Shown one piece after another: positions 1-64,000 of a stretch of 64,000 nucleotides of DNA (position 1 is its first letter; each line of letters starts with the position of its first letter). The position numbers were made by a program, and so were the translations under genes. Source of the stretch: Sphingomonas sp. LHG3406-1 (GTDB lineage: Bacteria; Pseudomonadota; Alphaproteobacteria; Sphingomonadales; Sphingomonadaceae); assembly GCF_029637485.1 (NCBI RefSeq), contig NZ_CP069128.1, positions 124,001 to 188,000 on the forward strand, read 5' to 3'. The notes under the pieces are model-generated. The model worked only from the letters and a program-made list of their open reading frames with translations. It was not told the origin of the DNA and did not search any database.

Positions 1-421
1 GCTGCGCGACGCCATGCTCCAGCCGCCATGGCTCCTGGAGCCGCTCGCCATTTGGAGCGCCTATCGCCGGCTGCAGGGCGACAAGGTGCGGGCCAATCCG
101 GCAAAAACCCTGACCGACATCGTCGCGCTGGTGCGGTTTGCCATCGGCAAGGCGGAGACGCTGGCGCCGCTCTCGTCCGACATGGCCGGCCGCTTCAATC
201 TGTGGCTCGGCCGCGAGCAGCGGGCGGGGCGGCACTACACGCAGGAGCAGCTCGGCTGGCTGGAAGCCATCCGCGACTATCTCGCCGCCAACATCGAGGT
301 GACCACCGCCGACCTCCAGGACCAATTCGAGGGCAGGGGCGGTATCATCGGCGCACGGCGGGCTTTCGGCCAGCGCCTCGAGCCGCTACTCGACGAGCTT
401 CAGGACGCATTGGTGGCGTAA
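1..421 (+). CDS. hsdR: Type I restriction enzyme R subunit, C-terminal end (partial)
   Basis: This is the last ~139 codons of a gene that begins before the window; the frame is open from base 2. The residues resemble the helical C-terminal region of type I restriction subunits, which docks the motor/nuclease subunit onto the methyltransferase core; the helicase and nuclease motifs would lie upstream and cannot be seen. The call rests mainly on context: hsdS begins 11 bases after the stop and hsdM follows, so the three genes look like one operon. The R subunit cleaves unmodified DNA after ATP-driven translocation. Confidence 0.75.
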   Translation, partial: LRDAMLQPPWLLEPLAIWSAYRRLQGDKVRANPAKTLTDIVALVRFAIGKAETLAPLSSDMAGRFNLWLGREQRAGRHYTQEQLGWLEAIRDYLAANIEVTTADLQDQFEGRGGIIGARRAFGQRLEPLLDELQDALVA

Positions 422-432
422 GCGGGGGACGG

Positions 433-1836
433 GTGAAGGCGAAGCGTTTGGCGGCGAGTGGGCCGATTGAAGGTCCGTGGACGCTGCCGGGCGGCTGGCG
501 ATGGGAGCGGCTGGGCGACCTAGTTGAACGTTGTCCCGAAAAGGTCCTTCCCTCTGCTGGCGGCGATCTGCCTTTCGTAGGCATGGACAGCATCCCGTCC
601 GGCGAGATGCGGGTAACCCAGACAGTGCCCTTTGCGAGCCTTCGAAGCGCGGGCAACAAATTCCGGCCTGCTGATGTGCTCTACGGACGCCTAAGACCGT
701 ATCTCAACAAGGTCTGGCGAGCGGATCGGCATGGGGCCTGCTCGGGTGAGTTGTTGGTATTGCGGGCCGGACATGAGCTCGACTCCGATTACTTAGCTTA
801 CGCCCTGCACGCCCACCACTTCGTCCATTATGCCTCCCATGCCGTTACCGGGGACCGACCTCGCCTCGACTTCGCTGTCATGGCCGAATTCCCGCTCCCG
901 GTGCCCCCGCTTGAGGTGCAGCGGCGCATCGTTGCCCGCATCGACGAACTCTTCGCCGAGATCGACGATGGCGAGGCAGCGCTGGCGCGGGCGCGGGAGG
1001 ATCTGACGACTTGGCGCAAGGCGCTGCTGAAGGCCGCTGTCACCGGCGAACTCACCGCCGAGTGGCGACGCACGATCAGCGCAGGGGAGAGCGGTGCACA
1101 GCTAATCGGCCGACTGCTAGAACAGCGAACCCAGCGATGGACAGCCGATCACAGGAATGCGGGCAAGCGTTACGCGCAACCCACTCAGCCTGATCTGTTC
1201 GGAACACCAGCCTTACCGGAAGGCTGGACCTGGGCCAGCATCGAGCAGCTGACCACCGGCGGCATTCGAAACGGCCTCTCCTTGAAAGAGACGGCCAGCC
1301 CCTCGCCGGTAAAGGGACTTCGGCTAGACGCCCTCCAAGGCGACCAGGTGGATTGGTCTCGGTTCCGGTTCCTTCCAATTGAGCTGGAGGACGCCCGACC
1401 GTATCTGCTCCGCCGAGGTGACCTCCTGATCTCTCGCGCTAACGGGTCACAGCATCTTGTCGGGCGATGCACCCTTGTCGATCGGGACACTGACGACACG
1501 ATCTTCCCCGACACGGCGATCAGATATCCCTTGGTTGGCGACGCTCGTTTGCAAGCATGGGCGACGATCGTGTGGTCTGCGCCTCAGACGCGAGCTCGCC
1601 TCTTGAAACGGGCGAAAACCACGGCAGGGATTCTGAAGGTCTCGCAGGCTGACATTGCGAGTGTGCCCTTGCCGATCCCGCCGACATCCGAGATCGACCT
1701 CATCGTCGCGCTAGTCCAAGGGCAACTAGCCGAGGCGGAGGCCGGTGCCGATGATCTTCAGCACCTTGAGCCCACGCCGGCCAAGCTCCGCCAATCCATT
1801 CTGTCCGCCGCCTTCCGTGGAGAACTCACCGCATGA
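433..1836 (+). CDS. hsdS: Type I restriction-modification specificity subunit S
   Basis: The protein has 467 residues and gives the restriction-modification complex its bipartite DNA target. It shows the standard internal duplication: a first target-recognition domain (about residues 15-165), a conserved helical spacer beginning PPLEVQRRIVARIDELFAEI and ending in TGELTAEWR, a second recognition domain (about 250-410), and a second helical spacer ending SILSAAFRGELTA. The GTG at 433 is chosen because it follows a GGGGGAC ribosome-binding stretch just after the hsdR stop; the same frame is open further upstream, but there it runs through hsdR in another frame. The TGA stop overlaps the hsdM ATG (ATGA), so the two are translationally coupled. 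Both recognition domains look complete. Confidence 0.9.
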   Translation: MKAKRLAASGPIEGPWTLPGGWRWERLGDLVERCPEKVLPSAGGDLPFVGMDSIPSGEMRVTQTVPFASLRSAGNKFRPADVLYGRLRPYLNKVWRADRHGACSGELLVLRAGHELDSDYLAYALHAHHFVHYASHAVTGDRPRLDFAVMAEFPLPVPPLEVQRRIVARIDELFAEIDDGEAALARAREDLTTWRKALLKAAVTGELTAEWRRTISAGESGAQLIGRLLEQRTQRWTADHRNAGKRYAQPTQPDLFGTPALPEGWTWASIEQLTTGGIRNGLSLKETASPSPVKGLRLDALQGDQVDWSRFRFLPIELEDARPYLLRRGDLLISRANGSQHLVGRCTLVDRDTDDTIFPDTAIRYPLVGDARLQAWATIVWSAPQTRARLLKRAKTTAGILKVSQADIASVPLPIPPTSEIDLIVALVQGQLAEAEAGADDLQHLEPTPAKLRQSILSAAFRGELTA

Positions 1837-3281
1837 ACGAGCAGGCGCTCGTCGCCAAGGTTTGGAACTACGCCCATGTCCTCCGGGACGATGGCGTGTC
1901 CTATGGCGATTACCTCGGGCAGATCAGCTTCCTGCTTTTCCTGAAGATGGACAAGGAGCGGACCGAGGCTTTGGGCGAGGCCTCGGCCTTGCCGGCCGAC
2001 GCCAACTGGGACGCGCTCGCTGGCAAGGCGGGCGAGGAGCTGGAACGGACCTACCGCCGCATTCTCGAAACCCTGTCCCGGCGCACGGACATCGTCGGCA
2101 CTCTGTTTCTGAAGGCCGAGAACAAGATCGGCGACCCGGCCAAGCTGCAGCGGCTGGTGACGCTGATCGGGGCCGAGACCTGGATGGGCCTCAACGTCGA
2201 CGTGAAGGGCACCATCTACGAGGGCCTGCTTGAGCGGAACGCCGGCGAGGTGAAGTCCGGCGCCGGCCAGTATTTTACTCCGCGGCCGCTGATCGAGGTT
2301 ATCACCCAGCTGGTGGACCCAGAGCCCGAGCACACGGTGCATGATCCGGCGGTAGGAACCGGCGGCTTCCTGCTCGCGGCTTACGAGCACATGAAGGCCA
2401 AGCCTGCGGCACGAGACCGGAAGGTCGCCAAGGCTCTCCGCGAGGAGAAACTTTCGGGCACCGATATTGTCGCCGAAGTCGTCCGCCTCTGTGCCATGAA
2501 CCTCTACCTGCACGGTATCGGCGGCGCGGTCTCGCCAGTGCGTCAGGCGGATGCGCTGCTGGACCGGGGCGACCAGTCTTTCGACGTCATCTTGACCAAC
2601 CCGCCGTTCGGCAAGCGCCAGTCCTTCCGCATCGTCCGCGAGGATGGTGGGATCGACAGCGAGCGGCAGGACTATGTCCGTGACGACTTCACCGTCACCA
2701 CGGGCAACAAGCAGCTGAATTTTCTACAGCACATTATGTCGATCCTGAAGGTCGGCGGCAGCGCGGCCGTGGTCATGCCGGACAACGTTCTGTTCGAGGG
2801 CGGCGCTGGCGAGGCCCTTCGCAAGCGGCTGCTGGAGGAGTTTGACTTCCACACCCTGCTGCGGCTGCCGACCGGCATCTTCTACAGCCAGGGCGTGAAG
2901 GCCAACGTCCTGTTCTTTGATCGGGTGGCGCCCGGCAGCGGGATCGGCACCCGCGAGCTATGGGTCTACGACCTGCGCACAAACCAGCGCTTCACCCTGC
3001 GCGAGCGGCCGCTGAAGCGGTCGGATCTGGACGAATTCGTCGCCTGCTATGGCGACAAGCGGAAGCGGCTCGAGCGTCAGGAGACCGATCGCTTCCGCCG
3101 GTTCGAATACGAAGAGCTGGCGAAGCGGGACAAGCTGAACCTCGATATCTTCTGGCTAAAGGACGCCAGCGCCACCGACCCGGACAGCCTCCCACCGCCG
3201 GCTGAGCTGGCGGCGGAGATTGTCGACAGCCTTGAGACCGCGCTGCAGATGTTTCGGTCGGTGGCGGGGAAGTTGGCCTAA
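1833..3281 (+). CDS. hsdM: Type I restriction-modification N6-adenine methyltransferase subunit M
   Basis: The 482-residue modification subunit transfers a methyl group from S-adenosylmethionine to adenine at sites chosen by HsdS, and protects host DNA. The helical N-terminal domain includes FLLFLKMDKER. The SAM-binding motif I is DPAVGTGGFL near residue 171, and the catalytic motif IV is NPPFG at residue 256, typical of gamma-class adenine methylases. Length is normal for the family. The start overlaps the end of hsdS. It is the last gene of the operon and faces the opposite-strand gene that ends 12 bases downstream. Confidence 0.93.
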   Translation: MNEQALVAKVWNYAHVLRDDGVSYGDYLGQISFLLFLKMDKERTEALGEASALPADANWDALAGKAGEELERTYRRILETLSRRTDIVGTLFLKAENKIGDPAKLQRLVTLIGAETWMGLNVDVKGTIYEGLLERNAGEVKSGAGQYFTPRPLIEVITQLVDPEPEHTVHDPAVGTGGFLLAAYEHMKAKPAARDRKVAKALREEKLSGTDIVAEVVRLCAMNLYLHGIGGAVSPVRQADALLDRGDQSFDVILTNPPFGKRQSFRIVREDGGIDSERQDYVRDDFTVTTGNKQLNFLQHIMSILKVGGSAAVVMPDNVLFEGGAGEALRKRLLEEFDFHTLLRLPTGIFYSQGVKANVLFFDRVAPGSGIGTRELWVYDLRTNQRFTLRERPLKRSDLDEFVACYGDKRKRLERQETDRFRRFEYEELAKRDKLNLDIFWLKDASATDPDSLPPPAELAAEIVDSLETALQMFRSVAGKLA

Positions 3282-3293
3282 GGTCCTAACGAT

Positions 3294-4595
3294 TCAGCTG
3301 TAACAAGGTCTCCAGCCACGGACCCAGGGTGTTTGAAGATGAGGCCAGATCTGTCGAGAATTATCGTCGGAGGCAGTGCCGCGAACGATCATCAATGAGC
3401 CCCTAAGTCCGTCATGGTTTGCTGGATCAGGGCCATGAATACCCTGGAAATAACCGCTCGGGCCGAGGCTCTCAATTTCAGCCGGATGGTGTCGGCCAAC
3501 CAACAGATAGAGCCAGAACCTCGTGAGATGCTCCTGCGGAACTTCTCCCAGTCCGACCTTGGTTGTAAAGTGCCGGATGGCCTTCAGCGCCAGCTCCACT
3601 GAACCCTTTCCTGTCTCGCTGAGGTCCTGAAGTCGATCGACCTCGGCAGGCGTCATGCATGCTTCCACCCCAAGATGCCGAAGCTTTTTGTATGGTGGTA
3701 GCCACTCTGGCTTCGGTCTTGAGAAGATGCTGCCCTCACCTGGTCGCTGGAGAAGGACGTAGGGCCCGCGCGGAACTTCGATGCGATACCAATCCATTGT
3801 TGTTGCTGTTACGCCATCGGTGGAACGACTTTCGCGTTCCCACATCGGCAGATGTTCGACGCCCGGTGCCGCAAGGCTAATGACTCCCCCCATCGTGCTA
3901 TTGAATTCGTCTGGCGCCATTAGCACTTCGTCAGCGAGGAAAGCTTTCAGCTCCGCTCGGGACGGCGCCTTGAGAGCAGGTGGCTCAACCACGAGGGGTG
4001 TGGACACGTCGATGAGGAAAGCGGACTGGATGGGGCGAGAGAGTTTCCCTTCGGCCAGACAGCGTTCTGCATAGATCGGGTCAAGGAGGCGCCAAGGATT
4101 GTCGGCCATCTCGCGGCGCGGGTCCTTGGCATGCCACCTCAAAAGGTCGGCATGGATCTCCAATTGGGACCGCGACTGTTGATCCCAATGCCACTTACTC
4201 GCTCCAAACTCGTGAAGGATCTCAATCGCGCGGAGAGTTTCAGGGAACACTCCGGTGACGTCCTTTTCTGCCTTGGCTGTCCTCGATGCGCATCTCGCCT
4301 CCTCGATGCGACTTGCGAAAATCTTGGCTTGTTGAATGGCAAGAAGGCCGGTCATGGCTTCCGCAATTAGAGGGCCATACTTTTTCTCCAATTTTGCGAC
4401 CGCCTTATTGGCGGCTCTTTCAGCGGTGAGGAGCGGCGTCGAACTGTCCAATGGATGAAGCTGCCGATTGACGGCCGTCGCCCGAGTCTCTTCATCCACC
4501 GTATCAGCGCTGGCCGCTTGCATCATCAACTCGACAGCTTTCAATTGTGATTTGAATTCCGCGAAAGCGTTCTCGACCACATCAAAGGCATCCAT
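3294..4595 (-). CDS. Unrecognised 433-residue protein beside a type I RM locus
   Basis: I do not recognise this protein. It is soluble-looking, with no signal peptide and no membrane segment. The N-terminal ~140 residues are alanine-rich and charged and probably helical or coiled (AERAANKAVAKLEKKYGP; AKIFASRIEEA). The middle and C-terminal parts are mixed and rich in Trp, Pro and His, with no nuclease, ATPase or methyltransferase motif I can name. The ATG at 4595 is chosen because an AGGAG sits seven bases before it; a TTG further upstream lies across that binding site. Codon use is less GC-biased than in neighbouring core genes. It converges on hsdM and lies in the same island, so a role in defence or island upkeep is possible but only a guess. 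Confidence 0.7.
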   Translation of the reverse strand: MDAFDVVENAFAEFKSQLKAVELMMQAASADTVDEETRATAVNRQLHPLDSSTPLLTAERAANKAVAKLEKKYGPLIAEAMTGLLAIQQAKIFASRIEEARCASRTAKAEKDVTGVFPETLRAIEILHEFGASKWHWDQQSRSQLEIHADLLRWHAKDPRREMADNPWRLLDPIYAERCLAEGKLSRPIQSAFLIDVSTPLVVEPPALKAPSRAELKAFLADEVLMAPDEFNSTMGGVISLAAPGVEHLPMWERESRSTDGVTATTMDWYRIEVPRGPYVLLQRPGEGSIFSRPKPEWLPPYKKLRHLGVEACMTPAEVDRLQDLSETGKGSVELALKAIRHFTTKVGLGEVPQEHLTRFWLYLLVGRHHPAEIESLGPSGYFQGIHGPDPANHDGLRGSLMIVRGTASDDNSRQIWPHLQTPWVRGWRPCYS

Positions 4596-4707
4596 CTCGA
4601 ACTCTCCTGGCAAAACTTCCCAGTGTATAGGATGAGATGTTCGCTGCCCGGTAGGGCGATCTGCTGCGCGAGGATCGGCGCCAGAGAAAGTACTGGATAG
4701 CTAATCT

Positions 4708-4900
4708 TCACCCGGGCGGATCTGGTCGGGTGAGGCGCAATACCGCAGAAACAACGCAGGGCGATTGTTTCTGCTTGCGGATTTCCGTTCGGAAATCAGA
4801 GCCCGCTGGAGCGGGGGTTCCGCGGAATGAAATTCCCCGGGCGGTCCATTGTCATGGCCCGTGGCGGGCTTCGCCCTTTCGCTCCTGCCTGTCGGCAGGA
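4708..4900. repeat. Hairpin-dense non-coding stretch
   Basis: I find no gene between 4596 and 4919. Instead there is a run of perfect inverted repeats: TCACCCG at 4708/4727; GCAGAAACAA at 4745 with its complement at 4765 (10 bp, 10-base loop); GATTTCCG-TT-CGGAAATC at 4780-4797; CCCGCT-GG-AGCGGG at 4802-4815; TTCCGCGGAA at 4818-4827; GGGC-TTC-GCCC at 4866-4876; and TCCTGCC-TGTC-GGCAGGA at 4883-4900. The stretch begins 20 bases beyond the stop of the recombinase remnant. Possible roles are recombinase arm or attachment sites, a single-strand origin or transfer relic, a structured RNA, or a terminator cluster. The hairpins are certain; the role is not. Confidence 0.6.
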
Positions 4901-4919
4901 CGCGGTTTGTTGCTCTCAT

Positions 4920-5708
4920 TCAGTCCTGACGTCCTGATTGAGCCTGGTAGGTGAACCGACGTGTGTCCTGCTCGAGATAGATGCCGCCTGCTGGCAGGTG
5001 CTTCTCGGCTACCGAGGTAGCAAGCAAAGGAGCGCCGTCGCGAACGGTGGCAATCAGTGTCTCATCCAGAAGAGCACCAAAGAGGTCGTCGCGTGAGCTT
5101 ATTCTCGGGTCGGCGGCTAGCTGAGCACGGTCGTGAGCGGCCGCGCGGCCACGAAGGCGCTGGATGAGAGCCTGCTCCAGGGTTCCGGCATTCATCGGCA
5201 CACCAACCCGCTGAAGTGCCGAGGGACATTCTTCCTCGACCTCGCGCCGCATCATCTCAACCAGCTTGTAGGCCTCAACCGCGGCCTCAAGTCGCCGCGG
5301 GTCCGTCCCCTCGGGCGCGGTGAAGCCGGTCTCCTGCACCTCACGAAGCTCCTCAGTCGACCGATGCGCCTGCCAGTAGACGCCCGCCCAGAAACGGCTT
5401 GCGGGCACCAGGGCGGCTCGGTCGACGTCACGCTGCTGGTAGGGCTCGATCGCACGAACCAGCTCGCGCTCGAGCGCATCCTGGAAGATCAGCCGCGCTT
5501 CGCTGGCGGTCAGATCCGTTCGGCCCTTATATACTAGCACCAACCCCTCCCATGCGACGGACAGCTGCGCCGCCCGTCGCCGGGCGGTCAGCGGGTCCGA
5601 GGTCCCCAGACTGATGGTTATAGGTTGAGATTGCCGAAACGGCACAGGCAGTCGGCGGCGGTAGGAGTAACGGGCGCCGCGGCGGCGCAGGTAGGAGGCA
5701 TGGGACAT
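4920..5708 (-). pseudogene. Truncated tyrosine recombinase (phage/island integrase remnant)
   Basis: The 262-residue product begins MSHASYLRRRGARYSYRRR and continues with an alpha-helical segment, the start typical of the DUF6538 / N-terminal core-binding region of phage-type tyrosine integrases. Those enzymes usually exceed 450 residues and carry an R...HxxR...Y catalytic domain at the C-terminus. Here the frame stops with no such motif, so the catalytic half is missing and the protein should be unable to recombine DNA. Start is the ATG at 5708, placed where family members begin. It lies 170 bases from a tRNA-Gly gene, the usual arrangement for an island integrase. A role as a DNA-binding fragment cannot be excluded. 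Confidence 0.65.
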
Positions 5709-5877
5709 GGGTCGGCCTTTCGGCTGCCGTCCCGATGATCCATGCTGCGGCGGACGAATGGCGCCGGCCCGAGTCAAACTGCCACTTTGATGCGACAGTC
5801 TGGTGCTACAGTCCGGCACCCCGCGGGGGTGCACCGGGACGCAGCAAAGGCGGATTTCTGCTGATCTTGGCCGAAAG

Positions 5878-5951
5878 TGGAGCGGGTAGCGGGAATCGAA
5901 CCCGCGCGTTCAGCTTGGGAAGCTGACAGGCTACCATTACATCATACCCGC
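5878..5951 (-). tRNA. tRNA-Gly (anticodon CCC)
   Basis: Read on the minus strand, the gene folds as a cloverleaf: acceptor GCGGGTA paired with TACCCGC, anticodon stem TCAGC/GCTGA around loop TTCCCAA (anticodon CCC, decoding GGG), and T-arm GCGGG-TTCGATT-CCCGC. The D stem has one apparent mismatch. The terminal CCA is encoded (5878-5880). The 3' end faces the integrase remnant, consistent with the tRNA being an island insertion site. Confidence 0.93.
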
Positions 5952-6000
5952 GTCGCGGTGCGGGAGGGCGATTGCCACAGGGCCGCCACCCCATCAAGCC

Positions 6001-6042
6001 AGAAAGAAGAAAGGCGCCGCTCCGCGGATGCGGAGCGACGCC
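6001..6042 (-). terminator. Rho-independent terminator after the TonB receptor gene
   Basis: On the minus strand a 13-base GC-rich stem with one mismatch (core GCGGAGCG/CGCTCCGC) and a 4-base loop is followed by a T-rich run (TTTCTTCTTTCT). It starts 25 bases past the receptor stop and would end that transcript before the tRNA gene. Confidence 0.8.
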
Positions 6043-6066
6043 CTTCGTCTGGCCCGAAGCCTGCGC

Positions 6067-8685
6067 TTAGAAGCCGATGCTCAGCGTGGCCGAGAAGGTC
6101 CGCGGCGCACCGATCTGGACGAACGGCGGGTTGCCGTAGACACCCGAGGTGGCGTTGACCGTCTGGCTGAGGTTGCCGCCGAACCCACCGACGTAGGTCT
6201 CGTCGAACAGGTTGTAGATGTTCAGCTGGACATAGGTCTTCGGCCCGATGAACTTGCCCATGTCGATGCGGGCGTCCGCATTGACGAGCCAGTATGCGGG
6301 AGCCTTGGCACCGTAGATCTGCGTCACGCCCGAAGGAACGTCCACGTCGCCGCTGAAGATCGGTAGGTTGTTGTCATAGACGTAGCGCGGTCCGGTGCGC
6401 TTGGCGGTGACGCCGAGCTGCACGATGCCGAGCTGACCGACCGCCGACGCGCCATAAGTGTAGGTCGGCGTGCCGGCCTCGCGCTTGCCGGCCGTGAACG
6501 CGCAATTGCGCAGCAGGGTGGCGTTGGTGGTGCCGGTCGGCGGGCTGCCGCAGTCGAAGGTCGAACCGCCGCCGAGCTGCAGATCGTCCTGGATCTCCGA
6601 CTTGTTCCACGACCCGAAGGTGTAGAGCGTCAGCTGCGAGATGGGCGAGAAGGCGACGGAGCCGTCGATGCCCCACTTGTTCACGCGGCCGAGGTTCCGG
6701 TAGACCGTCGCGTTCAGTTCCGGATCATAGGCCGAGGCCAGGCGATCCGTGAAGCGCGTATACCACACGCCGAGCTGCGCCTGCACCTGCCGGCTGCGAT
6801 AGCGAACACCGGCATCGAAGGTGTCGGTCAGCTCGGGCCGCGGCTTGGCGCCATCCGTCCCCACCGGGAAGAAGAAGGCGTTGTAGAGGTTGTCCGTGCC
6901 CGGAACCGAGATGCCCTTGGCGTAGCTGACGAACGTGCTGAGACGCGGCGTCAGGTCATACAGCAGGCCGACGTTCGGGAGGACCTTGCTGTACTTGAGG
7001 ACGCGGCGCTGGGCCGGCTGCCAGTTCGGGTTCAACGTGGCGGCGGTGGTGAGGGTCGCCGCGCTCGAGCATTCGACGAAACCGCTGGCCGAGCTGGTCA
7101 GGCAGTTCTGCTGGAGGTCGCGCTCGAAGAAGGGAGCACGGACGCCGGCATTGACCGTCAGCTGCCCGAATTCGCCACGATACTCACCCGCGATCTGGTT
7201 GAGCGTGGCATAGGACTGGCGATCGCGCTTCTGGAGCACGAGGCCGCCCGCGCCCGCCACCGGATCGTTGACCGGGAACACGTCATTCGGCTCGCCGTCC
7301 ACGCCCACGAAGCCGACTTCGCCGGTCTGGCGGTGGTTGGCACGGTCGTAGGTGTAGCTGAGGCGGAGCGTATGCGCTTGGTTGATGTCCCAGCGCAGGC
7401 CCGAGATCACGCCATAGCGACGCGTGCGGGTCTGGCTCGGGGCGACCACGGTGACCTGGTCGAGCAGATCGCCGTCACCGTTGAGGTCGCGGCCGAAGAA
7501 GGGGTTGCCGCCGAAGTAGCCGAACGCGCAGGTCACGGTCGCGCTGTTTGCCGCAGTCGAGCAGTTCGCACGCGACGGCTCGGTGCCGCCAGCGGTAGCC
7601 GGATTGAGGTCGTAGCCGAACTCGCGCGCAGTGGCGGTGCCGCCGCCGTTGGCCTTCACATACTGGAAGCTCGGGTCGACGGTGAGGGTCAGGCTCTCGG
7701 TCAGCGTGAAGCGCGAAGCGCCGCGGATGTTGCCCGTGTTCGACGGATTGTAACGGCGGTCGAATTCGGTGCCGCAGCTGTTGGTGGTGTCAGCCACGCC
7801 GGCCTGCGGGGTGTCGGTCGTGCACGGGAAGTTGATGTTGTATTGACGGTCGTCACTGCCCGCCGGGAAGCGGTTGGGAACGACGCGGCCGGCATCTTCA
7901 CGCAGCTGGACCGAACCGAAGAAGTTGTTGCGGTTCTCGTTGTAGTGGCCCGAGATGCTGACGAAATCGCCGTTGTTGCCGATCGGCTGGTAGATGCGGG
8001 CGTTGTACTGCTGCTTGTCGACGCGGCCGTAGTTGTTGAACGGATTGTCGTTCTTGGCGGTCGACGCCGAGATGAAGGCGCGGGTTCCGAACGGCCCGAT
8101 CTCGCCGGTGTCGACGACGCCGAAGAAGCGACGGAAGCTGTATTCGCCGACCGAAGCCACGCCCTGCGCGCTGAAGGTGCGGCTGGGCAGGCGGGTGCGA
8201 TAGTTGACGGTGCCGCCGACGGCCGAAGCGGTCGGCGAGTCGACGTCGGTGGTGCCGAGGTTGACGTTGACCTGCTCGATCAGCTCGGGGTCGAGCTGCT
8301 GGTTCGAGTAGATGGCATAGTTGCCGCTGTCGTTGAGCGGGATGCCGTCGAAGGTCAGGCTGATGCGGCTGGAGTCGAAGCCGCGGATGTTGAGCGTTCC
8401 GCCCGACGAACCGTAGGCGTCGTTGTTCTGGAAGCTGACGCCCGGCACCAGATTGATGGTGTCGAGGATGGTCTGGCCCGGATTGGAGCGGCTGATCGCT
8501 TCTTGGGTGAGCGCAACCTTCGGCTTGCTGGTATCGGGGGTCTGGACGCCGCCCACTTCCTGGGTGCGCGTGCCGGTGACGATGATGGCTTCTTCTTCGA
8601 AGTCGACCGAACCGGTCGACTGGGCAAAGGCTGTCGTCGGCGCAAAGATGGCAGCCGAGGTGCAGAGCAGGAATAGCTTCTTCAC
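6067..8685 (-). CDS. TonB-dependent outer-membrane receptor
   Basis: The 872-residue protein should take up a ligand (siderophore, sugar polymer, vitamin or other large solute) across the outer membrane using TonB energy. A 21-residue signal peptide ends at TAFAQ. A plug domain follows (about residues 50-170, with LNIRGFDSSRISLTFDGIPL), then a long beta-barrel ending in an aromatic residue (ATLSIGF), as expected for BAM assembly. Start is a GTG at 8685 preceded by GGGGA. No partner transport genes are adjacent, so the substrate cannot be read from context. The upstream 200 bases contain a TGTTGC-GAT-GCAACA palindrome that could be an operator. Confidence 0.93.
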   Translation of the reverse strand: MKKLFLLCTSAAIFAPTTAFAQSTGSVDFEEEAIIVTGTRTQEVGGVQTPDTSKPKVALTQEAISRSNPGQTILDTINLVPGVSFQNNDAYGSSGGTLNIRGFDSSRISLTFDGIPLNDSGNYAIYSNQQLDPELIEQVNVNLGTTDVDSPTASAVGGTVNYRTRLPSRTFSAQGVASVGEYSFRRFFGVVDTGEIGPFGTRAFISASTAKNDNPFNNYGRVDKQQYNARIYQPIGNNGDFVSISGHYNENRNNFFGSVQLREDAGRVVPNRFPAGSDDRQYNINFPCTTDTPQAGVADTTNSCGTEFDRRYNPSNTGNIRGASRFTLTESLTLTVDPSFQYVKANGGGTATAREFGYDLNPATAGGTEPSRANCSTAANSATVTCAFGYFGGNPFFGRDLNGDGDLLDQVTVVAPSQTRTRRYGVISGLRWDINQAHTLRLSYTYDRANHRQTGEVGFVGVDGEPNDVFPVNDPVAGAGGLVLQKRDRQSYATLNQIAGEYRGEFGQLTVNAGVRAPFFERDLQQNCLTSSASGFVECSSAATLTTAATLNPNWQPAQRRVLKYSKVLPNVGLLYDLTPRLSTFVSYAKGISVPGTDNLYNAFFFPVGTDGAKPRPELTDTFDAGVRYRSRQVQAQLGVWYTRFTDRLASAYDPELNATVYRNLGRVNKWGIDGSVAFSPISQLTLYTFGSWNKSEIQDDLQLGGGSTFDCGSPPTGTTNATLLRNCAFTAGKREAGTPTYTYGASAVGQLGIVQLGVTAKRTGPRYVYDNNLPIFSGDVDVPSGVTQIYGAKAPAYWLVNADARIDMGKFIGPKTYVQLNIYNLFDETYVGGFGGNLSQTVNATSGVYGNPPFVQIGAPRTFSATLSIGF

Positions 8686-8812
8686 GTGGGTGTCCCCGAT
8701 GATGGTGTGAGTGACTGACGCGTGTTCGTGCAGTTCACCGGGGCCGCTAGGGCGAGATTAAGACAGGAAAGTGACGCCCGATCCCGGACATCACCTTTCG
8801 CTCAAGCTCTGT

Positions 8813-8827
8813 TGTTGCGATGCAACA
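8813..8827. promoter_or_regulatory. Palindrome upstream of the TonB receptor gene (possible operator)
   Basis: TGTTGC-GAT-GCAACA is a perfect 6-bp inverted repeat with a 3-base centre, 128 bases before the receptor start. It has no T-run, so a regulator-binding site is more likely than a terminator. The regulator is unknown. Confidence 0.3.
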
Positions 8828-8885
8828 TGTGCCGGTCGCCACCCCCGCGACTCGGGCGGCCTCACAGCAGTTTAACGTGTCATTT

Positions 8886-9542
8886 TCAAGTGACCTTCCC
8901 GTCCATCCGCCGTCCGAGCCGCACGAACAGGAGGATGAGTGGCGGGACGAACACAATCGACAGCACGACCTTCGACAGCATCTGGCCGCCGAGCAGCGCG
9001 GCGATCGGGAAGACACCGTAGAAGGCGACGGTGATGAAGATGAGCGTGTCGACGATCTGGCTCAGCACAGAGGCGACGGCCGAGCGCACCCACAGCAGCT
9101 TCGACCCTTCGCGGCCCTTCAGCGCGGTGAAGATGGTGACGTTCAGCACCTGGCTGGTGCCATAGGCGACGATGCCGGCCAGCCAGATGCGGATGTTCGA
9201 CGCCATGATCGTCTCGAATGCGCCAAGCCGCTCCGGCTCCATCTTGGCCGAGGCGGGCAGGGCAAGGACCAGCAGCGTCAGCGCCGCGGACATCAGCAGC
9301 GGCACGAAGCCCCAGACCACCAGCTTGTTGGCGATCGAGCGCCCGTGGAGCTCGGCGATCGCGCTCGACGTCACGACCAGCAGCAGGAAGGCGAAGATGC
9401 CCGCCTCCACCGCCAGCGGCCCAAGCGCCACCTGCTTGTTGCCCAGCACCCCGGCGATGCAGACCATGCCGCCGTAGAAGATGCCGAAGCCGAACAGGGA
9501 CGGGGCGATGAGGCGGCTTGTCGCCACGGTGTCGTTGCTCAT
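8886..9542 (-). CDS. VUT-family / queuosine precursor transporter (first copy)
   Basis: The protein has 218 residues with about six hydrophobic segments (for example IAPSLFGFGIFYGGMVCIAGV and AEAGIFAFLLLVVTSSAIAEL), matching the VUT/YhhQ family. E. coli YhhQ imports preQ0/preQ1 for queuosine synthesis; that function is inferred here from family only. The family hallmark region NIRIWLAGIVAYGTSQVLN and a late helix around SQIVDTLIFITVAFYG are present. Start at 9542 is chosen where the family begins. A second, longer family member is at 15666. The gene is divergent from the SDR gene. Confidence 0.8.
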   Translation of the reverse strand: MSNDTVATSRLIAPSLFGFGIFYGGMVCIAGVLGNKQVALGPLAVEAGIFAFLLLVVTSSAIAELHGRSIANKLVVWGFVPLLMSAALTLLVLALPASAKMEPERLGAFETIMASNIRIWLAGIVAYGTSQVLNVTIFTALKGREGSKLLWVRSAVASVLSQIVDTLIFITVAFYGVFPIAALLGGQMLSKVVLSIVFVPPLILLFVRLGRRMDGKVT

Positions 9543-9649
9543 GGAGCGGGAGGGGTAACGGTTCGGAGGCAAAGTGCAACCGGCCGCACTTGTCGGGGCA
9601 GGGTGCCATGGCCACCTCCTGCCTTTTCCCCGGCGGCGAGGAGCCAAGC

Positions 9650-10420
9650 ATGAAGACCAGCGGCAACACCATTCTCCTTACCGGCGGTGGCTCGGGCATC
9701 GGCCAGGCGCTCGCGCGGCGATGGCACGATGCCGGCAATCGGGTGGTGGTTGCCGGCCGGCGAACGGATGCGTTGGAAGAAACGGCGGCGGGGCGTCCCG
9801 GCATCCATGTCGAGCGGCTCGACGTCGACGATGTCGACGGCCTCCGCGCCAATGTCGCTGCCATCCTCCGCCGTCACCCGACCATCAACGTGCTGGTGAA
9901 CAATGCCGGAATCATGCGCTTCGAGCGACTGGACCGTGCGCGCGACCTCGCCGATGCCGAGGCGACGATCGCCACCAACCTGCTTGGGCCGATCCGGCTC
10001 ACCGACGCCCTGGTCGAGCATCTGTCGGCCCAGCCCGAGGCGGCCATCGTCAACGTCACTTCCGGCCTCGCCTTCGTTCCGCTGATGTCGACCCCGACCT
10101 ACAGCGCCACCAAGGCCGCCATCCACAGCTACACGGTCTCGCTCCGCGAGGCCCTGCGCGGCCGAATCGAGGTGATCGAGCTGGCGCCGCCCGGAGTCCA
10201 GACGGACCTCACGCCGGGCCAGTCGACGCGTCCTGGCTACCAGCCGCTGGACGATTTCGCCGATGAGGTCATGGCCCTGTTCGCACGGCAGCCCACCCCC
10301 GAGGAGATACTGGTCAGGAACGTGCAGGGCTTCCGCCACGCCGAGCGCGACGGAAAGTTCGAGGATGCCTTCGCCATGCTCAGCGAGCGGGCGCGCGAAA
10401 CCCTCTCGACATTGCCCTGA
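9650..10420 (+). CDS. Short-chain dehydrogenase/reductase, DltE-like
   Basis: This 256-residue cytoplasmic oxidoreductase has a classical SDR fold. The NAD(P) site is TGGGSGIGQAL near the N-terminus, the NNAGIM motif follows the third strand, and the catalytic pair is in YSATK. The basic VVAGRR after strand 2 suggests NADPH preference. The overall pattern resembles the DltE (COG3967) group; the substrate is unknown. The ATG at 9650 follows GGCGAGGAG. It stands alone, divergent from the transporter gene and 64 bases before the kinase gene. Confidence 0.87.
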   Translation: MKTSGNTILLTGGGSGIGQALARRWHDAGNRVVVAGRRTDALEETAAGRPGIHVERLDVDDVDGLRANVAAILRRHPTINVLVNNAGIMRFERLDRARDLADAEATIATNLLGPIRLTDALVEHLSAQPEAAIVNVTSGLAFVPLMSTPTYSATKAAIHSYTVSLREALRGRIEVIELAPPGVQTDLTPGQSTRPGYQPLDDFADEVMALFARQPTPEEILVRNVQGFRHAERDGKFEDAFAMLSERARETLSTLP

Positions 10421-10484
10421 TGGGGCGCGGAGCGGGCGGGCGAAGGTTGACCAACCCCCGCGCCGTCCCTAACCGCCCGCCCTC

Positions 10485-11477
10485 GTGAGTTCCGCGCCCC
10501 ATGCCACCGACATCCTCGCCATGGGCGACGCGCTGGTCGACGTCATCGCCACCTGCGACGACGACTTCCTGACCCGCTTCGACCTGCCCAAGGGCGCGAT
10601 GCAATTGCTCGACGCCGCACAGGCGCTGGCGCTCTACGACGCGATGGGCACGGCCCGCGAGACGAGCGGCGGATCGGCCGCCAACAGCATGGCCGGCGCG
10701 GCGGCGATGGGAGCGGACGTCGCCTTCCTCGGCCAGATCGCCACCGACCAGCTCGGCACCATCTTCACCCACGACATGCGTGCACTGGGTGTCAAGTTCG
10801 ACACGCCGCCGCTGACCGACGGTCCGCCAACCGGCCGCTGCCTGATCCTCGTCACCGCGGACGGCGAGCGGACGATGAACACCTGTCCCGGCGCGGCCCA
10901 CTGCCTGCCGCCCTCGGCGGTCGACGAAGCGGCCGTTCGCGCCGCCTCCATCCTCTATCTCGAAGGCTATCTGTTCGGCCCCGAGCTGCCCCGCGCCGCA
11001 ATGTTCAAGGCGATCGACATCGCCCACGCCGCCGACCGGACCGTCGCCTTTACTCTTTCCGAAAGCGTCTGCCTCCCAGGCCGCAAGGAGCCGCTCCAGC
11101 AATTGATCGCCGGCGGCGGAATCGATCTCATCTTCGCCAACGAGAGCGAGGCGCTGCAGCTCGCCGGCGCGGCCGACCTCGACGAGGCGATCCGCCGCCT
11201 GTCGCAACAGGTGAAGACCCTTGTCTTCACTCGCGGCCCCGCCGGCGCGCTCGCCTTCGAGGGCGGCGTCATGACCGAAGTCCCGGCCATCGGCGTCGGC
11301 CAGGTGGTCGACACCACTGGCGCCGGCGACCTGTTTGCCGCCGGCTTCCTCGCCGCCCGCTGCAAGGGTCACCCGATTGACCGCCAGCTGATGACCGGCG
11401 GAATCGCGGCGGCCGAGATCATCAGCCACTTCGGCGCCCGCCCGGTCGCCGACCTCGCCGAACTGGTGAAGCTGTGA
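10485..11477 (+). CDS. PfkB-family carbohydrate kinase, adenosine kinase-like
   Basis: The 330-residue ribokinase-family enzyme phosphorylates a sugar or nucleoside hydroxyl using ATP. It carries the glycine-rich ETSGGSAANSMAGAA motif near residue 63 and the second signature DTTGAGDLFAAGFL, whose Asp is the catalytic base. Sphingomonad proteins of this shape are commonly annotated as adenosine kinase; the next two genes, a phosphoribohydrolase and a nucleoside transporter, support that. Start is a GTG at 10485. Its stop overlaps the next start (GTGA), indicating coupled translation. Confidence 0.85.
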   Translation: MSSAPHATDILAMGDALVDVIATCDDDFLTRFDLPKGAMQLLDAAQALALYDAMGTARETSGGSAANSMAGAAAMGADVAFLGQIATDQLGTIFTHDMRALGVKFDTPPLTDGPPTGRCLILVTADGERTMNTCPGAAHCLPPSAVDEAAVRAASILYLEGYLFGPELPRAAMFKAIDIAHAADRTVAFTLSESVCLPGRKEPLQQLIAGGGIDLIFANESEALQLAGAADLDEAIRRLSQQVKTLVFTRGPAGALAFEGGVMTEVPAIGVGQVVDTTGAGDLFAAGFLAARCKGHPIDRQLMTGGIAAAEIISHFGARPVADLAELVKL

Positions 11478-12121
11478 GCGGCGGCGGCCCCTATACCGAC
11501 AGGCCGGGCCCGCTCCCGGCCGACCTCGTCCCGCAGCCGGGCGCCCGGCCGATCCGCCGGATCGCCGTCTATTGCGGAAGCGCACCCGGCAATGATCCCC
11601 GCTTCGCCGAGGCGGCCGTCGCGCTGATCGAGGAGATGGCGAGCCGCGGTATCGACCTCGTCTATGGCGGCGGCAAGCTCGGCCTGATGGGCCTGATCGC
11701 CGACACGATGCTCGAGCGCGGCGGCAAGGTCCTCGGGGTCATCCCCGCCGCCCTCGTCGACAAGGAAGTGGCGCACCTCGGTCTCACCGAACTGCACCAG
11801 GTCGCCGGCATGCACGAGCGCAAGGCGAAGATGACCGAGCTGTGCGACGCCTTCGTCTGCCTGCCGGGCGGTATCGGCACCCTGGACGAAATGTTTGAAG
11901 CCTGGACATGGAACGCGCTCGGCTATCACGCCCAGCCCTTCTGCCTGCTCAACGTCGACGGCTTCTGGGACGGACTCGCCACCTTCATGGACCATGTGTC
12001 CGCCAGCGGCTTCCTCAGCCAGGCGCGCCGCGACCAGTTGCTGATGGCCGCTACCCCGGCCGAAGCCATCGACAGGCTGGACGAAGCAGCGCGAAACGCT
12101 ACGCAGGGCATGGTCTGGTGA
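11474..12121 (+). CDS. LOG-family (TIGR00730) nucleotide phosphoribohydrolase
   Basis: The 215-residue Rossmann-like protein has both family signatures, GGGKLGLMG and PGGIGTLDE, which bind the nucleotide phosphate and carry the catalytic Glu. LOG enzymes release a base, including cytokinin bases in some bacteria and plants, from nucleoside 5'-monophosphates. The gene sits between a nucleoside-kinase-like gene and a nucleoside transporter, so nucleotide salvage is the likely setting. Start GTG at 11474 overlaps the stop of the kinase gene. Confidence 0.85.
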   Translation: MSGGGPYTDRPGPLPADLVPQPGARPIRRIAVYCGSAPGNDPRFAEAAVALIEEMASRGIDLVYGGGKLGLMGLIADTMLERGGKVLGVIPAALVDKEVAHLGLTELHQVAGMHERKAKMTELCDAFVCLPGGIGTLDEMFEAWTWNALGYHAQPFCLLNVDGFWDGLATFMDHVSASGFLSQARRDQLLMAATPAEAIDRLDEAARNATQGMVW

Positions 12122-12149
12122 ACGCCGGGGGGCGGGGAAGAAGTTAGCC

Positions 12150-13445
12150 ATGAATCACTGGTTCGGTCTGTTCGGCGTCGCCGCCATCCTGCTCGTCGCC
12201 TTTCTCTTTTCCAGCGACAAAAAGGCGATCCGCCCGCGCGTGATCCTCGCCGCCTTCGCTCTTCAGGCGGGAATCGCGTTCCTTGTCCTGTGGACTCCCT
12301 GGGGCCGGGCCGGGATCGAGGGCATGGCGCGCGGCGTCGTGCTCCTCCTCGGCTATGCCGACGAGGGCACCGCCTTCCTGTTCGGACCCAAGGACAGGAA
12401 CCCGTTCGCCAATACCTTCGTGATCGGCGCGCTGCCGGTCATCATCTTCTTCGCCGCGTTGGTCTCCATCCTCTATTATGTCGGCATCATGCAGCGGCTG
12501 GTCCGCTGGCTCGGCGGAGCGATCGGCTGGATCACCGGGGTGAGCAAGGTCGAAGCGCTGGGAAGCGCCGCCAACATCTTCGTCGGCCAATCGGAAAGCC
12601 CGCTCGTGGTCCGGCCCTATCTTGCCGGGCTGACGCCGCAGCAGCTGTTCACGCTGATGGTGGTCGGCATGGCCGGGGTCGCCGGTACCATCCTCGCCGC
12701 CTACGTCTCCCTCTTCCCCGAAGCCCTTCGGCCGACCATCCTCCCGTTCATCCTCGCCGCCGCCTTCATGAGCGCGCCGGGCGGCATCCTCATGGCCAAG
12801 ATCATGATGCCCGACCCACGTGAACCCGTCGCCGCGCCAACCGAAGGCGAAGCCGTGGCCGCCGCCGGTCCGCCCGCCGAGACGGTCGAGATCGCCGAGA
12901 CCTTCGAGGAAGGCGAGAAGCCCGCCAACATCATCATGGCCGCCGCCCAGGGTGCACAAACCGGCGTCAAGCTGGCGGTCGCTGTTGGTGCCATGGTGCT
13001 GGCCTTCGTTGCGCTTGTCGCGCTCGCCAACGGCATCCTCGGCGGGATCGGTAGCCGCGTTGGCCTCGACGGGCTGAGCTTCCAGCAGCTGGTCGGCTAT
13101 GTCTTCCAGCCAATCATGTTCCTGATCGGGGTGCCGTGGACCGAGGCAGGGGTTGCCGGAGGCCTGTTCGGGACCAAGATCGTCCTCAACGAGTTTGTCG
13201 CCTTCATCGAGCTCGGCAATGCGACCGGCGCCGCCGCCGCCCTGACCGAGCGCAGCCGCGCCATCGTCACCTTCGCGCTGTGCGGCTTCGCCAATTTCTC
13301 GTCCATCGCCATCCAGATGGCGGTGACGGGGGGCCTGGCGCCGAACCAGCGCCCGGTCATTGCCCGCCTCGGCCTCAAGGCCCTGCTGGCGGGCAGCCTC
13401 GCCAACCTGATGAGCGCCGCACTCGCCGGGATCATGCTGCCCTGA
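12150..13445 (+). CDS. Concentrative nucleoside transporter (NupC family)
   Basis: A 431-residue inner-membrane protein of the CNT family, which imports nucleosides with protons or sodium. Hydrophobic N-terminal helices are followed by the gate-domain segment around NIFVGQSESPLVV, whose Gln and Glu contact nucleoside in this family, and by a C-terminal core including GLFGTKIVLNEFVAF and CGFANFSSIAIQM. A hydrophilic acidic/alanine-rich loop (about residues 228-268) interrupts the core. It is 28 bases after the LOG gene and probably the third gene of a salvage operon. Confidence 0.92.
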   Translation: MNHWFGLFGVAAILLVAFLFSSDKKAIRPRVILAAFALQAGIAFLVLWTPWGRAGIEGMARGVVLLLGYADEGTAFLFGPKDRNPFANTFVIGALPVIIFFAALVSILYYVGIMQRLVRWLGGAIGWITGVSKVEALGSAANIFVGQSESPLVVRPYLAGLTPQQLFTLMVVGMAGVAGTILAAYVSLFPEALRPTILPFILAAAFMSAPGGILMAKIMMPDPREPVAAPTEGEAVAAAGPPAETVEIAETFEEGEKPANIIMAAAQGAQTGVKLAVAVGAMVLAFVALVALANGILGGIGSRVGLDGLSFQQLVGYVFQPIMFLIGVPWTEAGVAGGLFGTKIVLNEFVAFIELGNATGAAAALTERSRAIVTFALCGFANFSSIAIQMAVTGGLAPNQRPVIARLGLKALLAGSLANLMSAALAGIMLP

Positions 13446-13537
13446 CTGGCGACAGCCCCGCTGCGGTGCGGCGCGGGCTGGCGGAAGCTTGATCTCAATC
13501 ATTTGCGGCAGCCCGCGCGACGCACTAAAGCGCCCGC

Positions 13538-14488
13538 ATGAGCACCGACCTCCTCACCCCCGACAAGATCGCCTCCGTCTCGCTGAAGGAAGCGGCCGCC
13601 GACGCCGACGCCTTCGCCCAGCATATCGGGCAGAGCTTCGAGGAATATGGCTTCGCCGTCCTCGCCGATCATGGCATTCCCGATGACCTGATTGCGCGGG
13701 CCGAGGAGAAGGCCAAGGACTTCTTCGCGCTGCCGGAGGAAACGAAGCGCAAATACGCGCTCGGGGCCGGCGGCGCGCGCGGCTACACGCCGTTCGGGAT
13801 CGAAACCGCCAAGGGCGCCAAGGCGCACGACCTTAAGGAATTCTGGCACGTCGGACGCGAACTCGCCGCTGGCCACAAGTTCCGCGACGTCATGGCCGAC
13901 AATGTCTGGCCGGACGAGGTTCCGGGCTTCAAGGAAACCTTCCTCGAGCTGTTCGACACCTTCGACCGCACGGGGATCACCGTGCTGAAGGCGATTGCCC
14001 GCTACCTCGGCATCGACGAGGATTATTTCACCGACACCGTGCGCGACGGCAATTCGGTCCTGCGCCTGCTTCACTATCCGCCGCAGAAGGAAGCCACCGG
14101 CGAGCATATCCGTGCCGGCGCGCATGAGGACATCAACACCATCACTCTGCTGCTCGGCGCCGAGGAAGCGGGGCTGGAGCTCCAGACCAGGGACGGCCGC
14201 TGGATCCCGGTCAGCCCCAAGCCCGGCGAACTGGTCATCAACATCGGCGACATGCTGCAGCGCCTGACCAACGGCAAGCTCCGCTCGACCCCGCACCGGG
14301 TGGTCAACCCGGCCCCCGACCGCGCGTCCAACGCCCGCTATTCCATGCCCTTCTTCCTCCACTTCCGCCCCGACTACATGATCGAGGCGCTGCCCGGCAC
14401 CGTGCCGGCGGGGGAGGAGCCCAAATGGCCGCCGATTAGCAGCCACGACTATCTCCTGGAGCGCCTGCGCGAGATCAAGCTCGCCTGA
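13538..14488 (+). CDS. Isopenicillin N synthase-family 2-oxoglutarate/Fe(II) oxygenase
   Basis: The 316-residue non-haem iron oxygenase has an N-terminal DIOX_N region (EEYGFAVLADHGIPDDLI) and the double-stranded beta-helix core. The iron triad is visible: His and Asp in GAHEDINTITLL and the distal His in TPHRVVNP. The co-substrate-binding Arg-x-Ser follows in RYSMPFF. The substrate cannot be deduced; bacterial relatives hydroxylate or desaturate small molecules and some make ethylene. It stands alone. Confidence 0.88.
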   Translation: MSTDLLTPDKIASVSLKEAAADADAFAQHIGQSFEEYGFAVLADHGIPDDLIARAEEKAKDFFALPEETKRKYALGAGGARGYTPFGIETAKGAKAHDLKEFWHVGRELAAGHKFRDVMADNVWPDEVPGFKETFLELFDTFDRTGITVLKAIARYLGIDEDYFTDTVRDGNSVLRLLHYPPQKEATGEHIRAGAHEDINTITLLLGAEEAGLELQTRDGRWIPVSPKPGELVINIGDMLQRLTNGKLRSTPHRVVNPAPDRASNARYSMPFFLHFRPDYMIEALPGTVPAGEEPKWPPISSHDYLLERLREIKLA

Positions 14489-14586
14489 CCTGGCCGGGAA
14501 CCTGCGGACACGATGCGACCCGAGGCCCCGACGCGCGTTCGGTACGGGAGAGCAACATTGCTCGACCGGCCGAAAGGATCGCCAGC

Positions 14587-14919
14587 ATGCGCACCAACTA
14601 TCTGCTCGCGGTGGTCGCCAGCGCCCTTGCCCTGAGCGGCTGCGTCGCCAGCATCGCCGCCGGCGCGATCGGTGCCGCCGCGCGGGGTAGCCAGCAAGGG
14701 CGCAACGTCTACTACAATGACGAAGCGGTGAAGCTCGCCGCCGCAACCGCCTGCCGAGCCCAGGCCGCGCCCTATGGCACCGTCGCCATTATCGACATCG
14801 AACAGCGCAGCCCGACCAAGGCCACCGTCTGGGGCACCGCCACCGGCTCGACCGAACGCCGCTCGTTCGAATGCCGCTTCGATCGCAAGGTCGTCGGCTT
14901 CAAGACGGCGAAGCTCTGA
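14587..14919 (+). CDS. Small predicted lipoprotein
   Basis: This 110-residue protein has a lipoprotein signal peptide with lipobox LSGC (Cys19), so it is probably anchored in the envelope. The mature part is small and mostly beta, with three further Cys candidates (Cys57, Cys97 and the lipid-modified one). A short glycine/alanine stretch (SIAAGAIGAAARG) follows the lipid anchor. I do not recognise the family. The ATG at 14587 follows GAAAGGATCGCC. Confidence 0.75.
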   Translation: MRTNYLLAVVASALALSGCVASIAAGAIGAAARGSQQGRNVYYNDEAVKLAAATACRAQAAPYGTVAIIDIEQRSPTKATVWGTATGSTERRSFECRFDRKVVGFKTAKL

Positions 14920-15088
14920 AATGGGCCTCACGACTGCCTGCGAGCGATTGCGGGCTTTTGTGCGCTCAGCCTCGCCACTTGCGATGTAGGATTCCGCCTG
15001 CTCAACTGACCGCAGCGTTTCGACGCTGCTCTTTCTCAGCGATGCAATCATTCCAGACGTCAGGTCGGGATCGCTACGGATACCCCGC

Positions 15089-15121
15089 CACCGGTGACCT
15101 TTGTGACCTTGTTCAGCTTCG
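15089..15121 (-). repeat. 33-base 3'-flanking element, copy 1
   Basis: On the minus strand, directly after the cdd stop, this element reads CGAAGCTGAACAAGG and continues with a direct repeat of GGTCAC (spaced by AAA) and the palindrome CACCGGTG. All 33 bases are identical to 54955-54987, and five more bases match after one mismatch. Both copies lie just after a stop codon and in the same orientation as the gene. It is a dispersed repeat, perhaps acting at RNA 3' ends. Confidence 0.8.
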
Positions 15122-15565
15122 TTAACGCGCGTCGGTGAGGTTCGCCGGGCCGAACCCGTGGGGGATGAGGGTGGAGAGGGTGAGGCGCTCGACCTTTTCT
15201 CCGTCGCCGCTGGCGCACAGGATGGTGAAGTCGCGGCCGGCGAGGTGGCTTGCCTCGAGCAGCGCCTGGCGGCAGCCGCCGCAGGGGGTGCAGACCTGCT
15301 CGCCTTCCAGCGCCTCGCCCGACCCGTCGCCGCCGGCTACCGCGATGGCGGCGATATGGCTGAGTCCGAACGCATGCTGGGCCGCGGTGAGGCCGCTCTG
15401 CTCGGCGCAGATGCCGAGGCGGTAACAGGCATTTTCCATGTTGGCACCGGTGACGAGCTGCCCCTCGTCCGAAAGGATGGCGCAGCCGACCGAGAAACCG
15501 GAATAAGGTGCATAGGCCTTGAGCGCGGCGTTGCGGGCGGCGGTGATCAGGTCGGCGTCGGTCAT
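15122..15565 (-). CDS. cdd: Cytidine deaminase
   Basis: The 147-residue enzyme hydrolyses cytidine or deoxycytidine to uridine or deoxyuridine for pyrimidine salvage. The zinc site is visible: the Cys and proton-shuttle Glu in GICAEQSGL and two Cys in CTPCGGCRQAL, the tetrameric-type signature (C-A-E ... P-C-x-x-C). The substrate-binding Asn-x-Glu is in TGANMENACY. Length is typical of the tetrameric form. A GGGAG sits before the ATG. The gene is divergent from the second VUT transporter. Confidence 0.95.
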   Translation of the reverse strand: MTDADLITAARNAALKAYAPYSGFSVGCAILSDEGQLVTGANMENACYRLGICAEQSGLTAAQHAFGLSHIAAIAVAGGDGSGEALEGEQVCTPCGGCRQALLEASHLAGRDFTILCASGDGEKVERLTLSTLIPHGFGPANLTDAR

Positions 15566-15594
15566 GGGCGCTCCCTAACCCCGACCCCGCCCTT

Positions 15595-15622
15595 CGTCAC
15601 CCCGGGCTTGACCCGGGGTCCG
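15595..15622. repeat. REP-like intergenic palindrome
   Basis: ACCCCGGG-CTTGA-CCCGGGGT is a perfect 8-bp stem with a 5-base loop, within a CGTC...CCGC context. This resembles the short CCCCGG-cttga-CCGGGG palindromes scattered between genes in sphingomonads and other alphaproteobacteria. It lies in the divergent cdd/transporter spacer. Confidence 0.6.
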
Positions 15623-15665
15623 CCTTCTTCTTGTGAGGCAAGCAGCAACGGGTGACGGGGGTCGC

Positions 15666-16403
15666 ATGAGCAGGGAAGTCCAGAAGGTCGAAGCTGCCGC
15701 CCTCCACGGCCGCCCCTTGCGCTATTTCGACCTGGTGATGGCGGCGTTCGTCACCATCCTCCTGCTCTCGAACATCCTAGGTGCCGGGAAGGTCGCTCAG
15801 GTCGACTTGCCGCTGATCGGCCTGTGGCCGTTCGGCGCGGGCATCCTCTTCTTCCCGCTGTCCTACGTGATCGGCGACGTGCTGACCGAGGTCTATGGCT
15901 ATGCCCGGGCCCGCCGCTGCATCTGGGTCGGCACCGCCGCCCTCCTGTTCATGGCCTTCATGTCATGGGTCGTGGTCAAGCTGCCGCCGAGCCCCGACTG
16001 GGGCGGGCAGGGGGCCTACGAACAGGTGTTCGGCCAGGTCCCGCGCATCGTCCTTGCCTCGATCGTCGCCTTCTGGGCGGGCGAGTTCGTCAATTCGGTG
16101 GTGCTTGCCCGGATGAAAGTCTGGACCCAAGGCAGATATCTGTGGACCCGCACCATCGGCAGCACCATCGCCGGTCAGGGTGTGGACAGCTTGATCTTCT
16201 ATCCGCTCGCTTTCTGGGGCGCCGCGGGGTGGAGTAATGACCTCGTCATCAAGGTGCTGTTGACGCAATGGGCGCTGAAGGTCGCGTGGGAAGCGCTTCT
16301 GACCCCGGTCACCTATGCGGTAGTGGGTGCCCTGAAGCGGCGCGAAGGAATGGATGTCTATGACGAACGTACGGATTTCACGCCTTTCGCTGCTCGCGTC
16401 TAG
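15666..16403 (+). CDS. yhhQ: VUT-family / queuosine precursor transporter (second copy)
   Basis: The 245-residue inner-membrane protein has about six helices. It matches the better-known YhhQ group more closely than the copy at 8886: a cytoplasmic N-terminus, LLLSNILGAGKVAQV, FPLSYVIGDVLTEVYGY, then FWAGEFVNSVVLARMKVWTQ and the late RTIGSTIAGQGVDSLIF segment. E. coli YhhQ imports preQ0/preQ1 for queuosine in tRNA. The start ATG at 15666 follows a run of G. The last ~50 bases overlap the start of the 5'-nucleotidase gene. Confidence 0.87.
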   Translation: MSREVQKVEAAALHGRPLRYFDLVMAAFVTILLLSNILGAGKVAQVDLPLIGLWPFGAGILFFPLSYVIGDVLTEVYGYARARRCIWVGTAALLFMAFMSWVVVKLPPSPDWGGQGAYEQVFGQVPRIVLASIVAFWAGEFVNSVVLARMKVWTQGRYLWTRTIGSTIAGQGVDSLIFYPLAFWGAAGWSNDLVIKVLLTQWALKVAWEALLTPVTYAVVGALKRREGMDVYDERTDFTPFAARV

Positions 16404-18051
16404 CCTCGCGCTCGGCGCCTGCGCGACCACGGGGCGGCCGACGATGTCGGTCGCCGCCGCGCCTGTTCCGGTCGAGGTGCAGATCCTCGGCCTGAACGAC
16501 TTCCACGGCAATCTGGAGACGCCGCAGGACCCGGTGCCGCTGCGCAATGCCGACGGCACGACGTCGAAGATCCGCGCCGGCGGCGCCGCCCAGCTAGCGG
16601 CGACTCTGAAGCGCCTGCGTGCTGGACAGCAGAGCGTCACTGTCGCCGCCGGTGACCTGATCGGCGCGACTCCGCTCGTTTCCGCCTACTTCCTCGACGA
16701 GCCAACGATCCGGGCGCTGAGCCTCGCCGGCCTCGACCTCGCCGCGGTCGGCAACCACGAATTCGACAAGGGTGGCGCGGAGCTTCGCCGGATGCAGCAG
16801 GGCGGCTGCGACAAGCACACCAGCCGCACGCCCTGCGCGGTCGAGCCCCACCAGCCCGCCGGCTTCACCTATCTTGCGGCCAACGTCATCACCGCGGGCG
16901 GCTCGACCTTCTTCCCCGGCACCGCCGTCCGCCAGATCGGACCGGTCAAGGTCGGCTTCATCGGCATGACCCTGAAGGAAACTGCGACCCTGGTCACCCC
17001 AGCGGGGGTCGCCGGGCTCGACTTCGCCGACGAGGCCGGCACTGCCAATGCGCGGGTACCCAGGCTCAAGGCCGAAGGGGCCGACACGATCGTCCTCCTC
17101 CTCCACCAGGGCGGCCGCGTTCCGCCCGTCTACGACGCGCTCGGCTGCGACGGGCTGTCGGGGGGGATCGTGCCGATCCTCGACAAGCTCGATCCGGCCA
17201 TTCGCGTGGTGGTCAGCGGCCACACGCATCATGCCTATGCCTGCGACGTCGAGGCGGGCGGCGCGCCGCGCCTGCTGACCAGCGCCGGCAAGAACGGCTA
17301 CCTCGTCAGCGACATCCGCCTGACCTTCGATCCCGCCACCCGCCGGCTGACGAACGCGAAGGCCAGCAACGTGCCCGTCCTCGCCGAGCCCGATTCGCAG
17401 GTGCAGGCGCTGGTCGATCGCTATCTCGCCGCTGCCCGCCCGGCGGCGGAGCGGGTGGTCGGCCGGCTTTCCCGTCCCGCCCTCAAGGATCCGGACGATG
17501 GCGACAGCTCGGCCGGGAAGCTCATCGCCGACGCCCAGCTCGCCGCCACCCGCGCCGCCGACAAGGGTGGGGCGGAGATCGCCTTCATCAACTCGGGCGG
17601 AGTCCGCACCGACCTCGTCCCGCGGGCGGACGGCAGCGTCACCTTCGGCCAGATCTTCGCGACCCAGCCGTTCGGCAACAATCTGGTGGTGAAGAGCCTG
17701 ACCGGCGCCCAGCTCAAGGCCCTGCTCGAACAGGGCTTTCGCGAGGCGGGCGGCAAGATCGTCGCAAGCTCGCTGCTGATCCCGTCCGAGGGCTTCGCCT
17801 ATCGCTTCGACGTTTCGCGCGGGGACGGGCGGCGCATCACCGCCATGACTCTGAACGGCCGCCCGATCGACCCCGCGCGCACCTACCGCGTGACCGTCAA
17901 CAACTTTCTCGCCAGCGGCGGCGACGGCTACAGCGTGCTGGCACAGGGCCGCGACGCGGTCGACGGCGGCCCCGACCTCGACGCGCTAGAGGCCTGGCTG
18001 GCGGGCAACCCGAAGGTGCCCGCCGGCAAGCGGATCAACGGCGGGGCTTGA
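16354..18051 (+). CDS. Exported 5'-nucleotidase / bifunctional metallophosphatase (lipoprotein)
   Basis: This 565-residue enzyme has an N-terminal calcineurin-like dimetal phosphoesterase domain and a C-terminal 5'-nucleotidase domain, the UshA architecture. Lipobox LGAC (near residue 23) predicts an envelope lipoprotein. Metal-ligand motifs are LNDFHGNLE, AAGD, GNHEFDKGG and SGHTHHAY; the C-terminal nucleotide-binding part includes INSGGVRTDL. It would remove phosphate from extracellular nucleotides so that nucleosides can enter, perhaps through the CNT transporter. Two ATGs (16354 and 16360) are possible. It overlaps yhhQ at its start and the opposite-strand methyltransferase by 17 bases at its end. 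Confidence 0.9.
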   Translation: MSMTNVRISRLSLLASSLALGACATTGRPTMSVAAAPVPVEVQILGLNDFHGNLETPQDPVPLRNADGTTSKIRAGGAAQLAATLKRLRAGQQSVTVAAGDLIGATPLVSAYFLDEPTIRALSLAGLDLAAVGNHEFDKGGAELRRMQQGGCDKHTSRTPCAVEPHQPAGFTYLAANVITAGGSTFFPGTAVRQIGPVKVGFIGMTLKETATLVTPAGVAGLDFADEAGTANARVPRLKAEGADTIVLLLHQGGRVPPVYDALGCDGLSGGIVPILDKLDPAIRVVVSGHTHHAYACDVEAGGAPRLLTSAGKNGYLVSDIRLTFDPATRRLTNAKASNVPVLAEPDSQVQALVDRYLAAARPAAERVVGRLSRPALKDPDDGDSSAGKLIADAQLAATRAADKGGAEIAFINSGGVRTDLVPRADGSVTFGQIFATQPFGNNLVVKSLTGAQLKALLEQGFREAGGKIVASSLLIPSEGFAYRFDVSRGDGRRITAMTLNGRPIDPARTYRVTVNNFLASGGDGYSVLAQGRDAVDGGPDLDALEAWLAGNPKVPAGKRINGGA

Positions 18052-18868
18052 CGAACCGCAGCGTCATCCGGTCGCTCTCGCCGATCGCGACATATTTCGC
18101 TCGGTCCTGGTCACCGAGGCGCAGCGTCGGCGGGAGCGTCCAGACGCCTTGCGCCCAGTCAGCCGTGTCCTTGGGATTGGCGTTGATCTCGCTTGATCCG
18201 GCATAACGGAAGCCCGCCTGCTCGGCGAGCCTGCGGACGGTCGACACCTTGAGATAGCCGCTGCTCTTCTCGCGTGCGCTGTCCGCGCTCTCGGGCAGGC
18301 GGTGCTCCTCGATCCCGAGTACGCCGCCCGGCTTCAGCATGGCATACATCTGCTTGAACGCGAGGTCCGCGTAGGGCTGGTCGCCCATCGCCCAGTTGTG
18401 GACGTTGCGAAAGGTCAGGACGACGTCGGCGCTGCCGTCCGGAACGCCGGCCTGCCCCGTCTCGCGGATCGGAAAGGTCACCTGCTTGGCGCGGCCGTAT
18501 AGGGCAGCATCCTTCTCGACGAGCCGCTTGAAGCCGCCGAGCCCGCGCTCGTTGGGCGCCGCGACATAATAGGTGCCGCCGCCGTTCAGAACGTAGGGCG
18601 CGAGGATCTCGCTGTACCAGCCGCCGCCCGGGAAGATCTCGACCACCGTCTGCTTGGGCCGCACGCCGAAGAAGGCGAGGGTGGCCTGTGGGTTGCGGTA
18701 GCGATCGCGGGCGCGATTGGCGTCGCTCCGCGCGGGGGTGGCGACCGCCGCGGCAAGCGCCTGGTTCTCGGCCCGGGCGAGCGTCGGAACGCGCATCTGC
18801 ACGGCGGCAGTCGCCGCCGCGGCGGTGGCGAGGCCCGCACCGGCAAGGAGAAGAGCGATTGAGCGCAT
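18035..18868 (-). CDS. Class I SAM-dependent methyltransferase with a signal peptide
   Basis: The protein has 277 residues. A hydrophobic signal-like segment (MRSIALLLAGAGLATAAA...) suggests export or membrane attachment, followed by a Rossmann methyltransferase domain with motif I VVEIFPGGGWYSEIL, a post-I acidic region and motif IV VVLTFRNVHNW. This combination fits the COG4798 group of predicted methyltransferases, whose substrate is unknown to me. A CAGGAGA site precedes the ATG at 18868. SAM is cytoplasmic, so export would be puzzling; the N-terminus may instead be a membrane anchor. Confidence 0.8.
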   Translation of the reverse strand: MRSIALLLAGAGLATAAAATAAVQMRVPTLARAENQALAAAVATPARSDANRARDRYRNPQATLAFFGVRPKQTVVEIFPGGGWYSEILAPYVLNGGGTYYVAAPNERGLGGFKRLVEKDAALYGRAKQVTFPIRETGQAGVPDGSADVVLTFRNVHNWAMGDQPYADLAFKQMYAMLKPGGVLGIEEHRLPESADSAREKSSGYLKVSTVRRLAEQAGFRYAGSSEINANPKDTADWAQGVWTLPPTLRLGDQDRAKYVAIGESDRMTLRFVKPRR

Positions 18869-19006
18869 GATCGTTGGTCTCCTGAACGACAAATCGTTGG
18901 CGCCTTGTCGCCGGGTGCGCCCCCATTCGCAAGCCAGCCCGCCCAAATGCCAGCGTGGCGGCGCAAGGAAACAGAAGTTTAACGCCTCGGCTGCCATAGC
19001 GATGGC

Positions 19007-20728
19007 ATGTCGGCCCGCTCGCGCACCGCACCAATTGCCGCGCCGCTCCTCTGGGCGGACGGATCGGCACTGCTGGACGCGCTGCCGATCGCCGCCGCGA
19101 TCGTCGAACAGGATGGCTGCGGCAGCCCGCGAATCACCGCCTATAATGAGCGCTTCGCCGAGGCCGTTGCACTGTCGACAGCCGGAACGCTGGAAGCGGT
19201 CACCGAACAATGCCTTGACGGCGAGGGGATCATCGCAACCCATCTCGCCGCTTGGTTCCTCGACGTCGGCGCCAAGGCCGATCTCGACTTCCGCGACGGC
19301 GACGGCCTTTCCGCCCGCTTCTATCGGTTCAAGCTTGCGCCACTTCCATCGCAGCGGAACAGCCGCCGCGCCCTGTTGTCGGTCGTCGATCGCACCGCCG
19401 AGGTGCAAGCGGAACGCACCCTGCGCGCCGAGATGCTGCGCGACAGCCTGACCGGTCTTCCCAATCGCTTGGCCTTCACCGAAATGGTCGAGGCGGCGGC
19501 GCGCAAGGAGGATCCCGCCTTCACGGGCCATGCGGTGCTGGTCGTCGACATGCTCCGCTTCAGTCGCATCAACGAGAGCATGGGCAGCCTCGCCGGCGAC
19601 GAACTGCTGATCACCTTCGCCCGTCGGCTCATCTCGGCGCTGCGAGCCGGCGACACCCTGGCACGGACCGGCGGCAATGAATTCGGGATCGTCGTCGCGC
19701 TCCGCCGCGGCACTGGCGACGCGCTCAAGGCCGCGTCACGAATCCAGGAAGCGATGAATGCGCCGTTCCGGCTGAGCGAGCTGGAGATCAAGGTGGAATG
19801 CGCCATCGGCCTTGCCATGATGCAGTCGGGGCAGGATCCGGAGGAGCTGTTCCGTAACGCCCAGTTCGCGGTCAAGCAGGCCAAGGCAAGCGGCAAGCCC
19901 GAGGTCTACAAGCCCAAGGAAGCGAGCCTCGCCCGCCGTCGCTTCTCGATCGAGACGGAGCTCCGCCGTGCGCTCGATCGCGACCTGCTCGAGCTCTTCT
20001 ACCAGCCGTTGATCGACCTGCGTACCGGCGAAGTGTCCGGCTTCGAAGCGCTCGCCCGCTGGCATCATGAAGACCGCGGCGAGATCAGCCCGACCGAATT
20101 CATTCCCGTGGCGGAGGAGAGCGGCCTCATCCTCCACCTCGGCCGCTGGGCGATGAATCGAGCTGCGACGACCCTGGTGGGCTGGGATCGCGAGCTTGGC
20201 AAAAGGCTCCCCATATCGGTCGGCGTGAACCTGTCCGCCATCCAGGTCGCCCGCGACGATATCGCGTCGATGGTCGAAGGTACCCTCCGCACGACAGGCC
20301 TGACCGGCGACCGCTTGACGCTTGAACTTACCGAAAGCGCGATTGTCCAGGATCCGCGCCGCGCGACCCGTGTGTTCGATGCGCTGAAGGCGCTCGATAC
20401 TACCGTCGCCATGGACGACTTCGGCACCGGCTATTCAAGCCTCGCCTATCTTCAGCGCCTGCCGATCGACGTGCTCAAGATCGACCGCAGCTTCGTCACC
20501 GGCATGATGGTCGACCCCGACAGCGTGGCGATCGTTCGCGCGGTGCTCGGCCTTGCCGACGCGCTTGGCATGACCACCACCGCCGAGGGCATTGAGAGCC
20601 GTGAGCTGGCGACGACCCTCGCGACCCTCGGCTGCGCGTCGGGCCAGGGCTACTTCTTTGCCAAGCCGCTCGAAGCAGGCGAAGCACTCACCCATTGGAA
20701 AAGCCGGTTGCGGACAGCCGCCCGCTGA
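19007..20728 (+). CDS. GGDEF/EAL protein, probable cyclic-di-GMP phosphodiesterase
   Basis: The 573-residue protein has three parts: an N-terminal PAS-like sensor region (about 1-135), a GGDEF domain (about 140-300, starting DSLTGLPNRLAF) and an EAL domain (about 315-565). The cyclase signature is GGNEF near residue 222 instead of GGDEF, so synthesis may be weak or lost, leaving a GTP-binding regulatory role. The EAL domain keeps FEALAR (Glu347), ELTESAI, DDFGTGYSS and KIDRSFV, the metal and catalytic signatures of an active phosphodiesterase. No membrane segment is seen, so it is likely cytoplasmic. Its stop abuts the stop of tsaC. Confidence 0.9.
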   Translation: MSARSRTAPIAAPLLWADGSALLDALPIAAAIVEQDGCGSPRITAYNERFAEAVALSTAGTLEAVTEQCLDGEGIIATHLAAWFLDVGAKADLDFRDGDGLSARFYRFKLAPLPSQRNSRRALLSVVDRTAEVQAERTLRAEMLRDSLTGLPNRLAFTEMVEAAARKEDPAFTGHAVLVVDMLRFSRINESMGSLAGDELLITFARRLISALRAGDTLARTGGNEFGIVVALRRGTGDALKAASRIQEAMNAPFRLSELEIKVECAIGLAMMQSGQDPEELFRNAQFAVKQAKASGKPEVYKPKEASLARRRFSIETELRRALDRDLLELFYQPLIDLRTGEVSGFEALARWHHEDRGEISPTEFIPVAEESGLILHLGRWAMNRAATTLVGWDRELGKRLPISVGVNLSAIQVARDDIASMVEGTLRTTGLTGDRLTLELTESAIVQDPRRATRVFDALKALDTTVAMDDFGTGYSSLAYLQRLPIDVLKIDRSFVTGMMVDPDSVAIVRAVLGLADALGMTTTAEGIESRELATTLATLGCASGQGYFFAKPLEAGEALTHWKSRLRTAAR

Positions 20729-21655
20729 TCAGCCGCGCGGCGCGGCGGCTCGGGCAAGGCGATCGTTGATGGCGAGGCCGAGGCCTTCGCTCGGCACCGG
20801 AGCAACCGCAATGCGCGGGCGCGATGAAGCGTCGGCCTCATGCAGCAGGTCGAACAGACGCGCTGCGGCCTCCACCAGATCGCCCGATCGGCTGAGGCTG
20901 GAGTCGCCGCCCTGCGCTCCGAAGCCGATCCACCATTCGTCCGCCTCGGCCGAGACCGCATCCAGGCGGAGCGGCTTGGCCGGCGCATAATGGCTGGCGA
21001 GCATGCCCGGCGCCTCGACGGCGTTGCCGGTAACCGCCGTGGCGTCAGGCACCACGATCGGACCCGGACGGAGCAGCCGAAGCGGACCATCCGTGGCGGC
21101 GATAATCGTGCTTTCAAGACCATGCGCGGTGGCACCGCCGTCGATTACCAGCGGAATGCGCCCGTCGAGCGACGCCAGCACATGGGCAGCACGCGTCGGG
21201 CTGATGCGTCCGCTGGCATTGGCGCTTGGTGCGGCCAGCGGACGGCCGCTCGCTTGAAGCAAGGCGCGCATGGCGGGATGGGCAGGAACGCGCAGCGCGA
21301 TGGTCGGTAGGCCCGCGGTGACCAGGCTCGCCACCGGGCTGTTCTCCGCCAGCGGCACGACGAGCGTGAGCGGACCCGGCCAGTACGCCCCTGCCAGCGC
21401 TTCCGCCGCGGCGCCGAGCCGGCCCAGCCTCCGAGCGGCATCGAGGTCCGGCACATGGACGATCAGCGGATTAAAGCTCGGCCTCCCCTTGGCCTTGTAG
21501 ATGCGCGCGACCGCTTCCGCGTTCGTGGCATCCGCGGCGAGGCCGTAGACGGTCTCGGTCGGCACCGCGACCGGAAGGCCGTCGCGGATCAGCGCTGTGG
21601 CTTCGGCAATCGCCTCCGGGCCGAATGGCCGTAGCTCGGTCCTCTTGCCCGTCAT
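20729..21655 (-). CDS. L-threonylcarbamoyladenylate synthase (Sua5/YrdC/YciO)
   Basis: The 308-residue enzyme makes threonylcarbamoyl-AMP from threonine, bicarbonate and ATP, the first step of t6A formation at position 37 of ANN-decoding tRNAs. The YrdC core (about 10-195) shows PTETVYGLAADATN, KGRPSFNPLIVHV and SANASGRISPT. A C-terminal Sua5 domain follows, so it is the longer Sua5 type rather than short TsaC. It converges on the GGDEF/EAL gene with no gap and is divergent from the acyl-CoA dehydrogenase gene. Confidence 0.92.
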   Translation of the reverse strand: MTGKRTELRPFGPEAIAEATALIRDGLPVAVPTETVYGLAADATNAEAVARIYKAKGRPSFNPLIVHVPDLDAARRLGRLGAAAEALAGAYWPGPLTLVVPLAENSPVASLVTAGLPTIALRVPAHPAMRALLQASGRPLAAPSANASGRISPTRAAHVLASLDGRIPLVIDGGATAHGLESTIIAATDGPLRLLRPGPIVVPDATAVTGNAVEAPGMLASHYAPAKPLRLDAVSAEADEWWIGFGAQGGDSSLSRSGDLVEAAARLFDLLHEADASSRPRIAVAPVPSEGLGLAINDRLARAAAPRG

Positions 21656-21707
21656 GCCGCCGCCGCTATGGCAAAGCGGAAGTCATCACAAGGGAATGGA
21701 CGAACCT

Positions 21708-23384
21708 ATGGCGCTTCGCTGCCCGGTCGAGGAACAGCGCTTCGTGCTCGAGCATGTGGTGCGGATTTCGGAGCTCACCAACGATTCTGACATTGTCGAG
21801 GCGGTGCTGGAGGGTGCGGCCCAGTATGCGGAAGGCGCCGTCGAGCCGCTGAACCGCGTCGGCGACACTGTGGGTGCGCGCTGGTCGCCGGATGGCGTCG
21901 CGATGCCGAAGGGCTTCCACGAAGCCTATCGCCAGTTCGTCGACGGCGGCTGGGGCACCATCAGCGCGCCCGAGGATGCCGGCGGGCAGGGCCTGCCGCT
22001 GTCGCTTGGCGCTGCGGTGATGGAGGACCTGAACGCCGCCAACCTCGCGTTCGCTCTCTGCCCGATGCTGACGATGGGCGCCATCGAAGCAATCGAGGCG
22101 CACGGCAGCCCCGAGCAGAAGCGCGATTATCTGCCGAAGATTGTCAGCGGCGAATGGCCGGCGACCATGAACCTGACCGAGCCGCAGGCCGGGTCCGACG
22201 TCGGTGCGCTCAGGACCAGAGCGGTGCCGGTCGGCGACGGCTCGTGGAGGATCGCGGGTTCGAAGATCTACATCACCTATGGCGAGCATGACCTTGCCGA
22301 CAACATCATCCACCTCGTGCTCGCTCGTACCCCCGACGCGCCCGTGGGGACTCGCGGAATCTCGCTCTTCCTGGTCCCCAAGATCCTGCCCGACGGCAGC
22401 CGCAACGATCTTCGCTGCGCCTCGGTCGAGCACAAGCTCGGCATCCACGCGAGCCCGACCTGCACCATGGCTTATGGCGACAATGGCGGGGCGACCGGGT
22501 GGCTGATCGGGCCGGAGCATGGCGGCATGCGGGCCATGTTCACGATGATGAACAATGCCCGCCTCAACGTCGGCCTGCAGGGAGTGGGGATCGCCGAGGC
22601 GGCGACGCAGCGCGCCGTCGCCTATGCGCTCGGGCGGGTCCAGTCAGCCCGCGCGGGCGGGGTCAGCAAGGATGCGGTCGCCATCCACGAACATCCCGAC
22701 GTCCGCCGCATGCTGCTGCGGATGCGGGCGCTGACCATGGGGGCGAGGGCGCTTGCCTACTACGCCTTCGGTCAGATCGACCGTGGCCACCGCGGCGACG
22801 CCCAGGCGGCGATGCGCGGCGACGTGCTGACGCCCCTCGTCAAGGCCTGGGGTACTGACGTCGGCTGTGAGGTCGCCAGCATCGGCATCCAGGTCCATGG
22901 CGGCATGGGCTATGTCGAGGAGACGGGCGCCGCCCAGTATTTCCGCGACGCGCGCATCGCCCCCATCTACGAGGGCACCAACGGCATCCAGGCGGCGGAC
23001 CTCGTCGGGCGCAAGCTTGGCCTCGACGGCGGCCTCGCCTTCGACGGCCTGATCGCCGACATCCGCGCCGAGATCGAGGAACCAGCGCTGGTCGCACTGG
23101 CCGATGCGGTCGAGATCGCCGCGACGAGCCTCCGTGCCGCCGGCCATGACGACAAGCTCGCCGGAAGCTATCCTTTCCTCACCATGTGCTCGGTGCTGAC
23201 AGCCGGCTGGCTGCTCGAGCGGCAGGCGAGGGCGGCGACCGGCGAATCGCCGTTTGCGCGGGCGAAGCGTGCGGCTGCGGGTTATTTCAGCAGCGTTGTA
23301 GTGCCCGAAGCGCTCGGGCTGGCGGCTGGTGCCGAGGCCGGTGCGGCCCTGCTTTACGCGGTCGAAGCGGAAGCGCTGGCCTAG
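21708..23384 (+). CDS. Acyl-CoA dehydrogenase
   Basis: This 558-residue flavoenzyme makes trans-2-enoyl-CoA in fatty-acid beta-oxidation. It has the N-terminal extension of the larger bacterial type, then the FAD/substrate region (MNLTEPQAGSDVGALR), the middle beta domain, and the C-terminal helical domain with HGGMGYVEE and the catalytic Glu in IYEGTNGIQA. The start at 21708 gives MALRCPVEEQRFVLEHVV, which fits where relatives begin; an ATG 12 bases upstream is possible and has AAGGGA before it. The 3' end overlaps the GntR gene by four bases (CTAG). Confidence 0.92.
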   Translation: MALRCPVEEQRFVLEHVVRISELTNDSDIVEAVLEGAAQYAEGAVEPLNRVGDTVGARWSPDGVAMPKGFHEAYRQFVDGGWGTISAPEDAGGQGLPLSLGAAVMEDLNAANLAFALCPMLTMGAIEAIEAHGSPEQKRDYLPKIVSGEWPATMNLTEPQAGSDVGALRTRAVPVGDGSWRIAGSKIYITYGEHDLADNIIHLVLARTPDAPVGTRGISLFLVPKILPDGSRNDLRCASVEHKLGIHASPTCTMAYGDNGGATGWLIGPEHGGMRAMFTMMNNARLNVGLQGVGIAEAATQRAVAYALGRVQSARAGGVSKDAVAIHEHPDVRRMLLRMRALTMGARALAYYAFGQIDRGHRGDAQAAMRGDVLTPLVKAWGTDVGCEVASIGIQVHGGMGYVEETGAAQYFRDARIAPIYEGTNGIQAADLVGRKLGLDGGLAFDGLIADIRAEIEEPALVALADAVEIAATSLRAAGHDDKLAGSYPFLTMCSVLTAGWLLERQARAATGESPFARAKRAAAGYFSSVVVPEALGLAAGAEAGAALLYAVEAEALA

Positions 23385-23734
23385 CTGCGCTCGAGCAGTT
23401 CCGCCGGATCGATCCCCAGCCGGTCCATCTTGGCCCGCACCGCCGGCCATTCCTCGCGGATGAAGATGTCGCGCTCGCTGGTCGACAGCCGCTCGCGCGC
23501 GCCGTCGGCGACGAACATGCCGATGCCGCGGCGGACGATGATCAGGCCCTCGTCCTGGAAGCCCTGATAGGCTTTGGCGACGGTCAGCGGGTTGGCACCC
23601 TGCTCGGCGGCGAAGGCGCGAACCGAGGGGAGGGGATCGCCGTCGCGGTAGCGGCCGGACAATATGGCTTCGGAAATGATGTCGCGAAGCCGGACATAGA
23701 CCGGCTTGGCGTCGGAACGGCCGCGTAGCGTCAT
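23381..23734 (-). CDS. GntR-family regulator, short YtrA-like type
   Basis: The 117-residue protein consists of a winged-helix GntR DNA-binding domain (about 10-78: PLPSVRAFAAEQGANPLTVAKAYQGFQDEGL) and only a short C-terminal helix. This matches the YtrA subfamily, which lacks a full ligand domain and often controls transporter or stress genes. The targets are unknown; the nearest upstream gene is a nitroreductase on the same strand. Confidence 0.88.
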   Translation of the reverse strand: MTLRGRSDAKPVYVRLRDIISEAILSGRYRDGDPLPSVRAFAAEQGANPLTVAKAYQGFQDEGLIIVRRGIGMFVADGARERLSTSERDIFIREEWPAVRAKMDRLGIDPAELLERS

Positions 23735-23777
23735 GCTGTCCTAATACGGTGCGGCGCGAAAAGTTGCAAGCGCGACG

Positions 23778-24365
23778 TTAGAGCGGCGCAGCCCAGCGGC
23801 GGATGACCTGCGCCGGCGCGGGACGAGGCCGTTCTTCCAGTTCCCGTCCCGGCGAGCCGACGAAGAAAAAGCCGGCGATCCGCTCGTCGGGACCGACAGC
23901 GAACGCTTCGCGCACCAGTGGATCGTAGGCGGCCCAGCCGGTCAGCCAGCTGCCGACGAAGCCATGCGCATGGACGGCGTGGAGCAGGTTCATCGCCGCC
24001 GCGCCAACCGACAATTCCTGCTCCCACACCGGAATCTTGTGGCCGGCGATCGGTGCCGAGAGCATCACCACCAGTGCCTCGCCGGACCGCGCGAAATCGG
24101 CAGCCTTCTGCCGGTGCGCCGCGCCGGGCGGCGGCTCCTGCGCATCGAGCGCGCGGTCGAGCAAGGCGGCGAACTCCTCCCGCTGGTCCGCGGCGACGAT
24201 CACGAATCGCCACGGGAAGAGCTTGCCATGATCCGGCGTTCGCGCGGCAAGCTGCAGGATGGCGTCCAGTTGCTCGTCCGTCGGACCTGGCCCGACCATC
24301 TCGCGTGCCCGTCCCGAGCGGCGGGTCGCAAGGTAGCGAAGCGGGGAGGAGAGGTCGTTGAACAT
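23778..24365 (-). CDS. Nitroreductase family protein (YdjA-like)
   Basis: The 195-residue FMN-dependent oxidoreductase carries the family's FMN-phosphate contact RRSGR near the N-terminus, the region PDHGKLFPWRFVIV, and the late ERIAGFFFVGSPG strand. Its short form and lid region resemble YdjA. These enzymes reduce nitroaromatics, quinones or enones; the natural substrate is unknown. The ATG at 24365 gives MFNDLSSPLRYLATRRSG, where relatives start. The gene lies 43 bases upstream of the GntR gene and may be co-transcribed with it. It is divergent from the peptide transporter. Confidence 0.88.
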   Translation of the reverse strand: MFNDLSSPLRYLATRRSGRAREMVGPGPTDEQLDAILQLAARTPDHGKLFPWRFVIVAADQREEFAALLDRALDAQEPPPGAAHRQKAADFARSGEALVVMLSAPIAGHKIPVWEQELSVGAAAMNLLHAVHAHGFVGSWLTGWAAYDPLVREAFAVGPDERIAGFFFVGSPGRELEERPRPAPAQVIRRWAAPL

Positions 24366-24500
24366 GGGCGCCGGCGACATAGGCACGCCATGCGTTCGTC
24401 ACAATGCGCTTGGCAGCGCCATTTTCGTGTCTAAGGTGCCGCGCCACGCCAGGGCCCAAGGGCCCGTAACCATCTATTTGCGTCAAAGGTGCTTCGAGAC

Positions 24501-26099
24501 ATGGCCACCACCACACTCGATCATGGGGACAGCCGGGGAACCTTCCTTGGCCATCCCAAGGGTCTCTTCGTGCTGTTCTTCGCCGAAATGTGGGAGCGCT
24601 TTTCCTACTATGGCATGCGCGCGCTGCTGATCTTCTACCTGACGCAGCACTGGCTCTTTTCGGACTCTCAGGCCGGCCTGATCTACGGCGCCTATACCGC
24701 CCTGGTGTACATCACGCCGGTGCTCGGCGGTTATCTGGCCGACCGCTATCTGGGGCAGCGAAAGGCGGTCACATACGGGGCCGTGCTGCTGACCTTCGGC
24801 CACTTCCTGATGGGGTTCGAAGGCGATGGCGGACAGGATGCCGCCAGCCTCAACATCTTCTGGCTGGCGCTGGCCTTCATCATCGTCGGCTCGGGCTTCC
24901 TCAAGGCCAACATCTCGGTCATCGTCGGACAGCTCTACCCGCGTACAGACGTTCGCCGCGACGGTGCCTACACCATCTTCTACATGGGAATTAATCTCGG
25001 CGCCGCGCTCGGCTCGCTGCTCTGCGGCTACGTCGGCCAGACTTACGGCTGGGCTTACGGCTTCGGCCTTGCCGGCATCGGCATGCTGCTCGGCCTCATC
25101 GTGTTCGTCGCCTTCAAGGGCCTGTTGATCGGCCGCGGTGAAGCTCCCGACGCGGAACGGCTGAACCGCCGGGTCATGGGCATCAAGTTCGAGTGGCTGC
25201 TGTACCTCGTCGGAATCCTCGCCGTTGGCATCTGCTGGTGGATGGTGCAGAATCAGGCGATCGTGGGCACCTTCCTTGGTGTCGCCGGCCTGATCCTGGT
25301 GTCGTACGTACTCTACTCGGCGGTCGCCAAGCTCGACCGCGAAGCGCGCGATCGTATCTTCGCCGCCATGTTCCTGATCATCGGCTCGATCCTGTTCTGG
25401 GCCCTGTTCGAGCAGGCAGGGTCGTCGCTGAACCTGTACACCGACCGATACGTCGATCGCGCCGGCGTTCCGGCGTCGATGTTTCAGTCGATCAATGCCA
25501 TCTACATCGTGCTCTTGGCGCCGTTCTTCGCCGCGCTTTGGACCTGGCTCGGTCGCCGCGGGCTGGAGCCTTCGGCCCCGGCCAAGTTCGGCCTTGCGCT
25601 GATGCAGCTCGGCCTCGGCTTCCTGGTGCTGGTGTGGGGCGCGGCAACGGGTGATCTCACCCCGGTGCTGTTCATCTTCCTCATCTACCTCCTCCACACC
25701 ACGGGCGAGCTCTGCCTGTCGCCGGTTGGCCTGTCGGCGATGAACCGCCTGGCCCCGGCGCACATGGCGAGCCTCATCATGGGCACCTGGTTCTTCGCCT
25801 CGGCCACCGGCAATTTCGTCGCCGGCCTGATCGCCGCGGCAACGGGGTCGGAAGCGGCCTCGGGCGAAGGCGCGGGCAAGGAGACGGTGCTTGCCGTCTA
25901 CAGCCAGATCGGCTGGATCGCGATCGGCGTCGGCGTGGCCGTGCTGGTCATCTCGCCGCTGATCAAGAAGCTCATGCACCTCGACACGCTGCGCGACGAC
26001 GAGGACCTTGCCGGCCGCGCGGAGATGGGCGGCGACCGCGGACAGGACGCGGGCATGTTCCCGCAGGGCGAAACGGCCCCCAACACGCGGAAGGGCTGA
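24501..26099 (+). CDS. POT-family proton-dependent peptide transporter
   Basis: The 532-residue inner-membrane protein of the major facilitator superfamily has about 14 helices and imports di- and tripeptides with protons. The POT signature ExxERFSYYGMRALL is present (EMWERFSYYG), whose Glu and Arg couple proton and peptide movement, as is the second motif with FYMGINLGAALGSLL. It is first in an operon with two exported amidohydrolases (5-base gap to the next), suggesting uptake of products they release. Confidence 0.93.
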   Translation: MATTTLDHGDSRGTFLGHPKGLFVLFFAEMWERFSYYGMRALLIFYLTQHWLFSDSQAGLIYGAYTALVYITPVLGGYLADRYLGQRKAVTYGAVLLTFGHFLMGFEGDGGQDAASLNIFWLALAFIIVGSGFLKANISVIVGQLYPRTDVRRDGAYTIFYMGINLGAALGSLLCGYVGQTYGWAYGFGLAGIGMLLGLIVFVAFKGLLIGRGEAPDAERLNRRVMGIKFEWLLYLVGILAVGICWWMVQNQAIVGTFLGVAGLILVSYVLYSAVAKLDREARDRIFAAMFLIIGSILFWALFEQAGSSLNLYTDRYVDRAGVPASMFQSINAIYIVLLAPFFAALWTWLGRRGLEPSAPAKFGLALMQLGLGFLVLVWGAATGDLTPVLFIFLIYLLHTTGELCLSPVGLSAMNRLAPAHMASLIMGTWFFASATGNFVAGLIAAATGSEAASGEGAGKETVLAVYSQIGWIAIGVGVAVLVISPLIKKLMHLDTLRDDEDLAGRAEMGGDRGQDAGMFPQGETAPNTRKG

Positions 26100-26104
26100 A
26101 GCAC

Positions 26105-27496
26105 ATGCGGGGGGCATTGATCGGAGCATCGGTCGCGGCACTGGCACTCGCCGGCTGCGCGACCACCGGCTCGGCGGAAAAGGACTCGGGCGAAAGGGTC
26201 GCGATCGCCTCCGATCCCTTCCCCTCCACTTACCAGCGCTATCCCGGCGCGCCGGTGCTGATCACCGGCGTCACCATCCTCGACGGCGAGGGCGGGCGGA
26301 TCGACAATGGCCAGGTCTATCTTGCCGACGGCAAGGTCCGGGCCCTCGGGCCGACCGTCTCGGCGCCGGCGGGCACCGCGACGATCGATGGCACCGGGAA
26401 ATATGTCACCCCCGGCATCATCGACGTCCACAGCCATCTTGGCGACTATCCCTCGCCGGGTGTCCAGGCGCACGACGACGGCAATGAGGCGACCGGCCCG
26501 TCGCGTCCCGAGGTCTGGGCCGAACATAGCGTCTGGCCGCAGGACCCCGGTTTCTCCCGCGCGCTTGCCAATGGCGGCGTGACCGCGCTGCAGATTCTGC
26601 CGGGTTCGGCAAACCTGTTCGGCGGCCGTTCGGTCACGCTCAAGAACGTGCCCGCCCGCACCGTCCAGGGCATGAAGTTCCCCGGCGCGCCCTACGGCCT
26701 CAAGATGGCCTGCGGCGAGAATCCCAAGCGCGTCTATGGGGACAAGGGCGGCCCTGCCACCCGCATGGGCAATATCGCCGTCACCCGCCAGACCTGGATC
26801 CAGGCCAAGGCCTACAAGGCCAAGTGGGACAATTATGAAGCCGAAGGCGGCGAGGCGCCCGACCAGGACCTCGCCATGGACACGCTGCGGGGCGTGCTCG
26901 ACGGCAAGATCCTTGTCCACAACCATTGCTACCGCGCCGACGAGATGGCGATCATGATCGACCTCTCGAAGGAGGCCGGCTACCGGATCGGCACCTTCCA
27001 CCACGCGGTGGAGAGCTACAAGATCGCCGACCTGCTCGCCCGCGAGGGCATCTGCTCGGCGATGTGGGCCGACTGGTACGGCTTCAAGATGGAAGCCTAT
27101 GACGGAATCCGCGAGAACATCCCGTTCGTCGACCGCGCCGGCGCCTGCGCCATCGTCCATTCCGACGACGCGAACGGTATTCAGCGCCTCAATCAGGAAG
27201 CCGCCAAGGCGATGGCCGCCGGCCGCCGCGCCGGGCTCGCCATCACCGAGGAATATGCCTGGCGCTGGCTCAGCATGAACCCGGCCAAGGCGATCGGCGT
27301 GTTCGACCAGACTGGCAGCCTCAAGGCCGGCAAGAACGCCGATGTCGTGCTGTGGAACGGCAACCCCTTCAGCACCTACACCCGCCCCGAGCGCGTGTGG
27401 GTCGACGGCGCCCTCATGTACGACGCCAACAATCCGCGGCTCCGGCCGGTCAGCGACTTCGAGCTCGGCCAGCCGGGCGAAGGAGATGTGAAGTGA
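26105..27496 (+). CDS. Exported amidohydrolase (lipoprotein), catalytic partner
   Basis: The 463-residue member of the amidohydrolase superfamily is predicted to sit in the envelope: lipobox LAGC with the anchor Cys near residue 18. A beta-sandwich surrounds a TIM barrel. The metal-binding His-x-His is intact at residues 109-111 (GIIDVHSHLG), and later ligands are plausible in VHNHCYRADE, GTFHHAVES and VHSDDANG. Relatives act on imidazolonepropionate-like rings, prolidase-type peptides or other amides; the exact substrate is unknown. It lies between the POT transporter and a degenerate paralogue. Confidence 0.88.
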   Translation: MRGALIGASVAALALAGCATTGSAEKDSGERVAIASDPFPSTYQRYPGAPVLITGVTILDGEGGRIDNGQVYLADGKVRALGPTVSAPAGTATIDGTGKYVTPGIIDVHSHLGDYPSPGVQAHDDGNEATGPSRPEVWAEHSVWPQDPGFSRALANGGVTALQILPGSANLFGGRSVTLKNVPARTVQGMKFPGAPYGLKMACGENPKRVYGDKGGPATRMGNIAVTRQTWIQAKAYKAKWDNYEAEGGEAPDQDLAMDTLRGVLDGKILVHNHCYRADEMAIMIDLSKEAGYRIGTFHHAVESYKIADLLAREGICSAMWADWYGFKMEAYDGIRENIPFVDRAGACAIVHSDDANGIQRLNQEAAKAMAAGRRAGLAITEEYAWRWLSMNPAKAIGVFDQTGSLKAGKNADVVLWNGNPFSTYTRPERVWVDGALMYDANNPRLRPVSDFELGQPGEGDVK

Positions 27497-28899
27497 CGCG
27501 CTCGACCAAGGTCCGTCCGAGCCGGGCGGCGTTTCTCGCCGGTCTTGCGCTCCTCGCCGCGCCGGCCACTGCCCAGACCATCGCCGTTACCGGCGGCACC
27601 GTGGCACTCGGCGATGGCTCCGCGCCCATCCCGGGCGGCACCGTGGTGATCCGCGACGGCCGGGTGGTCGCCGCGGGCGCCAACATTGCCATTCCTGCCG
27701 GCGCCCGCACCATCGACGCTACCGGCAAGTGGGTAACGCCCGGCATCATCGCCGGCTTTTCCCGCCTCGGCCTCACCGATGTCGATGCGGTCGCGCAGGC
27801 CAATGACGTCAGCGCCGATGGCCCGTTCAGCGCCGCGCTCGACATGAGCCGGGCAATCAACCCCAAGGCCGCGCCGGTCGCCATCAACCGCGCCGAGGGC
27901 GTCACCCGCGCCATCGTCGCGCCGTCAGTCGGCAAGTCGATCTTCGCCGGGCAGGGCGCCCTGATCGACACCGGCGCCGACGAGGAGGCGGTCACCCGCG
28001 CGCGGCTGTTCCAGTTCGTCGAGCTTGGCGAGCAGGGCTCCGACCAGGCGGGCGGAAGCCGGGCGGCCGCTCACGCGCTCCTCCGCAACGCCCTTCGCGA
28101 AGCGCAGCAGATCTCCGGCGGCGCTGCGCCCTCGGGCCGTGACCAGAGCGGCCGGACGGTCGACGATCCCCGCAACGACCCGGTCGTCGCCAACCCCAAC
28201 GAGTCCCGCTCCTACGAGGCGCGGCGCAACCAGGACGTGCTGCTCACCCGCTATGACGCGGTGGCGCTGGTGCCGGTCATCCGCGGGCGCCAGATTCTGC
28301 TCGTCCATGTCGAGCGGGCGTCCGACCTTCGCCAGGTGATCGCCCTCAAGCGCGAATTCCCATCGCTCCGGCTGGTCATCGTCGGCGCGGACGAGGGCTG
28401 GACCGTGGCCCGCGAACTGGCGGCCGCGAACATCCCGGTCATCGCCTCGGCATTGAGTGACCTGCCGAGCCAGTTCGAGACCCTCGCCGCGACCCAGAGC
28501 AACATCGGCCGCATGCGTGCCGCCGGCGTCCGCGTGGCGATCGGCACCATCAACGACGACGACACCCGCATGGCCTTTCGTGCTCGCTGGTATGCTGGAA
28601 ATCTGGTCGCCCTGACCAAATTGCCCGGCGCGTCCGGCCTCAGCTGGGGCGAAGCGTTACGGGCGATTACCTCGGCACCCGCCGAAGCGCTCGGCATCGG
28701 TGACGAGGTCGGTAGCCTCGCACCCGGCCGTCGCGGCGACCTTGTCATTTGGAACAGCGATCCGCTCGACAACATGAGCGCGGCGGAAGCGGTGTTCATC
28801 GACGGCGTCCAGCAGCCGCTCGACACCCGCCAGACCAAGCTCCGCGACCGCTATCGCACGCTCGAGCGCGGCGCGCTTCCGGAGGCCTACCGGCGGTGA
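27493..28899 (+). CDS. Exported amidohydrolase paralogue without the His-x-His metal site
   Basis: The 468-residue protein has a cleavable signal peptide (ends APATAQ) and the same fold as its upstream neighbour. Where the neighbour has GIIDVHSHLG, this protein has GIIAGFSRLG (residues 84-93), so both metal-binding His are gone (Phe89 and Arg91). A later His ligand is also replaced (VGADEGW), although VHVERASD and the DDDT region survive. It may be a non-catalytic partner of the first enzyme or bind metal in a different way. The GTG at 27493 overlaps the upstream TGA and follows AAGGAG, so the pair is translationally coupled. Confidence 0.85.
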   Translation: MTRSTKVRPSRAAFLAGLALLAAPATAQTIAVTGGTVALGDGSAPIPGGTVVIRDGRVVAAGANIAIPAGARTIDATGKWVTPGIIAGFSRLGLTDVDAVAQANDVSADGPFSAALDMSRAINPKAAPVAINRAEGVTRAIVAPSVGKSIFAGQGALIDTGADEEAVTRARLFQFVELGEQGSDQAGGSRAAAHALLRNALREAQQISGGAAPSGRDQSGRTVDDPRNDPVVANPNESRSYEARRNQDVLLTRYDAVALVPVIRGRQILLVHVERASDLRQVIALKREFPSLRLVIVGADEGWTVARELAAANIPVIASALSDLPSQFETLAATQSNIGRMRAAGVRVAIGTINDDDTRMAFRARWYAGNLVALTKLPGASGLSWGEALRAITSAPAEALGIGDEVGSLAPGRRGDLVIWNSDPLDNMSAAEAVFIDGVQQPLDTRQTKLRDRYRTLERGALPEAYRR

Positions 28900-29560
28900 G
28901 CGCGGTGGGCGTGGTGGCCGGCTTCGGCGCGGCCTTCATCGCGACTCACCTGCTCATGTCCCATCCGCTTCGCCAGCCGCTGTCGAAGCGGCTCGGCGGG
29001 GCCGGCTTCCAGGCGCTCTATTCGGTCATCGCCCTGGCATTGTTCGGAGGCATGATTTGGGCGCGCAAGGGGGCCGGCACCGAGGCGTGGCTGTGGCAGC
29101 CGTCGCCGCCGATGTGGATCGCGGCCGCCTTGCTGACCTGGTTCGCCTCCGTCCTTCTCGTCGGCTCGTTCCGGCGCAATCCGGCGATGGTCACCTTCGG
29201 CCCCGGCAGCGAAGTCAGGATCGGTCAGCCCGAGGGGTTTTTCGCCTGACGCGGCACCCGATGATGTGGAGCTTCGCCTTGTGGGCGGTCAGCCACATGA
29301 TGGTGCAGCCGGAGCCGTCCGCTTTGGTCCTCGCCGCCGTGGTGCTGGTCATGGCGCTGGCCGGATCGGCCGGTCAGGACGTCAAGAAGCGCCGCCATCT
29401 CGGCCCGGCATGGGAGCAATGGGTCTCGCGCACCAGCTTCGTCCCCTTCGGCCGCGGCATCCATGCGCCCGGCACTTTCGCGTCGGTCGGCGGCACTTTG
29501 CTGTGGTTCGGCGCGACCTGGCTTCATCCAATTCCTGTCGGGGTCTGGGCTCTGTCCTGA
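28896..29560 (+). pseudogene. NnrU-family membrane protein, interrupted by a frameshift
   Basis: The N-terminal part starts at a GTG overlapping the previous stop and reads helices of an NnrU-type protein (VVAGFGAAFIATHLLMSHPL, then LYSVIALALFGGMI), until it ends at a TGA at 29247 just after QPEGFF. The C-terminal part continues in another frame as GVFRLTRHPMMWSFALWAVSH, the family's conserved segment, through to 29560. Adding one base in the GGGGTTTTT run near 29235 rejoins the two into about 221 residues, the normal family length. NnrU proteins are linked to denitrification and to carotenoid/tocopherol-type isomerases. Either a real mutation, a sequencing error in the homopolymer, or slippage could explain it. 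Confidence 0.75.
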
Positions 29561-29580
29561 CCGCGCGCTAAGGGCGGCAA

Positions 29581-30921
29581 ATGCCTCGCAAATTCTTCGG
29601 CACCGACGGTATCCGCGGCCTCACCAACACCGAGCCGATGACGGCAGCGATCGCGCTCAAGGTCGGCCAGGCCGCGGGCGCGCATTTCCTTCGCGGATCG
29701 CACCGCCACCGCGTGGTCATCGGCAAGGACACGCGCCTGTCCGGCTACATGGTCGAAAGCGCGCTGGTCGCTGGCTTCACCAGCGTCGGCATGGACGTCG
29801 TGCTGCTCGGACCGATGCCGACGCCCGCCGTCGCCATGCTCACCCGCTCGATGCGCGCAGACCTAGGGGTGATGATCTCGGCAAGCCACAATCCCTTCGC
29901 GGACAATGGCATCAAGCTGTTCGGCCCCGACGGCTACAAGCTCAGCGACGAGGATGAGCTGGCGATCGAGGCCTTGCTGGAAAGGGAGGTCGAGCTGGTC
30001 GAGGCGGGACGGATCGGCCGCGCCAAGCGCATCGACGACGCTCGGGGCCGCTACGTCCACTTCGCCAAGTCGACCTTTCCGGAGCGCCTCCGTCTGGACG
30101 GGCTCAAGATCGTCGTCGATTGCGCCAATGGCGCTGCCTACCATGTCGCTCCCGACGCCTTGTGGGAGCTTGGCGCCGAGGTCATCTCTCTCGGGGTTCA
30201 GCCGAACGGCACCAACATCAATGACGAATGCGGTTCGACGCATCCGGAGCTACTCCAGGAGACAGTGGTCGCCAGCGGCGCGGACATCGGCCTCGCCCTT
30301 GATGGTGACGCCGATCGGCTGATCGTCGTGGACGAGACCGGCAAAGTGATCGACGGCGACCAGTTGATGGCCTTGATCGCGCTCGACCAGCAGCGCCAAG
30401 GCCTGCTCCGCGGCGACGGCGTGGTCGCAACGGTCATGAGCAACCTCGGGCTCGAGCGGCGGCTTTCCGAAGCAGGTCTCAAGCTTCACCGCACCAAAGT
30501 CGGCGACCGCTATGTCTTGGAAGGCATGCGGGAGACCGGCTGCAATGTCGGCGGCGAGCAGTCGGGACACATCATTCTTGCCGATCATGCGACCACCGGC
30601 GACGGGCTGGTGGCGGGCCTGCAGATCCTTGCTGCGCTGGTCGCCCAGGAAAAGGCCGCCAGCATGCTCCTCAACCAGTTCGAACCGGTGCCCCAGCTTC
30701 TGCGCAACGTCCGTTTCCAGGGTGGCGCGCCGCTTGACGAGCCGGCGGTCCGGGCCTCGATCGCCGATGCCGAGCGGCAGCTGGACGGCCGCGGGCGGCT
30801 GGTCATCCGCAAGAGCGGAACCGAGCCGCTCATCCGGGTCATGGCCGAAGGGGACGATGCCGCCGAAGTGGATGCGGTAGTCGCGCGCATCTGCGCTGCG
30901 GTCGAGCAGGCGGCCGCCTGA
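29581..30921 (+). CDS. glmM: Phosphoglucosamine mutase
   Basis: The 446-residue enzyme interconverts glucosamine-6-phosphate and glucosamine-1-phosphate on the way to UDP-GlcNAc for peptidoglycan and lipopolysaccharide. The N-terminus [11 protein letters not shown] is characteristic, the phospho-serine loop is [12 protein letters not shown] (Ser102), the Mg site is in DGDADR, the sugar loop is GGEQSGH, and the phosphate-binding [12 protein letters not shown] is near the end. It overlaps the DUF1272 gene start (TGATG). Confidence 0.97.
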
Positions 30922-31118
30922 TGCTGGCAATGAAAGAACACTGCGAGCGCTGCGGTGAAGCGCTCCCGGCGCATCTGCCCGGCGCCTTCATCTGCAGCTT
31001 CGAATGCACCTTCTGCAGCCCATGCGCCGAACAGCTGGACGAGCGTTGTCCCAATTGCCGTGGTGAACTGCTCGACCGTCCGACGCGTTCGAAAGCCGCA
31101 GCCAAAGCAAAATCTTAA
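30921..31118 (+). CDS. DUF1272 zinc-ribbon-like protein
   Basis: The 65-residue protein has four CxxC-type pairs (CERC, SFECTFCSPC, CPNC), which probably bind zinc, in the order typical of DUF1272. The function is unknown. Its ATG overlaps the glmM stop, so it is translated with glmM; the lysine/alanine-rich tail is disordered. Confidence 0.88.
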   Translation: MLAMKEHCERCGEALPAHLPGAFICSFECTFCSPCAEQLDERCPNCRGELLDRPTRSKAAAKAKS

Positions 31119-31144
31119 GGTCGGCTGCGGCAGGGCAGGGGACG

Positions 31145-32326
31145 ATGACGCGCAAGACCATTCCCCGGATCCTGATCATCGCCGGCTCCGACAGCGGGGG
31201 CGGTGCTGGAATCCAGGCCGACATCAAGACCGTCACCATGCTCGGTGGCCATGCCATGACCGCAATCACCGCCGTCACCGCGCAGAACAGTCTCGGAGTC
31301 GATGCCGTCCATCCGGTCCCGGCCGAAACGGTGCTCGCGCAAATCGATTCGGTGATCGCCGACTTTGGCGTCGATGCGATCAAGATCGGGATGATCGGCT
31401 CGGCCTTCACCGCACGGGTAGTGGCAGAGCGGCTGGCCGCGCTCGAGCAGCGGGTGCCACTGGTGTTCGATCCCGTCATGGTCGCGACCAGCGGCGCGAC
31501 GCTGGCTGACGAGGCGACCGTCGCGGCGTTCGGCGCGCTGATGGACCTCGCCACCATCGTCACGCCCAATCTTCCCGAACTCCATCGGCTGACCGGCAAG
31601 GAAGACCCGATCGAAGGCGCGCTGGGCCTCGTCTCCGGCCATCGTTGCGCGGTGCTGGTGAAGGGCGGCCATGATGAGGGCGAAGCCGTCGCCGATGCGC
31701 TGATCGAAGAAGACAATATGACCAGCTGGCAGGGCACGCGGATCGATACGCCGCACAGCCACGGCACCGGTTGCACCCTCGCCAGCGCCATTGCGGTGGG
31801 CCTGGCCGAAGGCCGCTCGCTTGCCGAATCGGTCGCGCAGGCGCGGGTGTTCGTCCGCATGGCTCTGCTGGAAGCACCAGGCATCGGTGGCGGGAACGGA
31901 CCGATGGGTCATGGCCGGGTCCGGCTCGATACCGGCGGCAGTCCGCGCCTCAATCAGGTCACTGTCACGGGCCGGGATTATGCGGCGCAGGTGGCCTTCT
32001 ATCGCAAGCTCGGGCTCCAGCAGATCGTCGACAGCCCGGACAATGGCTATGCCCGCTTCGAGACCTGGGGCGGCGCCACCTTCTCTGTCCAGATCGACCC
32101 CGAGGAGGAGATTGCGGCCACCAGCGCCGTTTATTTCGAGTGCGACGACCTGGACGATCGCGTCGAGACGCTTGCCCGCGGCGGCATCGTCTTTGAACAT
32201 GGTCCGCGCAAGCAGCCGTGGATGTGGCACGAAGCACGGCTCCGCGACCCAGCCGGGAACATCGTCTTCCTCTACCAGGCGGGGGAAGCGCGCCGCTTCC
32301 CACCGTGGCGAATCGGCCAGCCCTGA
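31145..32326 (+). CDS. thiD: ThiD-type HMP/HMP-phosphate kinase fused to a VOC (glyoxalase-like) domain
   Basis: The 393-residue protein has two parts. Residues 1 to ~262 are the ribokinase-fold ThiD enzyme, which phosphorylates hydroxymethylpyrimidine and its monophosphate for thiamine synthesis (AGSDSGGGAGIQADIKT, FDPVMVATSG, VLVKGGH, HSHGTGCTLASAIA). Residues ~265-385 form a vicinal-oxygen-chelate domain (GRDYAAQVAFYRKLGLQQIV; a closing RDPAGNIVFLYQ). The frame is continuous, so this is one polypeptide. Most ThiD proteins are ~265 residues without such a tail. No thiamine riboswitch is visible upstream; the spacer is only 26 bases. Confidence 0.88.
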   Translation: MTRKTIPRILIIAGSDSGGGAGIQADIKTVTMLGGHAMTAITAVTAQNSLGVDAVHPVPAETVLAQIDSVIADFGVDAIKIGMIGSAFTARVVAERLAALEQRVPLVFDPVMVATSGATLADEATVAAFGALMDLATIVTPNLPELHRLTGKEDPIEGALGLVSGHRCAVLVKGGHDEGEAVADALIEEDNMTSWQGTRIDTPHSHGTGCTLASAIAVGLAEGRSLAESVAQARVFVRMALLEAPGIGGGNGPMGHGRVRLDTGGSPRLNQVTVTGRDYAAQVAFYRKLGLQQIVDSPDNGYARFETWGGATFSVQIDPEEEIAATSAVYFECDDLDDRVETLARGGIVFEHGPRKQPWMWHEARLRDPAGNIVFLYQAGEARRFPPWRIGQP

Positions 32327-32399
32327 TACAATCCGGTGCAATCGCGCGCATTTACCTTGCATTTAATAAAACCGAACTGGTAGCGATCTTCTCCATGAT

Positions 32400-32418
32400 G
32401 GCTGCTGGAGCAGCAGCC
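32400..32418 (+). promoter_or_regulatory. Hairpin upstream of the small-peptide gene
   Basis: GGCTGCTG-GAG-CAGCAGCC is a perfect 8-bp stem with a 3-base loop, ending 21 bases before the peptide ATG. No T-run follows. It could be a partial terminator after thiD, an attenuator, or an mRNA 5' stabiliser. The preceding 50 bases are unusually AT-rich for this window (TTGCATTTAATAAAACC), so a promoter probably lies there. Confidence 0.45.
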
Positions 32419-32439
32419 TTGGCTCAGAAGGCGTGCGCG

Positions 32440-32547
32440 ATGAAGAAGACTTGGAAGAAACCCGAACTGAAGCGCATGGTCGCCGGCGCGGCGGAGAATG
32501 GTCCCAGCAACTTCCGCTCGGACGGTCCGAACAATCAGCGGAGCTGA
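32440..32547 (+). CDS. Putative RiPP (lasso-like) precursor peptide, 35 residues
   Basis: The sequence begins MKKTWKKPELKRMV, like the KKxY/WxxPxL leaders of alphaproteobacterial lasso precursors, then AGAAEN, then GPSNFRSDGPNNQRS. If cut before Gly21, the core has Gly at position 1 and its only Asp at position 8, the geometry for an 8-residue macrolactam ring with a 7-residue tail. The usual Thr at leader position -2 is absent (Glu instead). An asparagine-synthetase-like gene starts 28 bases after the stop. The core is rich in Asn, Ser, Gly and Arg with no Cys or Thr, which argues against lanthipeptide or thiopeptide classes. Translation is not proven. Confidence 0.6.
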   Translation: MKKTWKKPELKRMVAGAAENGPSNFRSDGPNNQRS

Positions 32548-32559
32548 GGGCGGCTCGGA

Positions 32560-32572
32560 CCCCCAATGGGGG
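32560..32572 (+). promoter_or_regulatory. Hairpin covering the cyclase ribosome-binding site
   Basis: CCCCC-AAT-GGGGG forms a tight stem whose 3' arm is the only plausible Shine-Dalgarno stretch for the TTG start at 32576. A longer inverted repeat (GGTCCGA at 32524, TCGGACC at 32555) encloses the peptide stop. The arrangement could hold the ratio of peptide to enzyme high. Confidence 0.5.
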
Positions 32573-32575
32573 CAC

Positions 32576-34453
32576 TTGTCTGATATTGCCGCCATCTGGG
32601 TCGCAGCGGCGACGCGGCGGCCGGGCCACTGCGTCACCGCTCTTGCTGGGGCGGGAGCCAGGCCGGTGGACATCGCAGCATCTGCTCCCTGGGAAGGAGC
32701 CGAACTAGCCGGCGGTGGCGGCGATTGCGGCATCGCGAGCCTCGGCGATCTTTCCGCGGCGGTGAAAGGCGCCATCACCAATGGCGCAGAGCTTGGATGG
32801 CCTGGCCAGGCTCCTGTCCGCGGGGCGGACGCGGCCAGGCTTTTGCTGCACCTCGTGCAGCGCAGCGGTCTTGAAGCGCTGCACGGAATTTGCGGTTCGG
32901 TTTCAGCGCTAATCTTCGACCGGCGATCGCGCTCCTTGCACGCATGGCGCAGCAACGGATGCGAGCACAGCCTGTTCGTCGCGGCGCCTCCGGGGCTGAC
33001 GGTCGCCGCCAGCAGGCCGGAATGCATCTTCGCGAACGCATTGGTACCTAAGGAACTCGATTTCGAGGCTGCCGCTGCCTGGGCAGCCCAGGTGCCGACG
33101 ATCGGCTCGCGCAGCATGTACCAGAGCGTTCGTCGCGTCCGTCCGGGTCAGGTCCTGGCCGTTGCGCCCGGGGTCCAGCCGAAAGAGGTCGCGCGCTGGC
33201 GGCCCCGGCGCATCCCGCAGTCATTCCGGTCCCTCCGGGAAGCGGGTGAAGAACTCCATGCGACTATCGGTCGCGCGGTCGCGGACACCATTGGCGAGCG
33301 TGACCAAGTTGGCCTCCTTCTCAGTGGCGGACGAGACTCGAGTGCGGTGCTTGCGATGGCATCGGCGCATCTTGCCGAACGGGGACGGGCGCTGCACGCC
33401 TTCACCGGCGCGCCGGCCCTTGGCGTGTCGGCACGGGCGATGCCGGGCTGTGTTGCCGACGAGGGCGAGGCGGCGGCCGAGACGGTCGCACGTTTCCCCG
33501 ATGTCGTGCACCACATCTGCCGGCCGGAGCCCGGAAGCTTCCTGGAAATCCTGCCTAAGATTCATCGCACATCGCTGCAACCGGTCGGCAATCTCGGCAA
33601 CTGGCCCTGGTACTGGGCCTGCCTCGAGCAGGCGCGCGGTTCCGGTGTCGAGGTGATGCTGTCGGGAGGCATGGGAAATCTGACGATCAGCACCGGATCA
33701 CGCGAATTCCTCACTGATATCGCCGCCGAACAAGGAATTGCGGCGGCACTACGCTGGTTGCCGAGCTCGGCCGGCAGGCAGGGGACCGCCTGGCTGAACG
33801 CCGCGCATGTGCTGCTCCGTCCCCATCTTCCGCGGCGAGCGGTGGAGGCGATCCTCCGTGCCAGTGGCCGCGACCGTCATGTCAGCATGGAAGCCCCCGT
33901 CATCCATCCGGACCTCCGCGCCCAAGCGGAGCGCGACTATGCGGACGGCTGGCCGGACCAGTCGTCGCTGACGGCATTCGGATGGCGCCAAGCCATGCTG
34001 GCGGAGATGGACAGCGCCGCCAACCTGTCGGCCGCCCTGGTCGGGTTCGACGAGCGCGATCCGACCCGCGATCCGCGCGTCATCCAGCTCATCCTTTCCA
34101 TGCCGCCGGAATATCTGCTGCCCCGGCCGGACGATCCAAAGCCGCTGTTCACCGAAGCCTTTGGTCGCTCATTGCCGCGTCGCGTGGCGCGCTCGACCAT
34201 CAGGGGATATCAGGGTGCGGACTGGGATGCCCAATTCCCCGTTGCCGATGTGGAGTCCCGCTTCCGGACCCTGTTCGACCATCCGCTCAACCAGCAGCTT
34301 TTCGACCGGAACTTCATTCTTCGTGCCGTTCCGCAGAGACCGACCGACGTTGATGCCTTGAGGACAGGATCGGTCATCGACCTTCATCGCAACCAGTTGC
34401 TTGGCGCCCTCGCGGTCGCCGATTGGGTCGCCGTGAACTTCCCCGACGGCTAG
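32576..34453 (+). CDS. Asparagine synthetase B-like protein, lasso-cyclase-like
   Basis: The protein has 625 residues. An N-terminal class-II glutaminase-like region (about 1-190) lacks the catalytic Cys at position 2 (it starts MSDIAAIW), so it should not use glutamine. The ATP-pyrophosphatase domain follows with the PP-loop LLLSGGRDSS (Ser250) that adenylates a carboxylate. This combination is seen in lasso cyclases (McjC/LarC type), which activate the ring Asp or Glu. The TTG at 32576 is chosen because it restores a family-like N-terminus and has GGGGG before it; a GTG at 32666 is an alternative. No B1/B2 leader-binding or protease gene and no ABC exporter is nearby. parC follows after 20 bases. 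Confidence 0.75.
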   Translation: MSDIAAIWVAAATRRPGHCVTALAGAGARPVDIAASAPWEGAELAGGGGDCGIASLGDLSAAVKGAITNGAELGWPGQAPVRGADAARLLLHLVQRSGLEALHGICGSVSALIFDRRSRSLHAWRSNGCEHSLFVAAPPGLTVAASRPECIFANALVPKELDFEAAAAWAAQVPTIGSRSMYQSVRRVRPGQVLAVAPGVQPKEVARWRPRRIPQSFRSLREAGEELHATIGRAVADTIGERDQVGLLLSGGRDSSAVLAMASAHLAERGRALHAFTGAPALGVSARAMPGCVADEGEAAAETVARFPDVVHHICRPEPGSFLEILPKIHRTSLQPVGNLGNWPWYWACLEQARGSGVEVMLSGGMGNLTISTGSREFLTDIAAEQGIAAALRWLPSSAGRQGTAWLNAAHVLLRPHLPRRAVEAILRASGRDRHVSMEAPVIHPDLRAQAERDYADGWPDQSSLTAFGWRQAMLAEMDSAANLSAALVGFDERDPTRDPRVIQLILSMPPEYLLPRPDDPKPLFTEAFGRSLPRRVARSTIRGYQGADWDAQFPVADVESRFRTLFDHPLNQQLFDRNFILRAVPQRPTDVDALRTGSVIDLHRNQLLGALAVADWVAVNFPDG

Positions 34454-34473
34454 TTGCCCGCTAATCCTTGTGC

Positions 34474-36708
34474 ATGCAGCCTTCCGAAACCGAGATCGAG
34501 GTCCCGTTCGACGCCGCTCTGTCCGAGCGCTACCTCGTCTATGCCCTGTCGACGATCACCGCCCGTTCGCTTCCGGACGTGCGCGACGGGCTGAAACCGG
34601 TGCACCGTCGCCTGCTGTGGGCGATGCGGCTGTTGCGGCTCGATCCGACCGGCGCCTACAAGAAGTCGGCTCGCGTCGTCGGCGACGTCATCGGCAAATA
34701 CCACCCGCATGGCGACCAGTCGGTCTACGACGCAATGGTCCGCCTCGCGCAGAGCTTCGCCCTTCGCTATCCGCTCGTCGATGGACAGGGCAATTTCGGC
34801 AACATCGACGGCGATAATGCCGCCGCCTACCGCTACACCGAAGCCCGGCTGACGGCGATCGCAACCCAGCTAATGGCCGGGCTCGACGAGGGCACGGTCG
34901 ACTTCAAGCCGACCTACAACGGTGAGGAAGAAGAGCCCGAGGTCTTTCCCGGCCTGTTCCCCAACCTGCTCGCCAATGGCGCGAGCGGCATTGCGGTCGG
35001 AATGGCGACCAGCATTCCGCCGCACAATGTCGGCGAGCTGATTGATGCAGCGATGCACCTGATCGACAATCCGGGTGCAGAAACGCGCGACCTGATGGAC
35101 TTCGTCGCCGGTCCGGATTTCCCGACCGGCGGCCTCGTCGTCGATGCGCGCGAAACCATCCTCGCGGCCTATGAAAGCGGCCGCGGCAGCTTCCGCCTCC
35201 GAGCGCGGGCGACGCAGGAGAAGGAAAAGGGCGGCGGCTGGGATCTGGTTGTTACCGAGATTCCTTACGGCGTGCAGAAGGCCAAGCTGATCGAGCAGAT
35301 CGCCGAGCTGATCGGCAACAAGAAGCTGCCGATCCTCGCCGACGTTCGCGACGAGAGCGCCGAGGATTTGCGTATCGTGCTCGAGCCGCGCAGCCGGACG
35401 GTCGATCCGGCGCTGCTGCTGGAGAGCCTATACCGGCTGACCGATCTGGAAATCCGCTTCCCTCTGAACCTCAATGTGCTCGACCAGCATCGCACGCCTG
35501 GGGTGATGGGGCTGAAGAGCTGCCTGACGGCCTGGCTGTCGTTCCAGATCGAAGTGCTGCTCAACCGCTCGCGCACGCGGATTGCCAAGATCGAGGACCG
35601 GCTGGAGCTGCTCGACGGCTTCCTCATCGCCTATCTGAACCTCGACCGCGTCATCGAGATCATCCGCACCGAGGACGAGCCCAAGGCCGTGATGATGGCC
35701 GAGTTCGGCCTTACCGACCGGCAGGCGGAGGCGATCCTCAACATGCGCCTGCGCTCCTTGCGCAAGCTGGAGGAGATGGAGATCGCCAAGGAGCGCAGCT
35801 CGCTGGCGAAGGAGCGTGAGGAGCTGCTGGCGCTGGTCGAAAGCCCGCGCAAGCAGCGCAATCGGCTCAAGAAGGACCTCGAGGGCGTCAAGGCGAAGTT
35901 CGCCGATGCGCGGCGAACCACCATCGAGGAGAAGCCGCTGGCCGCGCGGGCGGAGATCGACTGGTCGGCGATGATCGAGAAGGAGCCGATCACGGTCATC
36001 CTTTCCGCTCGCGGCTGGATACGGGCGATGAAGGGACATCTCGCAGCCGAGGAGTTCGCCACCCTCAAGTTCCGCGAGGGCGATGAGCTGTGGGGACGGC
36101 CGATCCATGCGCAGACGACCGACAGGATCCTCATCGCCGGCGAAAATGGCCGAGTCTACACGCTCACCGGTGACAAGCTGCCGGGCGGCCGCGGCTTCGG
36201 CGAGCCGGTACGGCTGTCGCTCGACCTGCCCGCAGAGGTGGAAATCGCTGCCATGCTGGTGGTGAAGCCCGCCTCCCGTCTGCTTGCGGCCAGCAGCGAT
36301 GGGCGCGGCTTCGTGACCAGCGGCGAAGCGGTGCTGGCCGAGACCCGCAAGGGCAAGCAGCTGATGAACCTTCGTCCCGACGCCAAGTTGCAGGTGCTTC
36401 GGCTGATTCCGGAAGGCGCGGACGCGGTGGCGGTCATCGGTGACAATCGCAAGCTCCTGGTCTTTAACCTGGCCGAACTGCCCGAAATGGGTCGCGGCTC
36501 CGGTATCCAGTTGCAGCGCTACCGCGACGGCGGGCTCGCCGACGTGACGGTGCTCACCATGACCGACGGGCTCAGCTGGAGCATGGGCGGCGACAGCGGG
36601 CGTACGCGCAGCGAATCCGACCTCACGCCCTGGCGGGCGATCCGCGGCGCGAGCGGTCGGATGGCGCCGCTTGGCTTTCCCCGCAGCAACAAGTTCCAGG
36701 GCGAGTAG
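34474..36708 (+). CDS. parC: DNA topoisomerase IV subunit A
   Basis: The 744-residue subunit breaks and rejoins both DNA strands when decatenating daughter chromosomes, with ParE. The winged-helix/tower region starts [17 protein letters not shown], the quinolone-determining segment is [16 protein letters not shown], and the catalytic Tyr is Tyr121 in [11 protein letters not shown] coiled coil and a C-terminal DNA-wrapping beta-pinwheel follow. The absence of the GyrA box (QRRGGKG) fits ParC. The ATG at 34474 is preferred to an upstream TTG. Confidence 0.95.
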
Positions 36709-36714
36709 GGCCGC

Positions 36715-37395
36715 TTGGCAGGGGACATACTGACTGCCCTCTGCCGGCGCCGCTCCTGCCGCGCCTTCCTGCCCGACCCCGTGTCACGGCAGGTGATCGA
36801 AGCGATACTGGATGCGGCCCGCTGGGCGCCGTCCGGAGGCAATCTGCAGCCCTGGCGCGTGATCGCGGTCACGGGCAGCGAGCGTGACGAGGTCGTCCGA
36901 ATCGCCGGCGAGGCGCTCTTCTCCGGGGCAAGCGAAGAAGGCGAGCACTTCATCTACCCGCCCGATCTGTGGGAGCCCTATCGAACCCGCCGTTTCGCCA
37001 ATGCCGAGGCGCTCTATGCTGCGCTTGGCGTTTCGCGGGAGGACAAGGCGGCGCGCTATCGCTGGGTGGCCGAGAACTTCCGCTTCTTCGGCGCGCCGAT
37101 CGGGCTCTTCTTCATCATCGACCGCCGCATGGGGCACGGCCAATGGGCACAGCTCGGCATGTTCATGCAGTCGGTTGCGCTCGCAGCCGAAGCGGAGGGC
37201 CTGGGAACCTGCTTGCAGGAGGCGTGGGCGCGCGTTCGCGAGACTTTGCACGGTCAGCTCGGCCTTGAAGAGCACGAGCTCCTCTATTGCGGCATGGCGC
37301 TGGGCTGGCCGGATCCAGGCCATGCCAGCGCGTCGATGGTGCGCGAGCGGGCGGCGCTGGAAGAGATTGCGGAGTTTCGCGGCTTCGGCGACTAG
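36715..37395 (+). CDS. Nitroreductase family protein
   Basis: The 226-residue FMN oxidoreductase has RRRSCRAFLPDPV for FMN-phosphate binding, WAPSGGNLQPWRVIAV, and EAEGLGTCLQEAW near the second FMN contact. These motifs match the larger NfnB/PnbA-type nitroreductases rather than the YdjA form seen at 23778. The start appears to be TTG at 36715, six bases after the parC stop, so expression may depend on parC translation. The substrate is unknown. Confidence 0.85.
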   Translation: MAGDILTALCRRRSCRAFLPDPVSRQVIEAILDAARWAPSGGNLQPWRVIAVTGSERDEVVRIAGEALFSGASEEGEHFIYPPDLWEPYRTRRFANAEALYAALGVSREDKAARYRWVAENFRFFGAPIGLFFIIDRRMGHGQWAQLGMFMQSVALAAEAEGLGTCLQEAWARVRETLHGQLGLEEHELLYCGMALGWPDPGHASASMVRERAALEEIAEFRGFGD

Positions 37396-37402
37396 GCGCG
37401 GC

Positions 37403-38185
37403 ATGGACATGCCCACACTCGCACAGGTCATTGCCTCACTGGAAGGCGAACCTTTCGGGCTCGACGCCCCGCCAAGCTGGAGCCAGGGGAGAACCCTCTA
37501 CGGTGGCATGACTGCTGCCCTGGCCTGGGCGGCCGCCGATCGGATCCTGCCTGACCTGCCGCCGCTTCGGTCGGTGCAGGCGGCGTTCGTCGGTCCGGCG
37601 TCTGGTCGCCTCACCCTCAAACCCGAGGTGCTGCGGAGGGGCAAGTCGGCGACCACGGTGGGCGTGGACGTCCGCGGCGATGCGGGCCTTGCCGCGCGTC
37701 TGACCTTCTTCTGCGGCAGCCCTCGCGAGAGCAAGGTGGCGCACGAGCGGATTGCCCCGCCGCAAGCACCGGCGCCGGGCGATCTGCCGAAAGTGCTCGG
37801 GTCAGGGCAGGGGCCGACTTTCGCCGCCAATTACGACATCCGGCACGTCTCCGGCGGGCTGCCATTCGCCGGCGGGGAGCCGGAATTCGTCATGTGGGCA
37901 CGGCTCGCGGCGCATGAGGGAGCGGATGCGCTCGTATCGCTCATCGCTCTCGCCGACGTCCTGCCGCCGGCGTCCATGCCGGTCTTCCCCGAATTCGGAC
38001 TCATCAGCACCCTTAGCTGGAGCTTCGACCTTGACGCCCTGCCGAGCAATGCAGGCGCCTGGTACCTGTGCCGGGCCGCCGCCGAGAGCACCGCCGACGG
38101 CTATTCCCGCCAGTCGATGGACGTGTGGGACGAGCGCGGTCGCCGCCTGCTTGCCGGCAGGCAGACCGTCGCCATCTTCGTGTAA
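37403..38185 (+). CDS. Acyl-CoA thioesterase, double-hotdog type
   Basis: The 260-residue protein has two hotdog domains in tandem (N-terminal with GRTLYGGMTAALAWAAAD, C-terminal with the strand FGLISTLSWSFDLDALP and a terminal ESTADGYSRQSMDVWDERG motif). This is the TesB-like arrangement for hydrolysing acyl-CoA. The chain-length preference is unknown. It is eight bases after the nitroreductase stop and probably in the same transcript. Confidence 0.87.
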   Translation: MDMPTLAQVIASLEGEPFGLDAPPSWSQGRTLYGGMTAALAWAAADRILPDLPPLRSVQAAFVGPASGRLTLKPEVLRRGKSATTVGVDVRGDAGLAARLTFFCGSPRESKVAHERIAPPQAPAPGDLPKVLGSGQGPTFAANYDIRHVSGGLPFAGGEPEFVMWARLAAHEGADALVSLIALADVLPPASMPVFPEFGLISTLSWSFDLDALPSNAGAWYLCRAAAESTADGYSRQSMDVWDERGRRLLAGRQTVAIFV

Positions 38186-38266
38186 CGGCAGTTTCGTTGC
38201 TTCGCGGGCAGGGGGCTTCTATGGCGATGCCGATCCTGTTCTCCTCTTTTTAAAGGCACCCAGCCC

Positions 38267-39049
38267 ATGGCTCGCCGCCGCCAGATCTACGAAGGCAAGG
38301 CCAAGATTCTCTACGAGGGTCCGGAGCCAGGCACCCTGATCCAGTACTTCAAGGACGACGCGACGGCCTTCAACGCGCAGAAGCGCGGCACGATCAGTGG
38401 CAAGGGCGTCATCAACAACCGCATCTCCGAGCATATCTTCACCTCGCTCGCGACGATCGGCGTCCCGACTCACTTCATCCGCCGCGTCAACATGCGCGAG
38501 CAGCTGATCCGGCAGTGCGAAATCGTGCCGATCGAGGTGGTGGTGCGGAACGTCGCCGCCGGGTCGCTCTCGAAGCGCCTCGGAATCGAGGAAGGGACTC
38601 AGCTTCCCCGCACCATCATCGAATATTACCTCAAGGACGATGCGCTCGGCGATCCGATGGTCGCCGACGAGCACATCGCTTGCTTCGGGTGGGCCACGCA
38701 GGACGAGATGAACGACATCGCCGACATGGCGATCCGCGTGAACGACTTCATGGCCGGCCTGTTCGCGGCCATCGGGATACGCCTGGTCGACTTCAAGCTC
38801 GAGTTCGGCCGGGTCTGGGAGAATGATTACAGCCGCATCATCCTCGCCGACGAGATCAGCCCCGACGGCTGCCGTCTGTGGGATATGCGGTCGGGCGAGA
38901 AGCTCGACAAGGACCGCTTCCGTCAGAACCTCGGCGGCGAGGCCGAAGCCTATCAGGAGGTCGCGCGCCGCCTCGGTCTGCTCGAAGGCCAGGAGGGCGA
39001 GAATGCCGTCCTTGATTTCGACAGTCATCGCAAGAAACGCGGGCGCTGA
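38267..39049 (+). CDS. purC: SAICAR synthase (phosphoribosylaminoimidazole-succinocarboxamide synthase)
   Basis: The 260-residue purine-biosynthesis enzyme joins CAIR and aspartate using ATP. Typical motifs are [11 protein letters not shown] at the start, the [17 protein letters not shown] region, and [10 protein letters not shown] with [14 protein letters not shown] near the metal/ATP site. The length matches bacterial PurC. Confidence 0.96.
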
Positions 39050-39074
39050 ACGGAAGTTGAGTGCGGCCTTGTAA

Positions 39075-39258
39075 TTGCCACATGCCTGAACGCGCATTCA
39101 TATTAGAACAGCGCTAGATGAACGAACTGACAGGGTTGATGCTCTTCTAGGCTCAACTCACTCCGTTTGTCGAAGAATGGAGGCGTTTGTTCGCCTGCTC
39201 CCTTGGCATCGTCGAGTGGCACAACCAAGTGCCGCTGCGAACAGCAACGTGACGTTGC
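39075..39258 (+). promoter_or_regulatory. Candidate promoter and structured leader of the outer-membrane protein gene
   Basis: TTGCCA at 39075 and CATATT at 39099 (18-base spacer) resemble a housekeeping promoter. The leader then contains two perfect hairpins: GGCAC-N6-GTGCC around 39216-39231 and GCAACG-TGA-CGTTGC at 39244-39258, the latter 27 bases before the GTG start. These may affect mRNA stability or translation of a probably abundant protein. Confidence 0.35.
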
Positions 39259-39285
39259 CGTTCCAACGAAACCAGGAGAATATCA

Positions 39286-39849
39286 GTGAACAAGCTTCTC
39301 GCGCTGACCGCCGTCGCCACGGCCGCTTTGGCTGCCACCCCGGCGCTCGCGCAGGCACCGCAGGGCCCGCGTGTCGAGGGTCTCGTCGGGTATGACGCCG
39401 TTCGCGTCGACCTGTCGGACGTCGGCATCGACGACAAGTTCAAGGACGAGGGCGTCCTCTACGGTGTCGGCGTCGGCTACGACTTTGCGCTCGGCAATGG
39501 CGTTTCGCTCGGCGCCGATCTCGAGGCCAGCGACTCGACCGCCAAGGAAAGCAACATCGGCGGCACGCTGAAGGCCAAGCGCGACCTTTACGCCGGTGGC
39601 CGCGTCAGCTTCCCGCTCGGCGCCGATGGCAGCAACGTCTACGTCAAGGGTGGCTACACCAATGCCCGCTTCTCGGCGAGTGACGGCACCATCTCGGCCA
39701 CCGACAATGTCGACGGCTATCGTCTCGGCGGCGGTGCCCAGTTCGCTGTCCGCGGCAAGGCCTATGTCGGCGGCGAGTATCGCTACAGCAACTACGAGGG
39801 CGGTCTCGAGCGTCACCAGCTCGCGGCGACCATCGGTACCCGCTTCTAA
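39286..39849 (+). CDS. Outer-membrane beta-barrel protein (Opa/OmpA-barrel-like)
   Basis: This 187-residue protein has a 22-residue signal peptide (ends ATPALAQ) and alternating strands consistent with an eight-stranded barrel, ending in a C-terminal Phe (ATIGTRF), the BAM recognition feature. Glycine-rich turns such as YGVGVGYDFALGNGVSLGAD are typical. It resembles the small porin-like/opacity family of alphaproteobacteria, where it is a structural surface protein. The GTG at 39286 has AGGAGA before it, and a strong terminator follows the stop. Confidence 0.88.
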   Translation: MNKLLALTAVATAALAATPALAQAPQGPRVEGLVGYDAVRVDLSDVGIDDKFKDEGVLYGVGVGYDFALGNGVSLGADLEASDSTAKESNIGGTLKAKRDLYAGGRVSFPLGADGSNVYVKGGYTNARFSASDGTISATDNVDGYRLGGGAQFAVRGKAYVGGEYRYSNYEGGLERHQLAATIGTRF

Positions 39850-39870
39850 GCGGACCGGCCTTCGGGTCCA

Positions 39871-39910
39871 GGGGAAGGGGCGTCCGGCTGGTCCGGGCGC
39901 CCCTTTTCCC
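39871..39910 (+). terminator. Rho-independent terminator
   Basis: GGGGAAGGGGCGTCCGG pairs with CCGGGCGCCCCTTTTCCC around a CTGGT loop and includes a T-run. It begins 21 bases after the stop of the outer-membrane protein gene. Confidence 0.85.
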
Positions 39911-39962
39911 TGTTCAGGCCTTCTGTGCTAATGTGGTCACTTCGAAGCTTGGGAGGGCGGCC

Positions 39963-40133
39963 ATGGAAGAAGAAAGCCGCATCTATTTCGCGCGGCGTGC
40001 AGCCGAGGAGCAGGAACGGGCCGAGAAGGCGCGCGACCCCGTCGCGGCGAGGGTCCACCGCCAACTCCAGCGCGTCTATGTCGAACGGGCAAGCGTCGGC
40101 GAGCGCTGGATCGACCGCGACATGGTCGGCTAG
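39963..40133 (+). CDS. Small charged protein, 56 residues, unknown function
   Basis: The protein (MEEESRIYFARRAAEEQERA...) is highly charged and helical, with no membrane segment. A good GGGAGGG binding site precedes the ATG at 39963. The pattern is familiar from short sphingomonad proteins but I know of no function. The stop overlaps the stop of the opposite-strand reductoisomerase-like gene by four bases. Confidence 0.65.
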   Translation: MEEESRIYFARRAAEEQERAEKARDPVAARVHRQLQRVYVERASVGERWIDRDMVG

Positions 40134-41098
40134 CCGCCAAGCAGCCGCAGGCGCGCCTGCTCGATGGCCGAGGCCCTTGCCCGCCGCCGTTCCTCATCAA
40201 GGGCCGGATAGCCCGCTGCGGCTTCTGTCCTCAGCGCATTGGCGAAGCGGTCGGTCCGAAGATCGGCGAGAATGGCGCGCATCCGGCTGCGCACACCCTC
40301 ATCGACCATCTGCCTCGATCCCTGCATCGCGCCGAGTTCGGCGGTGTTGCTGATGGCCTCGCGCATGCCGGCGATGCCCTTCTGCTCGACGAGGTCGGCG
40401 AGCAGCTTCAGCTCCGAGACGCACTCGAGATAGGCGAGGCCGGTGTCAATTCCCGCCTCGACCAACGTCTCGAAGCCCATTTCGAGAATGGCCGGGACCG
40501 AACCCCAAACGACCGCCGCCTCGTTGAACAGGTCGGACAGGGTCTCCTGTTCGAAGGTCGAGCGGAGGACTCCCGCGTCCGGCCTGCCGCATCCGAGCGC
40601 CCGCGCCAGCGCCAATGCCATCGGCCAGGCGTTGCCGGTCGAGTCCCGCCACACTGCCGCGAGGCCCACCATCCCCTTGCTCTCGGTATAGAGCCGGCGC
40701 AGCGCCGCTCCCGGACCCTTGGGTGCGACCATGATGACGTCGAGATCGTCGCGCGGGGCGATCAGGCCGTAGTGGATGCAGAGGCCATGCGCGAAGCCGA
40801 TTGCGGCGCCCGGGCGGATCGCTGCCTCGACTCCTCGGTAGATGCTCGGAAGTTGCTCGTCCGGGGCGAGGAAGAGGATGAGGTCCGCCCCGCTGACCGC
40901 CTCCTCTGGAGGCCGCACGACTAGGCCCTCGGCCTCTGCCAGAGCCATGCTGGCGCTTCCAGGCCGTAGTCCCACGCGAACCGCGATGCCGCTATCCCTG
41001 AGGTTGAGCGCCTGGGCACAACCCTGGTTGCCGAAGCCGATGACGGCGACAGCCCGACCCGTCAGAGGGCCGGGATCGAGATCGAGGTCGTGGAGCAT
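40130..41098 (-). CDS. Ketol-acid reductoisomerase-like protein (probable second IlvC)
   Basis: The 322-residue enzyme resembles class I ketol-acid reductoisomerase, which makes dihydroxy-acids for valine and isoleucine. The cofactor loop is AVIGFGNQGCAQALNLRDSG, the catalytic Lys is in VAPKGPG, and the Mg ligands and active-site acids are kept in SDLFNEAAV, LECVSELKL and SNTAELGAM. It is diverged: the usual ETDLFGEQ reads ETLSDLFNE and the N-terminus is short. No ilvB/ilvH/leu genes are nearby, and it overlaps miaA by 37 bases. It may be a paralogue with a shifted substrate. Confidence 0.8.
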   Translation of the reverse strand: MLHDLDLDPGPLTGRAVAVIGFGNQGCAQALNLRDSGIAVRVGLRPGSASMALAEAEGLVVRPPEEAVSGADLILFLAPDEQLPSIYRGVEAAIRPGAAIGFAHGLCIHYGLIAPRDDLDVIMVAPKGPGAALRRLYTESKGMVGLAAVWRDSTGNAWPMALALARALGCGRPDAGVLRSTFEQETLSDLFNEAAVVWGSVPAILEMGFETLVEAGIDTGLAYLECVSELKLLADLVEQKGIAGMREAISNTAELGAMQGSRQMVDEGVRSRMRAILADLRTDRFANALRTEAAAGYPALDEERRRARASAIEQARLRLLGG

Positions 41099-42030
41099 CC
41101 CGCTTCCTTGGCGGCGTCGAGGAGCGGCGGCAAGGCGGAGGCGAGATCCCCGCCCGCAAGGCTCACCGGCTGGAGATCACCGAGGCGCTGGTTGCGGAAC
41201 CAGGTGCGCTGGCGCTTGGCATATTGGCGGGTGGCGAGCTGCCCGGCCGCGATCGCCTGATCACGTGATGATTGCCCCTCGAGGAAGCCGGCAAGCTCCG
41301 GCACCCCGATCGCGCGCATGACGGGAAGGGCCGGGTCGAGCTTGCGGGCGATCAGCGCTGCGACCTCCCGCAATGCGCCGTCCTCGATCATGGCGAGGAA
41401 GCGCCGGTCGATCCGCTCGCCGGCGAGGGCGTCGTCGCCGAGCAGGAGCGCTCCGATCAGTGCGACGTCGTTCCTGATGCCGCCAGCGGGTGCGTCCTGC
41501 CACCGTCTCAGCGGAACGCCGGTCGACAGCACGACCTCGAGCGCACGGGCGACGCGCTGAGTGTCGTTCGGGTGGAGCCGGGCCGCGGCTTCAGGATCGA
41601 GCATGCCGAGCCGCCGATGATTGTCGCCGACACTCGCCGCGCGAACTTGCGCGCGGACATCGTTGCACACCGTCGGCACGTCGGCGATCCCGTCGAGCAG
41701 GGTCCGCAGATAGAGGCCCGTGCCGCCGACCAGGATCGGAAGCTGTCCTCGGCCGTGAACCTCGGCGATGACCGCCCTGGCGTCCGCTGCCCAGTCCGCC
41801 GCGCTGCAGGCGCTCGCCCCGTCGCGGTGCCCGAAGAGGCGATGCTCGATCCCCACCATCTCCGCGTCGCTCGGACGAGCGGTGAGGATGCGAAGATCGG
41901 CATAGACCTGCGCACTGTCGGCGTTGACGATCACGCCGTTCGTGCGTTGTGCCAGCGCAACGGCAAGCGCCGACTTGCCGCTCGCGGTCGGTCCTGCGAT
42001 GACGCACAGAGGAGGAGCGCCCTTGTTCAT
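41062..42030 (-). CDS. miaA: tRNA dimethylallyltransferase
   Basis: The 322-residue enzyme adds a dimethylallyl group to A37 of tRNAs reading UNN codons. It has the P-loop AGPTASGKSAL near the N-terminus, NADSAQVYADL, the LVGGTGLYLRTLLDG region, and the C-terminal RQYAKRQRTWFRNQ tRNA-binding helix. The ATG at 42030 begins MNKGAPPLCVIAGPTASGKS. Its first codons overlap the first codons of serB on the other strand. Confidence 0.95.
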   Translation of the reverse strand: MNKGAPPLCVIAGPTASGKSALAVALAQRTNGVIVNADSAQVYADLRILTARPSDAEMVGIEHRLFGHRDGASACSAADWAADARAVIAEVHGRGQLPILVGGTGLYLRTLLDGIADVPTVCNDVRAQVRAASVGDNHRRLGMLDPEAAARLHPNDTQRVARALEVVLSTGVPLRRWQDAPAGGIRNDVALIGALLLGDDALAGERIDRRFLAMIEDGALREVAALIARKLDPALPVMRAIGVPELAGFLEGQSSRDQAIAAGQLATRQYAKRQRTWFRNQRLGDLQPVSLAGGDLASALPPLLDAAKEAGCSTTSISIPAL

Positions 42031-42895
42031 TGCCACACTGATAGCAGCAGGACGGCTGAGAGACGACGATCTTGCCCGCGCAAGTGAGATCGCGGGCGGC
42101 GGCGAGCTACGGTGGATTGATGCCGGCGATGCAGCCGACCTTCTCCTTGGTCCGGTGGACGACTGGCGGGACCTTCGCGACCGCCTTGAGGCAGGACTGC
42201 CCGGCGTCGACGTCATCGTCCAGCCCGCCGAAGAGCGCGAGAAGCGCCTGTTCGTTGCCGACATGGATTCGACCATGGTCGGCCAGGAATGTATCGACGA
42301 ATTGGCCGACTTCGCCGGCAAGAAGGCGGAGATTGCCGCTGTTACGGAGCGCGCCATGCAGGGTGAGCTCGACTTTGCCGAAGCGCTGCATCACCGCGTC
42401 GCGGCGCTCAACGGGTTGGGCGTCGGCTGCATCGAGCGCTGCCGGACCGAGCGGGTGACTCCCAATGCCGGCGCCAGGACGCTGGTCCGCACCATGCGCG
42501 CCCGTGGCGCCAAGACCTTGCTCGTCACCGGCGGCTTCCACGACTTCGCCGATCCGCTGGCGTCTGAATTAGGTTTCGTTGAGGTCCGCGCCAATTACCT
42601 CGAGAGCATCTTCGGTCATCTGACGGGACGGGTGGCCGGCGAGATCGTCGATGCGGCCGCCAAGGCACGCGCGCTGATCGAGCTACGCGAAGAGCTGAAG
42701 CTCCCGAAGGCGGCCGTGCTGGCGGTCGGAGATGGGGCCAACGACGCGCCGATGATCGAGGAAGCGGGCCTCGGCGTTGCCTATCGCGGCAAGCCAAAGC
42801 TCGACGCCGTGGCCGACGCGCGCCTTCGCAACAATGACCTCACAGCCCTGTTGTGGGCGCAGGGTATTCCGAAGGCGGAGTGGCTCGAGGATTGA
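42023..42895 (+). CDS. serB: Phosphoserine phosphatase
   Basis: The 290-residue HAD-family enzyme takes the last step of serine synthesis. The nucleophile motif is ADMDSTMVG (Asp80, with Asp82 as general acid), motif II Ser/Thr lies in LLVTGGFHDFA, and motif IV acids are in VGDGANDAPM. The N-terminal ~75 residues precede the HAD core, as in longer SerB proteins. The TTG start at 42023 is supported by GGAGGAG eight bases upstream. The start region overlaps the start of miaA by eight bases. Confidence 0.93.
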   Translation: MFIATLIAAGRLRDDDLARASEIAGGGELRWIDAGDAADLLLGPVDDWRDLRDRLEAGLPGVDVIVQPAEEREKRLFVADMDSTMVGQECIDELADFAGKKAEIAAVTERAMQGELDFAEALHHRVAALNGLGVGCIERCRTERVTPNAGARTLVRTMRARGAKTLLVTGGFHDFADPLASELGFVEVRANYLESIFGHLTGRVAGEIVDAAAKARALIELREELKLPKAAVLAVGDGANDAPMIEEAGLGVAYRGKPKLDAVADARLRNNDLTALLWAQGIPKAEWLED

Positions 42896-42911
42896 ATCGG
42901 GGGCGTGCGTG

Positions 42912-43823
42912 TCAGCGCGCCGGCACCGGGAAGCAGGGCTGCGGCTTCAGCGCCGCACAAGCCGCAGAGGCGGCGGCGCGGGTGGCATAGGGGCCGACCT
43001 GCAGCCTCGTCATCGTTCCCGACGGCACCAGGTTGATGCCCGCGCCGCCGAGCCGGGGCGAAAGACTGGCGTAGAGCTTCTGTGCGGCCGCTCGGTCGCG
43101 AAAGGCGCCGAGCTGGATTCGGAAGGCGCCCGCGCTGGCCTTGGACGTGGGAGTCATCAAGCTCGGCGCGACGGCGGGAGTGGGTACCGGCCTGGGCAAT
43201 GATGAAGCGGCCTTTGACTTCGAAGGCTGCCTGACCGCCTCCGCCACCTTGGGCGGGGCAGGGGAGGCACTCGCCACCATCTGCTGGGCAAGGATGACGC
43301 CCTTCCTGCGTTCCTCCAGAGGGATGATCTGGTCCATCTCGCTCAAGGTCGCCTGCGCCGGGGCGAGGCCCTGCGCCGCGGCCCGGCTGACCATGGCATA
43401 GGCACGCACGCGATCCTCCGGCACGCCGTCACCGTTGAAGAGGGCGGTGCCGAACACCAGCATGGCGCGCGGTTCGCCTGCGTCGGCCGCCTCGCGCAGC
43501 CAGCGCATCGCCCCGCTTCGATTGCCGTTCTGGAAGAGAAGCAGGCCAAGGCTGGTCTTGGCTTCCAGATGGCCGGCCCGCGCCGCCTGCTCGTAATAGC
43601 GCTGGGCCGTGACGAGGTCGGCCGGCACGCCGCGCCCGAGCTTGTAGGCCTGCCCGAGGTTATAAGCGGCATCCGCCTGGCCGCGCGCAGCGAGCGGCTT
43701 CCAGATGGCGACCGCCTGTTCGGGCTTGCCGGCCGCCCAGGCATCGATGCCCGCGCGCACGTTCTGCGCCGCCGCCGGAGCCGCGGCGATCGCCGCCAAC
43801 GCCAAGAGCCCAAAAAAACGCAT
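42912..43823 (-). CDS. Sel1-repeat protein with C-terminal SPOR domain
   Basis: The 303-residue exported protein (signal peptide ends APAAAQ) has three or four Sel1-like repeats (ADAAYNLGQAYKLGRGVP, AKTSLGLLLFQNGN, PRAMLVFGTALFNGDGVPEDR), a Pro/Ala linker, and a SPOR domain (FRIQLGAFRDRAAAQKLYASL to the end) that binds denuded glycan strands at division sites. A role in septal or envelope assembly is likely. It is divergent from the ParA gene, with a CtrA-like site in between. Confidence 0.88.
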   Translation of the reverse strand: MRFFGLLALAAIAAAPAAAQNVRAGIDAWAAGKPEQAVAIWKPLAARGQADAAYNLGQAYKLGRGVPADLVTAQRYYEQAARAGHLEAKTSLGLLLFQNGNRSGAMRWLREAADAGEPRAMLVFGTALFNGDGVPEDRVRAYAMVSRAAAQGLAPAQATLSEMDQIIPLEERRKGVILAQQMVASASPAPPKVAEAVRQPSKSKAASSLPRPVPTPAVAPSLMTPTSKASAGAFRIQLGAFRDRAAAQKLYASLSPRLGGAGINLVPSGTMTRLQVGPYATRAAASAACAALKPQPCFPVPAR

Positions 43824-43871
43824 GCACCCCTCCCGCTTCGCCTTGCAGTCTAGAACAGCGTCGCGGCTCCG

Positions 43872-43886
43872 TTAACCTGATTTTAG
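43872..43886. promoter_or_regulatory. Possible CtrA box
   Basis: TTAA-N7-TTAG (43872-43886) is one base from the CtrA consensus TTAA-N7-TTAA. It lies in the divergent spacer between the Sel1/SPOR gene and the ParA gene. CtrA controls cell-cycle genes in alphaproteobacteria, which would suit both neighbours. A chance match is possible. Confidence 0.3.
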
Positions 43887-43945
43887 GCCGCCGCCTGCAT
43901 TCCCATCCGTAGTTGACAAATTGCACCTTACCCGAGGGGATCGGA

Positions 43946-44665
43946 ATGCGCGTTCTGGCTTTGGCATCGCAGAAGGGGGGGTCGGGCAAGACGACTCTCT
44001 CCGGCCATCTCGCGGTGCAGGCACAACTGGCGGGAGCCGGCCCGGTCTGTCTGATCGACATCGACCCGCAGGGGTCGCTCGCCGACTGGTGGAACGAGCG
44101 CGAGACGGAGATGCCCGCCTTCGCGCAGACGACGGTCGCTCGCCTCGCCAGCGACCTTGAAGTGCTCCGCCAGCAGGGCTTCCGCCTTGCGGTGATCGAC
44201 ACGCCGCCGGCCATCACCATGGCCATCCAGAGCGTGATCGCGGTCGCCGAGCTGATCGTCATTCCGACCCGCCCGAGCCCGCATGACCTTCGCGCCGTCG
44301 GCGCCACGGTCGATCTTTGCGAGCGCGCCGGAAAGCCGCTCATCTTCGTCGTCAACGCGGCGACTCCGAAGGCCAAGATCACCTACGAGGCGGCGGTCGC
44401 CCTTTCGCAGCATGGCACGGTGGCCCCGGTCACCCTTCATCATCGCACCGATTTCGCGGCGTCGATGATCGACGGACGGACCGTGATGGAGGTCGATCCC
44501 AAGGGCAAGTCGGCCGCTGAAGTGGTCGAGCTGTGGGAATATATCTCCGATCGGCTCGAGAAGAATTTTCGCCGGACCGTGTTCGCGGCGCCGGGTGCGG
44601 CACCGGGCGTCGGTGCCGTCAGTCCGCGTCCCGTCGGTGGCTTCGGCCGCCGCGTGGTCGGCTAA
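43946..44665 (+). CDS. ParA/Soj-family ATPase (orphan)
   Basis: The 239-residue deviant Walker-A ATPase has SQKGGSGKTT (Lys in the signature position), LIDIDPQGSLADWW for switch I and VIDTPPA for Walker B. Such proteins form dynamic nucleotide-dependent dimers on DNA that move plasmids, chromosomes, chemosensory arrays or other cargo. There is no parB with a typical ParB/Spo0J domain and no parS-like repeat nearby, so it is not the chromosomal parAB locus. The gene is followed 15 bases later by a predicted DNA-binding protein and then a SPOR protein. Confidence 0.88.
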   Translation: MRVLALASQKGGSGKTTLSGHLAVQAQLAGAGPVCLIDIDPQGSLADWWNERETEMPAFAQTTVARLASDLEVLRQQGFRLAVIDTPPAITMAIQSVIAVAELIVIPTRPSPHDLRAVGATVDLCERAGKPLIFVVNAATPKAKITYEAAVALSQHGTVAPVTLHHRTDFAASMIDGRTVMEVDPKGKSAAEVVELWEYISDRLEKNFRRTVFAAPGAAPGVGAVSPRPVGGFGRRVVG

Positions 44666-44680
44666 AGGGGCGTATTTCCC

Positions 44681-45334
44681 ATGATGAAGAGCGAACCGAG
44701 GCCTTTCGCCTCCCTCTCCTCCGGGCTTCTCGCCCGCAAGGGTGCCGCCCGTCCCGCCATGCGTCCGCAGGGCTTTGGCCAGGGCGGCAGCGGTCTCGAG
44801 GATCTCGGCTGGAACGACATGGGCTTCGAGCCGCCTCGGCCGGTGCTCGCGCCGGTTCCGGTCGCTGAAGAAGCGGTCGTTGCGCGGCCCAATCCGGTCA
44901 CCGGCCTCACGCCGGCCAGCCCGGTGCATGCCGTCCAGGACGAGATCGTCCAGCGCCTCGTCACCGACAGCCCGGACGAGGAAATGGACGAGACGGCCGA
45001 ACCGGTCGCGGCCGACGTTCCGCCGCTGGCCGAGGTGCTGACGGCAAAGGTCGAAGCGTCCGTGGCGCCGGTCGCCGCGGTCGCCGTCCCCGCTCGTCGG
45101 CCGGTTGCCGCGGAACCGACCCCGCGCAGCCGCGCCAACAGCGGCAAGCCGAAGGCCGCCTTCACGCTGCGGCTCGATCACGACCGCCATCTCAAGCTCC
45201 GGCTTGCCTGTGCCGTCACCGGCACGTCGGCTCAGCAGCTGGTCACCCGCGCGCTCGACGAGCTGCTGGCGACCATGCCCGAACTCGACGCCATGGCCAG
45301 CCGGGCGCCGGAGCGTCACGCCAGCAAGAGGTAA
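44681..45334 (+). CDS. Predicted partner of the ParA ATPase: disordered N-terminus and a short DNA-binding-like C-terminus
   Basis: The 217-residue protein is Pro/Ala/Val-rich and probably disordered to about residue 155. The final ~60 residues (KAAFTLRLDHDRHLKLRLAC, then TGTSAQQLVTRALDELL) resemble a ribbon-helix-helix domain: a strand with alternating residues and two helices. A small RHH protein beside a ParA often acts as the DNA- or cargo-binding partner. This assignment is an inference. It lies 15 bases downstream of parA and seven bases upstream of the SPOR gene. Confidence 0.65.
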   Translation: MMKSEPRPFASLSSGLLARKGAARPAMRPQGFGQGGSGLEDLGWNDMGFEPPRPVLAPVPVAEEAVVARPNPVTGLTPASPVHAVQDEIVQRLVTDSPDEEMDETAEPVAADVPPLAEVLTAKVEASVAPVAAVAVPARRPVAAEPTPRSRANSGKPKAAFTLRLDHDRHLKLRLACAVTGTSAQQLVTRALDELLATMPELDAMASRAPERHASKR

Positions 45335-45341
45335 GAAGACG

Positions 45342-46667
45342 ATGCGCAAGACCAAGTCCGCACTTCTCGCCGCCTCCACCATCCTCCTCGCGGTGGCCGT
45401 CACCGGCTGCGCCATGGGGGAAAAGCGCAGTTCGTTCGGCGGCGTCTCCGAGAACAGCAACATTGGTGTCGCGCTCCGCGCCCAAGCGGCGCTTGAACAG
45501 GGCGACTCGGCAAATGCCATTCGCTTCGCCGAACGCGCCGTCGACAACAGCCCGACCGACGCCGGCTTCCGTGCCCTGCTCGGCAACGCCTATATGTCGT
45601 CCGGACGCTTCCGCTCGGCCGAAGCAGCCTATGCCGATGCGCTGTCGCTGATCCCGTCGCTCCCGGGCGTGCCGCTCAAGCTGGCGCTGACCCAGGCAGG
45701 GCAGGGCAAGGGCGATGCCGCGGTGACGACCCTCGAGGCCTACTCCCAGGCAATCGATCCGGCCGACGCTGGCCTCGCCATGGCGCTTGCCGGACGTCCG
45801 GGGGCCGCTGTCGAACTGCTCGACCAGGCCGCCCGAGCGCCGGGCGCCGACGCTCGCGTCCGCCAGAATCTCGCGCTCGCACATGCCCTTGCGGGTGACT
45901 GGGTCCGTGCGCGCACCGTCGCGGCGCAGGATCTTGCCGGCGACCAGCTCGAAAAGCGCATGAGCGACTGGGCCTCCTTCGCCCGTCCCGGCGCGTCCGG
46001 CAGCCAGGTGGCGTCGCTGATTGGGGTCACCGCACCGGTCGCCGCCGACCCGGGCCAACCAGTCCGTCTCGCTCTTCGCCGGGAACGAAATGACGTCCGT
46101 ACCGCCGAGGCTGAAGTGCCGGCGCCGGTGGCCGCCGCCGAGCCGGTGATGGCCTCCGCCGCTGCTGCGCCGGCTGTCGCCATCGTCGCTCCTGCACCTA
46201 GTCTGCCATCGCCGATCGCCGAGCCGATGCCCATCGAGGTTGCCGCTGCCTCCGAGCCGGCCGCCGAGGTCGCAACCGCTCCGGATGTTGCCGAGATGGT
46301 GGACAGCCTGCGGGCTGAGCGGGTCCAGGCCGACGGTCGCCTTCCGAAGGTCGCCGAACTTCGCCGTGCTGCGGTGCGCCGCTTCGGCAGGAGCCAGGCG
46401 GTGGTCCAGCTCGGCGCCTATGCGACCGAAGCCGGTTTGAAGATGGGCTGGTCGGTCGTCGCCAAGCGCCACAAGGGCGTTCGTAGCTATGTCCCGGCGA
46501 GCGCGCGCTTCAACGGTCCGCGCGGCACCGTTTACCGGCTGAGCCTCAAGGGCTTCGCCAGCGACTCCGAAGCCCGCCAGCTGTGCATGCAGCTGAAGGC
46601 TGGCGGCGCCAGCTGCTTCGTCCGCAGCGCCGCGGGCGACTCGCCGGTGCGCTTCGCCAGCCGCTAG
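45342..46667 (+). CDS. TPR lipoprotein with C-terminal SPOR domain
   Basis: The 441-residue protein has a lipoprotein signal (VTGC near residue 22), three or so tetratricopeptide-like repeats (about 40-200), a long Pro/Ala linker, and a C-terminal SPOR domain (VVQLGAYATEAGLKMGWSVV to CFVRSA). It would be lipid-anchored and reach the septal peptidoglycan. Third gene of the ParA transcript; it overlaps the opposite-strand pyrB end by four bases. With the Sel1/SPOR gene upstream, this window has two SPOR proteins around one ParA. Confidence 0.85.
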   Translation: MRKTKSALLAASTILLAVAVTGCAMGEKRSSFGGVSENSNIGVALRAQAALEQGDSANAIRFAERAVDNSPTDAGFRALLGNAYMSSGRFRSAEAAYADALSLIPSLPGVPLKLALTQAGQGKGDAAVTTLEAYSQAIDPADAGLAMALAGRPGAAVELLDQAARAPGADARVRQNLALAHALAGDWVRARTVAAQDLAGDQLEKRMSDWASFARPGASGSQVASLIGVTAPVAADPGQPVRLALRRERNDVRTAEAEVPAPVAAAEPVMASAAAAPAVAIVAPAPSLPSPIAEPMPIEVAAASEPAAEVATAPDVAEMVDSLRAERVQADGRLPKVAELRRAAVRRFGRSQAVVQLGAYATEAGLKMGWSVVAKRHKGVRSYVPASARFNGPRGTVYRLSLKGFASDSEARQLCMQLKAGGASCFVRSAAGDSPVRFASR

Positions 46668-47545
46668 GGCTGGCGGACCAGCATCTCGAGCACGGCCATT
46701 CGAATCGCCACGCCGTTCGCCACCTGACGAAGGATGAGCGAACGGCCTGCGAGGTCGGCGGCTTCGTCGGCAATCTCCACTCCGCGGTTCATCGGACCGG
46801 GATGCAGCACGACCGCGTCCGGCGCGGCCAATGCGAGCCGCTCGCGTGTCAGGCCGTAGAGCCGCAGATACTCGCCGGGCGCGTCACCCAGTTCCCGCTC
46901 CATTCGTTCGCGCTGGACGCGCAGCATCATCACCGCATCGGCACCTGCGATCGCCTCATCGATGGCGATGGTCTCGGCGCCATCCGGCATGAGGGCAGGG
47001 GGACCGGCAAGCCGGACCCGGGCGCCCAGCCTAGGCAGCAGCAAGGCATTGGAGCGGGCGACCCGGCTGTGCCGGACGTCACCGACGATGGCGATGGTTC
47101 GGCCTTCGAGGCTTCCGAAATGCTGGATGAGGGTGAGCGCGTCGAGCAAGGCCTGGGTCGGGTGCTCGTTGGTGCCGTCGCCGGCGTTGATGACCGGGCA
47201 GCCAGCCAGAAGTGACACTTGCTCGGCCGCGCCATTGTCGCGGTGGCGGAGGACGAGCGCGTCCGGTCCCATGGCTCCGAGCGTCCGCGCCGTGTCCGCC
47301 AGCGTTTCGCCCTTCTTCACGCTCGAATGTTCGACCGACAGCGTGATCGCCTGCGCGCCGAGTCGCGCCGCCGCCTGGGCGAAGCTCATCGCCGTTCGGG
47401 TGCTGTTCTCGTAGAAGCAGTTGAAGACGGTACGGTCGGCAAGGCGCCCGGCGCCGGCACGTCGGTCGGCGGCGAACTCGGCACCTCGTTCGAGGAGCCC
47501 GGCGATCTGTTCGTCGCTCAGCGACTGGATGGAGAGAAGATGCAC
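46664..47545 (-). CDS. pyrB: Aspartate carbamoyltransferase catalytic subunit
   Basis: The 293-residue enzyme joins carbamoyl phosphate and aspartate in pyrimidine synthesis. The carbamoyl-phosphate loop is ENSTRTAMSF, with HPTQAL and the C-terminal aspartate-site motif HPGPMNRGVE. Start is taken as the GTG at 47545, 11 bases after the ruvX stop; no strong binding site precedes it, so coupling to ruvX is likely. No dihydroorotase gene follows in the window. carA, which makes the substrate, starts at 63617. Confidence 0.95.
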   Translation of the reverse strand: MHLLSIQSLSDEQIAGLLERGAEFAADRRAGAGRLADRTVFNCFYENSTRTAMSFAQAAARLGAQAITLSVEHSSVKKGETLADTARTLGAMGPDALVLRHRDNGAAEQVSLLAGCPVINAGDGTNEHPTQALLDALTLIQHFGSLEGRTIAIVGDVRHSRVARSNALLLPRLGARVRLAGPPALMPDGAETIAIDEAIAGADAVMMLRVQRERMERELGDAPGEYLRLYGLTRERLALAAPDAVVLHPGPMNRGVEIADEAADLAGRSLILRQVANGVAIRMAVLEMLVRQP

Positions 47546-47556
47546 GAGGGCTGCTG

Positions 47557-48030
47557 CTAGCCCGCCCGCGGCAACATGCAAAGGGCGTCGAGCGCGCCCT
47601 GGAGGATGTGGGCCGCGGCAAGCTTGTCGATCGCCTCCGCACGTTTCGCCCTGCTGACGTCGGCCGCGATCATTGCCCGCTCGACCGCCTGGGTCGACCA
47701 GCGCTCGTCCCAGAGCAGGACCGGCAGGGAAAGCGGCGTGAGATTGCGGGCGAAGGCGCGGACTGACTGGGTGCGCGGCGAATCGCTGCCGTCCATGTTG
47801 AGCGGCAGGCCAACGACCAGACCGCGCACCGAATGGCGGGTGATGAAGGCACGAAGCGCTTCCAGGTCGGCAGTGAACTTCGTTCGTCGCAGCGTCTCGG
47901 CTGGTCCTGCAAAGCTCCATCCGGCATCGCACAGCGCCAAGCCGACCGTCTTCGTGCCGACATCGAGCCCCGCCAGCACCCCGCCTCCCGGCAAGGCATG
48001 GGCAAACTCCGCGGCGACGGCAGTGATCAC
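47557..48030 (-). CDS. ruvX: Holliday-junction resolvase-like protein (RuvX/YqgF)
   Basis: The 157-residue RNase H-fold protein has [28 protein letters not shown] and a C-terminal [11 protein letters not shown] motif carrying the acidic metal ligands. It is linked to rRNA 5'-end maturation and to DNA junction cleavage. Its start overlaps the end of the DUF3089 gene by four bases (ATGA), and pyrB follows. Confidence 0.93.
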
Positions 48031-49148
48031 CGCTGGAAGGCCCTGATCCGCCGATCCGCGTCCCGCCTGATGTCCGGCCAGAACAGGATATAGTCGTAGA
48101 CGTGATAGTTGTTGCCCGGCAGCGCATAGCGCCCGACCTCCGGCAGTTCATTGTCGCGGCCGGTGATCAGCAGGAAGCCGTTCTCGCAGCGCGCTCCGAC
48201 CGCTCCGGGAACGATCGTCGCATCGGTCAACGTGTCGTTGGTCGGCACCAGGGTTCCGAGACTTTGCCCCGGCGTGCTTGCCGCCGACGTGCCCGTGACC
48301 GGATTGACGCACAGCATGTCCTGTTGCCGCCTTTTCTGCCCGTTGAAGCCGGTCGAGCCCTCATAGACGTCGGTGATCAGGCTCGTGTTGGCGGGCTCGG
48401 CAAAGCTTTGCCAGGACAGGATGCAGCCCGGCTGGTCCGCCCTCGTGCAGGCGGGCAGGCCCATCGCCGGGATGTCCGCCGCCGTGCTCACCGGCCAGCC
48501 GACCACATAAGCGGCGACGATGCGGCGGGCGAGGGCGGGATCCTTCGCGATCCGGTCGCGCAGCAGGCGGGTGAGGTGCAACGCGCCCTGACTGTGGCCG
48601 GCAAGGATGATGGGGCCGGCCGGCTCCTGCACCAGGAACCGGTCGAACGCCCGCGCCACGTCCGAGTAAGCGAGGTCGAGCGCCTTGGTGGCATTCTCGC
48701 TGCTGTCGAGGAAGGCGCCGAAGGCGGCCTGCCGGTATTTCGGCGCGTAGACGCGGGTCTCGTTGAGGGCGCTGGCCTGGCTGCGCACGAACAGGGCTGC
48801 GCGGTCCTGACTGTCCTTGTCGCCCAGCGGCGCGTTCCAGCGGTCTCGCTGCAAATAGGTCGTCGGGTGGATGAAGAAGGTCGCCGGACGCGAACCGTTG
48901 AGCAGCGGCGGCGCAACGTCTCTCGGCCGCCATTCGGCCGGACCCGGCGGGATCGTGTCGGGCAGATTCAGCCAATTTTCGGCCTGCACGTAATCGGGGC
49001 CGCTCTGTGCCGGCGGCGCCTCGAACGGCACGGTTGGCAGCGCCTGTTTGCGAAGCACCGAGCCGCCGAACTGGAACATGGCAAAGCCACCGGCAACGAC
49101 CAGCAGGGTCAGGACGAAGATGATGATGAGGAAGCGGCGGGCGCACAT
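48027..49148 (-). CDS. DUF3089 alpha/beta-hydrolase, membrane-anchored
   Basis: The 373-residue protein starts with a single hydrophobic anchor ([20 protein letters not shown]) and has an outward-facing alpha/beta-hydrolase domain. The nucleophile elbow is GHSQG in [14 protein letters not shown]3089 proteins are predicted lipases or esterases of unknown substrate. Conserved features such as [15 protein letters not shown] and PVTGTSAAS fit the family. Start M at 49148 is chosen just before the basic CARR and the membrane segment. First gene of the transcript with ruvX and pyrB. Confidence 0.87.
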
Positions 49149-49277
49149 GGCGGCGGAACTAGGCGCGCGTGTCGCCAGCGGCAACCCGGCCCTCTGGCCC
49201 GGCCCTCGGTGTACAGCCAGGCGTGCTCATGTCCGCGCGCAGGTCCAGCCCAGTCGGCGGCTTCGAGGCAAGTCATA

Positions 49278-49302
49278 GGAACAGGCAAGTTCACCTGCCG
49301 TT
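49278..49302 (+). promoter_or_regulatory. Sigma-EcfG-type stress promoter for the GY-rich lipoprotein gene
   Basis: GGAAC at 49278 and CGTT at 49299 are separated by 16 bases, an exact match to the general-stress-response promoter consensus of alphaproteobacteria. The start codon is 56 bases downstream of the -10. Confidence 0.65.
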
Positions 49303-49357
49303 CAAGCACTTGGGCCGATGGAAAGGCCATAGGCCGGGGGGCAGTAGGAGCGTTTCC

Positions 49358-49960
49358 ATGTCCCTCGTTCGCAATCTCACCCTTGCCGCAATTGGCGCCT
49401 TCGGGCTCGCCGGCTGCTCCACCTACGGCCAGTATGGCGGTGTCGGAGTTGGCGTCGGGTCGGGCTATTACGACCCCTATTACAGTGCCGGCTACGGCGG
49501 TTATGGTAACTACGGCAATTACGGCGGCTACTCGCCCTACGGCGGATATGGCAGCTATTCGCCTTATGGTGGCTACGGCGGCTACGGCTCGCCCTACGGC
49601 TGGTACAACGGCTATTATTATCCGGGCACCGGACGCTACGTCTACGATCGCCAGCGCCGCCCTTCGCCGATTACCGATGCGCTTCGCCGCCGCTTCGAGC
49701 AGCAGCGTGCCCTTGAACGCCGCAGCCCGGCGGTTCAGCAGAATGTCCGCGCCTATCGGTCCGAGCGACGCGACGATCGCCGCGTCTATCGGGTCGAACG
49801 CCGCGAGGACCGGGGCGAGCTTCGCCGCGGTCAGGTGACCCGCCAGGAATATCGCGCGGACCGGCGCGACGACCGCCGGGAATATCGTCGCGACCAGCGT
49901 GAGGACCGCCGCGATCTCCGCCGCGATAACCGCAGGGACCGTAAGCGCCGCCCCGACTAG
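49358..49960 (+). CDS. Glycine/tyrosine-rich lipoprotein with an Arg/Asp-rich tail
   Basis: The 200-residue protein has lipobox LAGC (Cys20), then about 75 residues of GGY/YGSY-like repeats (YGGYGNYGNYGGYSPYGGYG), a Tyr-Pro-Gly transition, and a charged tail rich in RRDDRR and REDRR repeats. The aromatic glycine-rich part is like self-associating adhesive proteins; the tail could bind polyanions. No known enzyme domain is visible. The gene is preceded by a GGAAC-N16-CGTT stress promoter, and the start is the ATG at 49358 following GTAGGAG. Confidence 0.75.
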   Translation: MSLVRNLTLAAIGAFGLAGCSTYGQYGGVGVGVGSGYYDPYYSAGYGGYGNYGNYGGYSPYGGYGSYSPYGGYGGYGSPYGWYNGYYYPGTGRYVYDRQRRPSPITDALRRRFEQQRALERRSPAVQQNVRAYRSERRDDRRVYRVERREDRGELRRGQVTRQEYRADRRDDRREYRRDQREDRRDLRRDNRRDRKRRPD

Positions 49961-50030
49961 GCCGCTCGTCAGGCCCGGCGCCGGCCAAGGGGGAGTTGAA
50001 GGCTTCGCGCCCCCTCGCTAACGCCGGGCC

Positions 50031-50333
50031 ATGTCCGTCGATACCGCCACCGTGCGGCACATCGCCAAGCTTGCGCGTCTCCAGATGAGCGACGCGGAAG
50101 TCGAAGCGCTGGTGCCCGAACTCAACAACATCCTCGGCTGGGTCGAGCAGCTGGGCGAGGTCGATACGTCCGGCGTCGAGCCGCTCGCCACCGTCATCGA
50201 CCAGAAGCTGCGCCTGCGCGACGACGTCATCGATGCCGATCCGCTGACCGGCGGCAACGTCCGCGACAAGGTCCTGCTGAACGCGCCCGACGCGCAGCAT
50301 GGCTTTTTCGCCGTTCCGAAGGTGATCGAATAG
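50031..50333 (+). CDS. gatC: Asp-tRNA(Asn)/Glu-tRNA(Gln) amidotransferase subunit C
   Basis: The 100-residue subunit stabilises GatA-GatB. It has the typical start [19 protein letters not shown] and the [14 protein letters not shown] hinge. The last base of its TAG stop begins the gatA GTG, so the three gat genes are coupled. Confidence 0.95.
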
Positions 50334-51813
50334 TGGTCGAGCTCACCACCCTTACGCTGACGCAGCTCCGCGACGGCTTTCGCGCTGGCGACTTCTCCGC
50401 GCGGGAGATCGCCGACAGCTTCAACGCCGCCGTCGCTGCGGCCAAGGCGCTCAACGCCTATACGGTCGAAACTCCCGAGGATGCGCTCGCCTGCGCCGAA
50501 ACGGCCGATGCCGCGCGCCAGTCGGGCGACCTCAAGCCGCTGTCCGGCATTCCGCTCGGAATCAAGGACCTGTTCGCGACCGTCGGCGTCGACACGACCA
50601 GCGGCAGCCGCATCCTGACCGGCTTCAAGCCCCCTTATGAGAGCACGGTCACCGCCAGGCTCCGCGCGGCGGGCGCCGGCATGCTCGGCAAACTGAACAT
50701 GGACGAGTTCGCCATGGGCTCGTCGAACGAGACCAGCGCCTACGGTCCCGTCATCTCCCCCTGGAAGCGCAATGACGGCGGCAATGCAGCGCTCACCCCC
50801 GGCGGAAGCTCGGGCGGCTCGGCAGCGGCGGTCGCGGCGGGCCTGGCGCCGGGCGTGACCGGCACCGACACCGGCGGCTCGATCCGCCAGCCTGCGGCCT
50901 TCACCGGAATCACCGGCATCAAGCCGACCTACGGCCGCTGCTCGCGCTGGGGCATCGTCTCCTTTGCCTCCTCGCTCGATCAGGCGGGTCCGATGTCTCG
51001 CACCGTGCGCGACTGCGCCATCCTGCTCGAAGCCATGAGCGGCTTCGACTCCAAGGATGCGACGTCGATCGATGCGCCGGTGCCCGCGTGGGAGCAGGGG
51101 CTTTCCAGCGATCTCAGGGGCAAGCGGGTCGGTATTCCCAGGGAATATCGCATCGACGGCGTGCCGGGCGAAATCAACGCCCTGTGGGACCAGGGCATCG
51201 CGTGGCTCAAGGATGCCGGGGCGGAGATCGTCGAGATCAGCCTGCCGCATACGAAGTACGCGCTGCCGACCTACTACATCATCGCTCCGGCCGAGGCCTC
51301 ATCCAATCTCGCCCGCTATGACGGCGTCCGCTACGGCCTTCGCGAAGCGCCCGGCGGCGGCAATCTCGATGCGATGTACGCCGCAACCCGCGCCGCCGGC
51401 TTCGGCGCCGAGGTCAAGCGCCGGATCATGATCGGCACCTACGTGCTGTCGGCCGGCTTCTACGACGCCTATTTCACCAAGGCCCAGCGGGTGCGGGCGC
51501 TGATCAAGCAGGATTTCCGCGCCGCCTTCGAGCGTTGCGACCTGATCCTCACCCCGACCGCGCCCAGCGCCGCCTTCGGCATTGGCGAGAAGATGAGCGA
51601 TCCGCTCGCCATGTACCTGAACGACGTCTTCGCCGTCCCGGCTAGCCTCGCCGGCCTGCCGGCGATGAGCGTTCCCGGCGGGCTTGACGGCCAAGGCCTG
51701 CCGCTTGGCTTGCACCTGATCGGGCGCGAGATGGACGAACAGGGCGTGCTCAATGCAGGCCTTGCGATCGAAGAACGCGCGGGCTTCAGCGCCCGTCCGG
51801 AGAAGTGGTGGTA

Positions 51814-51814
<1 letters not shown>
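50333..51814 (+). CDS. gatA: Asp-tRNA(Asn)/Glu-tRNA(Gln) amidotransferase subunit A
   Basis: The 493-residue amidase releases ammonia from glutamine for GatB. The Ser-cisSer-Lys triad is visible: Lys in IPLGIKDLF, and the serines in [15 protein letters not shown] with [12 protein letters not shown]. Start is a GTG overlapping the gatC stop; its TAA overlaps the gatB ATG by one base. Confidence 0.97.
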
Positions 51815-53289
<1,475 letters not shown>

Positions 53290-53316
53290 TCATGGCCGCG
53301 CAACATCGGCGCTGCT

Positions 53317-54945
53317 ATGCGACGTGCGATGCGTAACTTCCTCCTCGCCGCCGCGGTCGCCGCCGCTGCCGCCAGTCCCGCCGCGGCGCAGCCGGCCACG
53401 CCGCCCAAGCTGATCGTCGCCATCTCGGTCGACCAGCTGTCGTCCGACCTGTTCGAGGCCTATCGCCCGCACCTGACCGGCGGTCTCAAGCGGCTGGCGG
53501 ACGGGGGCGTGACGTTCGTCAACGGCTACCAGTCCCATGCGGCGACGGAGACCTGTCCCGGCCACTCGACGCTGCTCACGGGACGCCACCCCGCGGCGAC
53601 GGGGATCATAGCGAACAACTGGACCGACCAGGGCGCCGCCCGGGCGGACAAGAGCATCTACTGCGCCGAGGACGAGCGGGTCGCGGGATCGACCAGCAGC
53701 ACCTACACCGTCAGCCCCGAGCATCTGCGCGTCTCGACGCTGGGCGATCGCCTCAAGGCCGCCGACCCGCGCAGCCGCAACGTCGCCGTCGCCGGCAAGG
53801 ATCGGGCGGCGGTGATGATGGGCGGGCGCGCGCTAGACCAGCGCTGGTACTGGGACGGCAAGGCGTGGGCGAGCGATGTCAGGCAAGCGGCCGAGCTTCC
53901 CGGAATTGCGCAGTTCAAGGCGAGTTGGGCCGCGCGGTTCGCGCAAGCGGTGGAGCCGCTCGATCCGCCAGCGCTGTGCCAGGCCCGCGCAACGCCCTTC
54001 CAGATCACCCCGGCCATGACGATCGGCAATGGGCGCTTCGGACGGGCGGCGGGGGACAACCGGGGCTTTCGCGCCTCGCCCGAGCTTGATGACGTCACCC
54101 TGACGCTGGCGGCGCTGGTCACCGCGCAGATGAAGCTTGGCAAGGGACCGGCGACCGACGTGCTGTCGATCGGCCTCAGCGCCACCGACTATGTCGGGCA
54201 CAGCTATGGCTGGGGCGGGCAGGAGATGTGCCTGCAGTTGCTCAGCCTCGACCAGTCGCTCGGCCGCTTCCTCGGCTGGCTCGACACCCAGGCGGTCGAC
54301 TATGCGGTCGTCCTCTCCGCCGACCACGGCGGGCAGGATGCGGTCGAGCGGCTGCGCGCGGCCGGCAACCTCAAGGCCGTGCGGGCCGATCCGGGCCTCG
54401 CCGCGGGCGAGATGGGCAAGCTCCTCGCCCCGCAGGTCGGCCGCCCGGCGCCGGTCCTGTTCGGTGACGGTGTCGGCGGCGACGTCTGGCTCGACCGCGC
54501 CATCTCGGCCGCCGACCGGCCGAAGGTTCTTGCCGCGGCGGTCGCCCGCTACAAGGCGCACCCGCAGGTCGAGACCGTCTTCACCGCGGCCGAGCTTTCC
54601 GCCACCCCGCTTCCGTCAGGCGACCCGAGAGGCTGGAGCCTGATCAGCCGGGTCCGTGCCGCCTTCGACCCCAGCCGTTCCGGCGACTTCTATGTCGTGC
54701 TGAAGGAGCATGTCAGCACGGTGGCGAAGCCGGGGCCGGGCTATGCCGCCAGTCACGGAACGCCCTGGGACTATGACCGCCGCGTGCCGGTCATCTTCAT
54801 GGCCAAAGGCCTGAAGCCCGCCACGCCCGCCACCAGCGCCGACACGGTCGACATATTGCCCACGCTGGCGAGCTGGGTCGGCCTGCCCCTGGCGCCCGGC
54901 AGCGTCGACGGGTCGTGCCGTACGGAAGCCGCCCACTGCCGCTGA
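53317..54945 (+). CDS. Exported alkaline phosphatase-superfamily enzyme (PafA-like)
   Basis: The 542-residue protein has a signal peptide (ends SPAAAQ) and the alkaline phosphatase/nucleotide pyrophosphatase fold. The nucleophile is expected to be Thr in ETCPGHSTLLTG; metal ligands are the Asp in AISVDQLSSD and the His/Asp in LSADHGGQDA with the late His in SHGTPWDYDRRVPV. The pattern fits the PafA-type phosphate-irrepressible phosphatase. A start 12 bases later is also possible; neither ATG has a clear binding site. A copy of a 33-base repeat starts nine bases after the stop. Confidence 0.87.
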   Translation: MRRAMRNFLLAAAVAAAAASPAAAQPATPPKLIVAISVDQLSSDLFEAYRPHLTGGLKRLADGGVTFVNGYQSHAATETCPGHSTLLTGRHPAATGIIANNWTDQGAARADKSIYCAEDERVAGSTSSTYTVSPEHLRVSTLGDRLKAADPRSRNVAVAGKDRAAVMMGGRALDQRWYWDGKAWASDVRQAAELPGIAQFKASWAARFAQAVEPLDPPALCQARATPFQITPAMTIGNGRFGRAAGDNRGFRASPELDDVTLTLAALVTAQMKLGKGPATDVLSIGLSATDYVGHSYGWGGQEMCLQLLSLDQSLGRFLGWLDTQAVDYAVVLSADHGGQDAVERLRAAGNLKAVRADPGLAAGEMGKLLAPQVGRPAPVLFGDGVGGDVWLDRAISAADRPKVLAAAVARYKAHPQVETVFTAAELSATPLPSGDPRGWSLISRVRAAFDPSRSGDFYVVLKEHVSTVAKPGPGYAASHGTPWDYDRRVPVIFMAKGLKPATPATSADTVDILPTLASWVGLPLAPGSVDGSCRTEAAHCR

Positions 54946-54954
54946 GAAGCCGCG

Positions 54955-54987
54955 CGAAGCTGAACAAGGTCACAAAGGTCACCGGTG
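54955..54987 (+). repeat. 33-base 3'-flanking element, copy 2
   Basis: It is identical to 15089-15121 in inverse orientation and starts nine bases after the phosphatase stop, in the sense direction of the gene. It contains the GGTCAC-AAA-GGTCAC direct repeat and CACCGGTG. The rest of the spacer to 55243 has no gene that I can support. Confidence 0.8.
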
Positions 54988-55243
54988 ACGGGGGTTAGCT
55001 CGCCTTCGTCCATCGCCGGTCGACGAGAGAAATCGACGATCTTCCTGCATACGGGACGTCGGTATGGATGGGTGGAGGCTGCCCGCTTTCCGCAGCCTGG
55101 CTGGAGCCTGCGTCCGGGCGCATTCCGGGCGGCCTGCGGCTAATGGGCGATGAGTGGCCAAGCCCCAGAGTAGATCAGCCGAAATCCTACATTGCAAGGC
55201 GGTCGCGGCCGAGTTGGCGCCGGCTGCTCAGCCGCCCAGAAGG

Positions 55244-55627
55244 TCAGGCGTCGCCGGGCGAGTCGAGCTTCTCGGTGACCAGGCTGACGAGCCGCTGGGC
55301 CTGGTATGGCTTGGGCAGGAAGGTGCCGGCGTCCGGAAGTTCCTCTTCCTTTACCGAAACCGCGCCCGAAGTGACGATCAGTTCCACATCGGGGCGGCGC
55401 AGGTGGATCTCGTGGGCGAGGCCGAGGCCGTTCATCTCGCCCGGCATGCTCACGTCGGTGAAGACGAGGCCGATCGAGGGATGCTCGTCCAGAACATGCA
55501 GCGCCTCGGCCGCATCCCCCGCCTCCCACGCCATGATCCCGTGATCGGCCAGCGCATCGGCCGCGACCATGCGGATCAGCGGCTCATCCTCGACGACGAG
55601 CACTTCCCTGGGGATGTTCATGACCAT
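55244..55627 (-). CDS. Single-domain response regulator
   Basis: The 127-residue protein is a lone receiver domain: the acidic pair VVEDEP, phospho-acceptor Asp58 in FTDVSMPG, the Thr/Ser switch in IVTSGAV, and conserved Lys106 in FLPKPY. It has no output domain, so it acts by protein contact. An exact GGAAC-N16-CGTT promoter ends only 11 bases before the first ATG; the second ATG (55621) may be the true start, giving a very short leader. This points to control by the general stress sigma factor. Confidence 0.9.
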   Translation of the reverse strand: MVMNIPREVLVVEDEPLIRMVAADALADHGIMAWEAGDAAEALHVLDEHPSIGLVFTDVSMPGEMNGLGLAHEIHLRRPDVELIVTSGAVSVKEEELPDAGTFLPKPYQAQRLVSLVTEKLDSPGDA

Positions 55628-55637
55628 AGTGTCGCCA

Positions 55638-55662
55638 AACGGCAGGTAAGAGCGTGCGTTCC
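55638..55662 (-). promoter_or_regulatory. Sigma-EcfG-type stress promoter for the response regulator gene
   Basis: On the minus strand, GGAAC (55662-55658) and CGTT (55641-55638) are 16 bases apart, an exact consensus match. Transcription should start near 55631, leaving a leader of about 5-10 bases. Confidence 0.7.
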
Positions 55663-55785
55663 GGTTGTTTCGGCTGTGGAGGCCAAGAGAGTGGCGCGAC
55701 AGCCCCCAAGCGGAGGAGGCAGGGAAGGGGCGCGACAGTCATGTCCGGCGATCCAGCCATGGGCGAGGGACTGCCGGCCGGCGCC

Positions 55786-56253
55786 TTATTGCGGCGGCCA
55801 GGGTTCGATCGAGAGGAAGGCGTCCCTGGTCGGGCGCCAGTCTTTGATCGAAGTCGCCTCATATTTGCGGCGGTCGGCGAGGCGGGCGCGATACCAGGTG
55901 AAGGCGCGGTCCTTGTCGGTGGTGACGAAGCAGTTGGCGTGGCTGTCGCCCTTGGCTTCGGCGAACTTCATGAACTGGCCGACGAGGCTGCTCGGATAAT
56001 AAGAGGTGACGTTGCGAACCGCCTGCGGTTCGTCCGCGGCCATGGCCTGTTCCCAGGCAGAGTTCTTGGCCCGGGTGTAATCGCCATAACTGTTCTCGAG
56101 GGCATCGGGCTTGATCACGAACAGCTGGGTGAATGGGTTCACCCCGGTCTGCGGGTCCTGGTAGACGCAGGCCGAGTAAAGGCTCTCCGATCCCGTCGCC
56201 AAGGCGGGACCCCCCACCGAAAGCACGGCAGCAGCCAGAAACACAAAACGCAT
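55786..56253 (-). CDS. Unknown exported protein, 155 residues
   Basis: A signal peptide (MRFVFLAAAVLSVGGPALA) is followed by a compact domain with two Cys (CVYQDPQTG and ANCFVTTDK), which may form a disulfide. Trp/Tyr-rich segments (AFTWYRARLADRRKYEAT, IKDWRPTRDAFL) suggest a small enzyme-like or binding domain. I do not recognise the family. The ATG at 56253 is preferred to the TTG just before it. It is downstream of the esterase gene on the same strand but separated by a terminator. Confidence 0.75.
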   Translation of the reverse strand: MRFVFLAAAVLSVGGPALATGSESLYSACVYQDPQTGVNPFTQLFVIKPDALENSYGDYTRAKNSAWEQAMAADEPQAVRNVTSYYPSSLVGQFMKFAEAKGDSHANCFVTTDKDRAFTWYRARLADRRKYEATSIKDWRPTRDAFLSIEPWPPQ

Positions 56254-56471
56254 CAATATACCCCCACTTAGTAAAGCCCGTCAGTCATCGAGGCCTTTGC
56301 GGCGCAAGGCAAGGGGGGCGGGAGGAGCCGAGCGTGCGGGCGCAGGACGGGGAGCGCCTGACCCTCTTCTGGCCAGACCTTGCGGCGCCCCCGTCCAAGC
56401 GCAGCTCCTAGTTTATCCCCGGGATGGGCCGCGGGCGAACCATGGGCGCGAAGCGGGAACGCGAAGAAGGT

Positions 56472-56492
56472 GGGAGGTTCGCTGAACCTCCC
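56472..56492 (-). terminator. Intrinsic-type terminator after the esterase gene
   Basis: GGGAGGTTC-agc-GAACCTCCC is a perfect 9-bp hairpin starting 10 bases past the esterase stop on the minus strand. The following tract (ACCTTCTTCG) is only moderately T-rich, so termination may be partial. Confidence 0.6.
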
Positions 56493-56501
56493 AAGCCATG
56501 C

Positions 56502-57692
56502 TTAGCCGCGTTCGCCGGCCCTGGCCCCGGTGGGCGGCGGCAGAGGCTGCGGCTGGGGCGCAGCGCCGGGTGCTGCGCCAGGCGCTGCCGTGCCGTAAAG
56601 TGCCTCGCGCAGGCGCCCGCCGGACCATTGCTGAGCCTCGCCCGCATCACGGATGACGGCGTCGGCCCCGAAGAATTCGTGGCTGGCGCCCTCCCATTCG
56701 CGGCGCTGGACCGGTACGCCGGCGGCGGCGAGGCGCTGCGCCAGAAGCTCGCCTTCCGAACGCAGCGGATCAACCTGCGCTGCGACGATGGTCACTGGCG
56801 GCAGGCCCTGGAGGTTGGCGCCAACGAGGTTGATGCGCGGGTCCATCAGGTCCGCCGGCGTGCGAGGCACGTAGCGGAAGAACCAGGCCATCAATGCGCG
56901 GTTGAGCGTCGGGCCGTTGGACGTGTCCTGGTAGGAGGCCGTGTTGAGGTCGTTGCCGGCGATCGGATAAACGGAAAGGATGTGGCGCGGCAGCGGAAGG
57001 CCGGCATCGCGCGCCAGCATGGCCGTCGACACCGCAAGGTTGCCGCCCGCGCTTTCGCCGGCGAAGGCGATGCGACTGGCGTCTCCGCCGACCGAAGCGG
57101 CGTTGCTCAGCAGCCAGCGGTACGCGGCGAGCGCATCGTCATGCTGGGCAGGGAAGGGGGCTTCCGGCGCGCGCCGGTAATCGACCGAGACGACGATCGC
57201 CTGCGCATTGCGAGCGATGCCGCGGGCGCCCCCGGCATAGACCTTGCGATCGGCGATCACCCAGCCGCCGCCGTGGAAGTAGAGCACGACCGGCAGCGGC
57301 CCCTGGGCGCCGGTCGGCGTGAAGACGGTCGCGGGCAGGTTGCCTGCCGCGCCCGGAATGGAGATCTCGCGCTCGGTCGTGCCCGGCGGCGGCGTAGTCG
57401 GGCGACCCTGCGCGCGAAGCACCGCATTCACGCCATCGGTGAAGGTCGGCTGCTGGCGCGCGGCGACGGGGTCAAGCGAGTGATAGGGGCGCAGCATCAG
57501 TTGCTTCGTCAGCGCGTCCACCACCGCCTGATTGTCGGCGTCGAGCGGCGCGCCGCTGAACGGGATGCCGGGCTGGCCCTGCGGCGCCGGAGCCTGGTCA
57601 GCCGGCGTTTGCGAAAGCGCCTGCGTGCTGATGGCGGCCAGCAAGGCCCCGGTGAGGGTAAGGGTGCGCTTGCCGGTCCAGTTGCTCTTCAT
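56502..57692 (-). CDS. Exported alpha/beta-hydrolase, acetyl-esterase/HSL type
   Basis: The 396-residue protein has a signal peptide (MKSNWTGKRTLTLTGALLAA...) and the hormone-sensitive-lipase family motifs: oxyanion HGGGW, nucleophile elbow GESAGG, and late catalytic Asp/His in QVDPLRSEGE and ASHEFFGADAV. The Pro/Ala-rich C-terminal tail (QPQPLPPP) is flexible. It likely hydrolyses short-chain esters in the periplasm. Three nested ATGs exist (57713, 57701, 57692); the last is chosen for its AGGA spacing and signal peptide. A GGAAC-N17-CGTT promoter lies 41 bases upstream. Confidence 0.88.
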   Translation of the reverse strand: MKSNWTGKRTLTLTGALLAAISTQALSQTPADQAPAPQGQPGIPFSGAPLDADNQAVVDALTKQLMLRPYHSLDPVAARQQPTFTDGVNAVLRAQGRPTTPPPGTTEREISIPGAAGNLPATVFTPTGAQGPLPVVLYFHGGGWVIADRKVYAGGARGIARNAQAIVVSVDYRRAPEAPFPAQHDDALAAYRWLLSNAASVGGDASRIAFAGESAGGNLAVSTAMLARDAGLPLPRHILSVYPIAGNDLNTASYQDTSNGPTLNRALMAWFFRYVPRTPADLMDPRINLVGANLQGLPPVTIVAAQVDPLRSEGELLAQRLAAAGVPVQRREWEGASHEFFGADAVIRDAGEAQQWSGGRLREALYGTAAPGAAPGAAPQPQPLPPPTGARAGERG

Positions 57693-57732
57693 CGCCGCCA
57701 TCTTCCTAAACATAAAATGAATGATGGCTCGG

Positions 57733-57758
57733 AACGAAGGCTGATCGAGGTCGGTTCC
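57733..57758. promoter_or_regulatory. Sigma-EcfG-type promoter in the esterase/DUF4142 divergent region
   Basis: On the minus strand, GGAAC (57758-57754) and CGTT (57736-57733) are 17 bases apart, an exact match, firing towards the esterase. The same element is nearly palindromic: on the plus strand GGAAC (57731) is followed at 17 bases by GGTT, one base off consensus, pointing to the DUF4142 gene. One site may therefore serve both genes. Confidence 0.6.
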
Positions 57759-57806
57759 AGAACGAGAGATTTCCGAGTTTCCTAACAAAATCAGCAGGAG
57801 AGAGCC

Positions 57807-58346
57807 GTGACGCTGAAGCATAACCTTGTCGGATTGGCCGCCCTCGCGACGGCCGCGATCGTCGCTTCGCCGGCGGCCGCGACCTTGCCGACGCCGCCGC
57901 AATCGGCAGCCACCAGCCAGGCGCAGCCCTTCCTCTTCTACGCCGGCGCCGGCGACGTGTTCGAGATCACGAGCAGCATGATCCTCCTGAACAAGAGCCA
58001 GAACCCGCAGGTACGCGCCTATGCGTCGATGCTGATCGACCATCACACCCGCACGACCAACCTCGCGCTGGCCAATGCCAGGACCGCCGGGGTCATGCCG
58101 CCGCCGCCCGAGATGTCGGCGATGCAGAAGGGCATGATCGGCCAGCTGCATGCCGCCGCGCCGGCCGCGATCGACCGGCTTTACCTGCAGCAGCAGGTGC
58201 CGGCTCACCAGCAGGCGCTGACGCTTCAGACTGGCTATGCCCGCAGCGGCGACACGCCGGCGCTGCGCCAGACCGCGCAGGGTGCGGTGCCGATCATCCA
58301 GTCGCACCTGACCCAGGCCCAGCAGCTGCTGCGGAGCGTCCGCTAG
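57807..58346 (+). CDS. DUF4142 exported protein
   Basis: The 179-residue protein has a signal peptide (ends SPAAATL) and a ferritin-like four-helix DUF4142 domain: GAGDVFEITSSMILLNKSQNP, ...YASMLIDHHTRTT..., and a long final helix. DUF4142 genes are often stress-induced in alphaproteobacteria; their biochemical role is unknown. Start is GTG at 57807 with AGGAGAG upstream. It is divergent from the esterase gene and may share its stress promoter. Confidence 0.88.
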   Translation: MTLKHNLVGLAALATAAIVASPAAATLPTPPQSAATSQAQPFLFYAGAGDVFEITSSMILLNKSQNPQVRAYASMLIDHHTRTTNLALANARTAGVMPPPPEMSAMQKGMIGQLHAAAPAAIDRLYLQQQVPAHQQALTLQTGYARSGDTPALRQTAQGAVPIIQSHLTQAQQLLRSVR

Positions 58347-58438
58347 GCCGGGCGGGCGGGAGGCCTAGCCCCCTGCCGCAACGGTGATGATAGCAAGGCG
58401 CCGGCTTGCGCATGGTTCGCGGGCCGGCGCCATTGCGA

Positions 58439-59019
58439 TCAGGCCTGTGAGCGCTGCCGTCCGGGCCTGCCCTGGTTCTTTGCCAGCGCTTTGCCGGCAA
58501 GGTTGAGCGCAAGCTCGGTCGCAAGGCCGTAGACAATGTGGGCGACGAGCCCCCGTGCATGGGCCTGCCACGGATAGCGGCCCGGCTCCGCGCCGAGCCC
58601 CGTCACCGTGTTGAAGGCTTCGTCCTGGACGAGGAACAGGCGGAGCCCGAACAGCGCGCCGCGACCGGGGCCGCTGCCGGGAAGGCGATCCCGGAACAGG
58701 GCGTAGGCGACGGCGGGCGCGATTCCGATGCCATCATGGATGACGTCGCCGGCACGCTCATGCTGGTCGGGCGAGGGCTCGAGGCCGAGGCCCGTCCGAC
58801 CCTGGTGGCGAGCACCTGCGCGGGCGGCTCACCCCCCGGGCGAGCTTCGCTCGTCTGCCCGCGTGCCTCGGCGCTTTCGCTGTTCCACATGCGCCAGTCG
58901 GCGCGGTCGAGGGCCCAGGTGCCGACTGCTCCGGCGGCCGCCCCGATCAGCGCCTTGCCAGCGGGTCCGACCGAGTCGAAGGCGTCTTCGGATGCTGTGC
59001 GTTCGAGCGTGTCCTGCAT
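58439..59019 (-). pseudogene. Small hydrophobic protein interrupted by a frameshift
   Basis: The first ~73 residues read (after MQDTLERTASEDAFD) an Ala/Gly membrane-like segment AGKALIGAAAGAVGTWALDRADW and continue to ATRVGR. The original frame then becomes low-complexity. In the frame two bases later the coding continues as GLGLEPSPDQHERAGD, then IHDGIGIAPAVAYALFRDR and ALFGLRLFLVQDEAFN to a stop at 58439. Restoring one base near 58790 gives about 193 residues, a coherent membrane-protein pattern known from sphingomonad genomes. I cannot name the family. Real mutation and sequence error are both possible. Confidence 0.6.
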
Positions 59020-59072
59020 GATCTCACTCCCTCGGTTTTCCGAAAGAGTGGAACGGGCAGGCGGGCAGCTTG

Positions 59073-59109
59073 GGCCGAGTCCGGAAGGGGTTACCCGCCG
59101 GACCCGGCC
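59073..59109 (-). terminator. Possible terminator after rpoD
   Basis: An imperfect stem (GTCCGG/CCGGAC extended by GGCC/GGCC) lies eight bases after the rpoD stop on the minus strand. The following sequence has no clear T-run, so confidence is moderate. Confidence 0.4.
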
Positions 59110-59116
59110 ACGAGCC

Positions 59117-61156
<2,040 letters not shown>

Positions 61157-61170
61157 GGTTGCCTGCGCGC

Positions 61171-63036
61171 TTAATCGGAAATGCTGAAATCTGCCAGTCT
61201 CTTGGTGAGGTCTTCTGCGGCGAGGCGCAAACGGTGCTGTTCGGCCACCGCCGCCTCGTCACCTTCGCCCATCCGCCGCTGCGCCTCGAGCATGGCGGAA
61301 GCAATTTCCCGCTTTGCACCAAGGAGTTCGATCACGGCCTTGAGGTCGGCCCGGCTCTTCGCCGGATCGGCCCCGCCACGGTTGAAGGAAAAGACCACGC
61401 CCGTCCCGCGCTGCACCTCGGAAAGGAGCGAGGCGGTTCTGGCTTCGGCCAAGATGGGCTTTACCGCCTGCGAATCAAGACTTGGTTGATGAAGGGCGGC
61501 GTCGAGCAGTCGTTGCTTCAGTGCTTCGGCGGCCGGATCGGCGAAGGGCAGGGCGGCGAGCAGCTCGGCTTCCTCGGCGATGAGATCGGGGAAGGTGGCC
61601 AGACCGGCGGCGATGGCGCGGGCCTCGATCGGGCCGACGCTGTCGCGGGCGATGGTGCGGGTCGCTTCCTCGAGCGGCTTCTCGGGCGGAACGAAGCCCT
61701 TGCCCCTGACCCAGGTGCCGCGGCGCTGAAACGACTGCTGCTGGCCGCGCGGCTCGAAAGCAGGGCGCTCGCGGCGATTGAGCGCATAGAAGCGCTCCAT
61801 CCACTCGTCCCGGTAGAGCTGGCTGAGGCTGCGGTCGGCGATCGCCGCCGCATGGTCGATCAGTCGCTGCTTGAGGCCGGCGCGCTGTTCGGGGGTAGCG
61901 AGGGGCGTCGAGTCGCGCTCGTGCCTCCAGAGACGGTCGACGAGGGGTTCGGGAGTTTGCAGCAGGGCCTCGACCGCATCCCGGCCGCCGCTGTTGACGA
62001 GATCGTCCGGATCCTGGCCGTCGGGCAGAGTCACGAAGGAAAGGGTTCGCTCGGGGCCAAGCATCGGAAGGGCGCGGGTGGCGGCGCGGATAGCGGCCTT
62101 TGAGCCTGCCGAATCGCCGTCGAAGCAGAGGATGGGCGAAGGATCGAGCCGCCAGAGCAGTTCGAGCTGGCGTTCGGTCAGGGCGGTGCCGTTGGGCGCG
62201 ACCGCTTCAGTGATGCCGCCGCGATCCAGGCCGACCACGTCCATATAGCCTTCGACGACGATCAGGCGCTTGGCCTGGCGCGATGCCGGGCCGGCGCGGT
62301 CGATGTTGTAGAGCGATGAGCCCTTGTCGAAGAGGACGGTCTCGGGGCTGTTGAGATATTTGGGTTCGCCCTGGCCCAGGATGCGCCCGCCGAAGCCGAT
62401 CACCCGTCCGCGCTGGTCGCGGATGGGGATCATCAGCCGGCCGCGGAAGCGGTCGTAGGGCTCCTTCTTCGGCTCGTCCTCGACGCGGATGAGAAGGCCG
62501 CAATCGACCAGCTTGTCGTCGCCATGCCGTTCCAGCGCCTTGCGCAGGCCGTTGCGCCGATCGGGGGCGAAGCCGATGCCGAAGCGCTTGATCGCTCCGG
62601 CGCCGATGCCGCGGCGCTGGCAATAGGCGCGGGCCTCGGCGCCCTCGATCCCGTCCAGTTGTTCGGCGAACCAGGTCTGCGCGTCGGCCATGACGTCGTG
62701 GAGGGTGGCCTGCCGCTCCGCCCGCTCGCGGCTGCGCGGGTCGGCGGCGGGCACTTCCATGCCGGCCGCGGCGGCCAGTTCCTTCACCGCGTCCATGAAG
62801 GGCAGGCCACGATTGTCGGTGAGGAAGCGGATCGCATCCCCATGCGCGCCGCAGCCGAAGCAATGGTAGAAATGCTTCTCGTCGTTGACGGTGAAGCTGG
62901 GAGTCTTCTCGTTGTGGAACGGGCAGCAGGCCTTCCACTCCCGGCCAGCGCGGAGGAGCTTCACGTGCGGCGAAATTACCGCGCTGAGCGTGGTGCGGGC
63001 GCGCAGTTCGTCGAGGAAGGCGGGGGAAAGGGTCAT
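61171..63036 (-). CDS. dnaG: DNA primase
   Basis: The 621-residue enzyme makes RNA primers for replication. The N-terminal CHC2 zinc ribbon is visible (C38-x2-H41 ... C59-x2-C62), followed by the catalytic domain and the Toprim region ([26 protein letters not shown]). The C-terminal helicase-binding part is present. Length is typical. It is the middle gene of the macromolecular synthesis cluster; YqeY takes the place that RpsU holds in E. coli. Confidence 0.97.
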
Positions 63037-63050
63037 CGGGCGAGCGAAGG

Positions 63051-63506
63051 CTAGCCCGCGAGCGCCCCCTTCACCAGCCCGCTCGCCCGCGCCGGTTCGA
63101 TGCTTGTGCCCAGCCGCTCCTTCACCGCGGCCATCACGCGGCCCATGTCCTTCATGCTCGACGCGCCCAGCTCGGCGATGATCTCCCTCACCTTGGCCGA
63201 GGCTTCCTCGTCCGACAGCTGGGCGGGGAGGAAGCGTTCGATGACGGCGATCTCGCTTTCCTCCTGCGCGGCCAGTTCCTCGCGGCCGCCCTGGCGATAG
63301 AGCGTGACCGATTCGCGGCGCTGCTTGATCATCTTCTGGAGGACTTCGGTGACCACGGCATCGTCGTCAGCCGAGGCCGAGGCGGTGCGCAGTTCGATGT
63401 CGCGGTTCTTGATGGCGCTCTGGATGAGTCGGATGGTGGCGGTGGCAGCCTTGTCCCCGCCCTTCATGGCGGTGACGAGGGCGGTCTTGATGGTGTCGCG
63501 GATCAT
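63051..63506 (-). CDS. GatB/YqeY-domain protein
   Basis: The 151-residue helical protein is a free-standing YqeY domain related to the tRNA-binding C-terminus of GatB. Typical segments are MKGGDKAATATIRLIQSAIKNRDIEL and MGRVMAAVKERLGTSIEPA. The role is uncertain, perhaps tRNA-related. It ends 14 bases before dnaG and is divergent from carA. Confidence 0.93.
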   Translation of the reverse strand: MIRDTIKTALVTAMKGGDKAATATIRLIQSAIKNRDIELRTASASADDDAVVTEVLQKMIKQRRESVTLYRQGGREELAAQEESEIAVIERFLPAQLSDEEASAKVREIIAELGASSMKDMGRVMAAVKERLGTSIEPARASGLVKGALAG

Positions 63507-63616
63507 GGGGCGGCTGTTAAATCCTTGTCGTCCGGTTGACCAGCGCCGCGCTTTTCCTTAGCGGCGGCGGCTTAGCGACATCGTTGTCCCGACCCTACAA
63601 AGGAGCCCTCGCCCCG

Positions 63617-64000
63617 ATGGCCAATCCTGCGCCCACTGCTGCGCCCATGGGAGCCACCGGCGCTCTCGTTTTCGCCGATGGGCGCGTGGTGTGGGGCAGG
63701 GGATTCGGAGCCGAGGGCGCGGAGGTGGCGGAGCTTTGCTTCCACACCGCCATGACCGGCTACCAGGAGGTGATGACCGATCCGAGCTTCGCCCGGCAGG
63801 TCGTCTGCTTCACCTTCCCGCACATCGGCAATGTCGGCGCGAACGACGAGGACGTCGAGGCGGACGATCCCCATGCGGTGGGCGCGATCGTGCGCGAGCC
63901 GGTGACATCGCCGTCCAACTTCCGCTCGACGGTCGATTTTCCCGAGTGGATGAAGCGGCATGGGCGGATCGGGCTGGCCGGGGTGGACACGCGGGCGCTG
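63617..64000 (+). CDS. carA: Carbamoyl-phosphate synthase small subunit, N-terminal part
   Basis: The first 128 residues of the glutaminase subunit that feeds ammonia to CarB for arginine and pyrimidine synthesis; the gene runs past the window end. The conserved start [19 protein letters not shown], then [31 protein letters not shown] and [12 protein letters not shown], are typical of CarA. The catalytic Cys domain lies beyond the window. It is divergent from yqeY with a 110-base spacer. Confidence 0.95.

Follow-up and report, generated by a model that had tools for sequence, protein, structure and literature searches.

A precursor-cyclase pair at the thiD-parC site of Sphingomonas sp. LHG3406-1 probably belongs to a phosphorylated-type lasso peptide pathway with its remaining genes scattered elsewhere in the chromosome

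In the window, a stretch of 64,000 nucleotides from Sphingomonas sp. LHG3406-1, a short ORF (gene A) is followed, after an intergenic gap of 28 bp, by a gene for an asparagine-synthetase-like protein (gene C). The preliminary description of this DNA had reported a 35-residue ORF and, 28 bases on, such a protein with the PP-loop SGGRDSS, and both the coordinates and the loop were borne out (Table 1). As it had also remarked, the cassette is flanked by thiD and parC, and neither a B gene nor an exporter is found among its immediate neighbours. The left flank encodes ThiD (HMP-P kinase) with a C-terminal glyoxalase domain, a protein matched in 70 of the 71 genus genomes, and a POT-type peptide transporter-like ORF was noticed, by eye only, at 24489-26099, about 6 kb ahead of the cassette. 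A perfect inverted repeat, CCCCC-AAT-GGGGG (CCCCCAATGGGGG), lies at 32558-32570, just 5' of the cyclase start; its candidacy as a conserved A-C hairpin was dropped, because inspection of 27 other intergenic stretches by eye revealed no shared hairpin.

Table 1. Features of the cassette and its flanks (positions in the window)
Feature	Position	Strand	Basis or remark
Precursor gene A, 35 aa	32440..32547	+	ORF (ATG 32440, stop ends 32547); conserved family
Lasso cyclase gene C, 625 aa, TTG start at 32576	32576..34453	+	ORF
Leader motif W5xxP8xL10 (YxxPxL equivalent)	32452..32469	+	W and P invariant (n=25 aligned precursors); predicted B1/RRE binding, putative role
Leader end AGAAE, Ala18 = -2, Glu19 = -1	32482..32496	+	A, G, A and E of AGxAE invariant (n=25 aligned precursors); distance from W is the one most often seen for Thr(-2) in paeninodin-type leaders
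Predicted B2 cleavage after Glu19	leader end 32482..32496	+	predicted
Predicted core NGPSNFRSDGPNNQRS, ring Asn1-Asp9, Asp28 codon 32521-32523	32497..32544	+	predicted register; Asp/Glu at 8/9 in 28/28
C-terminal Ser35, predicted kinase target	in core 32497..32544	+	final Ser in 27/28 compiled precursors
ATP-pyrophosphatase loop SGGRDSS of C, residues 250-256	33323..33343	+	S250, G252, D254 and S255 invariant (n=12 aligned)
thiD-glyoxalase fusion, left flank of insertion site, outside pathway	31145..32326	+	sequence matches
parC, right flank of insertion site, outside pathway	34474..36708 (ATG 34474)	+	91-95% identity in near relatives

The second residue of C, a protein with the asparagine-synthetase fold, is Ser, and Cys2 is present in none of the 12 aligned cyclases, C included, so that the cyclase assignment, which had been made dependent on the lack of Cys2 in relatives, survives. 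A plain, glutamine-hydrolysing asparagine synthetase is ruled out by the missing Cys2 together with the lasso-type context. C itself matched two lasso cyclase models of NCBIfam and falls short of the cut-off in each, as do two cyclases from full clusters, and none of the 50 structural matches listed for C is a lasso cyclase. In a protein search 10 proteins matched C, and the nearest of the foreign matches has 48% identity. A single-sequence search of genome contigs with C gave no matches, and from an alignment-based search the best 80 of 105 loci (on named contigs) were kept. At E<=1e-10, C has matches in 37 of the 71 genus genomes, its own included. The matches in G035 and G048 include Cys2 enzymes, and both genomes are devoid of B1 and B2 matches; Cys2 enzymes also occur among some C matches of other genus genomes, and most of the remaining matches adjoin a short ORF with WxxPx[LVI] and AGxAE.

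Beside C matches, 28 precursors with AGxAE and cores of 15-24 residues were compiled by hand, and a profile HMM was built from 25 of them (G018a, G022 and G023 were omitted). The HMM gave 33 matches in 28 genomes, of which 32, in 27 of the 71 genus genomes, were accepted as homologues; the 33rd, within a 455-aa frame of G063, was discarded as a chance match. The small ORF is hence kept alongside the cyclase in relatives, as had been expected of a true precursor. The motifs WxxPx[LVI] and AGxAE are common to the 32 homologues, in 31 of which the eighth or ninth residue after AE is Asp or Glu, and 31 of which have a final Ser. Within the compiled set the acid is at 8 or 9 in all 28, compared with a mean of 4.1 and a maximum of 13 in 20,000 residue shuffles, and the last residue is Ser in all but G018a. 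Of the four precursors that the HMM added, G033b, G062b and G012 fit this pattern and G008 (L211) does not, its core being without Asp or Glu and having Gln at position 8; it adjoins a cyclase ORF of 640 aa. Eleven further precursors beside cyclases among the best 80 of 105 loci, all on named contigs, absent from the 32 and chosen by the AGxAE motif, have the acid at 8 or 9 and the final Ser without exception (11/11), and looser relatives (AEHAE, AADAE, ASDAN) present among the same loci were left uncounted. Taken together, the conserved small ORF, the conserved ring acid and the Cys2-free cyclases support the reading of the pair as a lasso-like precursor and its cyclase.

Other precursors were also observed in the genus, for example of an AxxARM...E...GKS type in G036 and G053, while G002 and G020 have precursors with Thr(-2). 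A second precursor type, A-x-x-A-x-M with an acid about 8 residues later and often a GKS end, occurs beside a cyclase, with B2 nearby, at L047, L052, L053, L062 and L128, in two copies at L053 and L128.

The leader end was compared with that of 28 paeninodin-type precursors picked by rule (Thr(-2), acid at 8 or 9, final Ser) from L217-L294, which are 78 of the best 80 of 105 loci, some of these rows being near-identical. The spacing from the leader aromatic residue to Thr(-2) is 13 in 22 of them, 14 in 5 and 15 in 1, and that from Trp to the Ala of AGxAE is 13 in all 28 AGxAE precursors. Since the latter equals the commonest aromatic-Thr(-2) spacing, the leader would end in Ala(-2)-Glu(-1), the core would begin with Asn1, and a nine-residue ring would be closed to Asp9. 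The ring is thus probably Asn1-Asp9 and not the Gly1-Asp8 ring proposed at first, of which the acid is conserved (31/32) and Gly1, with Gly at that place in 9/28, is not, the register being probably off by one. The earlier remark that Thr is missing at -2 holds, whereas the Glu assigned to that position appears to belong at -1, because Ala18 aligns with Thr(-2). In either register -2 is Ala or Glu instead of Thr; the accessible part of PMC10368454 reports Ile, Val and Ala at -2 as exceptions, which indicates that Thr(-2) is no strict requirement.

It is rather unlikely that the same lasso pathway cuts after Asn20, leaving Glu at -2 and a Gly1-Asp8 ring. Such a cut would place the acid at 7 or 8, within the 7-9 range given in the part of PMC10368454 at hand, it would make use of the Gly found there in 9 of the 28 precursors, and Thr(-2) does lie one residue farther from the aromatic residue in 5 of the 28 reference precursors. 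However, 12 of the 28 cores would then open with K, R, Q, H, I or V, whereas the cut after Glu yields A, S or N in 25 of them, Asn1 having a precedent in metanodin (PMC12670498, as far as available), and the Trp-Ala spacing of 13 (28/28) matches the one that prevails in the reference set (22/28).

The supposition that processing enzymes are supplied from elsewhere in the genome is supported by a genome search, which located B1 (RRE) and a block of N (nucleotidyltransferase), B2 (leader peptidase) and K (kinase). The only PqqD match over cut-off is B1, at C1:270896 and 114 kb from the cassette, with 67.1 bits against PF05402 (cut-off 23.4); its best NCBIfam match is a lasso PqqD model, below cut-off (49 versus 80). 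B2, at C1:284751 and 128 kb from the cassette, is the single PF13471 match in the genome and scores 61.2 bits against the NCBIfam lasso B2 model NF033537 (cut-off 33). The single NTP_transf_5 match is N, at C1:283726, and the N-B2-K block as a whole lies 127-128 kb away. In this clade the B1 gene lies 17 bp downstream of an MsbA-related ABC transporter gene, a possible exporter, and is followed by a gene that we take to be enoyl-CoA-hydratase-like (L134:1483-3122). The transporter gene is conserved in the clade, yet it matches general exporter models, and we make no claim that it is the lasso exporter.

The K gene, for an HPrK-like kinase, begins where B2 ends (about C1:285 kb), and its product carries H-x14-GxxGxGKS-x15-DD, the spacing of which is that of the lasso-kinase residues listed in the accessible part of PMC10368454 (H148, G163, G166, G168, K169, S170, D186 and D187 of BsfK). 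A C-terminal Ser, Ser35 of the precursor, and an HPrK-like kinase with the lasso-kinase motif spacing are encoded in the same genome. Phosphorylation of the C-terminal Ser has been reported for PadeK, ThcoK, SyanK and PsmK, and the addition of hexoses for a PsmN-dependent step (PMC9266682, seen in part).

The preliminary description had considered an orphan locus or a new type of RiPP, a proposal that finds no support, as the pair recurs in relatives as part of B1-B2-C-K-N clusters, where it accompanies the gene set of the paeninodin/pseudomycoidin type. All six genes (N, B2, K, C, A and B1) are together at L094, L096, L100, L109, L110, L111 and L113, whereas at L107 (G012) the precursor alone is missing from the cluster and lies about 17 kb off. 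In the genome of the window, by contrast, no single cluster is found and the genes are 114-128 kb apart. When layouts were counted for 24 pairs in 19 genomes with <=10 contigs (the other 8 of the 27 precursor-bearing genomes are in many contigs), B2, B1 and N were all within 25 kb of the pair in 5 and mixed in 7, while in 12 all three lay beyond that distance or on a different contig; two of the 5 clustered cases call for caution, since G012 entered the count through its cyclase and the cyclase match of G062 holds two stop codons. The broken G062 gene belongs to an otherwise complete lasso cluster (L025/L109), and a second, open pair is located 140 kb off in the same genome. The B2 results of the scan of the best 80 of 105 loci were disregarded, because a B2 query overlapped the kinase gene. 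On the cyclase tree, 5 near/far changes of B2 were counted on 23 labelled rows (shuffled mean 5.4), that is, the layouts are no more clustered than by chance; as cyclase and B2 histories may differ, we call the scattering recurrent only. The literature covered, which excluded most subscription papers, yielded no published report of dispersed lasso genes.

Precursors and B1/B2 genes occur together. B1 is present in 25 of 25 genomes with a precursor and in 19 of 46 without (p 2.4e-7), and B2 in 24 of 25 and 24 of 46, respectively (p 1.2e-4), both values being uncorrected for kinship and the sole B2 exception, G059, being a 79%-complete assembly. With the later-recognised G008 and G012, which have both genes, the figures become 27/27 for B1 and 26/27 for B2. 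Both genes occur also in genomes with other lasso types, and five genomes hold two pairs each with one B1 and one B2 apiece. These data bear on the view that A and C no longer work with B1, B2, K and N, either as a decaying remnant or because C acts without leader removal, which we regard as very unlikely. The 114-128 kb between the genes, the long branch formed by C and the broken cyclase of the G062 cluster would suit a remnant, but all six genes are open in this genome, the motifs checked in A, C and K show no defect, dispersal is frequent (12/24 pairs) and B1 is kept in every precursor-bearing genome.

The thiD-parC site was compared by reading 30 thiD loci. Among the 7 genomes nearest by thiD, that of the window included, parC comes about 20 bp after thiD in 4 (G008, G019, G022 and G023) and the pair lies between the two genes in 3 (the present genome, G033 and G068); the remaining 23 loci have no parC match in the available stretch of up to 1.5 kb. 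In best tblastn segments against G033 and G068, identities are 85-86% for thiD, 91-92% for parC, 61-63% for B1, 63-67% for B2, 59-61% for K and 60-65% for N, compared with only 26% for C in both. Over the span KKxW-AGxAE the leader agrees with that of G033 in 16 of 18 residues and with that of G068b in 14 of 18, and in a quick cyclase tree C forms a long branch that is not grouped with the cyclases from the same site. From the contrast between 26% for C and 59-67% for the remote genes, and from a tree that does not unite the cyclases of the three genomes, it seems that the thiD-parC slot holds different cassettes, or that C evolves very fast, and that the remote set is inherited normally. The A-C pair looks like a movable cassette.

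The N-B2-K block directly follows an exopolysaccharide (EPS) locus with wza, wzc, orf394 and a polymerase/ligase gene (L006:1954-9887; C1:277953-285886), where profile models support wzc and the names wza and ligase are putative. K and/or N come after wza-wzc-orf394-ligase genes in many loci, and N and orf394 are no more than 5 kb apart in 23 of the 27 genomes with an AGxAE precursor versus 1 of 9 other genomes compared; in the exceptions N is far from orf394 (G029, G034), on another contig (G066) or without a match (G059). The order B1, about 13 kb with EPS genes, and N-B2-K is shared by the present genome, G033 and G008, and G019, G022 and G023 have the same order except that B2 is located elsewhere. 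Because orf394, found in 49 of the 71 genomes, is also present in some without these lasso genes, the EPS linkage does not amount to a dependence. K and N might serve the polysaccharide instead, EPS genes adjoining them in most of these genomes. No published report of lasso K or N at an EPS locus was found in the literature covered (most subscription papers excluded), and the accessible part of a Sphingomonas EPS paper (PMC11340318) contains none of the six terms asked. A bolder proposal, which we consider unlikely, is that of a modular system in which fixed B1, B2, K and N serve exchangeable movable A-C cassettes and, in view of the position of K and N at the EPS locus, the lasso is linked through its phosphoserine end to an EPS-pathway sugar, the peptide becoming part of, or attached to, a surface glycan.

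The best reading of these sequence comparisons, with a probability of roughly 0.82, is that the cassette provides A and C of a phosphorylated-type lasso peptide of the paeninodin/pseudomycoidin class, the other genes being dispersed in the chromosome, and that an Ala(-2)/Glu(-1) precursor would be matured in trans by single-copy enzymes. B1, through its RRE (C1:270.9 kb), would bind the leader via WxxPxL, K would phosphorylate the C-terminal Ser of the precursor, and B2 (C1:284.8 kb) would cut after Ala(-2)-Glu(-1). C would then adenylate the Asp9 side chain with ATP and join it to the alpha-amine of Asn1, giving a nine-residue ring around the presumably threaded tail, and the phosphate may serve N (C1:283.7 kb) as the attachment point for a sugar or nucleotide. 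That these parts work together in trans is suggested by their conservation and co-occurrence. It is highly improbable that C forms a different bond, for example an ester or a side-chain amide, or amidates the acid, in a RiPP other than a lasso peptide, given that the acid conserved 8/9 residues after the predicted cleavage point, the lasso B1/B2, the leader motif and the C-terminal Ser form a lasso pattern.

Searches that rely on finding a B gene next to the cyclase would overlook pathways of this kind or label them orphans, and such adjacency is exceptional in the contiguous genus genomes compared. The system would lend itself as a natural experiment on the ability of a single RRE/peptidase/kinase set to act in trans for more than one precursor-cyclase pair, and it also bears on how Ala(-2) leaders are read and on the placement of tailoring genes at an EPS locus.

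As described in the available parts of PMC9266682 and PMC10368454, the paeninodin (pade), pseudomycoidin (psm) and Sphingobium yanoikuyae (syan) systems are phosphorylated or glycosylated, with split B1/B2, and share with the present one A, B1, B2, C, K and N (psm), an aromatic-xxPxL leader, the C-terminal Ser and the acid at 8/9. Unlike in them, here Ala(-2)-Glu(-1) replaces Thr(-2), A-C, B1 and N-B2-K occupy three chromosomal places, and the pair has no known adjoining exporter. The bsf cluster of Bradymonas sediminis also has a non-Thr penultimate leader residue, Ile(-2), and a B1/B2/C/K/N set, but in the accessible text of PMC10368454 BsfK modifies Ser3, the core ends in Asp, the genes form one cluster and the leader is different. 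Metanodin has Asn as first ring residue, as predicted here, whereas its leader has Thr(-2) and its genes are clustered (PMC12670498, in the part available). In the lanthipeptides, another RiPP class, a leader protease away from the precursor is likewise found (PMC8960859, in part), while in the present case the precursor is distant from all four of B1, B2, K and N. What is unusual here is the recurrent scattering and the position of K and N at an exopolysaccharide locus, and we judge the whole, a putative lasso pathway of the kinase type that has Ala(-2) leaders and its genes spread across the chromosome, to be a variant of a known pathway.
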